Program-made: the position numbers and the translations under genes
Shown: in pieces, positions 1-64,000 of the stretch
Layout: each line of letters begins with the position of its first letter
Numbering within the stretch: the first letter of the stretch is position 1
Notes under the pieces: generated by a model
The model's database searches: none
Told to the model about the DNA's origin: nothing
The model's input: only the letters and a program-made list of their open reading frames with translations
NCBI RefSeq assembly: GCF_949628265.1
Contig: NC_088787.1
Coordinates: 4,392,501-4,456,500, forward strand
Source: Cloeon dipterum
Taxonomy: Eukaryota; Arthropoda; Insecta; Ephemeroptera; Baetidae
Direction of reading: 5' to 3'
Length of the DNA stretch: 64,000 nt

Positions 1-830
1 AAGGAACTGAATTGAAAGTGAAAGGCCATTTGATTGCGTAAAGAGAAGCAGTCACGTGATTGGCTGGGGATGAAAACTCCTCAACTAATCGAATCTTCAC
101 CTATTTGCAAATACTTTAACAATTTTCAATTTTTGGCGCGAAAGGCTTTAAATGTTTGCTTGGCAGATCCACAGTTGTATTATTTTGAATAAATACTATT
201 TTTTCGATATTTTTCCTAAACACACTTTTCAGGAATTTATTCTTTTGGTGCGAATCAAACTAAAATGCCAATGAGCAAAATTGTAATTTTAGCTTAAATT
301 TAAAAAAAAAATGATTTTAACTGGAAATGAACAGTGTCCTCTTGATTTAATTTTTATTTCATCAATTTCATTATGAAAATCTGATTTATTCTTTTTTAAA
401 CATTCCAAATGCGTGTTTTCATTTGGAATGCGTTAAGACCGATACAATTCTTCAAAATTTATTATTTTACTGAACCCACGCGAGCTCTAATCCTCTTACC
501 CAACATCTGGCTCGATCCATTCCCTGCTTCTTTTCCTTCCTCTTTTATTCTCGCCCTCGCCATTCATTCAACGGACAACGACCTTTTATTTCCCTCGAAA
601 CCGACCTTGCACCCCCTAGCCAGCAGATTGAATGAGCGTATTTGATGCTCAGTTTGTCTCGTAAATCTCTCTCTGAGCTGCGAAGACCGCACCCAGTTCA
701 GCAGGCAAAAAAAGTAAATTAAATTGACTTCAGTTACATTTTAATGATAAATTTCAGTGATCAATTCGGGTTAAATTTACTCAGTGCCATTAAAATATCA
801 TCTCTCCTGATTTGACAAAAATTAATCAAT
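1..830 (+). repeat. Upstream segment D1, first of three paralogous copies
   Basis: This segment is nearly identical to 15917-16715, and its first part resembles 8775-8985. It starts at the window edge; the other two copies have about 120 bases more on their left, so D1 probably continues outside the window. It contains CACGTG directly followed by ATTGG near base 53, then an AT-rich stretch with a weak ORF (409-645). The ORF has a counterpart at 16322 that drifts out of frame, so I read it as non-coding. Each copy lies upstream of one LRR-like gene, which suggests a shared promoter region duplicated with the gene. Confidence 0.75.
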
Positions 831-1456
831 ATGATGCCTGCGATTATTATTTGTAGTTTAATTTATTTTATTTTACGCCTCAATTATTTATGGCGGAAAC
901 TATATCGCACCATTAATCAAATTTAAATATGAAATATTGAGAAAAGATAATTAAAAACCTTGTTTGTGCGTGAATTAAATTTTTTAAAAGGATTTAATTA
1001 ACTCATCTAAGCCGTCCAATGCATTTCGATGCCTCAAAAAGCAGTCAAAATCTGCATTCAAAGTAGTTTTTCTCGTCAATTATTATATGTATCATCACAA
1101 ATGCACGCAGCACTGCACGCGCGCATCGTGCGAGTGGTCTTCTGCTCCTGATTTTCTTCGTCGCTGGTTACAAAATTCTGTTCGGTGTTAAATTTTAAAT
1201 CGTAAGTTATTAGAAATTATGAAACGATTGTTAAAATTACGTAAAAGGCACTTTAATGGTCGTGCAGGCAGAGATAAAGAAGGGAAGATTCCACAATTTA
1301 TTGCGACAGAGGTTGAGCCAGCTGTAATGTTAACAAACCAACCAACCTTCTCACTCATAATGCGCACAGAAAAGATTGAGGCAGCCTCGCAGTCGTGTTT
1401 AATTCCTCGCTCGCTCGCTCCGTGTTGTTCTCGCTCCCTCGGCACAAGCAGCAAAA
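831..1456 (+). promoter_or_regulatory. Proximal 5' flank and probable 5'UTR of LRR-like gene 1
   Basis: No ORF is supported here. The last 80 bases are rich in ctcgctcgctcg motifs and end in gcacaagcagcaaaaATG. The equivalent stretch before gene 2 (9560-9642) ends in gcacaagcaacaaaaATG. The conserved leader right up to the ATG supports a transcribed 5'UTR. No clear TATA box is visible. Confidence 0.45.
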
Positions 1457-4400
1457 ATGGTAAGAATAGTTTTAAACCGGCATTTGAGTCCTTTTTACTT
1501 GAATTATTGCTAAAAATATCGAACCCGTCCGGGCAAATAATTTGTAGTACTTAATGCAAGAAGGGAAACGAGTGCGGGAGGATAGGAGAGAATAATTAAC
1601 AAATATAGAGTGCTGAGCATCGCAGAGGGAAGAAATATTTTGCCTTTTGCGAGTGTTTGAGCACGCCAATAGATTACACTTTATCTGGCAACTGTTTGAG
1701 ACCAAGTACGGCCCGATCCCATCAAAATTCGAAATACGGGTTCACTTTGAACATTAAAAAACGTGATTTTTGAACTTTCCCCGTAAGTATGACATGGGAC
1801 AATTTTTTCGAAACACGGACCCCAAATGGAAAACCATTTGCTGCACCCAACGCTGATGGCCAACACGGGTCTCCGAACCGATTTTCCGATTTTTCGAGCA
1901 AATAGAAAAATTAAAATTCGATTTTTTCCGGTTTTTGAATTGGCCGGCGCGGCGGCTCCGCAGCCGACAATGGTTTTATTTTCCGCAAATTTCGACCGCT
2001 CGTGCTATCCGCGACCACGACCCCTCATCGGATAGCTATTCGTCTTGGCTCACATGGGTAATACCCTGACGACCTTTTTCAGGGCACCTGACCTGACCTC
2101 CGCTCCCGAGCCGGTTTTTTATGCCTTTTCAGAAACTCTGACCGCTCCCAGCGGCGCTCCGACAAAATTTAACTATCTCGGAGAACCACCAACACTCGCC
2201 AGGTCACGCCACCTGGCTACGCGATCGTCTCGCAAGGCGGGCGAAAGCGCAGAGCCGGGCGGGCCGCCGATTCGCCGTAGATTTTTCTATTTCTAAAAAT
2301 AGTTTTTCACGACTCTATATACAGCGAATGGCGTGACTGATTTTGATTTTGTGCACGTCAAAAGAATACATATTAAGTGAAGAATGCACAGTGGCTAGAT
2401 TTAGTCTGAATATCCCCTCCACTGCCCACTAGACTCGACGACAATTTTTTGTCTTACGCTGAGCTTTCCAAATAACCTAAACATCTTTTATTCTTATAGG
2501 TGCCACCCAGCCTTTTGGACCTGGCCATCGAGACTGTGTTTGAAAACATCGATAAATATGACAAGGAATTTGTCAAAAACAATATTGGTGAGTCATATTA
2601 AAAGATTAAATCAAACAAAATAAAAAACTTAAGAAGCTTGAAAGTTGCCTGAAATGATATTGGAGTTTTATCCAGACGGACATTTATACACTCAAAATTT
2701 TTATTTAAGAACTATACCTTAATGATTAAAATTAATTAATCTTAGCAGCAAATTTCAAATTAAACGACGTATATTAATTTTTAGGGCCTGTGCGACGGAA
2801 GATGCTTCACAAAATCTTGAATATGGCAATGTCCCACTATTTTAACTGCAAAGTTGACAAAGTTGAAAAAAATTACATCGACAAAGTATGGGCAATTCTG
2901 CCTTGCTTGTTCAACTCGAAATTCTACACAGAACTTAACACCATGGATCTGGTGCCCATGTTCTGCGAGTATGAATTGTCCAACTTCCGCTTACAAGAGG
3001 TAAATTAATTTAAAATACTTAATTTCATTGTATTAATTTATTATAAATGTTTCAGTTCATCAGGTGTTTGGGGTCGAACACTCCGAACCTAACGGATGTA
3101 GTAATCTTTAGTCGTTCAATTAATTATGATCATTCGCTCGAAGAACGAGAAATGGCTTCGATTGCTCAGCTCAAGAATTTAACCTACCTTGAATTCAAAA
3201 ACGTCACTGTTCCCTGGTCAGGAATTGTGGATATCACTCGTCAATGCACAAAATTGGACTACGTCAGAGCGAATTATGTCACACTCGATGTGGAACTGCC
3301 AAGTAAAGTCGCCTTCAGGCATGACTTTGTAGACGTCCGCATTAGTTTTGAGGATTTTAACCTGTTTTGGTTGAGAATGGAAACTAAGCCGCTAGCAACA
3401 AACCAAAATAAATACTTCTATATGAATAATATAGAGCCACAATCACTCGCGGAATTAAGAGTGGTTGAATTATTTGCTGAACACCTGACGCAAATATCAG
3501 TAAGAAGTTAATCCATTTTTACTGAACCAAATCTATGGAATATTCGCTTCATAAGTTAATAATTATGTTTTTAATGTTTTAGTTTGACTCTGCTCACATG
3601 GAGGATATTGAAAAAATGGACGAGTTTCCGCACCTTCCGGAATTAAATTATGCACATTTTGATTGCGGATATCAATCGGCGCACGCTTTAAGGTGTTTCA
3701 TGAAAAGAAACGGAGAGAGACTTCAGAAGTTGAGCCTGACGTGTATTGCCAGCATGGGTGAATTGACCTTTGGCGAAATATTCAGCCTCTGCCCCAATCT
3801 TGAGTCGTTGGAATTAAAGAATTGCATTTTGTCTGGAAATGATGCACCTGTTGATGCGATGCGCAAACTGAAACGATTTAAATGGAATGATTATACACGG
3901 TGAGAAAATATTTTAACATTTTTAATCTAGAAATGGGGGCGGATTAAATCACTGTTTTTTAGCTCGACCTTGAAACAATGTACAAAATGCTATACTTGTG
4001 CCCAGCGTTGCCATTTTCTCTCAAGGTGACGCCATAAATCAGTGCCGTAATCCGCCCCATGGTCAAATAAAAATTGATTTTAATATCTATCTTTTCCTTA
4101 CGATATTATCAATTTTTTTTATCTAATTTTTGTTATGGCTACATGTTTACTTTAATCGTTCTTTCGGTAGTCATGATATATTTTTCTTTTATCGTGGTTT
4201 TTATTCAAAATACTAGTGACAAACAACAAATCTTTTTGCAATTTTCAGCCGATTCCAATTTTCAACCCTGGAAATTTATTAGATATTAAATATTTTTTAA
4301 TTTTATATGTAAAAATGTAATTTGAACATTATTAAAACGGGGCAAAGAGAATGGTCCACAATAAAAATTCAACGATTTGACAAAATGTTTCGTCGTTAAG

Positions 4401-4685
4401 CCTGATTACAATTTAATATATCATTGCAGCAAATATCCAGACGTCGGTTTTTCGAGCGTTTTGTCAGCGCCGCTCCTCGAAGACATCCACATTGACCTAC
4501 CAAACATCGACTTCAGCGACAACGCCGCCGTCATTGCTCGGATCGAAAGACGCGAAATCCTGCGGAATCTCAAGAAATTTGAGATGGTTGAAACTGCGAG
4601 GGTCCTTGACCTTGAGTCCTCTTCCTGTTACGCAAAATGTTTCAATGAGTTGAAGAATGCTATTGATTCAGTAATTTCTGTGTAA
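1457..4685 (+). CDS. LRR-like protein, tandem family member 1 (six exons, about 440 aa)
   Basis: I assign coding exons at 1457-1459 (ATG alone), 2500-2587, 2785-2999, 3056-3499, 3583-3899 and 4430-4685. They sum to 1323 bases (441 codons) with consistent phases and GT-AG sites. The N-terminus (M, then VPPSLLDLAIETVFENIDKY) is helical in character and resembles the capping region of F-box-like/LRR proteins. The rest shows irregular leucine-rich repeats, for example LKNLTYLEFKNV and LCPNLESLELKNC. Start and exon boundaries were chosen because gene 2 has the same ones. AATAAA at about 4732 is a likely polyadenylation signal. Intron 1 (1460-2499) holds a dispersed repeat. There is no signal peptide, so a cytosolic or nuclear protein is likely. 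The family is not one I can name; a substrate-adaptor role is only a guess. Confidence 0.75.
1995..2300 (+). repeat. GACGACCT-family dispersed repeat
   Basis: The copy begins with a gaccacgacccctcatcgg head, continues with a ctgacgacctttttcaggg core and ends in a GC-rich stretch. The same order of motifs recurs at 10890, 11165, 14745, 20745, 27715, 48450 and 48808. This copy lies in intron 1 of LRR-like gene 1. I see no coding capacity, so it is a non-autonomous element of unknown class. Confidence 0.7.
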
Positions 4686-4959
4686 CAATTGTTTTACAAA
4701 ATACTGTGTACAGCTTAATTCTACACATTAAAATAAATTTATTTTACTAAAATTAATGAGCATATTTATGAAATTACCTTTTACCTAATTATGTTATGTT
4801 GGAAACGCAGAAATAATTCTCTGGAATGCAACTGAGGCGCAGAAAAATAGGATGATAAAAGAGCAGGCGATCGCGGCAGAGCAGGGAATTATCTATTTTT
4901 TTTAAGAAGCTACCTGGGAGACCTGAATGCCAGCTGTTTCTATTTATTTAGGTGGCGGT

Positions 4960-5210
4960 TGGATGGATGGTTGAACGACTGGCTCGGTGGCTGCGGCTCT
5001 AAAAATTTCACCCCGACTCGCGGCGTGGCTCGAGTCCCTCACAATAGTCATGTTTCTGAATTTTATCTATCTATCCCAAAAATATTTTTAAGAGGTTAAT
5101 TTGGTTCCACGAATTAATTGACTTTTTTGTAAATCCTGTCAGTAACATGACAGAGCGTATCTTAAGAAAGCAAAGCGGAATTTGGTCCTTTATTTCTGGT
5201 TTTTAGCGGT
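4960..5210 (+). repeat. GC-rich 'ggctgcggcggctcg' repeat plus AT-rich tail
   Basis: This stretch resembles 6800-7110: a GC-rich ggctcggtggctgcggctc block, then an AT-rich part, then a shared gagcgtatct...tggtcctttt...ggttttt segment. Related GC-rich pieces are at 5784-5880 and 47490-47705. No coding potential is visible. Confidence 0.55.
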
Positions 5211-5219
5211 AAAGGACAG

Positions 5220-5600
5220 GACAGGGATTATTTTTTTGCTCTTTTAATCCCTGTCCTCTCGGACCGGGAAGGGCGCGCACTGCACTAGCACGAATGCTGA
5301 AACCCGGGTCCCAATAACACCGCGAACGGATAACATGGGTGCACCAGGCCGCACAGGGACCCAGCCCACTCAAGGGCCACTTGCCTCCGCACCGAGGACT
5401 GCATTGAAACGCTAGACATTCGTCCCGTGGAGCCAAATCACGCGCATGCTGGAAAGGTGCAAACCAGCCCGTTGAGCAATTTGATAATTTCGAGTCACTA
5501 AACTCACCACTTTTTGCCATTTCTGACATTGGGTAGCCAGTATTAGATCTCCGAACTGCTCAAATACCTCATCCCATTGCTTTGACACTCCTGAGAGTGC
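5220..5600 (-). repeat. SINE-like element, reverse orientation, with a different head
   Basis: Read on the - strand, the body matches the element in the oligopeptidase introns, including gctggtttgcacctttccag and a tail ending in a duplicated 'atccctgtcct'. The 5S-like head seen at 19514 and 26502 is missing. In its place is a sequence with gccatttctgacattggg that recurs at 36390 and 43650, suggesting a second subfamily. Confidence 0.6.
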
Positions 5601-7343
5601 CTTAACAATGCGAGCCAACGGGGCTGAGAGTCGGATTATATTAAATACAAAATTATTTTGTTTTAAAAATGATACTAATAATCGTCGCCACAGCAAAAAG
5701 CTTGCTGAAAATTTTATAGTAGTTTTAATATTAGTTCAAGAAATTCCAATACAAAAATTGTAAAAAATGAAATTAATTTTGCAATGGTAATCGCTGGCGC
5801 GGCTCGCAAAAACTGGCGGCTGGCTCAAAAAATGGCGCGCATCGGCTTGGCGCGGCTCGCTCAGACCTCTAGGCAGACGATGTATATTTATTTCGTTGCT
5901 GAAGTTCGATCCAGGGTTGTCAATCCCCGGCCTCTTACAGAAATGACATTATTCTGTTCTATTTTCAGTATTTTGAAAAGATCAAGGATCTGAATTCATA
6001 TTTTTCGTATCCTTTTCCCAAAATATCTTGACCTTTTTTTATTCGAAGGAAAAAGCTCGCGTTTGAACCAAAAGGAATCTGGCAACCATAACGCTCGTCG
6101 TGCGCACTGGCAGAGCAGCTGCTTTGAGAAACAGGCAAGCGAGCAGCAGCGCTCACTCTCTCGTCCGATCGTCTCCTTGCTACACATCTGGCTTTTTTCT
6201 CTCCTGCTCTTCCTGAAACCATCGAAAATGGTAAATCTCGTTCCTTTTCCTTTGCTCCCTAATTCCTGTCGCTATATGCACGCTTTATTCCTCTCAAATA
6301 TTCAGAATTATTTCTAATTTGGGCCAAAATGCGAGGATTTATTTGCTACTGCTTATTTGATAAATGAAAATTTCCACGAGTAGATCTTTTTGTTGTGATC
6401 GCACTCGCACGCCAATTTAGAGGATATTCCCGCTCTAAAAACCAACCTTATTCCGTGTACCCCACCCTGAGATCGATCCAGGGGCCACTTTTGGCACTTT
6501 GCCGACTAGATGTGGTTGCCATTAACCGAGGACGCTGCCACAGCAGAGTGACGGCCATGGGAAGCGCGGGGGTTGGCGGCCAGCGACGGTGGTAGCCGCA
6601 GCGCAGGTGGCCAACGGCCAACACCGGACGTGACGGTCAGCGGGGGGCGGCCACATTTATGCTGTGGGCTTCAGCTTTTAAGCCAAGTGAGATGGAAAAG
6701 CTTCAGGTCATTCGTATATTAGCATTTAAAGAGTGAATTTCCCCGCAAAACCCTTTAACACGCATACAGAGAAGGCCTTAAGGATAAAAAATACATAGGA
6801 ATCGAGGTGTGAGCCGCCCAAACTCTGTCTGCTGCTGACTAAACCGGCTGAGCCGCCTAAATCCCGCGGCTGCGGCGGCTGGCTCACGGCGCGGCTCGAT
6901 TCACTCACGAATCACGTTTCTTAATTGATTTTTTCGACCAATTTATCCCTAAATTATTTGTTAAGATGGAAATAATTAGGTTGAACAAATTAATTAACTC
7001 ATTTGTATTTTTCCCATCTGTCAAAAAGAGCGTATCTCAAGACAGAAAACCAATCATGGAAACCGCAATCTGGTCCTTTTCCGGTTTTTCACATGCAACC
7101 AGAAATATTATTGCTGCGATAGCGATTCCTCTGAAAACTCAAAAAGAATTCAGTTTTATCGGTATATTTTATGTTTTAATAAAACTTGGCTTCTTTATGC
7201 ACAGATTTATTATTTCATTACCTTTTCTATGAGATATATTAAAAATAAAAATAATTTAATTTTGCTTAACTTGGTACCATTTATTGTGTCACGCTGATTT
7301 AAAGTTAATTTTGGGTTTTTACTTAACAAAACTAGAAATTTCA
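5601..7343. other. Intergenic region between LRR-like genes 1 and 2
   Basis: No gene is supported. It holds part of the GC-rich repeat (5784-5880 and 6800-6910), an isolated ATG with splice donor at 6228, and a GC-rich unexplained block at about 6530-6660. Short ORFs here overlap on both strands and have no paralogue. Confidence 0.5.
6228..6230 (+). other. Candidate orphan ATG-only first exon
   Basis: The sequence atcgaaaATG is followed at once by gtaaat, the same arrangement as the first coding exons of LRR-like genes 1 and 2 (aaaaATG followed by gtaag or gtaac). A C/T-rich leader precedes it. It could be an alternative first exon for gene 2, or the remnant of a lost family member. The pattern is short, so chance cannot be excluded. 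Confidence 0.3.
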
Positions 7344-7724
7344 TCGGTACCAATGGGAAGCCGAAGATTTGAACTTGTCAGAACCAAAAATACGAAAGTT
7401 AATAGGTTTTGAGAAATCAGCGAAATCATTTCATACTCTTTCAGGCAAGATTTGGTCACGTGACGCGGGCGAGCGCGCCGATTGGTTGCTGGTTGCTCCC
7501 ACTTTTAGCGTAAATTGCAACCAACGCCGGCGCTTGATGCGGGCGAGCGCGTTAAAAGTGGGAGCGACCAGCAACCAATCAGCGCGCTCACCCGCGTCAC
7601 GTGACCAAATATTGCCGTCGAAAAGCATGAAATGTATTCGCTAATTTCTTAAAAACCATTCATTTTTCGTATTTGGTTCTGACATATAGTACAGTTCAAA
7701 TCGTCGGCTTCCCATTGGTACCGA
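7344..7724. mobile_element. Fold-back (long palindromic) MITE-like element
   Basis: The left end (tcggtaccaatgggaagccg) and the right end (cggcttcccattggtaccga) are reverse complements. Complementarity runs inward through the whole element, including tacgaaa/tttcgta, ggtcacgtgac and agcaaccaatc, to a short centre near 7530. It contains CACGTG and CCAAT boxes on both arms. No clear target-site duplication is visible. There is no transposase, so it is non-autonomous. Confidence 0.85.
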
Positions 7725-8644
7725 CCAAATATTCTTTTGCCCAGCGAAAGTGCTTTTCAGAGGCGATCGCGCGAGGACATTTAACATGGCGAGCATAGGG
7801 AAAAAAGCAGCGTAGTGCTACAGCACAGGACACTGCCCTGTCCGTGCCACTTTATTTATTTCTACACTCTCACGCGTGCATCAAGTCTCTGGCATGAAAG
7901 CAGCAAAGATACGGAAAATTTCTGAAATGGCGCGAAATTCGCAGGAGTTTTGATAAAGAGGCGCGGTGGGCAACAAAAATAACGCATTTGTCGTGTCGTA
8001 AACTTGACGTTTTCCCGAGATTATCAGTTTAATTCCAGAAAAATTTATTAGCAGTGGTTTGGTCGCTGAGGACGCACTCAATAGCCACTCTTTGGAGGGG
8101 GGTGGGGTGCTCGTACAGCCGACTGCACGCAGGAACGGAAGGGTTGGCATTTAAAACTTGGAAGAAGCTCAGGCGAGTGTGTCTTCGCATCGGGTTAGCC
8201 GTAATTTAAACCAGTTCGCAGAAGAAAGGGTTGGCGAGGTTTAAACGTGAAATTAATTGAATTTTAATCGTATTTTAATTTAATACGTGTTTAAGATGAT
8301 AATTTTCAGGAAAAAATATTTCTTGTCAGATTAAAACATTATTAATTTTTTCAAAATCCGTTTTTATATTATTTTTGAATATTGACGGCATGGTGTTGTA
8401 GGAATTTAAAGTGGTAAAATGCTATTATTTATAGATATTGGGTAATTACGTGAAGCAACCAATGCGACTAAAAGAGAAGAGAGAATTCGAGCCACCTTTT
8501 GTCCGCGCTGGCTCGGCGAGGGGTCAGTCGCATTGTGTGATGGATCTTTGTTGTTTCCCTTGTGAAATCACAAAAAAAAATACATTGGAATGCAAGAGAG
8601 TAAACAGAGTGAAGAGAAAAAGGAGGCTTGAAACCCGTCGTCTC
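7725..8644. other. Intergenic region without a supported gene
   Basis: I see no splice-bounded ORF with a paralogue here. A short ORF at 8438-8764 runs into upstream segment D2 and is not conserved in the other copies. Confidence 0.4.
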
Positions 8645-8985
8645 CGCCGCCAAAAACTAGAAAACGATGAAACAACCTTTTTAAACAATTTTTCGTCTCT
8701 GCAATCGTTAAAATCACCTCAAAACTTGCCAACTTTTTGTGCAATCAGCGTGCTGAACGAATGAATAAACAGAATTGAAATCAATCTAAAACAAGTAGTC
8801 ACGTGATTGGGGATTGAAACTCTTCAACCAATCACCTGATTCCATATTTAAAAATTTAAATTTTCTGGCGCAAAAGGCAATACTTGTTGCTCTGCTGATG
8901 CGCAATTAAATTATTTTGAATAAAAATTGTATATTTATAATTAATTCCTAAACACACGTTTTAGACGAGGATTTATTTGATTTTA
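8645..8985 (+). repeat. Upstream segment D2, second of three copies
   Basis: 8645-8775 matches 15802-15917 (gtctctgcaatcgtt...cacctcaaaacttgccaac). 8790-8985 matches 15960-16160 and 45-240, including CACGTGATTGG and a ggcgcaaaaggc motif. It lies about 0.7-1 kb upstream of the ATG of LRR-like gene 2. It is more diverged from D1 and D3 than they are from each other. Confidence 0.7.
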
Positions 8986-9642
8986 CAAAAACGTTAAATT
9001 AAATAATCAATTCAGAAATCAGGAAGTTCATGTAATACGCACATCAATACAATTTATTGCTATTCGCCGTGCGCCACAGCAACGTGTATTTAAAAAGACG
9101 CCCGTTTCTTCTCAAAACCGACCGCACAGCTGCCTAAAAAACGGCTCCTTACAAGGGCGGAAATCTCTCTCTTTGGCGCAGAGGCAAAGTGCGCTGTCAC
9201 GAGTAAACAACGCTGCCCTCGGCACAAAAGGCCGATCGCCAAAAATAATTCTCCCTTATTACCTGCGACTATTTATGGGGAGAGAATTCGAGCCTGCACC
9301 TTTTATTCCACGCCGCTGCGGGGACGCGGCTCTGCGGAGGGTCAGGCGCATTTTGTGAAGGCTCTTTGTTGTTTCTCTTGTGAAATCAACAAAAAATACT
9401 CTGGAATGCAAGTGCAGAGAAAAAGGAGGGAAGATTTCACAATTATATTGCGAGGGCGTTTGAGGCCGCCGCCCGATTGACTAACTGGCAACAAAATTAC
9501 TCGCACTCGCAATGCGCGCACGGAAAAAAGGGGCCTGGGCCTGGATTCTCCCGTAAAAGCGAGGAGACTCGCAGTCGTGTTTTCGCCCTCGCCCCGCTCG
9601 CTTCGTGTGTGTCTGTTCTCTTCCGCTGCACAAGCAACAAAA

Positions 9643-12600
9643 ATGGTAACAACATTTGTTTTAGAACTCACATTTAAGTTCATTTCCTGTATATCTTTCT
9701 GCTAATCCTGCTAATATAATCAAATCGTGATAGTGATTAATTATGAGGCGTTTTCAAGTACAATTAACACTTCGATTTAAAAGTCGTGATTGGCATGAAA
9801 AAATAATATTAATAATCGATTTTAGATTCATTCCCTAATTATTTGCGTTACATAATTATAGTCTTCTATTTGGCATTTTTGTTACTTTTTAAAATCCCTT
9901 TTTTTGGTCATCCATTTTTAATTTTCGATAAAAATGCATGTGTTTTTGAAAAATCGCAGAAAACCCCCCAAAAATATTTTTTTCCTGCAATTCAGTAGGT
10001 TTTCTCCAATAATATGCGGGTTTTTTTGCGGCATTTTTGCGTATTGCAAAATTTGCAAAGCCTGATTGCTTCCTTTCCTCTCGAAATTTTAATGCTGCCA
10101 ATGCTGCCGATCAAACTGTCCCTCGTCCCGCTGCAGATTGTCCCTGTCCCGTCCCTGTCCCGAAACAAAAACTTCTGGTTTGATAGCAGGGAGCGAGCGG
10201 CGCGCGAAGTGAAGCAAGTTTGTCCGCTCGCCGTAAATAGAGCAGTTCTGCTCGCGTCCGCTTCACTCTCTCGCCTGTTTATTTAAATTAGCCCCATGAG
10301 TGTTTAAATTGCCCTGACGTGTAGATCTGAGATTCAGATTTTCCCTCGTCCCGCTGCAGATTGTCCTTGCCGCGAAAAAAATCGTGCGGCAATCCCTGTC
10401 CCTGGTCCCCTCTCTAGAAAACACTAGTTTTGGTTTTATCTGCATTTTTTTCCAAATTTAACCCGAAAAAGTAATTAGTTTCGTGCCAAAAAGTCAGAAA
10501 TTTTTGTAAATTACCATGATGAGTGTTTATATTTTCAGTCTCTTGGTAAAACCAGTGTATTTAAAATTAAATTAACTTACAATTAAATTTTAAAAGTAAA
10601 AAACGTGAAATGTGACATTTGTCAACAAATTCGGAGCCCAGGCGGAGCCCTATTTGCCGGATGGCGCTGATTTTGGTACCAATCTATGCCCGTTGGTAGG
10701 GAGTGTCCACCAATGAGCCATTTTTAATTTGACTATTTATCGAATTTATTTTTTCAAGTAAAAGTTTTTAAGTAATCAAAATTTTTACCGGGACGCAAAT
10801 TTGTGACTTAATGGGACAGATTTGTCGTAAATATTAAGAAACATATTCTTGGATTTCAACTCACGAGGCCTCAAAACAACCGTCCATCCACCTGACCTCC
10901 CTGACGACCTTTTTCAGGGTAGCCAACCCTGAGCGGTCGGCCCAGGTGCCTGCTTTTTGGTTTTTCAACGTTTTCGAGTTCTCGCAGAAAATTTTACACC
11001 CTCGCCTGTGATCGACCTTCTTCAGGTCACTCGACCTGAAACCACCCATTTGCCGGTTTTGGCGGATATTGCTCAGCCGTCACGGATTTAACTTTCTTAA
11101 ATTTCAACGCGTTGATGCAATTAGATTCACGAGATATCGAAAAATTCGTCTCAACGAGCCCTACCACCCCACCTACCCTGACGACCTTTTTCAGGCTATC
11201 CTTCCCTGAAATTGGCCCCAGAACATTTTTCGCGATTTTTCAAACGCCGCCGACCTTTCCGACGCAGCCGCTCGAGATTTTTCGGTATTTTCAACACGAT
11301 TGACGAGAAACGACAAGGACGATTAGCTTCAACTCGACTAGTATTATCACATGTAACTAACACTAATTCCGCTTAATGGGTAAAAAATATGAATCGAGAC
11401 GCGACGTGCCAGTAACGCGTGGCAGGTGGCGTGACGCGCCTTATTGGTGACGGCAGTGGCGTGACGCGACTCATGTGTCATGACAGTGGCGTGACGGCTT
11501 GTTGCAAAAAATATATTATGGTTTTGCAACCATCATTTGACGAGAAGTAGAGTAGATTTAGGGCGGTTTTCATGATCCTGCTGCTCTCCACCTACTTGTT
11601 TGCCACCTCTGAGAGGACATGGTCACAGCCATACATATACACGCATATTCAGTGGACACTTGACCCGTCACGGAAGCGTCATTCCTTTCCCGTGAATGCG
11701 GCGGAAATAATAACAGTAACGCATCAACCTAAGGAATGTCAGAAATATCTAAAAATATTAATTGAAAAGAAATTTCTATTTATTTTGTTAACAGATATCA
11801 GCATTTTGAAGAAGGAATTTGATGATAAAATGGAACGTGCAATTAAATTTAAAAATCATAAATCTGATATCGATCGAGTTAAATATTTAAATCACCATCA
11901 TTTAAATATATAGATGCACCCTTTAGTTGACAGCTATTGGTCGAGGATTAAGTGATTTGGTTTGGGCCTTTCTTTGGTTGTCATCTCTCAAGACGTGTGT
12001 TTATTTATTACTTTAATTTTTTCGGCATAATTTATTACTTCTTTGTAATTTTAGTGCAGGTCAGTTTAGTTTATCAAAAAGGTCGTCTAATAATTTTATT
12101 TCTGCCTTTAAATCTCGTTGCCATGAGAAATAATCCTGCGCTTCAAATCAAATGTTTATTTTCTTCTTATACGAAGCAATTCTTGCTTAAAAATCTAAAT
12201 TATCTTTTTCTTACAGGAGCCTCCCACGCTATTGGACCTGGCAATCAAAGCTCTGTCTGACAACATCGACAAATATGACAAGGACCTTGTGAAGACCATT
12301 ATTGGTAAGCAAACCATTACTATCGATAAGTTATGGACTAAACAAATTTCAAAATTTAAGTTGCTTTTAAAATCCCACAACAAATTTTTGGAACATAATG
12401 TCAGTTCGATATTAATACTATTTAAATATTTTGATTTAAGAACTGTTACCAGTAGCCCGTTGACTCGAACTTTTAAGGCAATCAAAAGATTTGTCAAAGT
12501 GATGGGAGTTTTTCAGCAAGTCTGGCACCTAATAATCGTTAACTAATGTCAGTGATGGCAAATAGTTATTTCTGGCGTTTCAATTAAATAACCTCTGTGC

Positions 12601-14522
12601 GTGGAGGCAAAAAGATGGCCATTCGGGCCCCATGTTCTCTCAGCGGTGTTTTTAGATATTCAGTGAACTCATATCCCACGAAATGTACTGAAAAGAAGTT
12701 AAAAAAAATTAACATGATGTTAAACTGTATCACAAAAGTCAAATTAATTGATTAATTTTCAGTACCTTTTCGACAGAAGATGCTGAAAGAAATGGCAGAA
12801 AATCATTATTCAAAATGCGACCGTCAAGATGAGCAAGACAAAGCATGGGCAATGATGCCTTTCCTGATCAACTCGAAATTGTACACAAAACTTGACACCC
12901 ATGATATGACGGGCAGGTACTACTGCCGTTCCTCTACTATGTCCAACTCTCGCTTTCAAGAGGTAAATGCATGAATTAAATACTTAATTACAAAATATAT
13001 AAATTTTATTTACGATTTCAGTTCATCAGGTGTTTGGGGGCGAACACTCCTAACCTGACGGAATTAAAAATCTATAGTCCAACCTACAATGGAGAATATT
13101 CCCTTGAAGAACGCGAACTGCATTCGATTATTCAGCTCAAACAATTGGAAAACCTTGAGATACGTTGCGTTTGTGTCCCTTGGTCAGGAATATTGGACAT
13201 TTCTCGTCGATGCGAAAAATTGAAAAGACTCAAAGCAACTGATGTCATAATTGACGTGGAATCTCCAAGTGTCACCTTCAGGAATGACTTCGTACACTTC
13301 TCCATCCATGCGTATAATTTTGATGATACGAGGCTTCATTTGAATTTGAATACTACAATGCCAACATTGGACCCGAGATTCGCAGATAACAAGCAATACA
13401 CCAAATTGTATCTACTGCCAAATAAAACTTCGGATTTTAGTTTGCTTCATTTGTTTGCTGAAAGGCTTACGGAATTAAAAGTAAGAAATGGATTCCTTTA
13501 TAGTGACATGACTAATAATTTAAGCAACCACTTATTTAGAAATTAATTATCAATTTATTGTTTTAGATTAATTCCTCTGCTGACATGGAGGATATTGAAG
13601 AAATGGATGAGTTTCCGCTCCTTCCACAAATAAAATACGCATGGATTGATTGCGGCAAAAAATCGGCGCACGTCTTAAGGTGTTTCATGAAAAGAAACGG
13701 AGAGAGACTTCAGGAGTTGACTCTAGAGAATATTGACAGAAAGGAGAACATGACCTTTGGCGAAATCTTCAGTCTCTGCCCTAATCTTCAGGCATTGCAA
13801 ATAGACTTGTGCACTTTGGTTGGGAATGATGCACCTGTCGATGCGATGCATCAGTTGAAACGATTCGGATGGTGCTCTCGAGAAATTCAGTAAGAAATTA
13901 ATTGTAAAATATTTATCATTTAATCAGAAACAATCAAACATTTTTTTATTATCCTGGTTGGTATTTTATGCTTATTACACACGAGGGGGCATGATTTTTT
14001 GAATTTGTCAGCCAACTTTAATTCGTAACCCTGGAATTCCTTTTGTTAGATTTTTCATTTTTCACTTTAATTTTAAAAAAGTTTCTTTTTGCTTTTGTTT
14101 TTAATTTGAAGTACATGTAATTTAATCTAAACAATAGAAAAATCACGAAACGAAGGCAGGCAGGACCCATGTTGAAATTTCAAGATGTATTTACACATTT
14201 TTCGTTCTTTTACCTCGTATTAATTTCGATTCATTGCAGAGAATCATTTGATAAAGCCGCTTTTTCGAGCATTTTGTCTGCACCGCTGCTGGAATACGTC
14301 AAACTGGACCATCCCAATATTGACTTCAGCGACAACGCCGCCGTCATTGCTCGGATTGAAAGACGCGAAATTTTGCGGAATCTGAAGAATTTTCAAATGT
14401 ATGGTATTGGTAACGCGAGACTCATGTTCATTGATAACGATGATAGCATTGAAAACTTTTTAAACTACTTCAAAAGTTACACAGAGTTACAAAGCGCTAT
14501 TCTAAGAGCACTTGCTGCTTAA
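9643..14522 (+). CDS. LRR-like protein, tandem family member 2 (six exons, about 451 aa)
   Basis: I assign coding exons at 9643-9645 (ATG alone), 12217-12304, 12763-12962, 13022-13480, 13567-13889 and 14240-14522. They total 1356 bases (452 codons), with the same intron phases as gene 1. The N-terminus reads M then EPPTLLDLAIKALSDNIDKY. Later exons carry leucine-rich segments such as LKQLENLEIRCV and LCPNLQALQIDLC and a conserved block CFMKRNGERLQELTL. An AATAAA follows at about 14550. Intron 1 is 2.57 kb and holds repeats and a minisatellite. The gene lies head-to-tail behind gene 1, consistent with tandem duplication. Function is unknown; an F-box-like adaptor is one possibility. Confidence 0.75.
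10890..11310 (+). repeat. Two adjacent GACGACCT-family copies inside intron 1 of gene 2
   Basis: Copies at about 10890-11040 and 11165-11310 both contain the ctgacgacctttttcagg core. The first also has the cctcgcctgtgatcgacctt...caggt 3' motif seen at 14870. They are separated by about 120 bases of unrelated sequence. Confidence 0.65.
11395..11505 (+). repeat. Short GC-rich minisatellite
   Basis: The motif gtggcgtgacg occurs three times at intervals of about 30 bases with related flanks (cggcagtggcgtgacgcg). It lies in intron 1 of LRR-like gene 2. Confidence 0.6.
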
Positions 14523-14559
14523 TCATCGATTGCATATTTTTAATATTAAAATAAAAATG

Positions 14560-15804
14560 TTGTCCCAATTATAAATATTAATGTACATTTATATGAAATT
14601 ACCTCATCTTTCCTTTTTATGCAATTTATACAAATGATTAAAGATATTTCAGTTAGGGAAGACCGAATAAGATTTAATAATATTTTGCTGAACACATTGC
14701 AACTGACCAAAGCGCTCATTGCCTGAGTTTCTTCTCTTCTTTACCTGGGATGCCCTAACAACCTTTTCCAGGGTACCCTGACCTGAGATCCGCTCTCAGG
14801 CCGATTATTGAAGTTTTTCAGGGGATTTAGAGCACATTGGGTATCCTCGGTGGCAATTTTTCACCCTTGCCTGTCACCGACCTTGCTCAGGTTGCGCGAC
14901 CTGAGATCCGGTCCAGGACTGTTTTAAGTCCTTCGAATTAAATACCAAAGGAGTGCAAGGATAAAAATTAGAAGCTGCTCAACATTATGACTTCATTTTA
15001 CACGGATTTATTTTCCAGGCAATTTTGTGTCTCAAAAATTTGACAGGAAAATTCCGATTTGAAAATAAATAGTATTTATGTGTGTTTCTTCTGAGCCTCC
15101 AATCGTATTTTGTAACATTCAACGAGCATATTATATAATTTTTAAGATAACTGTCTATTGTTTTGAGTTTTGTTATTTGAAGGTCACGGGAAACCTTATA
15201 AAATGTGCCAACAGCTATGACATTAAATTTAGATTTCTAACAAAAAAATGGCCCATAATTTTTGCTCTTCTTCTAGAATGGTTCTCGGAATGTTACATAT
15301 TATAAATCACAAAAAGCAAAATCATGTGTCGTTCTTCTGACAAAAAGTAATCTAAAATTGATTTCAACCCAGGACCGATTTCATGCGAGTAAAAAAGTGT
15401 GTTAATTATTTTTAAAGCAAAATTTAATAGACGAACATATCTATATTTTGCAAAATTTTTGATCAATTTGAGTATTTCATTATCCCTCATACTCTTAATA
15501 AGACACTAATTAAAACCTCAAGGCCATGCTTCGACTAAAATACTTATTTTTTTTATTTCTATCAAAAATATGTCCCACAGTTCAATTTGTACAGGTCGGA
15601 ATGTTGCATCAAAAAAGTATTTAATTATACAAACAGCCAAAATGAATTTCATCCCTGTTACAAAATGAGAAGTAATTTCAACCCAGGACCAATTTCTTGC
15701 GAGAAAAAAGTTGTTAACAAACACACACCAGTCCAGCTGTTGGGGTTGTGGAAAGTCTTTTTCAGCTTCAAAACAATCCATATGTCGGCTCTGCCGCGGA
15801 AAAC
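14560..15804. other. Intergenic region after LRR-like gene 2, with repeats
   Basis: A GACGACCT-family copy occupies about 14745-14930, with the full core and the 3' ccttgcctgtcaccgacctt motif. Two copies of a segment containing tttcaacccaggacc followed by gcgag lie about 310 bases apart, at 15360 and 15675. No gene is supported; the ORFs here are short and lack paralogues. Confidence 0.55.
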
Positions 15805-16715
15805 TGGAAAATAATTACACAACACTTTCAAACAATTGTTCGTCTCTGCAATCGTTCAAATCACCTCAAAACTTGCCAACTTTTCGTAAAATCGCAGCGT
15901 GCTGAAGGAAGGAAGGAAGGAACTGAATTGAAAGTGAAAGGCCATTTGATTGCGTAAAGAGAAGCAGTCACGTGATTGGCTGGGGATAAAAACTCCTCAA
16001 CTAATCGAATCCTCACCTATTTGCAAATACTTTAACAATTTTCAATTTTTGGCGCGAAAGGCTTTAAATGTTTGCTTGGCAGATCAACAATTAAATTATT
16101 TTGAATAAATAATATTTTTTCGTTATTTTTCCTCAACACACTTTTCAGGAGTTTATTCTTTTGGTGCGAATCAAAATAATAAACCAATGCGCAAAATTGT
16201 AATTTTGGCTTTATTTTGAAAACAATATTTTAACTGGAAATTAACAGTGTCCTCTTGATTTAACTTTTATTTCATCAATTTCAATATTAAAATGTTATTT
16301 ATTCTTTTTTAAACATTCCAAATGCGTGTTTTCATTTTGAACGCGTTAAGACCGATACAATTCTTCAAAATGTATTATTTTACTGAACCCGAGCGAGCTC
16401 TAATCCTCTTACCCAACATCTGGCTCGATCCATTCACCTGCCTCTCTTCCCTCTTCTTCACTTTATTCTCGCTCTCGCCGTTCTTTCAATGCTGGACAAT
16501 AACCTTTTATTTCCCTCGAAATCGACCTTGCAGCCCCTAGCCAGCAGATTGAATGAGCGTATTTGATGCTCAGCTTGTCTCGTAAATCTCTCTCTGAGCT
16601 GCAAACGAATGCAGTGCAGCAGAAAAAATGTGTTAAATGAAATTGACTTCTGTGATATTTTAACGATTAAATGCAGTGATTTAGTCGGGGTAAATTTATA
16701 CGGTGCCTTAAAAAT
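15805..16715 (+). repeat. Upstream segment D3, third copy
   Basis: It matches D1 over its full visible length and D2 over 15805-16160. A short (GGAA)n run sits at about 15905-15918, at the point where the D1 match begins. It includes CACGTGATTGG at about 15970 and the ORF-like stretch 16322-16540. It ends directly before the decayed LRR-like gene. Confidence 0.75.
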
Positions 16716-16727
16716 CATCTTGTCTTT

Positions 16728-17717
16728 ATGATGAGTTTTAAGCGTTTGGAAATTTTCCAGTTTTTCCCAGTTTCGAACGAAAGTGAATGGGACGAAGAAT
16801 TCCGGAAGTCATTAACGCTCGAATGCATCCGCTACCTGCCCAATTTAAAGGTTGTGGGAGATCCCAAGTATTGTGTGGACATGTTGCCAACTTGCTTGTG
16901 CTATGAATCCATGGCAACAACAGACCAAAGCAAACTGAGATACTTGGTGCTCCGCGTGGACAGAAAAATTCTCTAAATTCCCTGACGTCGAATATTTGCA
17001 TGTGCGTTAAAGAATTTTGGCTGTTACTTGAATATAGAAAAGTAAAATTGTTTTATTGCAGATCAACTGGGTGAACCAAAATCAACCACATTTAGGATTT
17101 GATGTGCCCGAACTGTTGGAATTTGAGCATCTAACTATCCTCACTATGAGTGGCTTGGCTACAAAGTATTCTGTCTACATTAAGCGATTCCTTAAGGCCT
17201 ACGGAGAGCGCATGACACGCCTGACTCTCGCATTTAAATCGCATCCGATAGATTTCGTCTGGCTTTTTAACATGATTTGCTGCAGCTCTTTTGACAATCT
17301 TAAACTGCTAGCTATGACCAACTTAGACGTCGAACCCTTTACGGTGACGATGAAGGAAGGAAGGCGCGGGAATTGCCAGCTGGACTGCGTGGTGCATCAA
17401 CATTTTCGTGAATTCTCTTGTGAATCGCTGAAAGAGCTCAAGTTGGAGTTCGCTTCCGAGCAGTCGTGAGTAAATTTTGTTGACTCACTGCATAATTATA
17501 CTAAAACGAATATTACACAGCTCTAATTCATGCAACGTATGTTCATCTCTCCAAAATCCTGTCGGTGCCGAATCTGGAGAAAGTGAGTCTGATCAGAGTT
17601 CCTACCACTCTTGATGAATTATGGGAAACGATGCTTTTAGTCACAAAGCGTGCTATCCTGGAATTCCTCAGCTGCCTGAAATATTTTCTCCACACGATTG
17701 AAAATGATATTTTCTAA
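16728..17717 (+). pseudogene. Decayed third LRR-like family member
   Basis: Three blocks correspond to the 3' half of the family gene. 16728-16976 is leucine-rich, with LTLECIRYLPNLKVVG. 17062-17465 has FLKAYGERMTRLTL, matching FMKRNGERLQELTL. 17521-17717 has SKILSVPNLEKV, matching SAPLLEDI, and ends at a TAA. Two breaks are visible. Block 1 stops at 16976 but appears to continue in another frame (FPDVEYLHV). The phase-2 donor at 17465 does not join the reading frame that carries the homology in block 3. Exons 1-3 are absent. It could be a divergent gene with unusual splicing, but a pseudogene is more likely. Confidence 0.6.
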
Positions 17718-17739
17718 CAAAAAAAATGTAAAGTGCATT

Positions 17740-18276
17740 CACAAATATATCGATTAATAATCTTCCTTTTTTGCAAAGGTAAACCTGTTCAAATGGTCTT
17801 GCAAATCAAAATTATTTATTGCTTCCGTCAGGCGTTGTTAAGGTGGCAAAACTTGAAAACACTAAAACATTCAAGTTGGTAGAGTGTCCTTTTATAAACA
17901 TAGTATTCCTCATCCGTCCAGCCTTGCAAATATTCCTTTTGAAAGGCCTTTTAGTAATATAAGGTTAATTATCTCACATTGTCGCCGATTTTGTGTGCAG
18001 GCGTTTCTGAAGTTTATATCAATGTATTTGGGAACATAAATCTGGGACGCTTTTTTGCGATCCCTTAGATTTCCTGTTCTTGCGCTGGAGTAATTAAATA
18101 GTTCTTTTACACGAAATACTAATGCCCTCGTTAACTTTCATCGCTATCATTTTTTTAAGGAGGCAGCCGATCGCTAAATCAGCATAGCAGTTTTAGTTGA
18201 GCTCAATTCATTTTTATTTTCTTCCTTGCATGTTTTATGTTACATAATTAACAAGAAGAGGAAAGCTAATTGTAAC
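17740..18276. other. 3' flank of oligopeptidase copy A, with about 270 extra bases
   Basis: 17690-17860 and 18130-18270 match 24920-25100 and 25100-25250 next to copy B. The intervening 17860-18130 has no counterpart there. This is either an insertion in A or a deletion in B. No ORF or terminal repeat is evident in the extra piece. Confidence 0.6.
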
Positions 18277-21200
18277 TCAGAAAACGCACTGGATGTTCAG
18301 AGAACGCCCGATGAATGAGAGAATATCCGTCTGCTCTGCAATCTGAAAGAGGATTTTTAAATTTAAAAAATTGGATGGGTCCATATCAAGAAATTATAGA
18401 AATCTTAAACTTTTACTTGTAAAAGTTTTGAGGCGTTTTTCAAGTTTTAAACTGTCATTGGCGTAATAATTTTTGAATTTTAGCACCTCAATTGAAATTT
18501 GATGAAGCAATTAATCTGTAATCGCAGTAAAAATAGTAAATAAACCGTGGCGCCATTTTTTTCTACTTCAAACACGAATTGGATTTGTTTAAAATTAAAA
18601 AGATTTGGGTCTCACCCGTTTAGCAATGGGTGTGCCGCCGCCATGTCCAGCCTTGATGAGCAGCGGATTCGTCTGAAACAGATACAAAAGAAAAATATCC
18701 GATTTCAATGCTGTAGGTTTTGGTTTTCAACACGTCAAAAGCAAAAAGATTAAGTAAAGTGGTAGGATTGAGTCTGAAATTGCAGCGGAAGGGCCTTAAA
18801 TTTAAATTTATTACAGAAATATACGGTGGTGCCATCTGTTTGAGGGTTTACACAACTGATAAATCACCTGGAACTGCTCATCGACATTCCTGTCCCGAAA
18901 AAAAACCTGATTCTCATATAACCACTAATATTTCTGTTCAGGATCTCTCCCGAACAACACTCACCTGGGAAGGGTGGTTGCGCAGGGTGTGCTGCAGCTG
19001 GGCGATGAACTTGAGAGAGTGGAGGGACACGACGCGGTCGTCGTGGTCGGCGGTGAGAAGCAGCGTGGCCGGATATTGCCTCGGAACATCTTCTTTCGGC
19101 GGCACCTTGACGTTGTGCAGCGGCGAGATGGCCAGCAAGTTGGGGAAGTGATCAGGGTCGTCAGGGCTGCCGTATTCGGACATCCACGTGTGGCCGATGG
19201 TGAACTTGTGGAAGCGCAGCAAGTCGAGCACGCCGACATTAGAGATGACGGTGCCGAAGAGCTCCGGCCGCTGGTTCATGCACGCTGCCACCAGCAGGCC
19301 GCCGTTCGAGTCACCCTGGATCGTCAGACGGGGGCTGCTCGTGTAGCCCTCCGAGATCAGGTACTCGGCCGCGGCCTGGAAGTCGTCCATACCGTTCTGC
19401 TTGTTCAACAGTCGGCCAGCGTTGTGCCACGACTCACCGTACTCTCTGGAACAAACAGTTGTTGGTTTTAGATTAAATATATGCCCTAAATATTGTTCAA
19501 ATCTATCTTTCTAAGGTGTATCATGTTGGAAACACCGGTTCTCGTTCGATCATCGAAGTTAAGCATCTTTGAGTGCTGCATAACTCTACACTGACTTGCT
19601 ACTTGCTGGTTTGCCCCTTTCCAGCATGCGTGATTTGGCTTCACGCGACGTACATATGTCTAGCGTTTCAAAAAGTCCTTGGTGCGGAGGCAAGTAGCCC
19701 GTCAGTGGGCTGGGTCCCTGTGCGACCTGGTGCGCCCATGTTATCCATTCGCACCTGGGTTTCAGCATTCGTGCCCTTCCTGGTCCTTGGACAGGGATAA
19801 AAAGAGCAAAAAATTTACTCACCCTCCGCCTCTGATGTTGGCGAAGACAAAGACTCCGTTGAAATGCTGCAAGAAGACCAGTCTCATGGCGCTGAAGCAG
19901 GGCGTTAGGCTGACGTTGAAGCCGCCGTATCCATACATCAAGCATGGACTGCTGCCGTCCTTCTTCAAGTCCTTCTTGCGCACGATGAACATGGGCACCT
20001 TGGTGCCGTCCTTGCTCGAGAAGAACACCTGCTCCGCCATGTAGGACAAGGCGTCGAAGTCCTTCAGCTCGGTTTTTATGTACAGCTGAAATTGTAAAAT
20101 AATTATTTAAAGCATTTTTCTCAAAATAACTCCGTACCACAGGCTCAATGACAGGCTTTGACATGTCACACATGTAAAACACCCCCGGCGTCAGGAACGA
20201 GGAGAAGCTGAAAAAAAACTCTGGGTACTTCCTATTTTCCGAAACGCTGGTCACCTTGCCGAGGTCCAAGGGCAGCTGCGTGATCAGATTTCCGGTGGCT
20301 AAATCTCGGATTTGCAGCACACTCTGCATTAAAAGGTATCAATTAATATTAATTTAAAAATAAAATAAACAGAGGTTGAACCGTGACGTCGTGGATGTAG
20401 TGAACGACGAGTTTGTCTTTGTTCGAGAGGACGGCCCAGTCGAGCACGTCCTTCGGGTGCTCAGCCACCAGGGTCCTCCACTGGTCCATGTTCGGATTTT
20501 CCAGGTCGATGGTAACCAAACGGTAGTTGGGCGCGTCCTTGTTTGTCTGGAAGATGAACTTGGACCCCACGTTTGTCACGTACTGGAAAAATCAATTTCG
20601 ATTAAAACACCTCTTAAAAAGTTAACTTGGTTTTCAGTATTTTTTATTTTTATTATTTGATTAGAAAACCTTTGTGCAACTCGGAATTTGTGAAGGCTAA
20701 ATTGGTTTTTCTTTGATTAAAATTCAGTTTCTTTTCATATCGTTGACCACGACCCCTTATTGGATTGGTATTTGATTGGACGCTAATTTGGGAGACCCTA
20801 ACGATCTGTTCCAAGGTACCATGACCTGATATCTGCTCCTTGGCCTGTATTTTATGCTTTTTGGAGCACATTTGGCGATTTTTCACCCTTTCCTAAGGAT
20901 TGTTCGTTCCGGTTTTGACTCTTTTGGTCAATTTCTCCTCCACGACGGACGGTTGAATCCGTCTTGGGGCCGTTTATTCTTTAACGATGACTAACCTCAT
21001 ATTCAGAGTCCAATTTGTCCACAATTTGGGTGAGAGGCAGCAGTCCTTGAGGTCCATCAGGCAGAGAGCCGATCTCGGCAAAGAACACCAAATTATTCTT
21101 GCCTTCCTTCGTCGGCCAGACGAAAAGATAATTGCCGCAGTGGCTCACATCAACAGATCTGATTGACGAAATAATAAATAACTTAAATCAGTTAAATGGT

Positions 21201-22171
21201 GAGTCGTACATTATGAAAGGCGGCTCGTCGGGGAACTCGGCAACCAAAACGTCCTCCGACTGTGGGGTGTTGAGCCTGTGGTAGAACAGCTTTTGGCACA
21301 TGGTCGACTTCGTCTCGGAGCCGTCTGCTTTTCCCTGCTCTTCCGGATACATCTGATGTAAAAAAATAAACGTGAGAAGGATTGTTTATCTTCAATTGAA
21401 AAAGCATTACGGCATAGAAAATTCCTTTGTTGTCATGCGACCACGCCAACGGGGAAGACTTGACCTTTTCCAGCACTTCTGGATAATCACGCCCTGAATT
21501 TAAAAGATTAATAAATATAATTATTTAACCAGTATTTTGTTTGTTGCCTTTTTCGGTGTCTCTAAAGTGGATGGTGGTCCAGTCTGAACCGCTTTGGCTC
21601 AGGCCGTAGCACATGGTTTTGCCGTCCTCGGAAAACTCAGTTTCAGTCAGCGCCACTGTGCCATCCTCGGAAAGCTCGTTCGTGTCGAAAAACACGTCGG
21701 CATCGCCGTATAAATCATCCTGCACGTACAGCACGCTGAAAAAATTGTAGAGGATTAAAATCAAAAGATAGGTCCGAATCTTAATTAATAATTCATCGTG
21801 ACTGGCCAGACCCTTACGGCCGCCATTTTGATGCGCTAAATATACAACAACTGCTCTTCCATTGGTCATTAGAAAAATCACCCCTGATTCTGGAGGCCGG
21901 AGCTTTTGTAGAAGTAGTAGCGGTCGCCATGGCGCGAGGGACACGAGTATTTTGGAAAGTTCATGAGCTGCGTGAGGCGGCTCTTGATTTGCTCCCTGTA
22001 ATTGAAGTTTTCCAGGTACGGCTGGGTAATGGCGTTCTGCTTTTCCACGAACTCCTTGCACTCGGATGAGTCGGGATCCTCGAGCCAACGGTAGGGGTCC
22101 GTGATCTTGGTCCCATGGTAATCGTCCACGACGCTCTCGTCTCTCCTGGCAACCGGGTAGTTGAAGGCCAT
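18277..22171 (-). CDS. PREP: Prolyl oligopeptidase, copy A (11 coding exons, about 712 aa)
   Basis: This is a serine peptidase of family S9A, which cleaves short peptides after proline in the cytosol. Coding exons on the - strand are 22171-21882, 21735-21530, 21493-21411, 21352-21210, 21158-20996, 20582-20382, 20323-20138, 20085-19823, 19445-18965, 18672-18616 and 18342-18277. They sum to 2139 bases (713 codons), the usual family length of about 710. The start ATG ([12 protein letters not shown]) matches the family N-terminus, and a beta-propeller precedes the alpha/beta-hydrolase part. The catalytic residues are Ser558 in GDSNGG, Asp645 in TADHDDRV and His682 in AGHGGG. Compared with copy B, four codons are missing just before the His motif and Lys is replaced by Thr after it. 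There is no signal peptide. A non-coding first exon lies at 22774-22875. Confidence 0.9.
19514..19800 (+). mobile_element. SINE-like element with 5S rRNA-derived head (oligopeptidase A intron)
   Basis: 19514-19585 resembles 5S rRNA: it contains caccggttctcgttcgatca and gaagttaagcat. The C-box region is deleted relative to the copy at 26502. The body (gctggtttgccc...cagcatgcgtgatttggct) and the tail (ttggacagggataaaaag) follow. It lies antisense in the intron between the exons ending at 19823 and 19445. The matching intron of copy B holds the same element, so it predates the gene duplication. Confidence 0.75.
20745..20900 (+). repeat. GACGACCT-family repeat in oligopeptidase A intron
   Basis: The copy has ttgaccacgaccccttattgg, a diverged core (ctaacgatctgttccaagg) and tttttcaccctttcc. 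It lies between exons 20996 and 20582. A copy sits in the equivalent intron of gene B at 27715, so this insertion is also older than the duplication. Confidence 0.7.
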
Positions 22172-22773
22172 GCTCGAATCACGATCCTTCACGTTGTCCA
22201 CTTGCTGCGGGGAAAAAGAGGTTTCAAGAAATTTGGAAAAAAATGAATCAAATACACTGTTTAATTTTGAAGAAATCGATAATTTTAATAGGAATTAAAA
22301 AAGCACGTAATGATGATACAATATAAACTGGCCAGTCCGTGCCTGTTTTAATTTTTTGGTACAGCCGTACCTGAGACGCTCGCATGCCAAGCAGTGAAGC
22401 CGATGGGGGAGAGAAAAAATTAACTGACAGGTACGCAAGCCGCGCGCATGGAAGGAAGGCAGAAAATACAAAAGTTTGAGAAATAATTAAGATATTTAGT
22501 ACTGCGTTGCGATCTGTATAGTTGTTTATCGTTTATACACATATCAAATTACAGTCAATTTAAAATTTGTATGAACAATGGATCTCAGAGAAAACAATTA
22601 TTATTTAAGCGTCAGTGCAACAATAAAGGTCTACTTTTTATAGAAGCAATTCGGATTTTAGAGAGAGAATGGGACGAAAGAGGTTTGAGAAAAACCTTAT
22701 AGACTCATTAATTGGATATCAGAATAATTATTTAACATAATTATTTTAAATGAGATTTATTAAGAGACTTACG

Positions 22774-22875
22774 GAGAACCGAAGCTGCAAGAGTCGAGAA
22801 AATGTGTTGATAATAACAGAGGGCCGACGTATGCACTGCGCTCGACGTTCTGACTGACAATGAGCTGCAGCTGCA
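22774..22875 (-). other. Non-coding first exon of oligopeptidase copy A
   Basis: On the - strand, a stretch conserved with 29609-29725 ends in a gtaagt donor and contains no ATG. The next acceptor (ccccgcag at 22205) leads into the coding exon, whose first in-frame ATG is at 22171. Conservation between the copies stops at about 22875, so the true 5' end is uncertain. Confidence 0.5.
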
Positions 22876-23514
22876 ACGAGAAGAGAGGGGCTGCGCGAGA
22901 AACACGTCCGGGGTGAGTTCGCTCTCTAGCAGTATTTTGTTTCTACAGGTATGTAGATTTTGATTCTTAAAGTACAGTAAAGGTCTTATAGCTTTAAAAG
23001 GAACGGTTCTAATATACATTTCCTTTTTATTTGCAACCTTAGCAAATAAAAATAATTTAATTTATGACTCAAGTTATGTCAAGCATTGTTGTAATTGAAA
23101 TTTAATTTTAATAATTCAGAAAAAAACATAAGTAAAACAGTAAAAACTGACGAAGCAAGAATGAAAGAGATCATTAACGAGATGAAATATCAAAACTGCT
23201 TGCACTATATGCAATCGATAGAATTTTTGTTGTTGATTTTTATTCCGACGCGCACATACGGCGGCTGGTGTACATAGTGGCTGCGATTTCAGAACTCCAA
23301 GCGGCTTAACCGTCACTTTTTAAACCGCAAAAATTCGTCTATCCGTTAAAAACAACACGTTCACACAAAAAACATAACCGCGCAACTTCAGCCAGGCTCG
23401 CTCGCTCAGCTCGCTGTATGATCGGTGCTGCCGCCAGGTGACCGAGCGCTTGAATGTGAGAAACCGCGCGCGTCAAATTTTTCTAAGTTCCCATCGCACA
23501 GGTCTTGGCCTGCA
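22876..23514. other. Upstream region of oligopeptidase copy A without a supported gene
   Basis: This stretch has no homology to the flank of copy B. I see no convincing ORF or repeat. It probably contains the promoter of copy A, but no TATA box is obvious. Confidence 0.35.
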
Positions 23515-23830
23515 AGTGGGCCAGAAAATTAAAATTTTCAAAAAATTGTTTCGGATGATCGCGAATTATACATTTTTAGAGCTTTTAAGGCCAGTTTTCA
23601 TTTTGGAGTGTCTGACATCATAGTGATGTCAAACAAACATCCCAGTAATGTCAGTCACATGTCAGAAAATGAGTTGGGCAAAAAAAATTAAAATTTTCAA
23701 AAAAATGTCTCGGATGTGTGCGAATTACACATTTTCTGAACTTTTGAGGCCATTTTTATCTTTGGAGTGACTGACATCACAGTGATGTCAAACAAACATC
23801 ACAGTGATGTCAGTCAGATGTCAGAAATTG
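23515..23830. repeat. Tandem pair of about 155-base units with nested palindromes
   Basis: Unit 1 (about 23515-23672) and unit 2 (about 23673-23830) share aaaattttcaaaaaa, tcggatg, cgaatta.acattt and two palindromic gacatca.agtgatgtc blocks joined by aaacaaa. The units differ by scattered substitutions. Confidence 0.8.
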
Positions 23831-24002
23831 ATTTTTCAAAATTAATAATATTTTTTAAAATTCTGACTGGATGTTCTTTTTAGAGCACAATAGAGTCCCA
23901 AAACCTGTTTGGATATAATTTCTCACTTCTAATTTGGATTTTAATGCAAATGTCATTTTCTGTTATCACGAAAGTCAAATTATGACATCATAGTGATGTC
24001 TG
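23600..24002. promoter_or_regulatory. Cluster of TGACATCA/TGATGTCA palindromic sites
   Basis: Near-perfect 17-base palindromes of the form gacatcacagtgatgtc occur at about 23608 and 23772, with half-size partners about 30 bases downstream of each. One more lies at about 23984, outside the tandem units. The octamer resembles bZIP half-sites, but no factor can be named. The cluster lies about 0.75-1.1 kb upstream of the first exon of oligopeptidase A and is absent upstream of copy B. Confidence 0.45.
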
Positions 24003-24156
24003 AGTGACTTTGTGTGCTACCTGGGTGTTGTTGGTACATATGGTGGCTCTCCATTTCTTCGCTTTTAATACACGTTCTTAATGCCTACAAATGAGTTTAA
24101 TTGAATTAATCTGCTTTTAGAATTCTACACAACCTTGTCGTTAATCGCGGTGATAA

Positions 24157-24393
24157 TGTAAAACCGTCTTTTTTGGCGGTTTTTTTTTTTGGTGTCGACC
24201 AATCCAAAGGTTCCACGAAAACGCCGGCGACCAATCATTAATACTGTGGCGCTGCCGTCTTGATCTTTTAGGCGAACGCATCGTCAAAATCAGCCAATCA
24301 GGAAGCCGCTCATCCTTCCTCTGATTGGTTGGTTGCATTCTTGTGGCTCAGTTTGATTGGTTTGCTCAAAAACCGCCAAAGTAACGGTTTTTA
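24157..24393. mobile_element. MITE-like element with CCAAT boxes
   Basis: The ends are imperfect inverted repeats: gtaaaaccgtcttttttggc on the left and, on the opposite strand, gtaaaaaccgttactttggc on the right. At least five CCAAT/ATTGG boxes lie inside, in both orientations. Length is about 237 bases with no coding potential. No target-site duplication is clear. Confidence 0.65.
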
Positions 24394-24892
24394 CGTTTCC
24401 GTCGAATTTCAGCACGTTTTATTAAATATTTCGCTTACTTTGAAACTGATTTTTGGCATTTTGGCAAAGAAAAGTTCCGGTTTTACATTTAACAAAGGCA
24501 AAAATTCACACGTGTGAAAATAAATTAATATTTTAAATTACTGAAATTAATCTGCGTGCCTTAATTCAGGGCCAATGGCTATTATAAAAGTGAAATTTTG
24601 ATATGAAAGACCTTAGGAAATGCAATATTTTACCTTCAAAAAAAATGTTATAGCTGAAAGAAATTCCAGAAAAATCGGAATCAGCGGTCGACGGAAACGT
24701 CCGGCCCTACTCAATGCTGAGCAACAATTGAAAAGAGGGGAAACGGTGATGAAAGAGCGTTAACTCTACCTGGGAGGGATCAATCCATTGTATTTATTCA
24801 AAGTGAGAAATCTCTGCTATTTCAAGAAGGAAAAATTCCATAAAACCTTTCTGACAGCTGCAACTGCTGCTGCTCAAAAAGGAATTTTAGGA
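24394..24892. other. Spacer before the duplicated block, no gene seen
   Basis: This sequence is unique between the MITE-like element and the start of duplication unit B. I see no ORF with support. Confidence 0.4.
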
Positions 24893-24960
24893 AAATTCCT
24901 AAGCTACCTGAAATATTTTCTCTTTCTCCACACGATTGAAAATGATATTTTCTAACAAAA
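24893..24960 (+). pseudogene. 3' tip of the LRR-like gene, copied with the oligopeptidase duplication
   Basis: The sequence aagctacctgaaatatttt...cacacgattgaaaatgatat...tctaa matches the last codons of the decayed LRR-like gene at 17665-17717, with a 6-base difference, and keeps the stop codon. Nothing upstream of it resembles the gene. It marks the left breakpoint of the tandem duplication. Confidence 0.75.
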
Positions 24961-25252
24961 AAATGTAAAGTGCATTCACAAAAATATCGATTAATAATCT
25001 TCCTTTTTTGCAAAGGTAAACCTGTTCAAATGGTCTTGCAAATCAAAATTATTTATTGCTTCCGTCAGGCGTTGTTAAAGTGGCAAAACTTGATACCTTC
25101 GTTAACTTTCATCGCTATCATTTTTTTAAGGAAGCAGCCGATCGCTAAATCAGCATAGCAGTTTTAGTTGAGCTCAATTCATTTTTATTTTCTTCCTTGC
25201 ATGTTTTATGTTACATAATTAACAATAGAAGGTACTTCTAAGCTTTTTTGAC

Positions 25253-28200
25253 TCAGAAAACGCACTGGATGTTCAGAGAACGCCCGATGAATGAGAGAAT
25301 GTCCGTGTACTCTGCAAACTGAAAGAGGATTTTTAAATTTAAAATATTGGATGGGTTCATATCAAGAAATTATAGAAATCTTAAACTTTTACTTGTAAAA
25401 GTTTTGAGGCGTTTTTCAAGTTTTAAACTCTCATTGGCGTAATAATTTTTGAATTTTAGCACCTCAATTGAAATTTGATGAAGCAATTAATCTGTAATCG
25501 CAGTAAAAATAGTAAATAAACCGTGGCGCCATTTTTTTCTACTTCAAACACGAATTGGATTTGTTTAAAATTAAAAAGAAGATTTGGGTCTCACCCGTTT
25601 AGCAATGGGTTTGCCGCCGCCATGTCCAGCCTTGGTCTCTACCTTGATGAGCAGCGGATTCGTCTGAAACAGATACAAAAGAAAAATATCCGATTTCAAA
25701 GCTGTAGGTTTTGGATTTCAGCACGTCAAAAGCAAAAAGATTAAGTTAAGAATGCTTAGTGGTAGGATTGAGTCTGAAATCGCAGCGGAAGGTCCTTAAA
25801 TATAAATTTATTACGTGAATATAAGGGACGCCATCTGTTTGAGGGTTTACACAACTGATAAATCACCTGGAACTGCTCATCGACATTCCTGTCCCGAAAA
25901 AAAACCTGATTCTCATATATAACCACTAATATTTCTGTTCAGGATCTCTCCCGAACAACACTCACCTGGGCAGGGTGGTTGCGCAGGGTATGCTGCAGCT
26001 GGGCGATGAACTTGAGAGAGTGGAGGGGCAGGACGCGGTCGTCGTGGTCGCCGGTGAGCAGCAGCGTGGCCGGATATTGCCTCGGAACGTCTTCTTTCGG
26101 CGGCACCTTGACGTTGTGCAGCGGCGAGATGGCCAGCAAGTTGGGGAAGTGATCAGGGTCGTCAGGGCTGCCGTAGTCGGACACCCACGTGTGGCCGATT
26201 GTACACTTGTGGAAGCGCAGCAAGTCGAGCACGCCGACATTAGAGATGACGGCGCCGAAGAGCTCCGGCCGCTGGTTCATGCACGCTGCCACCAGCAGGC
26301 CGCCGTTCGAGTCACCCAGGATCGTCAGACGGGGGCTGCTCGTGTAGCCCTCCGAGATCAGGTACTCGGCCGCGGCCTGGAAGTCGTCCAGACCGTTCTG
26401 CTTGTTCAAGAGTCGGCCAGCGTTGTGCCACGACTCACCGTACTCTCTGGAAACAAACATTTGTTGGTTTTAGATTAAGTATTGTTAAAATTCATCTGTC
26501 TAGGGTGTATCATGTTGGACACTCCAGTCCTCGTTCCATCACCGAGGTTAAGCAACTTTGAGTGCAGTCAGTAGCTGGACGGGTGACCACGCATAGCTCT
26601 AGACAAACTCGCTACTTGCTGGTTTCCACCTTTCCAGCATGCGTGATTTGGCTTCACGGGACGAATGTCTAGCGTTTCTAAAAGTCCCCCTTGCGGCCTG
26701 GACCGTCATCCGTTCACGGTGCAATTTAGACCAGGGTTTCAGCATTCGTGCCCTTCCCGGTCCTCGGACAGGGATAAAAAAGTAAGAAAATCACTCACCC
26801 TCCGCCCCTGATGTTGGCATAGACGAAGACTCCGTCGAAATGCTGCATGAAGACCAGTCTCATGACGCTGAAGTCGGGCTGCAGACTGGCGTTGAAGCCG
26901 CCGTATCCATACATCAAGCATGGACTGCTGCCGTCCTTCTTCAAGTCCTTCTTGCGCACGATGAACATGGGCACCTTGGTGCCGTCCTTGCTCGAGAAGA
27001 ACACCTGCTCCGTCATGTAGAACGAGGCGTCGAAGTCCTTCAGCTCGACTTTTCTGTACGGCTGAAATTGGAGAATAATTTTTTAATGCTTTTTTCTCGA
27101 AATAACTCCTTACCACAGGCTCAATGATAGGCTTTGACAGGTCACACGTGTAAATCAATCCCGGCGTGAGGAACGAGAAGAATCTGAAAAATAACTCCGG
27201 GTACTTCCTATTTGCAGACACGTTGGACACCATGCCGAGGTCCAGGGGCAGCTGCGTGATCAGATTTCCGGTGGCTAAATCTCGGATTTGCAGCAAGCTC
27301 TGCATTAAAAGGAATTAATATTCTTTTAAGAATCAAATAATCATGGGTCGAACCGTGACGTCGTGGATGTAGTGAACGACGAGCTTGTCTTTGTTCGAGA
27401 GGACGGCCAAGTCGAGCACGTCCTTCGGGTGCTCAGCCACCAGGGTCCTCCACTGGTCCATGCTCGGATTTTCCAGGTCGATGGTAACCAAACGGTAGTT
27501 GGGCGCGTCCTTGTTTGTCTTGAAGATGCACTTGGACCCCACGTTTGTCACGTACTGGGAAAATGATTTTGATATAAACATCTCTTAAGAAAGTCAACTT
27601 GGCTTTCAGAATTTTTTTATCATTTTATTCGAAAACCCTTGCGCAACTCGTAATTTGCGAAGGCTAAAATGGTTTTATTATGATTAAAATTCAGTTGCTC
27701 GTAAGATTGTCGACCACGATCCCTTATTGGATATTAATTTGGAGACCCTAACGACCTGTTCCAGGGTACCCCGACCTGAGATATGCTTGACCGATATTTT
27801 ATGCTTTTTTGGACCATATTTGGTGATTTTTCACACTTGCCAATCATCTTCCTTCCTCAGGTATACACTCTTTTATGGTCAATTTCTCTTTCTCGACGGA
27901 CGTTTGCACCCCTCTGGAGGTCATATTTCCTTTAACGATGACTTACCTCATAGTCAGAGTCCAATTTGTGCACTATTTGGGTGAGAGGCAGCAATCCTTG
28001 AGGTCCATCAGGCAGAGAGCCGATCTCGGCAAAGAACACCATTTTATCCTTGCATTCTTTCGCTGACATGGCGATCAGGTAATTGCCGCAGTGGCTCACA
28101 TAAGCACCTCTGTTTGATTTAAAAAAAAATAAATAACTTGAATTGATAAAACGGTTCATCTATACATTCTGAAATGCGGCTCGTCGGGGAACTCGGCGAC

Positions 28201-29055
28201 CAAAACGTCCTCCGACTGTGGGGTGTTGAGCCTGTGGTAGTACAGCTTTTGGTTCAACGTCGAATCTGTCTCGGAGCCGTCTGCTTTTCCCTGCTGTTCC
28301 GGATACATCTGATTTAAAAAAATAAATGTGAGAAGGACAGGTTTTTTCGGTTTTTTGTTAAATATAAAAAAACATTACGGCATAGAAGATTCCTTTGTTG
28401 TCATGCGACCACGTTAGCAGGGAAGACTTGACCTTTTCCAGCACCTCCGGATAATCACACCCTGAATTTCAAAGATTAATAAATATAATTATTTTACCAG
28501 TATTTTGTTTGTTGCCTTTTTCGATGTCTCTAAAGTGGATGGTGGTCCAGTCTGAGCCGCTTTTGCTCAGGCTGTAACTCATGGTTTTGCCGTCCTCGGA
28601 AAAATTAGTTCGAGTCAGCGCCACTCTGCCATCCTCGGACAGCTCGTTCGGGTCGAAAAACACGGAGGCCTCGCCGTTTAAATCATCCTGCACGTACAGC
28701 ACGCTGAAAAAAATTTGATGCGTAAAATATACAACTGATCTTCCATCGGTAACCAGCAATATTACTACTGATTCTGGAGGCCGGAGTTTTTGTAGAAGTA
28801 GTAGCGGTCGCCATGGCGCGAGGGACACGAGTATCTTGGAAAGTTGATGAGCTGCGTGAGGCGGCTCTTGATTTCCTCCCTGTAATTGAAGTTTTTCAGG
28901 TACGGCAGGGTAATGGCGTTCTGCTTTTCCACGAACTCCTTGCACTCCGGCGAGTCGGGATCCTCAAGCCAACGGTAGGGGTCCGTGACCTTGGTGCCGT
29001 GGAAATCGTCCACGACGCTCTCGTCCCTCCTGGCAACCGGGTAGTTAAAGGCCAT
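25253..29055 (-). CDS. PREP: Prolyl oligopeptidase, copy B (11 coding exons, about 716 aa)
   Basis: This is the second S9A-family serine peptidase gene. - strand exons are 29055-28766, 28703-28498, 28461-28379, 28308-28166, 28109-27947, 27554-27354, 27299-27114, 27061-26799, 26446-25966, 25663-25595 and 25318-25253. Exon lengths equal those of copy A except the tenth, which is 12 bases longer. The total is 2151 bases (717 codons). Catalytic residues are Ser558 in GDSNGG, Asp645 in TGDHDDRV and His686 in [12 protein letters not shown], the canonical spacing. The nucleophile motif has Asp where most family members have Gly. Because the His loop is complete, this copy looks like the one keeping the ancestral activity. 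A non-coding first exon is at 29609-29725. Confidence 0.92.
26502..26780 (+). mobile_element. SINE-like element with 5S rRNA-derived head (oligopeptidase B intron)
   Basis: The head keeps the 5S internal promoter landmarks: gaggttaagcaact (box A region) and agctggacgggtgaccac (box C region). The body and the tail (cggacagggataaaa) follow. This is the best-preserved copy of the family in the window. It sits antisense in the intron between 26799 and 26446, as in gene A. Confidence 0.8.
27715..27870 (+). repeat. GACGACCT-family repeat in oligopeptidase B intron
   Basis: It contains cgaccacgatcccttattgg, ctaacgacctgttccaggg and tttttcacacttgcc, in the intron equivalent to that of the 20745 copy in gene A. 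Confidence 0.7.
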
Positions 29056-29608
29056 GCTCGCAACACGATCCTGCACGTTGTCCACCTGCTGCGGGGAAAA
29101 AGGGGTGTCAAGAAATTTTGAAAAATGAAATGATTCAAATAAACTGTTTTATTTAAACGAAACCAATATTTTTAATGGGAATTAAAAAAGCACATATTGA
29201 CGATACAATGTAAACTGGCCAATTCGTGGCTGTTTTTAATTTTTTTGTACAGTCCGTGCCTGCCTGAGATGCTCGCATGCAAAGCAGCGGAGCCGACGGG
29301 GGAGAGAAAAATGAACTGACAGGTAACAAAGCTTCGCAAGGAAGGAAGGAAGAAAATCCAAATGTTTGAGAAATAATTAAAATTTTTATTGCTGCGTTGA
29401 GAATGTTGAGATCGCAGAGAATGATTATTTTATTCCAGAACTAGAGCTTCAGTGTAATAATGGTCTGCTTTTTATAGAAGCAATTTGGATTAATAAAACG
29501 AGGATTTAATGGGACGGAAAGGGGGTTGAGATACCGACATACCGACTGACTTTTTGATTTGATTTACCTACAATAATTATTTAAAATTTGATTTAATAAG
29601 AGACTTAC

Positions 29609-29725
29609 AAAGAACTGATGCTGCAAACGGCGAGAAAATGTGGCGAGAATAGCAGATGACTAACGTGTGCACTGCTCCACGCTCTGACTGACACTGATTG
29701 TGAGCTGTAGCTGCAACGAGGGAGC
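29609..29725 (-). other. Non-coding first exon of oligopeptidase copy B
   Basis: This is the counterpart of 22774-22875. It ends on the - strand in a gtaagt donor and has no ATG. Similarity between the two units ends at about 29725, giving the right edge of the duplicated block. Confidence 0.5.
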
Positions 29726-31127
29726 AGAGGACCACCCACAGGTGACCGTTAAAAAGGTGAATGACCTGGCGGCTGCATTCCAAACAGGTGGTTTGGAAAG
29801 AAGCCGGCTTACAATTACTCATTTGCGTGTTACTTGGCCGGAAACAAATAATTCTGGAGGAAAATCGTAATCTAAGCTTACAAAAAGATATTTTGTGTCA
29901 GTTTGTTTCTGTTTTAAAGTATTTATAATCATGAAAAAACAGCGATAAAAGTCAAACTCTCTAAGCTCCCTGGAATTACCCACCCTAATAGATTCTCCCT
30001 TATGAGACAGCGAAAATTTGAATTTGAGCAAACAACCCAGACGATGGCGCCATGATTCAGATTTTTAGCAACGCGTTAGACTTTGACCACTCTTCCACCG
30101 CGTGGCAGCTCCCCCACCAACTTCTATTCTTTAGAATAAATTCGTAGTTCATCGCATATATTTTAACTTACAAATTTTTATTAAAATAATTACACTTTAA
30201 GCGTGAATTCCTCTATCATTTGACATTTTTTATTTTCATGGACAATTCTAGATGAAGGTTAACCACGAAATAAATGAGACCCTGCATCTTCATAATAAAT
30301 GGAAAACCGGAAAAATCACCGATTTGACGAGAGCAAAACAAGAGGCGCTCGGCCATCACGCAACAATAAAAAAGGACGACACATATGTGTTTCGAGTCAC
30401 TAGCTCGCAACTCGCAATAAAAGCGCGGCCGGGGGAACATCTATTTGTACAGAGCAAGCAATTAATTCACTCGCATGTTTCCCATCCAGCTACGCTTATC
30501 AAACTCTCCAACATCCTGCCATAATACGGTGGGAAAGGGGCACAGGTGCTACTGGTGCAGTCGAGGATAAGCTCTAGAGCCTAGAAAAAATTTATTTGTA
30601 GCGCCATCATCCGGTTGATAACTCAACTGCACAACTTCACCCACTGGGACGTCAATTTGGAGATTTCAACGCTTGCAATTGCGGATTATTAATTGTTTTA
30701 TGTGCCTTTTGGCGTGCCGTACACTCATTTTTAAAGAAACAGTGTATGAATCAATTCTCCGTTTCTGTATAAGAGGAAATAAATATTTCAGCGATTAAAT
30801 CACGATGACAGTCTGCTCGTCATAATGACACAATGTTAAAGTTATTAAATTAAAGTGAAAACTATCTCATCACCTTGCAAATGTTATATTCTAGAATTGC
30901 GCGGTGCTTGCATTTACCATATAGGTTTGATCTCTTTTAACAGAATCACGTTTTGTGGTGGACGTGATTTTATGAGTCTAGATGTGCTTGGTGTGCGCGC
31001 ATAAAGGCAACGAAGCGTCACAAGCACTTCCGTGAAAACTGCTTTTCAGGAAACGCACAAGCTGACAGGAAACAGTCTCTCTGGTCGCTGGTGTTGAACA
31101 TCACTTTTAACAGTGTGAAAACGCAAC
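29726..31127. other. Intergenic region between oligopeptidase B and the lectin-like gene
   Basis: This should hold the two divergent promoters. An ORF at 30252-30524 has no paralogue, domain or splice context. I see no repeat shared with other parts of the window. Confidence 0.4.
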
Positions 31128-32289
31128 ATGGTTGTGGCGAAAAGCCTCTTTATTCAAGTCCTGCTTCTGCTCTCGCTTCTCGTAATTGTTGCAGGTTTGT
31201 TTAGAATTTCTATATAATGCAGGGACTGGACAAACGTTATTTTCTTTAGAGGTTTGGGGTGCAACCACTCGCAGGCCGGAAGCAACAACCAAAACCCTGA
31301 AAAATAGAATAAGGAAATCGACAACTAGAACTATAGTCAAGCCAACGACCACCAGTCTGAAAACCGAGAGTCCAAATTATCCATTTTGCAGAAATTACAA
31401 TCGAATAAAAAAGGTTGGTTCATAATTATGTTGCAAATATTTTTAAAATATGTTTTTTATTAAATTAGAAAGTGCAAGACACGGCACAAAGTGAAGGTTA
31501 ACCATAATTTTTCTTTAATTTTACAATATTTAAATTTGTATACCTTTTATTCAAGATTACATCACAGGAAACCGTGGTAATAAATATCTAGGATTAAAAT
31601 CAATCATAATAAATTTGCGTTAAAGACGTCATAACCGAAGTACTTGACGATCGAGACCGGCAGCTCGGAGCGTTCCACCAAAAAGGCGTAAAAGGATTGA
31701 GATTTGCCTTTGAAAGCTTTGACAAAGTAAACTACTCTCTATGCCGAGACGATGATTTAACTCGATATTTTCCCTTCAAATAGGTCGAGTACGGCAGAGC
31801 AGTGGAGGCGTGTTTGTACCGGAAACTGCACCTGCTGGCGCTCGACACGCCCGACGAAATCGCCGATTCGTATTTTTACTTTCGAGGACTAAAATATGGT
31901 AATTACACAGGTATAAAATTAAATTGAAAATTATAATCTTGCTTCAGAGGCCAGAGAGTTTTTGTGGACGAGTGCAGCGCCGTGTTCGAAGGGCGATCCG
32001 TTGAACAAAGCCACGAATTCGTGCTCCAGCGTCACCTGGTGTCCAAACAATGTGGAAACTCGGCTCAACTACACTTTGAATGTAAGCAACTATACTCGGC
32101 CCTACTGCATTATTTACAGAATTCGAAAGAAGAAATTTGAACCGACGGATTGCTCCTTTGAAGCTATTTTTTCCTGCGAGGTAATTCAAAATGGAGCTTC
32201 TTTCATAAATACATTTGCATTCTGGAATTTAGTCGGCGTGCACGAGGCCCATTTTACCGCCATATAATGAGTGCGTAAAAGATGTATAA
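31128..32289 (+). CDS. Secreted C-type-lectin-like protein with Thr/Lys-rich linker
   Basis: Exon 1 (31128-31194) encodes a signal peptide (KSLFIQVLLLLSLLVIVA). Exon 2 (31250-31413) encodes a basic Thr-rich linker. A short exon at about 31470-31497 is likely, and a further tiny exon near 31570 is possible. Then come 31626-31726, 31784-31898, 31948-32180 and probably 32233-32289. The second half reads as a C-type-lectin-like fold: VEYGRAVEACLYRKLHLLAL, FLWTSAAPC, SSVTWCPNN and FEAIFSCE, with the expected Cys pattern. The last exon adds two more Cys (SACTRP...NEC); read-through instead would stop at 32267. No EPN or QPD sugar-binding triplet is visible, so carbohydrate binding is doubtful. An immune or extracellular-matrix role is inference. 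Confidence 0.65.
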
Positions 32290-32629
32290 GGAAATTATTT
32301 AGATTTAAATGGTTAAGGAAACAAATTTTTGCAGGAGTCCTTATTTCAAGTAATTGGCGGGAAAACGTATCTCAAAAGAGGTTATTCTTTAATTCTAAGT
32401 AGAAACATTTACTAATTTAAAGGCAGATCATGAGATCCGTGGAACGTGGGAGCGGACCAAATTAGGATTTTATTTCCTTGGAGAGAAATTGGTATTTTCA
32501 AACAGCTAGGTTTCCCAAGCAAATTAAAAATATATTCTCGAAGGTGAACTGGAAGGAGAATTGGATGACATGCTACGCACCAAGGATGGCTTTTATCCAC
32601 TTTATTCACTTGCATTTTGAGAATTGAGA
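32290..32629. other. Short 3' flank of the lectin-like gene
   Basis: I see no gene here. AT-rich sequence leads into the duplicated segment starting at about 32630. Confidence 0.35.
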
Positions 32630-33420
32630 GCGGCCATGTTTGAATTGATGCGCAAAGAGCACAAGCCCAAAATTAAGGGGGATTTTCTGTAAAAAGATTA
32701 AATTTTAAGATGGAATTTATATTTAGGCAATCTGCACTGCCCTCAAGTTTAGCCGGTTGCGTAGCTACCAGATTCGGATCCGGCAGTTTGTGCAAATTTC
32801 ACACAAATCGATCAATCGCAGCAGAGCCCAAAATTTTGGTTCCTTGCTTTTTAGGGTGGCAATGATTTTTGATAAAATGGCGGCACATTCCTGACTTTCA
32901 AATTACGGTTTTTCATAATTTCCCCATGCAACGGACCAGAAAGAAAATTCGTTTTTTCGAGATAATAAATATCCTGCATCCTTTTTTATGGTCCAAAGTG
33001 AATGCTTTTGCAGATAATATATTATATGTATAGCAACAATTGAAAAGGTAAACGGGTGAAATCGCATGCGGTGATTTGAATAAAAATTATTTTTATTTTT
33101 TTAAATAAATATAGTGTTATTAAAATTGACAAATTTATTATCCTAAATAAAATCGATGTCAGACTGAAAAATAATAAATATCCGGTTTTTTATTCTTGTG
33201 CAAGCAGCCGTCGACTTCGTCAGGTAGAATCACGTGCTTTGCATCTTGCTGAGCACTCCAGCAGAGCAGAGCAGGTTGCGCTTTTTTATTTTTTTAAATA
33301 GCTTCACCGTGCGCTGAAATCCTGAATCTCTGCGGCTTTGCAGTGGGACGCAGCCAGCCAAAATGCTCTTTCAATCTCGGATTAATTTGCTGAAAGTGCT
33401 AAATAATTCTTCCTTTATAT
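32630..33420 (+). repeat. About 0.8-kb segment duplicated at 59855-60680
   Basis: Both copies begin with gagcggccatgtttgaattg, share gcaatctgcact, and end near cgcagccagccaaaat followed by ggattaatttgctga. Similarity is continuous with small indels. No long ORF is conserved, so it is non-coding or a mobile-element relic. Confidence 0.75.
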
Positions 33421-34581
33421 ATTTTTATTTTACCACCAATTTGAATTAATTAAATTTGTTAAATTAAGTTCTGATGATGAAATCTGTTCGAGAATGAAGA
33501 AAACATAGGCATAAATTTATTTAAACTGATTTTAGCAAGGAAACTATAATTTTGCAACACTTTGCGCGGCCGCAGAGTCATTTTGAACAGAAGGGCATGC
33601 AATCGGCCGAACAGTAGTGCAGCGCGGGATGCGTTTTCTTGTTGGCAGGAGAAAATATTTTTTGAAAAAGTGTTAAATGAATATGCAACCGGCGGGACTT
33701 TGTTTCTGCGCATGTTGCATACGTCTGCTCTTTAAATTCATTTTGCTGAAGACTCTAACGGCCGGACTCCAGAAAGTCCAGAAACAATGACCATTATTCT
33801 TAATTTCGTGCCACTGGAAACTGTAAACCGGAAGCTCCATGGATCACTTTTTACGTCGATTTATACTCGTTTTCCCGCCTCTCAGCTCAATAGAAATAAT
33901 TCATAACGCAATTGTTTGTTTTAAAACTTTAATGATGTTCTATTTGCGTTAGAGATTAAAATAAAACTCAGTTTTTTTTCAGAGGTGAAATTTGGTATAA
34001 ATTTCGTGCCTCTTTCAAATTATTATAGCTGCTTTTGTTGCATTTTAAATTACTCACCTTGTTTTTTAACTGCATTATTTTTTAAATATTTAACAAACTA
34101 ATGCAAGTAGAGTGTTTAATTTAATCGCATCTACTGACCTTTAATTAATATCGGAAATTTTTTTTATCAGGTTGACAAATGGCATGTTTATTCATAATGT
34201 ACTTTTTATATGAGTTGTTGTCCTTGTTATTCATGCAATAGTACGATTGAAAATATTTTTGAACAAATATTCCAATAATTGAATGAATAATCAACCGAGC
34301 AATTTTGGTAGCATCCAGGCACAAACAGGATTGAAAGTGGGTCTTGGACAATGGGAACGACGTCTTTTTGTCCGTTCAAATTGAGTAGGATATGTTTATT
34401 GTGAGAATGTTTAATTTGTTCAATGTAAATACAAGTTTTGTGTCCACTCAAATATGCCCTTTGGAATGTTTACACTGTTAGACTGATCACTATATTAAGC
34501 ATGAACTGACACTCCTGCTCTAGTCACTTCAAATTTATTCTTTCTCGAGTTAAAAACGGGCAAGTGTCGAGCACCGCAGAC
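33421..34581. promoter_or_regulatory. Upstream region of Yellow-like gene 1
   Basis: 34200-34510 resembles 37480-37750 upstream of Yellow-like gene 2: it shares ccgttcaaattg/ccgtccaaactg, a ccctttggaat motif and tgctctagtcact. A weak TATA-like atcactatattaag lies at about 34484. This suggests that promoters were copied with the genes. Confidence 0.45.
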
Positions 34582-36238
34582 ATGTCTCCGCTTTTGTGCG
34601 CCATTTTCTTACTCCCCCTTTCATCCCTGGCCACCGCTGACGACTTCACTCAAGTCTACGAGTGGAAAGAATTGGACTTCGAGTGGCCGTCCAAGGTGAA
34701 CAGGAAACAGACCTTGAAAGCTGGAACTTTCAAACCAGAGGAAATTTCTCCTCGTTACATGGCTGTCTACGGATCAAGGCTCTTCCTCAGCCTTGGCAGT
34801 TTTAACGGCATTCCGGTGAGTCTGGTGACTTTACCGACGAGCAGTGCGTCCAATAAACCTCCAAAACTCACTCCATTTCCTTCGTGGGACTTGCATATCT
34901 ATGTAAGTATCAAAATTAAATGTTTTTCTTCGTATTATTTATTATTGGGATAACCGTTATTAATCTGCAAAGTGAATAATTATTGAGATTCCTTAATAAT
35001 CCAAATTATTTTTTTCTTGGGCATATGTTTCTCATGCGTGGCGCTCGTGTCTGAAGTTTTCTGGTTAATTACACTTTTTGCAGGGAGACTGCAACAAAAT
35101 TGAGGAAGCAGCAGGGCTGCAAGTGGACTCTGTTGGAAGGCTGTGGGTGCTGGACAGCGGTAGCTCCGAATGCAAAGCCAAACTTTGGACCATCGACCTG
35201 ATCAACAACAATCAAACCAAACTAATTCACAGGTTTTCATTTCGCGATAACGTGCACGACTTGGTGCTCGAAGAAACAGCGGACGGAACCTTTGCCTACA
35301 TCTCGCGGTGGGGTGAAGTACACCTTGTCGTGTTTAGTTTGGAGCAAAATGAGTCTTGGAAGGTGAAAACGCTACGAACACGTGTTGTTTCCATTGCTCT
35401 TTCCCCTAAAGACCGGGAACCGAGAAAACTCTACCTTGGCGAATATCACTCCGATGAACTATATTCAATTTCCGTCGCCGCTCTCCGCAACGGAACTCGA
35501 ACTGCAAATCCGAAACCAATTGGAAAGTGGACTACAATCGATTCTTATAGAATGCTGATGGACAACCTTGTGACAATGTATTCCGCTTTTCTCTTTAATA
35601 ACAGCATCCAATCTTGGAACACATCCCTGCCATTTCAGGAGCAGCTTTTTCACGAGGTAGGATAATTAATTAATATCTAATTTTGGTATTTGAAACGATA
35701 ATATATATGTATCCTTTGTTTAAAATTTCTGCACACTGCAAATATTCCGCCATCTGACCGTTCAAACGATTAAATAAAAAATATTTTCTCTCCAATCTGC
35801 CAATTCAGTTAAAAGAACTACTAAATTATTTTCAATCAAAATGCATTGGAAAATATTAAAATTAGTACTTCCAATTAGTCGAGTCAAGTAATGGAAATTA
35901 CAATAAATTCGGCGTGGAAGCTATGTTATTTGTGGCCGCAAATTTAACCATATTCTTTGGCTCAATTTATCCTATCTGACGTGAAATGCAATTCCATACT
36001 TTGATAACAAATTTACCTTCCTGCATTCCAATATTAAAAATTACTTCACAGAAATTCTTAATCATCGAGATAGTTGTGCTTTGCTTGATTATGTTTATTT
36101 ATTATTTAGGCCGCTGGACTGAATTCTTTTTGGCCATTTACAATTGCTTTGGACCTAATTGGAACTATTTGGGTGACAGTAGAGGGTAGGAAGCTAAATC
36201 CGAGATATAGGCTTTTGGAAATCGCGGTCGGTGTGTAA
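34582..36238 (+). CDS. Yellow/MRJP-like protein 1, truncated by an in-frame stop
   Basis: Exons are 34582-34902, 35084-35656 and 36110-36238, giving about 340 residues. There is a signal peptide (MSPLLCAIFLLPLSSLATA), then a major-royal-jelly/Yellow domain with EWKELDFEWPS, GDCNKIE, SVGRLWVLDSGS and YRMLMDN. The third exon ends at a TAA (36236-36238) about ten codons before the splice donor used by paralogues 2 and 3. Remnants of the fourth exon are visible at about 36630-36870 but are shortened and out of frame. The protein would lack the membrane-anchor tail. It could be a secreted variant or an early pseudogene; the first two exons are intact. Confidence 0.7.
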
Positions 36239-37713
36239 AATCCTCCGAGGTCTAGCCAGGTAAGTTTCTTTTAGTGTACTCTTTAATAATTGGGATAAAC
36301 AAACAAATAATCAGCCATATTATAATTACTAAAATATATATCAATATTTTTTAACATCTGGTCTGTACCTCCCGTCGGCTATGAGGTGCCAATCAAGCAT
36401 TTGGAGTCTCTCAACTAACCACCTTTGGCCTTTTATCTCTTGACATTGGGCAGCCATTATATTACATCCGAGAAGGGCTAAAATCTCTCCCGATTCACTT
36501 TTTTCTCTTAATCAATAAAGCGGAGGGAATGTATTGCAGCTCTCAATTTTTGTTTGTTGATTTCCCTTTGATTTTACGATGGTTGGAATGTCTATGCAAC
36601 ACCATATATGTTGATTTATTTTGTTTCAGTTACGCTACAAGCCATTCGAACTACGACTACCAAACCAAAACCTCTTACTAGCTCAGAATGATCCAGCATG
36701 ACTATTCCGACCACAACAAAATAAATCTTCGACGCCTGCTCAGGAAATTGGCTCTTTCTGAGACAGAAGAGGAAAAATTCCAATCCAAAAAACTCCAACG
36801 TGTCCAAGCAAATGTCTGACTTTCGTGACAACCATGATGACGTCAGCCCCATGGAAAGGGTTTAGGATCAAGTCAAATCTGACCAGGCCACTGCAACGCC
36901 CCCTTCTCGAAATCTCTAGGAGCAGCCGAAATATCTGTTCGCGATCATTGCAGACAGTTTATTAAAAGCGATGCTCGCAATGTTGAAGAGATTAAAAAAA
37001 TCACATATTTACCCGAAACCAACAATTTTTTAAAAAAAATGTCCAAATCACTCTTAAATGTATTTCTTCGTGCTGGAAATTAATATACGGTTTCACTCTC
37101 TTAATTCAATTTTTTAAATCATACCACCTATTTTTTTCTTGTGAAACTGGGCATTTTGCAGCAAAATATGTTAAGTAATCAGAAAAAGGTTTCCTCTAAA
37201 GAAAGAATGTGAGAGAGAGTATTGTTCGGCAGTAAATATTCACCGAACATGATGAAAATAATAATCAGGAGTAGAATTTGATTGAGTCTTTCAAGTTGAC
37301 AAATTGTTTAAGGTAGTTCCCTTATACTGAATATGAAAATTCATCCTGAATGTAATATTTCATTAGGGTTTTCAATAAAAAGTTTTTTATTGTGATGATT
37401 GAGTTTATTTTCATTTAAATATATAGGGTTCGGACTTTTAACTGTAATTCATGCCATTAAATGATTGAAAAGAAGTAAGAACAAATTTTATTATTACATA
37501 GATGCTTCAGTAAGAAAAAGAAATTGTAGCAGCAGGAACAGAAAGTGGACACCGATGGGTGGCTGAGGGTTTTGGACAAAGGTATAACGAGATTTGTCCG
37601 TCCAAACTGTGCAGGATGTTTACTTGTAAAAATGTTATATTTGTCATTTGCACATACAATAATGCTCTTTGGAATAAATGTGTTTACCATCGGGCAACTA
37701 TTACTTGTGTCAC
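36239..37713. other. Interval between Yellow-like genes 1 and 2
   Basis: It holds an intron-like stretch with part of the SINE-related repeat (about 36390-36490, ttgacattgggcagcca). The degraded fourth exon of gene 1 (about 36630-36870) still has caaccatgatgacgtcagc, matching the tail of gene 2. Unassigned AT-rich sequence and the upstream region of gene 2 follow. No other gene is seen. Confidence 0.5.
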
Positions 37714-37720
37714 TATATAA
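37714..37720 (+). promoter_or_regulatory. Candidate TATA box for Yellow-like gene 2
   Basis: TATATAA lies in the context gtgtcactatataaatatg. A related but weaker gatcactatattaagcatg stands at the equivalent place upstream of gene 1. It is about 0.5 kb from the ATG, so a 5'UTR intron or a long leader is implied. Confidence 0.35.
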
Positions 37721-38216
37721 ATATGAAATTGATGGCGTTGCTCTAGTCACTCCTTCCAAGCGTTAGCATCGAGCAAGTGTTGGACACCGGCAGACTTTAC
37801 TTCGCAATTTTGACCATTAGATTAAGAGGTGAAAAACCGCGCTTGTTCCTTTTCTTCTCTGAGTCAGAAAATATATTGTTCAATCCTGCACGCAGCCCAA
37901 ATTTATATCTGCTGCAACGTAAATCTTATAGTTGAAAGACGAATTTCAGAATAATCATTAAATAAAGAAAGATTTGTCCTATTAAAAACTATTTTCTATT
38001 AAATTCAATCGCATATTGCTCTGCCCGACTGTTCTTATTCTTCAATCACAAAACCTACTGATTTTGTATCAAATTAAAAAAGTTCCGGATTGTTTGGCGT
38101 TAAATAAAGCAGGGTGTGTTATCTTTTCGACTTTTTGTTTGCACGTCTTGTTATAAAAATAACCATTCCATTATTTCCTTGACTTTTGAGAGCAGTTGGA
38201 AGAGGCTGCTGGAAGG

Positions 38217-40783
38217 ATGACGCCGTTTTTCGTCACCATTTATTTGCTCGGCCTTTCATCGCTGGCCACCGCTGCCAACTTCAAACCAATCTTCCAGTGG
38301 AATGAACTGGACTATGAGTGGCCTCCCGAGGTGGACAGGAAACAAGAAGCGAAAAATGGAATTTTCAATAAAAATACCGCAAAAAATATCAAGTTTTTCT
38401 ACATGGCAGTGTACGGAACAAGGCTCTTCCTCAGCCTGCAAGAAGAAGGTCAAAATCTTCCGGCGACTCTTGTGTCCTTGCCGACGAGCGGCGCGTCCTA
38501 TTCGTCCCCAAAGCTCACTCCATTCCCTTCGTGGGACATGCATGATGTAAGTAGCAAAGTTAAATGCTATTCATTGTACATATTAATGGGAAAAGTTGTT
38601 CTGCATCTGCAAAGAGAAATAATATGCAATTCACGAAATCTTGACCGGATTTACAAAATTACTCTTTTCTTGGCAATTTTTTTCTATGCGTGTGGCTCAC
38701 GGACTAAATTCGCACGTTAATGAAGAGCCAGCAAGGAATTTTTGCTCATTTAAGGCTGTTTTATTGAGAGTTGGTCGTGAAACAGGACACGAATTAAAAA
38801 TTTCATTGCAAATTCGCTGGTATTGGTCACGTCGCAATACTAAATAATATTTTAGATTGACTCGGTTTAAAAAGCGCAAATTCATTTCTCTTTTTCAGAG
38901 AAGGGGAGACTGCTACAAAATTTCAAATGCTTCAGGGCTGGAAGTGGACTCCGTTGGCAGACTGTGGGTGCTCGATGACGGTAGCGACAATTGCAGTGGC
39001 AAAATATGGACCATCGACTTGAAAAACAACGATCAAACCAAACTAGTTCATCAGTTTTCGCAAAACCACGAGATGCGCGACATTGTGCTCGACGAAACGC
39101 CCAATGGAACCTTCGCCTACATCTCGCGGTGGGGTGAAAGTCACATTGTCGTGTTTAATTTGGAAAGAAACGAATCTTGGATTGTGGACACGCCAGGGAT
39201 CAAAATTTCTTCCATCGCCCTGTCCCCTAAGGATCAGGAATCGAGACTGCTCTATCTCAGCAAATCCTACACGAATGAACTTTATTCACTTCCTGTTGCC
39301 TTACTTCGGGACGGAACTCAATCCGCAAATCCGAAACTTATTAAAGAATGGACATCAAGGCCCTATAGAATGCTGATCGACAACCAGGGGAAATTGTTTG
39401 CAGCCTTTTTTTCGAAGAGTTACCTTCAATGTTGGGACACATACCAGCCTTTTGTGGAAAAGCGTTTATATGAGGTAAGTCACCATTTAAAAATAACATT
39501 TTCTTATTGGGAAAAATAGGCAAATTTCTTCGTTGGAGGTGCATGCAGAGTCAGGACGTGGAAACTAAAATAAGACCGTTCTTGAAGGCAGTTATTTTTT
39601 GCATCAATTAAGTCTATTAAGGCATCAATTTACCATGGTCGAACAAACATTATCCTATCTGACGTGAAAATAAAACTTTTCCACTATGTCAAAATTTGAA
39701 CCTTATTTCAATAAGAAATTTTTAATTAGTCGCATTGATTCCGTGCATTCCTTTTGTTTTTAGATCGATGATCTGAATTATTATTGGCCCTTTACTTTCG
39801 CCTTAGACCCAAATGGAACTTTTTGGACAACAGTGCGGGGAGGAAGGTTTGTGTACCCAAGGTACAGGCTTATAAGGGCTGCAATTGGTGCGCAATCTTA
39901 CATCTTCGAGGTCTCTACAGGTAAGTTTCCTTTAGGGTTTTCTTAATATAAGGGGCAGGGAACTAAATCAGAATCAACCTAATTCATATTTACTTTGAAT
40001 ATTTTTAACCTCTGCTCATTGTCAGCACATCCTGTGGGCTATAAATTCATTTGGTCCCAATTAACAACACAGAGTTGTCGCAGAAGAGCGACCATCTTTT
40101 CGCCTTTTTTTGGAAAGTTGCGCATCTCAACTCTCTTTTGCCGAATTGCTCAAATATCTCCCCCACTGCTCTTTTTTAACAAAGCGGTGAAATTTCTTGA
40201 TTTTTTTACCCTGAAAATATAGGATATGACATAGATTTTTATGAAAAAATAAATGAAGTTCCTATGAATACTGATTTGAGATTCTTACGATATTATTTTC
40301 AATCCATCGCAGAAACAATTCACAAACACAATCCATTTAATTTCAATACAATGACATAATTGGTTGATTCAATTTAATTTAATTTATAGACGGTTGAAAA
40401 ACTTAATGTTGATGTTGATATATTTTATTCTAGTTCGACCACGCATTCGAACCACCACTACATCACGGACCAGCCATTCCACCCCGACCACAACAAAATC
40501 TTCGACGCCTGCTGCTGAAACAACTGCTACGACCGAGTTGCAGGCGGAGAGTTGCATCCTGACAGAAATAAAGAACCAACATCAGCAGTTTCTAATCAAA
40601 GCTCTGATCTGCTTGAACGTATTTACCGCGATCCTGTCGGGATTGATCATTCTTTGGCTCATCCTGCATCAGAAGAGGAACTATTCCCCTGTGCAAAACA
40701 GCTTCGAGTCCCTGGAAATGTCTAAGTTATTTCGTGACAACCATGATGAGGTCAGCACCTCGGAAGAGCTGAAGGATGAATGA
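38217..40783 (+). CDS. Yellow/MRJP-like protein 2 with C-terminal membrane anchor (about 470 aa)
   Basis: Exons are 38217-38546, 38899-39474, 39764-39920 and 40434-40783, totalling 1413 bases (471 codons). The N-terminal signal peptide is MTPFFVTIYLLGLSSLATA. The Yellow/MRJP domain spans roughly residues 20-345, with FQWNELDYEWP, GLEVDSVGRLWVLDDGS and a repeat-rich propeller. Exon 4 encodes a Ser/Thr-rich stalk (residues 355-395), one Cys, a hydrophobic helix at about 407-432 (NVFTAILSGLIILWLIL) and a 38-residue charged tail. Most Yellow proteins are secreted without such a tail, so this looks like a type I membrane form. The start was chosen because genes 1 and 3 begin at the same point. Role unknown; relatives act in cuticle pigmentation or as extracellular ligand-binding proteins. 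Confidence 0.85.
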
Positions 40784-41689
40784 CCAGGCCGCTGCCACGC
40801 CCCTTCTCCAAATCTCTGCTTCCAGCCAAAATTTCTCAGTCAGAAATCAGCGAAGAAGGACAAAGCGATGCCTGCAAGGCCACGGAGTTTCGGGAAATCT
40901 GGGTGGGCACCTCTTGATCGGAATCCAATAATTTAAAAACATTCAATCGTTCTTATGTGTTTTGAAAATAAATAATGTTTCAACCTACCAATTTATTTCT
41001 AATTCATTCCACCTATTTTGAAGCAAAACTTGGACGTCTGTATATTTAATAATTTCCGTTACATAGAACTGATTAAAATTAAGTTCCATGAACAATGGCA
41101 AAAGAGTGACAAGCAGGAACTGCATAACCAACCAAATAAAAAAAATTGTAACGCCGTTGTCACGTGCCGAGTAATATTTTCTTTTAAATGTTTCTGTAAG
41201 ATACAGTTATGAGAGAAAGAAAGAGAAGAGAGAGAGAGAGAGTATAGTGTGTTCTGCACTGAAAATTTAATTAACCTGCGCATAGCTCTGCCCGACTATT
41301 CTTTTACTTCAATCGCTACTGTTTACACCTGTACGATGCTCTCTGTGTCAGAGTAGTTTTCATTGCTCAAGTAATCTTTTTAGATAAAAAAACAAGACCC
41401 CAATTTAAAAGCACTTTAGTATACTCGACTACCTGGACTGCATCGTGTAAGGATGTTTAATTTGTTCATTGTAAAGTGTGGTAACACTATCGTTGACTCA
41501 CTCGCATACTCTCTTCAATAAATTCCATCGAGTGGAGCCCCCACTTGTCACCGTGATAAACAGTGAGAAAATAACCCTCGGATCACTCGAGAGTTATTTT
41601 CCCACACGTTAACAAACGGGCAAGTGTGGGAGACGTCCGAAGACTTATATTTTTGTTCCTTTTGAGAACAGTTTGAAGTGTACAGCAGC
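40784..41689. other. Interval between Yellow-like genes 2 and 3
   Basis: AATAAA at about 40970 is a plausible polyadenylation signal for gene 2. A (GA)n run lies at 41215-41245. A segment with ggatgtttaatttgttcat near 41450 repeats part of the upstream region of gene 1 (about 34400). The leader just before 41690 matches that of gene 2 (gagaacagtttga against gagagcagttgga). Confidence 0.45.
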
Positions 41690-44243
41690 ATGACTCCTTT
41701 TTTCGTCATAATTTTCTGGCTCGGCATTTCTTCCCTGGCCACCGCCAGCACCAACTTCACCCTAGTCTACGAATGGCCCGATAAATGGGACTACGAGTGG
41801 CCTTCCGAGGCGAACTGGACAGAGGAAGGGTGGGGCGAAATTTTCTATCCAGATATCACCGAGCCTAAATTCATGGCTCTCTACGGATCAAGGATCTTCT
41901 TCGTTATTCAAAAAAATGATGCCATTCCGGTGAGTCTGGTGTCTTTGCCGACGACCAGTGCGTCCCCTGCACCCCCGAAGCTCACTTCGTTTCCCTCGTG
42001 GGACATGCATGTAAGTAACTAAATTAATAAATAAATTGTGTACTATTTAAAAGGGGAGAGTTTTTGTGAATCTGCAAATAGAATAATGCACTGTGCTCTA
42101 ATATCTTAATTAAATTTTTAACAAGGACACAATAATTAATATTTAATGAGGTGGCAAAGAACTTAAAATATTTTGGAAATCGTTTCTTGGAGATGAAAAA
42201 TATAGTTTTTCTTTGCCAAAGATTTTCCTTTTGATCTCAAAACCAGATTTATCAGGTTCAGTGCAATTAAAATAAACTGACGGAGAAACCCCTGATTTGT
42301 TGAGCGTCATTCGTAATACTGGTCACAAATTTCAAGTTTTGTTTGCAGAAAAGCCGTGACGTCATGTTAAAATCTAAAATTTTAAGTTTGGCTTCGTTTT
42401 AAAAGACAAATCAATTCCCTGTTCTGCAGGAATTTGGAAACTGCAACAAAATTGAAGTAGCAAAAGGGCTGGAAGTGGACTCTGTTGGAAGACTGTGGGT
42501 TCTGGACAACGGTAGCAAGAAATGCAATTCCAAAATATTAACTATTGACCTTACCAACAACGATCAACCCAAACTAATTCATCAGTTTTCTTTTTACGGC
42601 GACATGCAAGACTTGGTTCTCGACAAAACGCCAAACGAAACCTTTGCTTATATCTCGCGGTGGTATGAACAAAACATTGTCGTCTTTAGTTTGGAAAGAA
42701 ATCAATCTTGGACGGTGGGCACGCCAGGAATCAACGTTTTGTCCATTGCCCTTTCCCCAAAGGATCAGGAACCGAGACAACTCTACCTTGGCCAATGGAA
42801 CTCCAATAAACTGCATTCGATTTCCGTTGACGCACTTCGCAGTGGAACTCAAACTACAAATCCAAAATTAATCGGAAATTGGTCTGCAAAACCTTACAGA
42901 ATGCTGATGGACAACCATGGGATCATTTATGCCAATTTTTTCAACAGAAACTACATAAATTCTTGGAACACTTCCCAGCCATTTCTGGAGCAGCGATTTT
43001 TTGAGGTAGGTCACCAATTTAAAATATCATTTGAAAATAATTAATTTCGTTATAATTTTCCTCGGGTTTATGTAACGAGTATTTGGATCCTCTTTAAATT
43101 TATTCGTCTACTGAAATATTTCGCGATTTGACCACTCCGCTAATGTGTGAGCGTGTCCTCAGCCTCGATCCATATTTCTACATGGGAATTCGTGCTCATC
43201 GAGACCGTTCTTTGCTTGGTTTTAGATCGATGAACTGGAACTTTTTTTGCCATTTAATATTGCCTTGAACCAAAATGGAACTATTTGGGTGACGGCGATT
43301 GATATAATAAAAGAAAAGCCAAGATACAGGCTTTTGAAGGCTGCGGTCGGTGAACCATCCTTCGAGGACTCATCAGGTAAGTTTTCTTTAGTGAATTTTG
43401 TATAATTATAGAGGGAATCCAATTGATTCAACAATCCTGCTTTCATCAAATTTACTTGAAAATATATTCTTTGTGGACATTCTCTGTTCACTCAGCACAT
43501 TCCATAGGCTATGATGAGTTGAATTTGTCCTAATAAAACCACCGGGCGGATAAAATTTGGCCTGAATGGCTGCTGAGGATCTTGGGCCCAATGTGGCCAT
43601 CGTTTTGCCTCCTCTTTTCTTCAAAGCCACTGGATAAGTGCGAAAAACAGCCCGTTTAGCTAATTGAGCATTTGCAGTCTCTCAAGTAGCCACCTTTTGC
43701 CATTTCTGACATTGGACAGCCAGTAGTATATCCCCGAAACAATCCAATAGCTCCTTTTTCTTTTCATTGTAGGAAAAATATTGGAGCACTTATTCCTTTT
43801 ATTTGAGCTAAAATAGCAAATTCTTTTTTAACATAAAATATATGAACTTAATTTTCCCGTTGCTGTTGGGACTTGGGACTCTTATTTAACTAATATTTAA
43901 AATGTCTGTAAGCTTATCATTTCCATTCACAGTAAAATCTTCAACGCCTGATGAGAAAAATGCTTCAACCGAGGTGCAGGAGAGCAGCACACAGACAGAT
44001 AAATTACACCAATATCGGCTGTTTATCGTCATTCTCATCTGCTCCAACGTATTTACCGTGATCCTGTTCATTTTGATCATCTTGAGACAGAAGACGAACA
44101 ATTCGATTCCGCCAAACACCAAGGAGGCCCACAAAACGACTATTTTTCAAGACAAGTCTGTCAAATACCACAAATTCCACGATAGCGTCAATTCGTTATA
44201 CTCTTCTCCTGATCTAGAAGCAGTCGAAATATCACAGAAATAA
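41690..44243 (+). CDS. Yellow/MRJP-like protein 3 with C-terminal membrane anchor (about 452 aa)
   Basis: Exons are 41690-42010, 42430-43005, 43226-43376 and 43933-44243, totalling 1359 bases (453 codons), with the same phases as gene 2. The signal peptide is MTPFFVIIFWLGISSLATA. The Yellow/MRJP domain includes YEWPDKWDYEWPS, GLEVDSVGRLWVLDNGS and AYISRWYEQNIVVFSLER. The last exon gives a short polar stalk, a hydrophobic helix at about 377-400 (LFIVILICSNVFTVILFILI) and a 50-residue cytoplasmic-like tail. The helix shares NVFT with gene 2, while stalk and tail have diverged, which argues that the anchor is ancestral and under selection. Confidence 0.85.
43540..43740 (-). repeat. SINE-related repeat in last intron of Yellow-like gene 3
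   Basis: It shares gccactgga.aaggtgcg-like, ccgtttagc..attgagcattt and gccatttctgacattgg stretches with 5450-5560, 36390-36490 and 47455-47480. Orientation follows the copy at 5220. Confidence 0.5.
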
Positions 44244-44539
44244 CTAAAATTTCTGTCTATAGCTTCAGCTATTAAAAAATGCTTACTTCAATAATTTGTA
44301 TAGACTATTTGAGTATTAGTTTGAGTGTATTAAATAAGAAAAATATATTAAATATATTATTCCACGGAAAAAATGTGTTAATTACATTTTATTTCAACCG
44401 GCATAATTTCCACTTATTAGCTTTTTTTATTCACCGGACCGAGCATATAAAAATGAAAAATAATTAATCTTTATAAGAATTAAACTTAAAATTAGTGCCG
44501 CGTATACAAAAATTAAATTGTGCAGTGGAAATAATGTGT

Positions 44540-44812
44540 AGAGAGATACGTTTGTTTCGCTGGAGGAGATTGGCTGGTGCTGCCTCTGTGCGGGCGACAG
44601 TTGAACTTACAGCGGTGACACACTTGCTACAAAAAGTCTAACTCGCGACTCGCAAGAGGCGACACGGAAGCCAGCCAGCAGCACCGCGCGTTCACCACAC
44701 ATGAGCGATAAGCGGCGGCCGCGAGTCGCGAGTGTTTAGTTCCGCGCGGCGACCAGCGAGTTGCTCTCTCTTACAATTGCGAGGGAATAAACAGCTGCCC
44801 TGATCTTGGTAA
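44540..44812 (+). repeat. Promoter/first-exon module, copy 1
   Basis: The module runs from ggctggtgctgcctctgtgc through cgcgagtcgcgagtgttt and gttgctctctcttacaa to ctgccctgatcttg|gtaagt. It resembles 45640-45835 and the real first exon at 46730-47035. A consensus splice donor is present but no start codon in frame with exon 2 is obvious. It could be an alternative non-coding first exon of the caspase-NACHT gene. Confidence 0.55.
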
Positions 44813-45639
44813 GTCGATAGTTTTTAGGCTCATTTGTTCCCAGCTACGCAATTGATTAAATTCGTGCAGATGTTAGAATGGCATTGAGGCTAAATTATAA
44901 AAGAATGCGACTACTGTTTATTGTTATTTTTTATTTAAAACAAACGTATTGCACTTTTTATGGAGAGTTCAGCAAACACAGCAAAATTAATGGAAATCAT
45001 ATTTTTATTTATTTATTGGTAACCTTGATTAATTTTTTCCACCTTGAATTTAGACAGAGCTTTTTGGATTTAAATATTATTTGTCATCTGCTGTGACAAA
45101 AATGCGATTGACTTTGAGGGAATTTCCGTGCGCGCGGCGTTGCTCTCTCCTCTCTTCATCTGCTCAGCAGCCGCGCGGCTCATTGACGCATAAATCAAAT
45201 TAATCTCTTTCCAGTTTAAATAGCAGGCATTCTCTCACGTCAAATAAATATTTTTTTGCGGAAAATCAGTAAAGAAAATAGAAAACACAGCAAATGGATT
45301 TCATATTTTATTTTTCATGCACCCCATTTCAGGATTTCATTTATTTCGTCTAAAATTTTCCCAAAAAGATTTCGTAATAAAATAATGTGTGCCGTCCGCT
45401 AACTGCTGTGATAAGATAACATTATTCGAACGGAAATAAGATCGGCTCTCCGACTTTTATCGTGCGCGTGTTTCTTCTCTTTGCTCATCCGCCGACGAGC
45501 CGCGCGGCTGTTGGACGCACGTAAAATAAAAGTCCTTCTACTTTTAAAAAACAATATTTCTCGTCAAATATTGCTTCTTGCCTACGCGGCGCTTATTTGA
45601 ACTTTTGACTTGATAAAAGACCGTTTTTCTAGCTCGACC
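44813..45639. other. Spacer between promoter modules 1 and 2
   Basis: 44813-45110 matches 45836-46100 (gtgcagatgttagaatggc against gtgcaaatgttatcatagc), so the tandem unit is about 1 kb. Two GC-rich blocks with gagccgcgcggct lie at about 45165 and 45495. No gene is supported. Confidence 0.5.
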
Positions 45640-45835
45640 TTGAAACGAAAATGTGCCTCGTAAGCCGCGAGAGGCGAAATGGCAGCAGGGGCACCGCGCG
45701 TTCACCACACATCAACGAACGATAAGCAGCTGCCGCGGGTCGCGAGTGTTTGCGTCCGCCGCGCCGACCGGCGAGTTGCTCTCTCTTACAACTGCGAGGG
45801 CATAAACAGCTGCCCTGATCTTGCTAAGTTGAATG
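45640..45835 (+). repeat. Promoter/first-exon module, copy 2, with broken donor
   Basis: It is similar to copy 1 up to ctgccctgatcttg, but the next bases are ctaagt instead of gtaagt, removing the GT of the splice donor. It is therefore unlikely to work as a spliced first exon. Confidence 0.55.
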
Positions 45836-46383
45836 TGTTTAGGCTTTTTTGTTGCCGGCTCCGCAATTTATTAAAGTCGTGCAAATGTTATCATAGCATT
45901 GAGGCTATTTTATAAAATACTTTTTTTGTTACTTTTTTCTTTCAAATAAAAGGTTTTGAACTTTTTGCGGAGAACGAATAGAGAAAAAGGCTGCAAAAAT
46001 TAATGGAATAACCATTTATTATTATTGGCTCTTTTAGCCTTGAATTATTTACAAACAGAGCTTTTCATCCGCGGACTGCTGCGATTAAAATGCGATTGAC
46101 CAAATATTCAGAATGTCCATAAAACGAATGAAAACAAATCAAAAGAAAGCAGACGATTCTTCAACATCAGAACAAACCAAAAATAAAAACAATGGAAGCA
46201 ACACGTGTGTGAAATAATGGCAAATAATGCGTGAGATTATACTAAAGGGTACAAAATATTAATCATTAAGATTTTCAATTCCATATATGCACCCCTTTAT
46301 TCGTTGAAAGCATTATTTTGGCTGCTTATTAAAATAAACAAAAAAATTGATATCGTTTTCACTCCTTTAATCTTTGTGGGCGT

Positions 46384-46445
46384 GTCAGCTAAGGCATAAA
46401 ATCCACCGGGCGTCTCGTCCAGCACCAGGTCGAAGGTCGAGAAGA
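46384..46445 (-). pseudogene. Fragment of a Yellow-like gene
   Basis: On the - strand this encodes TFDLVLDETPGGFYALADT, matching the DLVLDETPNGTFAYISRW block in exon 2 of the Yellow-like genes. Neighbouring sequence does not continue the homology, so it is a small relic. Confidence 0.5.
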
Positions 46446-47016
46446 TTATAGGAAAGAAACTCATGAGATAAAAAAACGATTTTATTTTGTCATTGCATCG
46501 CACCTGTAAATCAGGGGAAAAATTGTGCAATTCGAGTTTCGTTCGACCGGAATATCCATTTATTTCTTAGCTTTGACGGTCAGGCATTTAATTTTTTGGC
46601 TACGCTTGACCAAGCTTATAAAAAAGGAAACAAATTATTTTAATAAGAATTTACTTTAAGGTTTTAGCGTATAAAAGAAATCAAAAAATGTCAATTAAAT
46701 GTTGTAGGCGCACGGTGAGAAAAGTCTTGTTCGCTGGATGAGACACGAGACTGGCTGCTGCTGCCTCTGTGCGGGCGATCGAGTGACGAGAGCGAAAACA
46801 CGTGCATCGCTTTTTTAAAAATAGAAAGTCCAGCGAAAAGTCTTACTCTCGCCTCGCGGGAGGCGAATCGGCAAGCAGCCGCTCCGCACGCACGACACTT
46901 CACAGATCGCTGCCGCGAGTCGCGAGTTTGCTCCTCCGCGCGGCGACCGGCTAGTTGCTCTCTCTTCAAATTGGGAGGGCAGCTGCCCTGAACATTTTCC
47001 TGAGTTCTCCGACTAG

Positions 47017-50000
47017 ATGGCAGATCAACTACAAGGTAAGGCAATTGTTTTCAGGGTAAATTTGCAATTTACTATAATCGTCACTTGAAAAGTAATATTA
47101 TAATTACTGAGTCAACGGGTTTTGATATCAACGCGAGGTTAACTTGAATAAAAGGCAGATATATATAATAACCTTTTTCCTTAAAATTAATGTATTGGAC
47201 TTTCTGTAAAGTGCTCATTGTCAGAAAATATATATAAAAAATTATTCGAATTCACATTTTATTCGTCATGCAAAATTTTTCCTCTTTAATTTTTATTTTT
47301 CCCCTAAACCGTTGCTCAGCAAATCCCGTGGGGTCCCAATAACACGGATTGTATGGGGCCCAAGCGGCCGCAGGGGAGCTTGGGCCTAATCGTGGCCATG
47401 TTTTTGAATCCCCGCACCGATGTATTTTTCTGAAACGGCACGAATTCGTCCGAAAGCCACTGGAAAGGTGCGAAAAAAATTGGAGCATTTCGAATAGAGG
47501 TCTGAGCCACCCAATTTTTTCCGGCTGCTGGCTAATACACCGGCTTAGCCGCCTAAGTCTGGCGGCTGCGGCGGCTCGCCGAATATTCTCGGTAAATAAA
47601 AACGGCGTTTATGCAATTGTATTCGCAGCATTAAAATACCATCCAGCGGCTCGCAAAAACCGGCAGCAGCTGGCTCAAAAATTGAGCAAAAAGGCTCACT
47701 CATTGTCAGACCAGAAAAAGAAACAGCCCTAGCTGATACCTCCCTCTGCTTCGCCACTCGAGAGAATGCCGTCGTTTTTGCGAAATAAAAAAATGTTTGT
47801 CGTCCGCTGTTATTAATTACGATTAACGGGGGGCCATGAAATCGGTTCTTAGACTTTTCTTGCACGTGCGTTGCTCCCCATCGGTCGACCCGCCGCGTGT
47901 GTGATCGGCGAATATGTGACAGAAATAAAACTTCACCACGCCACTTTAATAAGGCGGTATTCTTTTTGCGGGGGTTGGGGGCGACGGGGGTGGCAAATTC
48001 GCCTATAAAACGCAGAATTTAACAGCGATATCATTTTTTGGCGATATTAAAATTAGGGTTTTAAATTAGTAAAATCATTTTTCTGTCGCGATTCTCTTCT
48101 GATACTATTCTGATCGATGAAAAGTGACTGTAAACCGAATTTGAAAAATTCCGGGCCGATAAGTGAATTACGGCGGAATTTTTAAAAATTCGGATTTTGC
48201 ACTGATGGCAATTAGGGTCGGCGCAAATGCGCGCGTGGGCGCCGCGAAGCCCCTGGGCAATTTCTTTCGATTTTGGCAATGGAATCAGTACGAGGAAGTC
48301 GAAAGACGCTCAAATCTCGATTTACAGCAATTTCGCTTTGCTGAAATTAATTTGTTTGCGTGTTTTTGGGGCTCGCACATGAGTGTGTGTGCCGTTCTGT
48401 GAGCCAGCAGTGATTAAAATGGATTTAAATTTGGCAAAATTCGATTGTTCGTGCTGTCGTCGACTACAAACCATCATTCGACAGGGCTCGCGAAGGGCTT
48501 CGACCTAGCTTGCCCAAACGACCTTTCTCAGGGTTCCGCGACCTGAGATCCTTGCCGGTTCCGAATTTTAATGAAATTTTGGTCAGTTTGAGCATATTTG
48601 AAGGTGCTCGGTGCCGCCACCAACGACATTCCTAAGGTTGTATACCCTGAAAACTGTCATTACGCGGTTTTGCCTTTTCCGGCGTCTCTTTCGGTTTAAT
48701 CGTAATTATTATTGCTTGTTTTAAGCGGATTTCGCACACGCGGAGCGGTGCAGCGTTCTCCTTGCTCGCTCGCAAATATATCTTTTTAATTCGACCGTTC
48801 ATTGTATTGTTGACCACGACCCTCCATCAGACGCGTCTCGCTAAGATCTTTCACCTGGCAAACCGAAACGACCTTTTTCACGGTTCCACGACCTGAGATC
48901 CTTGCCGAGGCCGAATAAGAGTTTTTTTCGCGTTTTCTGGTGTGCGCCTCCTTGGGGCCCTGTGCCCCTTACCTAAAAACAGGTTGAAACTATTACCCCA
49001 GTCGAGAAAACATCAGTTACCTTCAGTCGAGAGAACAATAATAATTTATCCACGACCTTGGAGGTAATTAGTGGTTTTCACTGATTTTTTTCAGAGAAAA
49101 TGCCTGACGGGCCAGCCAAATTAGGATATTTCGTGTCGAAAGACCAACAAAGAAAAAACGCAGACAAGTATGAACATCGTGGAAATTATCCGACATAATT
49201 TATATAAAACCTGAATTATTAGTGTTTGCGTGCTCGTCGTTCACTACAACTTTGAAAATACCAATGACGAATCCTGGATTCGGGAAGGCGATGCTCAGGA
49301 CGTAGAGAATCTGGAAAACACCTTCAGAGTGAACCGGAACTGCAACTTCTGCAGTTGGTTGTCACCAGAAAAAGGGAAGTTGCTTGAACTTCTCTCCGAT
49401 CATGAAAAATTATTAGGAAAATTTGGCTGTACAGGTAAAATAACGAAACAATTGTCGAAGAATGTGTTATATCGTATCGATTTTACGGATTTTACAGATG
49501 TTCCATCAGTGTTTATGCTTTACATTCTTTCTCACGGTGACACAGATGGAAAAATCTTCACAGACCACTGCCAGAGCAAAGACCCAAACGACTTTACTTG
49601 CTTCACAACAACGGAGATATTCGAGTCTCTGAAAATGCTGACTGGTTTCGAGGATTGCCTCAAATTAATAAACTTTGGTGTAAGGCTCTGCTTTCATCAA
49701 TTAGACTTGTATTAAAACAATTGATTTATAGCCATGCAGAGGAGAACTGATAGACGCACTCTTTTACGCAAATGACGAAAATTTCAAGAACGAAAATTCT
49801 TGCCGAATTACCTACAGCCCTATGATGAGAAACACGGCTGTGTTCTTCTCAACAGTCGAAAGTAAAGACTGATATAAATAAAAATTTGATTCTCTAGCTC
49901 AATTGCAATATATTTCCCAGCGACCAAGGCCAAACGAGACCAGAAAGGAACAACATTCGCCTTCTTTATGTGCCAGGTCTTAGATTCGCTTGAAAAGGAC

Positions 50001-53000
50001 GAGAGTCTCATAAATGTCCTGACATATATTCAAAATGAGAGTCACAAAGTTGCGATTAAAGAGAAAAGTGGACAAACTCCCGAAGTAAAGGTGTTTTCTC
50101 AGGACAGAAGTTTTGTCTTCTCAAAGTGAGTTTTCGTGATCTAACAGGAATTAGGGTTTAAAGAGATATAAAAATATGATTAATTATTTGTTTCAGAATT
50201 TCTGCAAATGACTCATCTTTCTCGACAGTTGAAGCAAAGAGTATCAAAATTAAAAGCAAACTCGAGTTTTACTCTTGGAAATCAAGTTCAGGGGAAAACT
50301 TGCGACGCCGCCTTGCGTTCCTAATTTCCGCAACGCCTAATGGGCAATTCAAAGAAATTAAAAGAGCATTGGCCCAAAACCTAGATTTTGAGACCAGCGA
50401 AAGAATGCTGAGAGGAAAGCCGTGGATGTCCATAAATGAAGGTTTTTCTACTTAATTATATTGAAATACTGGAAAAAATGCAATTCAAATTTTAGCCTCG
50501 AGGCTTGACTCCGATATTGGCTGCATTTTCCTTATCTTTTTTGGCCTTGTGAGTGAAAACAAGGAGACGAATGAGGTTTGCGTAGAAGTGGACGGTAAAG
50601 ACACTACAATATCTGAAATACTGCGAGAGTTTATCGGGCCAAAAAACGACCAGTGGATAGGAAAACCTAAAATATTATTCCTTGTGAATCAGGAAACGAG
50701 CTCGTCTGACGCCGTAAGTGATTTTTTATTTAATTTATTTCTATTTAATTCCAAAATATCTGGCAAATTAAAAAAATGACATTTAAGTAACTCTCACCGT
50801 ATTTGTTTTAAAAAGATCGGAAAAATGCAGTCTAACATGGAAATATCTGCAACAAATCACAGTGGATGGTTAGTCCTAGTTTTGCACAACAAAGGTAATT
50901 TTTTAACTACTCCAAATCACTAACGAGTTGCAGTATTTTTTAGACAGGAAATACATTTTTATCTTTTAGATGGACTTCAAAAGCTGATCGAAATCTTCAA
51001 GGGCCAAGAGCTGAAAAAGGAAAAAAGTCTTCAAGAACTGCTCGCAAGTCTTCTTATTTCCGAATCAAAAGAAAATAAGGATTTTCTTAACTCGACGCTC
51101 CAGTATCCTCTCAATTTTCCAGACTGGCCAAAGTCTTTTGTTGAACTTAGCTTTTCAGTTACAAATTCTCAAAAAAATAAAGAAAATTACGACTGCCTCG
51201 ACAGCTTGGTGAAGGAATCAGCAACAAAAAACAATATTTGTCTCTTGAGTTCAGTCGCAGGAACGGGAAAGACGACAATCCTCAGGGAAATGGCTTTTCA
51301 ACTCGGGAAACTAGATCCGGATTTACAAATTTTACGTATTTCACTCCCGAGAGTTTCGTTTGGCCCTTTGAAGAGGAAAGTGACCGAGTTTGATTTTCTC
51401 GTGAATGCCACTCATATTTCGAAAGAGGAAATCTCAAAGCAGATAGAAAACAAGCAGTGTGTTGTGATTCTTGATGGGTTTGATGAAAACCGTCGTGAAA
51501 ACCAAGAAAAAGTATTAAAAGTAATCGAAGCTCTAGAAAAGAAGCAGATTTCCATTTGGATCGGAACAAGACCTCACGCAGCAGAAGCAATTAAAAAGCG
51601 GATATCAAACGCTGTTTTAGTAAATATTAATCCCTTGAATAAAAATCAGCAAATCAAGTTGCTTCAGCTGGAGACCGGCAAGAGTCGAGAAGATTGTGTA
51701 TTATTCATCAAGAACTTTTCATCAGAAGATATCTTGAAAAATCCCTTGCACCTTTCTTTGGTTGCCAAGTATGGGGCCGAAGGAAACTTGTACCAAATCT
51801 ACGACCAGGTTGTGCGACAAAAAGTGGAAGACTCTCTGATCAATAAAGGATTTGACAAAGACAATGAAAACATATTTCCCGGGTTATTCGACGAAGCTTT
51901 GAAACGTCTTCAACAGATAGCAAGTTGCCACATCACAGAAGTTGAACTAAATGATGCCACAAGAAAAGAGCTTGAAAAATTCAACTGCTATGGCATTGCC
52001 ACGTTTGAAAACAATAAGGTTATTTTCATTCATCAAACTTTCGCTGAATTTCTTGCAGCCCAGCATTTTCTGCTTGAAATCGATGATGTTAGCGAAAGTG
52101 AATCCCGAACCAGTGCTGAAGATGTTGCAAGTGTATTTAACGTGCAATCATCATCGTGGTGCATAGAGTTTGTCGATTTATTCTATTCCACTAACGAGGA
52201 AAAGATTGAAGAGGACAGGACATCAATTCTTACAGTCATGAAGCTGAATCCTGATAGATTTTTTAAATTGATTGTTAACGGTGGTTGTATTAATATCTTC
52301 AAAATGATTTATCAAAATATCTGCTTCAGTAACAACCGAGAGGGTAATTGTATTTCTGTTGCAAAGGATAAGACTCTTTTGGTCGAAGCAATCGATGGTG
52401 CGGAAGAAATTGCAATCCTGCTGCTCGACACGGACTTGATCAACAGTGATGAAGAGCTGCTTACAATTTTACCTTACTTGTTGAAGTCAGTTGCTGAATC
52501 AAACGCATTTCTCTTCTTTGAGAAGCTGAAGACAAAATATCCTAGATTGCCAGAGATGATCCACTCAAAAAGATTTGTAATAGATGCTGGAGTGGTTGCA
52601 GCAGAGAAAAATCACGGTGAAATCCTTAATCTACTCCTGCAAAGCGGTGTCGACGTAGATTTTGTAAAAAGATGCGGACCAAATGAAACATTTTTTACGA
52701 AAATGGAATTTGGAAACGCTCTTCATTGTGCCATTTGGTTTCAAGCATTTAAAAGCGTGGAAATTTTGCTTAAGCATGGTGCGAGATTGGCCATAGATAT
52801 AAATGTTGACAGTTGGGACCCATTGATGGTGGCTGTACAAGCAAATAACCTAGACATGGTCAAATTGATATTGGAGGAAAATATCAGTGGACTGCAACGC
52901 AACAAAGACACTTTTGAAATCAATGAAGTAAAATCAGATTTGAATGTTTTACATTATGCTATTCGAGAAGGGCGCAAAGAAATTGCAAAATTTTTACTAC

Positions 53001-55669
53001 ACAAGAGTCCTAGTTTGAAAAACGTGGAAAATGGCATTGACGGAAGTCCTTTACAAATTTCGGCTATAAATGGAAATTTAGAAATGTGTCGCTGGCTTGT
53101 TGACGAAGCAGGGGAAGACGTGAACACTTTACGACCAAGTGGAGAACCAAGAGATTGGTCATTGGACGACAATAAATTCATGGATTATTTCTTAATTCTG
53201 CAGAAGAGTGACATTAACATGACAGACGAAAGAGGAAAAACTGCTCTTCACTGCGCTGCGGAACATGGATACCTTGAACGTGTCCAGGAGTTGATCCATT
53301 CTGGCGCAAATGTTCAAGCTGTGGACGAAAATGGATGGAATGCTTTTCATTTTGCTTGCAAAAGCAACAGTGACCGAAAAAAAGAATTGATTCAATTGTT
53401 GCACACCACTGATAGTCTGCTAGCCAAGGAGAAAACCGGAAGTGGTCAAACAGGGCTGCATATTTCTGTGGAATTCAGAAAATTCTACTCGGTTAACTTT
53501 GAAAGTTTTCTGATCGAAGAGATTGGAGTTGACGTAAGAGCAAAGAACAACAAAGGCTGCACTGCGTTGCGAATTGCAGTGAGCAAAGGAGATGAAAAAT
53601 GCATTGACTATCTGATGAAAAAAGATATCGACCTGGAAGTCGAAAACTATCTGGGGCAAACGTGCCTGCATTTTGCAGCTGAAAGGGGTGATTTAGAGGC
53701 TCTGCAAACTTGGATAGAAGTGGGTGGAGACTTCAATGTGGTTGACAAAGAAGGGATGACTGCGTTGCATATTGCTGCTGAAAGCGGACATTTGCAATTT
53801 GTGAAAAAGTTTTTAGCCTGCGCTGCTGAAGAAGCCAAAAATCCATATATTGGTGAAGGTTCTGTTGGATCCACACTGAAAGAGTACGGAACAGTGAACA
53901 GATGTGACATAAAAGGAAGGACAGCACTGCATCTGGCTGCTGAATCAGGAAATGTTGATTTGGTGAAATTGTTGCTTGAAAATAACGCAGATTTAACTCT
54001 AACGGACCTGGAGGGAAAGAATGCAATCCACTTCGCTTTTGAACACATAGGAATGTTACAATTCATCAATGAGAAGAACAGAAATCTTGTGAAACAGCGT
54101 ACAAAAGATGAAAACACAATTCTACATTTTTTGGTATTGTCCTCTGCTAATAGAGAAGAGTGGGATGAAATCGCTCCGTGGATTATAGAACAAGTAGACG
54201 ACACAATTTTAAACGCGAAAAATGCTGCTGGCGACACACCACTCTTACTGGCTTGCCAAACCGGGGTGTGGAATGTCGCCGAATTGCTGCTGACCAGAAA
54301 TGTTGGTATCAATGTCGCGGACTGGTGTGGAAAAACTGCATTGCACTACGCCGCAGAAAAAGGAAACTTGAAATTAGTGATGCTGATGCATGAGAAAGGT
54401 GCGGATTTGACTCTAACAAACGACGAGGGAATGAACGCTTTGCACCACGCAACGAGACACTTTGAGATATTGTTATTTATTCACGAGAAAAACAATGATT
54501 TGTTGAAGCAGAGGTTGGAAAATGGAGACACAAGCCTCCATGTGGCAACAGGACCGTTGCCCAGTAACTCTGACGCAATTCTTTGGCTCGTTGAGCAATG
54601 CGAAAATGACTTGAACGAAACAAACAGCAACGGTGAAACACCGTTTCTGCTGGCTTGCAAGCGGATGAAATGGAATTTTGCTAAGATTTTGCTGGATAAA
54701 AACGTCGATATAAATGTGAAAGATAAAAATGGAAGAACGGCCCTGCACTACGCCGTTAGTTTGTTTAGACGCGATATAATTGAAGATTCATATGCTTATG
54801 ATTTGGTGCAAGAGTTGTGCAAAAGAGGTGCAGATTTAGCTTTGACAGACAACGACGGAAAGAACGCATTTCACCATGCGATAGAGAACTTTAACATGGC
54901 ATTATTCATTCATGAGTTGAATGGTGATTTGGTTAAACAGCTTTTGAACAATGGAGATACCTCTCTGCATCTGGCAATCAAATTGAACAAAGACAACCGG
55001 AATGATAAGCTCATTATTTGGCTTGTTGAGCAAGGCGTCGTTGATTTGAACGCGAAAAATGCTTCTGGCGAAACACCACTCTTACTGGCTTGCGAAAGAA
55101 GGTGGTTGAAGGTCGCCGAATTGCTGCTGACCAGAAATGTTGAGGTCAATGTCTCGAACAGGCGGGGAAAAACTGCAATGCACTACGCCGCAAAAAATGG
55201 AAACTTGTCTTTAGTGAAGCTTTTGCACGAGAAAGGTGCGGATTTGACTCTATCAGACAACGACGGGAAGAACGCTTTTCACCATGCGATAACAAACTAT
55301 GACATGGCGTTATTCATTCATGAGTTGAACGGCGATTTGGTTAAACAGCGTTTGAAGAATAGAGATACCTCTCTGCATCTGGCAATCAAATTATACAAAC
55401 GCAACAAGAATGATGACGTTCTTAATTGGCTTGCGGAGCAGGACGTCATTGATTTGAACGTGAAAAATGACTTGAACGAAACCCCGCTGATTCTGGCTTG
55501 CAAGAAGAAGCTTTGGCCCTGCACATTTTTTAAAATACTTATGTCTAAAAATGTGGATGTCAACATAAGAGACGTTAAGGGGAAGTCTGCTCGTGACTAC
55601 ATTGACGATTCTTGTCCAACTCATTTACTTCGAAGGTTTGATGAACTTGAAGAAGCGTCACCCAGCTAA
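47017..55669 (+). CDS. Caspase-pseudocaspase-NACHT-ankyrin protein (about 2020 aa)
   Basis: Exons are 47017-47035, 49095-49167, 49223-49434, 49498-49679, 49732-49861, 49921-50125, 50197-50441, 50496-50713, 50816-50894 and 50970-55669. They total 6063 bases (2021 codons) with all phases matching. Residues about 28-273 form a caspase-like domain: His114 in ILSHGD, Cys164 in GPCRGE, and a p10-like part with TTFAFFMCQVLDSL. Residues about 274-500 are a second caspase-like fold (GKPKILFLVNQET) with both catalytic positions replaced. A NACHT NTPase follows, with Walker A SVAGTGKTT (Lys555), Walker B VVILDGFDE (623-627) and sensor WIGTRP. From about residue 990 to the end is an ankyrin array with four long supra-repeats. 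The architecture resembles NLR-type immune sensors, with a caspase in place of an adaptor domain. No signal peptide, so cytosolic. Sensing and death signalling are inferred. The 2-kb first intron holds repeats. Confidence 0.88.
47315..47705. repeat. SINE-related piece joined to GC-rich repeat, in first intron
   Basis: 47315-47480 matches the element at 5310-5460 (gggtcccaataacac, attcgtcc, ccactggaaaggtgcg). 47490-47705 matches 6800-6910 and 5784-5880 (gaggtctgagcc, tggcggctgcggcggctcg, ggctcgcaaaaaccggc). The two repeat types are also neighbours near 5200-5880, so they may be parts of one longer element. Confidence 0.55.
48450..48960 (+). repeat. Two GACGACCT-family copies in first intron of the caspase-NACHT gene
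   Basis: Copies at about 48450-48650 and 48808-48960 share aaacgacctt.tca.ggttcc and cgacctgagatccttgccg. These two resemble each other more than the other copies, suggesting local duplication or a subfamily. Confidence 0.65.
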
Positions 55670-56947
55670 TAAATGCGAGTGAATTAAAACCGCTATATCT
55701 TGTTAACGCTCTTTTTTTGTCCTAATTTAGCACATTTTTGCTTTTCTTGCTCTAACAATTGATCCCTTCATGCATCGTCACCAGTGTAAATGAGGACTGA
55801 GAATGAATAATTCATAATTCACTCTTTAATTTAAGCTTGAAAGTACCAGATGAGCTAATTATATAGATTTCCTGGTGTTTTCTGAGATGGAATCATATTT
55901 TTAAAATAGAATTTAATTATAAAGTGCTTTATGAATGTAAATATTTAAATAAATTTCAATGACTAACATTTTCACACGAATCGGTAATTTATTTTGGACA
56001 TTATTAGGGTAATATGTATGAAAAATGTATAGCACCGATTTTGTCTGTTAATTAATTACAAACATAATTTTTAGTTTCTGTACTATACTGGCGTTTAGGA
56101 ATAAATAAACTGGAAGCGTTATTCAATAGAATTTGAAACGCTTGTAAATTGTTTTTCAAAAAATAAAGTATTCTCTTTGTGATACCTGTGCATTTATTTT
56201 GCAATATGAATCAATTAATATTCATTATGCAGAATTCCTGTTAATTTTTTTCAAATAGATGAAACTGCTAAACATACGTGCAGCAAATATCTCTATCCAC
56301 CAAGAAATCTAAAAATTAATTCAATTTCTATTACAATCAATTCCTCGAAAATTAAATACATGGCTCAGCTTTCAACGCGAAAACAGCTGTTTCCACACTC
56401 TCATCTAGTCTCGATTATCCTGAAGGTGGTGTGACAATTTTGGAAGGGAAACCAATTTTGATTTTCCACTCAGCCACTGATTTCAAGAAGCCACTGTAAC
56501 AAGAAGCAGTTTTCACACTCCCAGCTGGACCGACCTTGTCGATTGCCCTGAAGGTGGCGGGGAAGTGCAGCAGGCAATCAGGCTTTAATCACGAACACTC
56601 AAAAACCTTTGGATGTAACCGTGGGTGCATCTAGACGCGACAACACGACACTTTCTTGGAAATTGATTTTACTTGGGTAACTATGTAATTTTTAACTCTC
56701 GTCCTAAGAGATCAAAGTTAAGTGTTTGAGTTTTTAAAGCGTCTTATTCCTTTCCCCCATCAGCTCAATGTTTCCTGTGTAAATTCATTCGTCGAGGGAA
56801 GGTTATTCAATGTTTGATGGATAGATCGTTGATAAGCACAACATTGTCTGCAATGAATCCATCGACAGCCATGGATGAGAGATTGAAAATACTGCTCTCA
56901 GTTATGTTCCTTTATAATGAGGTTTTTATTTGTTCGATTCCTCCGTG
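55670..56947. other. 3' flank of the caspase-NACHT gene
   Basis: Several AATAAA signals (about 55950, 56100 and 56160) are possible polyadenylation sites. At 56400-56580 a short segment (tcgattatcctgaaggtgg against tcgattgccctgaaggtgg) is repeated once, about 145 bases apart. No gene is supported. Confidence 0.45.
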
Positions 56948-57290
56948 ATGATTAAACAGCCAGCAAACCCAGACGTTAATCAGAGACCTCGAATCTTTTC
57001 AGACTCAGAAATTGTTCGTGATGAGCCAACTTCCACGAGATACAAGGTCAAGAGGGGAACAAATGGCCCTGCAGAAGTAGAGAATCTGTGGTGTAGGACC
57101 AACCAAATGAAACCGAATTCACAAATCTCGCCAGAAATTGATCTTTTTATGGTAAGAAATGCACTTTTGTCATAGATAAAATTTTAATACGCATAATTGA
57201 AGGGAGGTGTCGTGACACTCAACAGCCTGATCTGCCCCAACGCGCGCCTGCAGAAGACCCAAGTCTTCGAAACAAGAATCACCGTTTTAT
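56948..57290 (+). other. Candidate exons of an unrecognised gene
   Basis: 56948-57151 is open from an ATG for 68 codons and ends in a consensus donor (atg|gtaaga). An acceptor at 57202 opens a second segment in the same phase (GGVVTLNSLICPNARL). I recognise no domain. Composition looks coding, but there is no paralogue here to confirm it. Confidence 0.25.
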
Positions 57291-58187
57291 GTACAAAATT
57301 GCCTTTTCCTTTTTTGCCTTTAGCGTCGAGCGAGCACTGTTTAATTCAAAGTAGTTTTGGCATCTTTCACGCCTTAAAATGTATTTATTCCAATCACGGA
57401 CCGTTTGTTGACACCGCAACAAGTGGCATCTATCCACTCTCCAACCCTTGGAAGTGGCTTCGCATCGCGTCATCATTCCCGCGCCTCTGCTTACTAGTTT
57501 CCCCTCTTTTGCCTGTCCAATCACAGTAGGAATTTACTTTAATTTTCAAAGTCTCGCCCACGTTATTAACTTTATACCTTCAGCAGTAAGTTAATTAATG
57601 GCCGATTTCGCGATCGAAAGTCTTTTTGTCTTTGTTAGAGTCACTTTTAGTAATAAACTAAAATCAACACCATTTCTAATCCCAATCCTCTTTGTTTTTG
57701 TTCTTCTTCCTGACAAGCAGCATGATTTGAAGGAACTATAAAGTATTCCGAATATTTCATAGTAAATTAAAGGCTCACTGTGGAGAAGCCGTGTTCCATT
57801 TTAAAGATCATTGAATATTATTTATTCAAGTTTACCGCGGCTCATCCTGATTATTCTAGTGCCCTCACATGGCGCTTGACATTGAATAATTATAAGAATG
57901 GCACCTAGAATTATCATAATTTTTTACGAGAAACCTTAGTTCAATTGATCTTATTTGGGCCCTTCTGGCTTCTGAAGCAATTATAAAAAAAATAGTAAGA
58001 ACTGAATAATATCTGAGAGACGATTACCGTGAGAGGCAGCCGCCGTGACGACGACCCAAGCGATCGACAGGGAAGCTCTAGCTGATCAGCACTTCGGGAG
58101 CCGTTCCAGTTCTGCGAGCTGTAAGTCAAGGGATCGAAGGGTACTTATCATATTTTTCGGTTTAGCTGTGTTGCAGAAATCGGCAAC

Positions 58188-58409
58188 ATGCCGTATTTGA
58201 CTAATGTGAATTTCACAGATGAAAAACTAGAGCACAAAAGGAACGAGATGCTTTCCTACTTTCGTACGCTGCTTGGCTCGGGCGACGCCTCCTTTTCCTG
58301 ACAGAAGGTTTACGAATTGGTCCAGGAGAAGATTGACCTGAACATCCTTCTCCTCGACTTCAGCTTTATCCGAAGACTCAGCAGCATGCAACTTTTGGAA
58401 GCAAAATAA
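58188..58409 (+). other. ORF interrupted by one TGA, unrecognised
   Basis: From ATG 58188 the frame reads MPYLTNVNFTDEKLEHKRNE, meets a TGA at 58299-58301, then stays open (QKVYELVQEKIDLNILLLDF) to a TAA at 58407. Both sides look protein-like, which suggests a recent nonsense mutation. The antisense frame is also open (58227-58418), so strand is uncertain. I recognise no family. Confidence 0.25.
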
Positions 58410-58489
58410 AGAAGACAATTAACAATTAATTAGAATTTTGTATAAAAATACGATTGTTTCCATTTTTATATGCTTGAAGAGCTCGTGTA

Positions 58490-59640
58490 TTAGAGCGTAT
58501 ACAAGAACAGATTTTCCCATCCTGTCTTTCCAGTTCCGGAAAAAATTATTCCGGTTGTTTCCAGTTCTTGTTTCAACTATTTGGAGAAAATCCTGTCCGG
58601 TCCAGTTCCGGTTAAAATGTTTCCGGATCCGTGGGAAAAACTGGAAAAACCGGATTCCGGTTCTTGGGAGCGGGGTTTGCAAAAAAATGCATTTTTCCGA
58701 AAAAAAATCTGCATTGCAAAAAACTTTGTGGATTTTATCGCATTTTTGCGGATGTTTATATGCGTTATATGAGTAAATTAACTTAAAAACTCGAAAAAGT
58801 AGAAAATGTTCAACATTCGTTATTTTTGCAGCTCCATGTCTCGATTTTGAACCATCAGAATTGCAAAAACTAAACACAATTGGACTAGGCCTAACCTCCA
58901 TTGACCAGCTGAAAGATTTAGAGGTGCTGTGCTTACCCTTCAGCCCTAAGTTGCAATACTTCATCCCCCTCGAAAAAGTAAAACATTTTTTATGCTCCTG
59001 GATTTTTGTATTAAGTAGCATTTAATTAAAAAGTATTTTTCTGTTGAGGTTTTGAAAGAAAAGACAGGCTGTTAATTTAGAAGGAATTTAAGGTGCACTA
59101 AAATATTTTTAAGCCTTGAGGAAGGATGGAAGGAAGCAAAAAGTGTTTGTTTCACAATTATAACGATGGGGTTAAAAGGGGATGGTGATAAGCATCCCCA
59201 CATATACTTTTGCTGGTTAGTGGAGATCGAGACGAGTCTAACGGTGGGTACTTTTTGCAATTCTGATTGTTAGAACCCGAGATTTTGAGGTGGCAAACCC
59301 AATTTCCGAAAAATGTCAGGATTTTTTAATTTTTAAACTGGAATTTCTCGTAACCAAATAATAACAACACTGAAATTAGAGAAATTTTCAGCCCCCTTTT
59401 TTGCTGCGGGACATAACTCTTTTTATTATTTGAAAAAGGAAAAACCGGAAAATCTTTTGGTTTATTGAAAATCCGGTCCGGTCCTGTTCCGTTTAAAATA
59501 TTTCCGGTTCCGTGTGAAAAACCGGAAAAGGACCGGATTCCGGTTTCCAGTTTCGGTTTCCTGTCTTGGGATACGCTCTATCGTGTATTCAAGAACAGAT
59601 TTTCCCATCCTGCCATTGCAGTTCCGGAAAAAATGATCAG
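58490..59640. repeat. TTCCGG-rich repeat blocks flanking a candidate exon
   Basis: Blocks at 58490-58690 and 59450-59640 are dense in ttccgg/ccggaa and share caagaacagattttcccatc. The first begins with gtattagagcgtat and the second contains its near-inverse atacgctctatcgtgtat. Between them, 58832-58977 is an open, splice-bounded segment (SIDQLKDLEVLCLPF) of unknown identity. Confidence 0.45.
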
Positions 59641-59854
59641 GTTTGAAAGGTCGAGTGTGGCCTCTAAATAATTAAAAATGAGACAATATAATTAGCACAC
59701 CAAGGGTGGTTTTTATCAAACAAAAGAGGCCGCGGTGAAATGAGTTTACTTTTGAAAGCCACCAGGAGGGCAGCACTTGCACTGGCCGAGAAATTGTGCA
59801 TTTTTCATCGTCAAATTGATTGTCAGCCTTTTCTATAATTTTATTTTCAAAACT

Positions 59855-60680
59855 GGGAGCGGCCATGTTTGAATTGATGCGCAAAGAGCACAAATTAAGG
59901 GGATTTTCTGTTGAAAACATTAAATTTAAAGACGGAGTATATATTTATGCAATCTGCACTACAGTCAATTTTCGCCGGTTGCTTAGCTACTAGATTCCGT
60001 TCAAATTTATCACTGGTCAGTAGAGCCTAAAACATTTACGTTTCCTTTTTGTTTAGGGTGGCAATAATTTTTTTTTGCTCAAACGGTGGATAATTCCTGA
60101 CTTTCAAAAGACGGTTTTCATGTTTTCCCCGTCGGAAAGACCAGAAAATAAACTCGTTTCTTTGAGTTAATAAATATTCTGCGTCCCTAACGATACAAAG
60201 TGAATGCTTTTGCAGATAATATAGCAACAATTTAAAAGAGAAACCGTTAAAATCACATGCGGTGACTCGAGACTCGAATAAAGCACGGGTCAACTGTTTT
60301 AAGGTAAATGGAGTGTTGACAATAGTGACAGATACATTGTCCGGAATTTAATCGATTTCAGACTGAAAAATAATAATTATCTGGATTTTAACGGACGATA
60401 ATTTTACTTTTGGCTATAATTTTCACTCCAGCAAGTCCGTCAATTAATATATCTCTTGTTCGTAGCATGAAAATATTGAGAGTATTAAACAGAACCAGTT
60501 TGGATTGCACGTGTACTTTGCAACGTGCTGAGCAGCACAGCAGAGCAGGTTGCGTTTTTTTATTTTTTAAATTTCTTCACCGTGCGTTGAAATCCTGGAT
60601 CTCTGCATCTTTGCAGTGTGACGCAGCCAGCCAAAATTCTCTTTCTATTTTGGATTAATTTGCTGAATAATTAATTCCTT
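59855..60680 (+). repeat. Second copy of the 32630-33420 segment
   Basis: It starts with gggagcggccatgtttgaatt and ends at cgcagccagccaaaattctc followed by ggattaatttgctgaata. It lies just beyond the 3' end of the inverted Yellow-like pseudogene. Confidence 0.75.
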
Positions 60681-60984
60681 CTGCATTGCCATAATTAACA
60701 GTAATCGCGGTGGATATAAAAAATCGGACTCTCTATGTTATTAAAAACTGCGAGAAAGACGAAACGCGAGCAGAGGCGACTTTGCGGATGCTGAGCGGCA
60801 ATCACGGATGATCCGAAGAGAAGAAGAAGAAGAAGAGTAGTGCCCAACAGCCGTCTCGGGTATATCTCGCACCCTTTCGCTGGAAAAAATAAATAAGCAT
60901 TTGCCTCCTCTGGTTTGATCAACACTCATCGTTACAAAGTGCTCTTTGGCTGGAATTAAATACGAAGAAAGTTTAGATCTTATT

Positions 60985-62585
60985 TCATTCCTTTTTAATA
61001 TTAAAATGTTGTCTGTGTTTGACCTCAAAGGTTTTTGATTTTGCGTCGACTGCAGCCTTCAAAAGTCTATATCTTGGCTTTCCATATTTATCAAACACCG
61101 TCATCCAAATTGTTCCACTTCGGTCCAAGGCGAAATTAATCGGCCAAAAGGTTCTCAGTCCAGCGACCTAAAACCAAGTAGTGCAACGACTCATGAATGA
61201 CAAACGGTGAATTTTATTTTTGGAAAGCAACGTATCATAGGGTCAAGTATTCCTTTCATTTGTGTAAGCAAAGGAAAAGTTTTAGGAGTTTGACGAACGA
61301 TATCTTTTTATTTAGTGCACGGTTCTGTTTTATTCTGTTATAAAACGTTATTTTAAATTGCTAACGTACCTCATGAAAACGCTGCTCCTGAAATGTGTGG
61401 GAAGTGTTCCACGAGGAAGTGTAATTCTTATACAAAAAGGCGGCATACATGGTCCCGTGTTTATCCATCAGCATTCTATACAAATCCGTTGCGGCCCATT
61501 TTCCAATTAGATACGGTTTTGCAAATTGAGTTCCGATGCGAAGTGTGGTAACGGGAATTGAATATAGCTCAGTAGAGTCCCATCTGACAAGGTAGAGTTT
61601 TCTCGGTTGCTCATCCTTTTACTCTTGGGGGAAACGGCAATGGAAACAGCCTTGATTCCAGCCGTGTAGACATTCCAAGATTGATTTCTTTCCAAACTAA
61701 AGACGACAATGTGATCTTCTTCCCACCGCACGATGTAGGCGAAATATCCGTTGGGCGTTTCGTCGAGCACCAAGTCGTGCATCCATTTTTGAATTGTAAA
61801 CCGATGAACGAGTTTGGTACGATCGTTGTTGAACAAGTCGAAAATCCAAAGTTTTACATCGCATTTTTCGCTACCGCTGTCCAGCACCCACAGCCGGCCG
61901 ACAGAATCCATTTCCAGCCCTCTCGCTCGTTCAATCTTGTTGCAGTCTCCATAGCCCTGCAAAAAGAGGAATTTATTATCTTGAATCTTGACTGAAGAAT
62001 TTGTAATCCGATGCGGCCAACCTGTAGCTTTCTCCAAAATTTAAATTCAAGTCCTAATTTAAAACAAGAGATTTCGTGCTTTTTGGAAAAGAAAAACAGT
62101 TGGAAATCCAATTTCATGAGTAAAGTTACAAACATTTTCGAAAATTAAAGAAAATTTAATCGATTTCCCTCAGTTTGTGACTCGTATAACCATGTACATG
62201 ACCTCATTCGTTTCACAACAATTTTTTCCTTTAAATTATACACCGAATAGCCCGCTTTTTGCTACTTACATGCATGTCCCAAGAAGGAAACGGAGTGAGC
62301 TTCGGGGGCGCAGAGGACGCGAAGACTCGTCGGCAAAGACACCAGAGTCACCGAAATGCCAACAGTTCTAAAAAGGCTGAGGAAGATCCTTGTTCTTGAG
62401 ACAGCCATGTAACGAGGTTCAAAATTCGATGGTTTAAAAGTTCCAACTTTCAGGGCATGTGTCCTGCTCTTCTCGGAAGGCCACTCGTAGTCCAACTCAT
62501 CCTGCCACTTGAAAACTTGAGAGAAGTCGGCGGTGGTGGCCAATGAAACGTGGAGCAAAACGATGACGAAACAGAAAAGATCCAT
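60985..62585 (-). pseudogene. Inverted Yellow-like copy with two frameshifts
   Basis: - strand exons are 62585-62270, 61956-61370 and 61167-60985. Exon 1 encodes a signal peptide (MDLFCFVIVLLHVSLATTA) and KWQDELDYEWPS. Near 62320 one extra base shifts the frame before the expected PPKLTPFPSWDMH block. Exon 2 keeps GDCNKIE and RLWVLDSGS, but an extra 8 bases near 61615 shift it again. Exon 3 is open and ends at 60985 without the splice donor to a membrane-anchor exon. Splice sites are intact, so decay may be recent, or assembly error may explain the shifts. Confidence 0.7.
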
Positions 62586-63027
62586 GACTCGAACATTTCT
62601 GGACTAAAAAGTAAGAAAAGGTTTGATAAATAAGCTTTTATTAAGAAAAAAAGCTGCGCGGAAGAAACAGAAAATCGAAACAAACATTAAACTTAGTTTT
62701 CTGCAAGATGAGCTAAAAAAGTGGCAAATAACTATCTCCCACGAAAACGAACCTGCTGGCTGGGTAAAAACTGAGGTGAAGCTGCACAACTAGATTGTAG
62801 AGAATCGAGTGTTTTTAAGAAAAGCAACAAAATCTCCTTTCACACCCGGAAATTTTTCAAGCGTTATTTGCTCCCGCAGGTATAGTCCAAAGTCCACTTT
62901 GGGTGTTACTTTTTCTACCGACGGCTCTCCTTATGCTTATAGAGGAAAAATTAGCAGCCACAAATGAAGGAGCAGGGCTGACCGTGGTTGAAAGATTATT
63001 TTTTAATTTAAATAAAATTTCTCTCGC
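62586..63027. other. Upstream region of the inverted Yellow-like copy
   Basis: I see no gene and no clear match to the upstream regions of the other Yellow-like genes. Confidence 0.35.
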
Positions 63028-63085
63028 TACTTGCTGGTTTGCACCTTTCCAGCATGCGTGATTTGGCTTGTGTCAATTTCGATGT
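63028..63085 (+). repeat. Fragment of the SINE-like element
   Basis: It contains cgctacttgctggtttgcac and ccagcatgcgtgatttggct, the junction region and start of the body of the elements at 19590 and 26610. The head and tail are missing. Confidence 0.65.
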
Positions 63086-64000
63086 ACATACAAATTTCTC
63101 TGCACAATCTTCCTATACTTAATCTGTAATTATTAGCGTTTAATCCGACCAATCTTTGTAAATATATACTTTCCAATAAATCGTGGTGAATGTAGAGCAT
63201 TTTAGTAGTTTAATTTTACTTGATCAATACCACTCCAAATATTTGAAAATATTTACATTATTAACAGTTGTGTCCATCTTCTGTAAAAGAAAATCGCATG
63301 CATCCAAATCAAGGACCCTTCTTGAAAAATTGATTTGGTTTTTGTCAACAAATTGAAGCAAACTCTAGCATTTCGTTATTTGCCTCTAAAAATAATTTAT
63401 TTTTTATTTATACGAAGTAAATTGATTAATATGTAAGTTATCTGGAAAAATTGTCGGCTCTCCAAATAAATTTGAGTTTTCTAAAGCAAACAGTGCTTTT
63501 TCTGACGCCTGCAGATCGAGCAGCTTATGCAACCCGCAACAAGAGTGGCACGCGACTCGAGTGACTTCAGGGGCACGAATGGAAGGAGAGGGAAGGAAGA
63601 AGGCCGACAGCAACACCAATCAATGAATGAAGGACATTCCTAGGGAACGAGAGGAGGCGTTTAGGAAAAACTGCGCAGATTCGAATGTGATTTGTAAAAC
63701 GGTTTTCTAGGGTGTGATTATAATTAAACAAAAAATAAATTAATAGAATAAACCCGTGCTTCAACGGTTGTCGGTGCAGGATGGGCATCTTATTAGCCTA
63801 GAATTAGTGCCTTTTTTGAGTCCAGATGGAAGCTCGCACCTTTCGTCAGCTCAAGCTTCATCCGGCCGCTGAGCGTCGCCCTGAAGCCGGACACTTTTAC
63901 CAAAAAGGCCATCAGGTTAGTCGCGTGTCGTCGAGTCTCCGCCACTGCCAGATGGGCGAGTGCATCAATGGAGAATAATAATTAATAAATAATTAATGAG
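63086..64000. other. Right edge of window, possible exon at about 63825-63914
   Basis: 63825-63914 is open in more than one + frame and ends in a possible donor (catcag|gttagt). One frame gives SSSFIRPLSVALKPDTFTKK, which looks protein-like, but the context is cut by the window edge. The rest shows no gene. Confidence 0.2.

Follow-up and report, generated by a model that had tools for sequence, protein, structure and literature searches.

INTRODUCTION

Pseudo-caspases can serve active caspases: cFLIP, which lacks the catalytic dyad, acts as the dimer partner of caspase-8. In amphioxus, LRR-caspase and TNFR-caspase fusions are described in which receptor domains are joined directly to a caspase, bypassing adaptors (PMC2575513), and the bacterial caspase-STAND conflict systems are presented as a caspase-like peptidase N-terminal to a STAND-type NTPase (PMC7159879). 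The Figure 2 legend of a sponge NLR paper, which concerns NACHT-LRR proteins, lists CASc (caspase); this suggests caspase-NACHT combinations elsewhere in animals (PMC12909245). For arthropods, the relevant passages of a 2024 survey, in which an NLR is a NACHT plus LRRs, give NLRs without an N-terminal effector domain, and hold inflammasomes possible in the NLR-bearing phyla, Arthropoda excepted (PMC11508797).

Here we describe a locus of the mayfly Cloeon dipterum, from an insect order branching early among winged insects. Exons 49095–55669 of the window, a 64,000-nucleotide part of a chromosome, encode in order a caspase whose His/Cys pair is intact, a second caspase-like domain lacking that pair, a NACHT, and an ankyrin array of about 20 repeats. 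In the portion of the open-licence PMC literature covered by our search, no account of a mayfly caspase-NACHT-ankyrin family was found, and a term search of the main text of the Cloeon genome paper (PMC7250882) found none of “NACHT,” “caspase,” and “ankyrin”.

RESULTS

Locus and translation start

Domains were assigned with Pfam and PDB profiles, and AlphaFold2 and Foldseek were applied to a relative without ankyrins. The features, all on the + strand, are:

46780..47060, +, upstream leader (promoter or 5′ exon), conserved, containing exon 1 (47017–47035)
49095..49167, +, exon 2, with a possible start ATG at 49100–49102 (MPDGPAKLGYF...)
49223..50125, +, caspase domain 1, p20 and p10 (the spliced window sequence scores 38.9 bits with PF00656; PDB profile)
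49223–49434, 49498–49679, 49732–49861, 49921–50125, +, exons 3–6, of caspase domain 1
49533..49535, +, codon of catalytic His114 (LSHG), H in 46/46 aligned relatives
49732..49746, +, start of exon 5, PCRGE, with catalytic Cys164 at 49735–49737, C in 45/46 relatives
50197–50441, 50496–50713, 50816–50894, +, exons 7–9, which with the start of exon 10 encode domain 2
50231..51151 (approximate limits), +, caspase-like domain 2 without His/Cys (profile of 11 members against PDB)
50970..55669, +, exon 10, a single 4.7 kb exon with the NACHT, winged-helix region, and ankyrin array
51260..51274, +, Walker A GTGKT (family alignment columns)
51470..51487, +, Walker B LDGFDE (family alignment columns)
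51563–51574, +, sensor GTRP
52904..55576 (approximate limits), +, ankyrin array of about 20 repeats (PF12796, 400 bits, 14 stretches)
55683, 55948, 56100, 56162 (56162..56167), 56351, +, polyadenylation-like AATAAA/ATTAAA sites after the stop

The sequence-only reading had proposed one continuous set of phased exons joining a caspase with a His114/Cys164 dyad, a NACHT with Walker A, Walker B, and sensor motifs, and a long ankyrin array, and each of these elements held. Ten phased exons give a stop-free frame of 2,020 amino acids. In the paralogue L034, GT-AG boundaries flank introns 2–9, which agree with the window gene in position and phase; the intron 1 acceptor is shifted there. Both catalytic residues of the first caspase and the NACHT motifs were located, and Ank_2 scores its 400 bits on the window's own sequence. 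The joined caspase/pseudo-caspase/NACHT/ankyrin architecture is thus well supported as a feature of the predicted proteins.

The first exon fared differently. Taken earlier for a coding ATG exon, 47017–47035 is probably an untranslated leader, judging by its relatives: in L034 the equivalent ATG is directly followed by TGA with the splice donor GTAAG kept, and the models P0002 and P0003 begin in exon 2. The leader has 36 matches in the genome, every one on contig C2, with 23 of the 36 less than 10 kb upstream of a same-strand NACHT locus (random mean 1.26/35; downstream control 6/36), and is present at 17 of the 34 NACHT loci on that contig. Since most of the other N-termini among the 24 compared begin with a different upstream coding exon, the start may lie at 49100, at 47017, or in an unseen exon; 49100 may be preferred.

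The first caspase domain

Caspase domain 1 has the caspase fold with both p20 and p10. Its Peptidase_C14 (PF00656) score lies above the Pfam cut-off of 21.4, and a nine-member family profile matches caspase-3 in PDB (E 3e-15), the effector caspase-3 being the nearest caspase. A single-sequence search of PDB with the window's caspase alone matched no caspase, its sole match being PCNA (E 0.0078). The structure prediction proposed earlier as a check, run with AlphaFold2 and Foldseek on the relative P0078 (without ankyrins) rather than on the window protein, did return a caspase fold.

The dyad is kept in 81 of the 84 family segments spanning both sites, and the only relative among the 46 with another residue at Cys164 is P0043, with serine. 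This retention argues against the reading that most of the caspase domains are catalytically idle scaffolds retained for oligomerisation, which we consider improbable even with the Cys-to-Ser change in P0043 and the missing dyad of domain 2 (below) in its favor.

The active-site pentapeptide is not QACRG, nor any QACXG, but GPCRG. At the Q place, 81 of 94 segments carry G and one carries Q, with 7 gaps; the first S1-pocket arginine is R in 77/94 (13 gaps), and the second is R in 55/94 and T in 25, in an alignment uncertain there by one residue. With the S1-pocket glutamine replaced by glycine and the second S1 arginine variable, neither activity nor Asp specificity of caspase 1 is assured. Dronc also bears a non-canonical active-site motif, resembling GPCRG; a search of the open-licence PMC literature for PFCRG in connection with Dronc returned no result. 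To trace the origin of caspase 1, we read six further mayfly caspase loci: QACRG in L036, QACRC in L041, and QASNG in L037, the rest being intron-cut or ambiguous.

Dredd is a signalling caspase in insect immunity, and the mayfly receptor could likewise carry a signalling protease with a shifted choice of substrate, leading to immune gene induction and not to cell death. The glycine in GPCRG and the variable second arginine suggest altered specificity of this kind, and a gasdermin search, run without a positive control, found no match; caspase-3, an effector, is nonetheless the nearest PDB sequence to the caspase 1 profile, and we regard this alternative as rather unlikely.

The in-chain pseudo-caspase

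The second caspase-like domain is borne out as a caspase relative, the PDB profile relating domain 2 to caspases, but both of its dyad residues are gone. The 11-member profile finds reconstructed ancestral caspases as its two best PDB matches (4e-8), followed by natural caspase-8 (5e-5), all spanning only the large-subunit (p20) half. At the catalytic places, defined by the alignment from this search, no H or C occurs in 46 relatives: the His place has Q 14, E 13, K 8, P 6, and other 5, and the Cys place Q 26, V 9, T 8, and other 3. Domain 2 thus combines a caspase fold, seen in profile matches to the large subunit, with a lost dyad, as a cFLIP-like pseudo-caspase does. A protein search with domain 2 alone, whose length limits left out the family members, returned just four dipteran caspases (best E 1.7e-5).

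That the two domains are duplicates of one another is not evident; an hhalign comparison of caspase 1 with domain 2 gave no similarity (probability 0.5%), and so duplication is not claimed. We would guess that the pseudo-caspase forms a dimer in cis with caspase 1.

NACHT switch and ankyrin array

The window's NACHT (PF05729) scores 34.3 bits against a Pfam cut-off of 26.7, and its Walker A, acidic Walker B, and sensor arginine are those of the NACHT clade of STAND NTPases. In the predicted structure of P0078 the closest solved folds are NACHTs of the NLRC4/NOD2 type with winged-helix, an NLR-like fold. Past residue 900 there are 18 matches to the motif G-x-T/N/S-x-L/F/M, and the best 60 PDB matches of the whole-protein A2 profile are all ankyrin-type entries. 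NCBIfam matches were set aside: those to ankyrins in bacterial proteins scored far under the cut-off, and one to a NACHT antiphage entry was weak.

Pfam found no LRRs in the window's exon 10 (E ≤ 0.1) or in six family proteins (E ≤ 0.01), and no CARD, PYD, or death domain in the window's N-terminal part or in six relatives; a whole-genome CARD search gave one match, and the control genomes none. As no LRR or death fold was found, the window protein, by its predicted domains, falls outside the strict definition of an NLR, yet it is built like one with a protease fused to it.

A large mayfly family

Judged from genome and gene models, the window gene is one member of a large mayfly family and no lone oddity. 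About 100 Cloeon dipterum loci have the same caspase–pseudo-caspase–NACHT build, with ankyrins where examined. At 93 of the 101 NACHT loci, both caspase exons lie upstream on the same strand; the median distance from caspase exon to NACHT is 1,965 bp. The three domains follow in order in 72 of 88 predicted protein clusters from two mayfly species. The earlier suggestion that the protease is built into the NACHT sensor, with the ankyrins C-terminal, gains support from these gene models and the genome-wide co-location. Some models look over-joined to other genes, among them P0013, with an SLC6 part, and P0001, with several units.

In favor of the reading that caspase and NACHT-ankyrin genes are separate neighbors mis-joined by gene prediction stand such models and the fact that every joined protein is a prediction. 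The phased junctions conserved in L034, the build shared by two species, the nearby upstream caspase exons at 93 of 101 NACHT loci, and the extension of domain 2 into exon 10 make this highly improbable.

The family's dN/dS is below 1, indicating constraint. The ankyrin array evolves faster than the rest, yet its dN/dS is also below 1, and positive selection is therefore not demonstrated. Domain-2 matches form blocks near contig ends (46/47 beyond 29 Mb on contig C4; 30/35 at 0.7–4.8 Mb on C2), and the expansions are specific to each of the two species.

NACHT proteins act in fungal incompatibility, and the family could mainly be a self/non-self or selfish-element system expanded through genome conflict rather than pathogen defence. 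The species-specific expansions and the blocks near contig ends agree with this; clustered birth-and-death growth is just as typical of immune receptors, however, and we think the idea distinctly improbable.

DISCUSSION

Proposed mechanism

We consider it reasonably likely that the family comprises single-chain NLR-like receptors, in which sensing by ankyrins and proximity driven by the NACHT activate a built-in caspase for death or immune signalling. The faster-evolving ankyrin array would detect or guard a ligand, upon which the STAND ATPase would open and oligomerise like NLRC4. The oligomer would pull the N-terminal caspases together, and caspase 1 would be switched on by proximity, with the neighboring in-chain pseudo-caspase as a ready dimer partner in the style of cFLIP and caspase-8; active caspase 1 may then cleave itself or downstream proteins, resulting in cell death or immune signalling. 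The domains and their order in one frame, the conserved dyad and NTPase motifs, the lost dyad of domain 2, the constraint, and the amplification in two species are read from sequence; ligand sensing, oligomerisation, proximity activation, the cis dimer, catalysis, death, and immunity we infer.

We are evenly divided on the bolder reading: about 100 mayfly one-chain inflammasomes, each with its own caspase and a pseudo-caspase partner in cis, needing no adaptor or separate protease, and the first effector-bearing NLR-like family to be described from an insect, diversified per species. If true, an NLR-type alarm with its own executioner built in would exist in a group thought to be without such alarms. 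A family of near 100 genes with a protease fused to the switch would, if it works as its looks suggest, contradict the conclusion drawn in the survey's passages on arthropods (PMC11508797). It also offers a one-gene system for asking whether NACHT oligomerisation alone drives a caspase, whether a pseudo-caspase activates its neighbor in cis, and how a large germline receptor repertoire serves an insect.

Comparison with known systems

The bacterial caspase-STAND systems, as outlined in their description, are prokaryotic and belong to other NTPase clades than the mayfly family (PMC7159879). The passages on the amphioxus fusions, unlike the mayfly family, name no NACHT, ankyrin, or pseudo-caspase (PMC2575513). 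Among arthropods, Zophobas P0090 and Ornithodoros P0095/P0096 also have a NACHT joined with or followed by ankyrins; in contrast to the mayfly proteins, their precomputed Pfam lists contain no caspase family.

With caspase-3/7/8 and CED-3 the mayfly caspase shares the p20/p10 fold, the His/Cys dyad, and the first S1 arginine; it differs in having GPCRG instead of QACRG, in that no death-fold prodomain was found, and in the pseudo-caspase and NACHT that follow. Like cFLIP-type pseudo-caspases, domain 2 is a dyad-less caspase-like domain adjoining an active-looking caspase, but it lies in cis on the same chain and is very diverged, and death effector domains were not found. Closest in overall build are the metazoan inflammasome-type NLRs NLRC4 and NOD2, which share the NACHT and winged-helix, an N-terminal effector end, and a C-terminal repeat sensor; where these have LRRs and CARD, PYD, or death domains, none of which was found in the mayfly family, the caspase takes the effector place and ankyrins replace the LRRs.

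Domain organisation of the window gene

The sequence-only reading had placed a caspase-like domain, a second caspase-like domain, a NACHT domain and ankyrin repeats in one phased set of exons, and this architecture is real: the exons, placed by hand at GT-AG sites, join into a single frame of 2,020 aa, and Peptidase_C14, NACHT and a long ankyrin array each score above their Pfam cut-offs in the window's own sequence. The gene, which lies on C2, a contig of 37,456,129 bases in a genome of 190 Mb, is a variant of the NACHT/STAND receptors and falls outside the NLRs as strictly defined. The active-site motif of the first caspase domain (caspase 1; His114/Cys164) is GPCRG, which may mean an altered P1 choice.

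The second caspase-like domain (domain 2) can be called a pseudo-caspase with good, if not full, certainty. Its catalytic places, set by alignment from its PDB profile match, hold neither His nor Cys in any of the 46 selected members. An 11-member profile of domain 2 matches caspase large subunits, both in reconstructed ancestral caspases (4e-8 and 6e-7) and in natural caspase-8 (5e-5), and in the protein database the domain 2 profile matches four dipteran caspases (best 1.7e-5). The AF2 secondary-structure order, read by eye, is compatible with a caspase; profile-profile comparison of domain 2 with caspase 1 was negative.

An expanded family in the Cloeon genome

The sensor gene of the sequence-only reading is real, and it belongs to a system larger than reported. 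Genome-wide counts, which are lower bounds and cover the caspase 1 exon, the domain 2 exon and NACHT, gave at least 101 NACHT loci (in 86 of them the frame stays open for ≥600 aa), at least 112 matches to the caspase 1 exon that carries the His, and at least 115 to the central exon of domain 2. Leaving aside seven split rows, 93 of the 101 NACHT loci have both the caspase 1 exon (within 7.5 kb) and the domain 2 exon (within 4.5 kb) upstream on the same strand, five have domain 2 without the caspase 1 exon upstream, and the remaining three lack both; on the opposite strand, the control with the caspase 1 exon gave 0/101. The median distance from caspase 1 exon to NACHT is 1,965 bp. Full reading of 20 loci showed all three domains in 19, including L025, seen from the Cys exon onward, where the sequence piece ends; at the other, L016, none of the three was seen.

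Domain 2 matches occur in blocks: on C4, 46/47 lie beyond 29 Mb of the 36.4 Mb contig, on C2, 30/35 lie at 0.7-4.8 Mb, and on C3 a block of 14 lies at 8.2-8.7 Mb. Two of these blocks are towards contig ends. At C5:22152946-22154043 (minus strand), an open frame of 1,180 aa is given for the domain 2 exon as well as for NACHT, so the introns between them may have been lost.

Gene start and upstream leader

The region around the gene start contains:

43890-44243: short open frame; by eye, part of it is hydrophobic and resembles a transmembrane segment
44715-44785, 45730-45800 and 46909-46979: part of the leader repeat, in three copies 5' of the window gene, perhaps alternative starts or promoter duplications
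46780-47060: putative leader, holding exon 1 (47017-47035)
48438-48566 and 48788-48916: 129-nt repeat, twice in the long first intron, 74% identity
49095-49167: exon 2, with an ATG at 49100

The stretch 46780-47060 has 36 matches in the genome, every one on C2, and 23 of these lie <10 kb upstream of a same-strand NACHT locus, compared with 6/36 in the downstream same-strand control and a mean of 1.26/35 (maximum 6 in 2,000 draws) for random placement within 0.79-4.7 Mb. Because the matches gather upstream of NACHT loci beyond both controls, the stretch looks like a leader or promoter travelling with part of the family; 17 of the 34 NACHT loci on C2 have one. L034, a paralogue of the window gene, keeps the splice donor of exon 1, but has a stop directly after the ATG. 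Among 24 predicted N-termini, P0002 and P0003 begin at the exon 2 ATG, and the majority of the remainder begin with a different upstream coding exon. We provisionally infer that exon 1 is a 5' leader and that translation starts at 49100.

Distribution and phylogeny

With residues 20-770 as query against 5.8 billion proteins, scoring covered the 7,989 candidates with the most words in common and gave 67 matches, each under the name Cloeon or Neocloeon triangulifer. A profile search (7,992 candidates scored) found 71. Those of the 71 that have a caspase family are again from Cloeon and Neocloeon triangulifer; the NACHT-ankyrin proteins from beetle, tick and fungus in the same profile search are without caspase. 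Cloeon dipterum and Neocloeon triangulifer are both Baetidae; whether the family would prove restricted to Baetidae depends on how many other mayflies are in the database. The precomputed Pfam list of P0090, a NACHT-ankyrin protein of Zophobas morio, includes a tyrosine-recombinase family.

Caspase 1, domain 2 and NACHT stand in order, with none of these three besides, in 72 of 88 mayfly clusters, which are not equal to genes (more than one annotation contributes Cloeon proteins); in the remainder the models are incomplete, repeated or joined. The midpoint-rooted tree of the 46 selected members places 25 from Cloeon in one clade (support 0.999), 18 from Neocloeon in another (0.997) and P0049, P0050 and P0052 in a mixed group, and on this topology the build seems older than the Cloeon/Neocloeon split and amplified in each line. 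Individual predictions differ: P0013 has an extra N-terminal SLC6-type part, P0034 and P0043 have about 200 aa or more ahead of the caspase, and P0036 has further Pfam families listed, features that may reflect either faulty models or genuine fusions. P0043, with catalytic Cys replaced by Ser and a Walker B of DGFDQ, is likely an inactive copy.

Selection

For the single pair of the window gene and L034, dN/dS by the Nei-Gojobori method was 0.37 for caspase 1, 0.30 for domain 2, 0.41 for NACHT, 0.69 for the linker and 0.58 for the ankyrins. Constraint on domain 2 thus persists despite the lost dyad, which fits a regulatory role for an enzymatically dead domain. The part after NACHT exceeded NACHT in dN/dS in 35/35 pairs (medians 0.71 vs 0.40), these being the overlapping, non-independent pairs within the dS limit among all pairs of 19 loci. 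A faster-evolving ankyrin end fits a sensor; relaxed constraint is the alternative.

Proposed mechanism and comparison with known systems

Caspases are activated by proximity, and NLRC4 and Apaf-1 oligomerise upon nucleotide exchange; for these reasons NACHT assembly would likely gather the caspases together, and caspase 1 may pair in cis with the adjoining pseudo-caspase. The genome has a single CARD match at E ≤ 0.001 (C3:11478003-11478242), and no control genome gave a signal; this lone match is in line with adaptor recruitment being unneeded.

In the literature, published accounts describe Drosophila as without NLR and arthropod NLRs as missing the N-terminal effector (PMC11508797), LRR-caspase and TNFR-caspase fusions in amphioxus (PMC2575513), CASc among the domains in a sponge NLR figure legend (PMC12909245) and caspases in bacterial STAND-type systems (PMC7159879). 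A term search of the Cloeon genome paper's main text gave no NACHT, caspase or ankyrin (PMC7250882), passages of PMC8260672, PMC11797021, PMC3196919, PMC9815663 and PMC8195603 name no caspase-NACHT-ankyrin protein, and no description of the family was found in the open-licence PMC literature searched. The family matters because it places in an insect an NLR-like system that is expanded and bears an effector. Its domain order repeats the NLR plan of effector, switch and sensor, with the difference that the effector is the protease itself.
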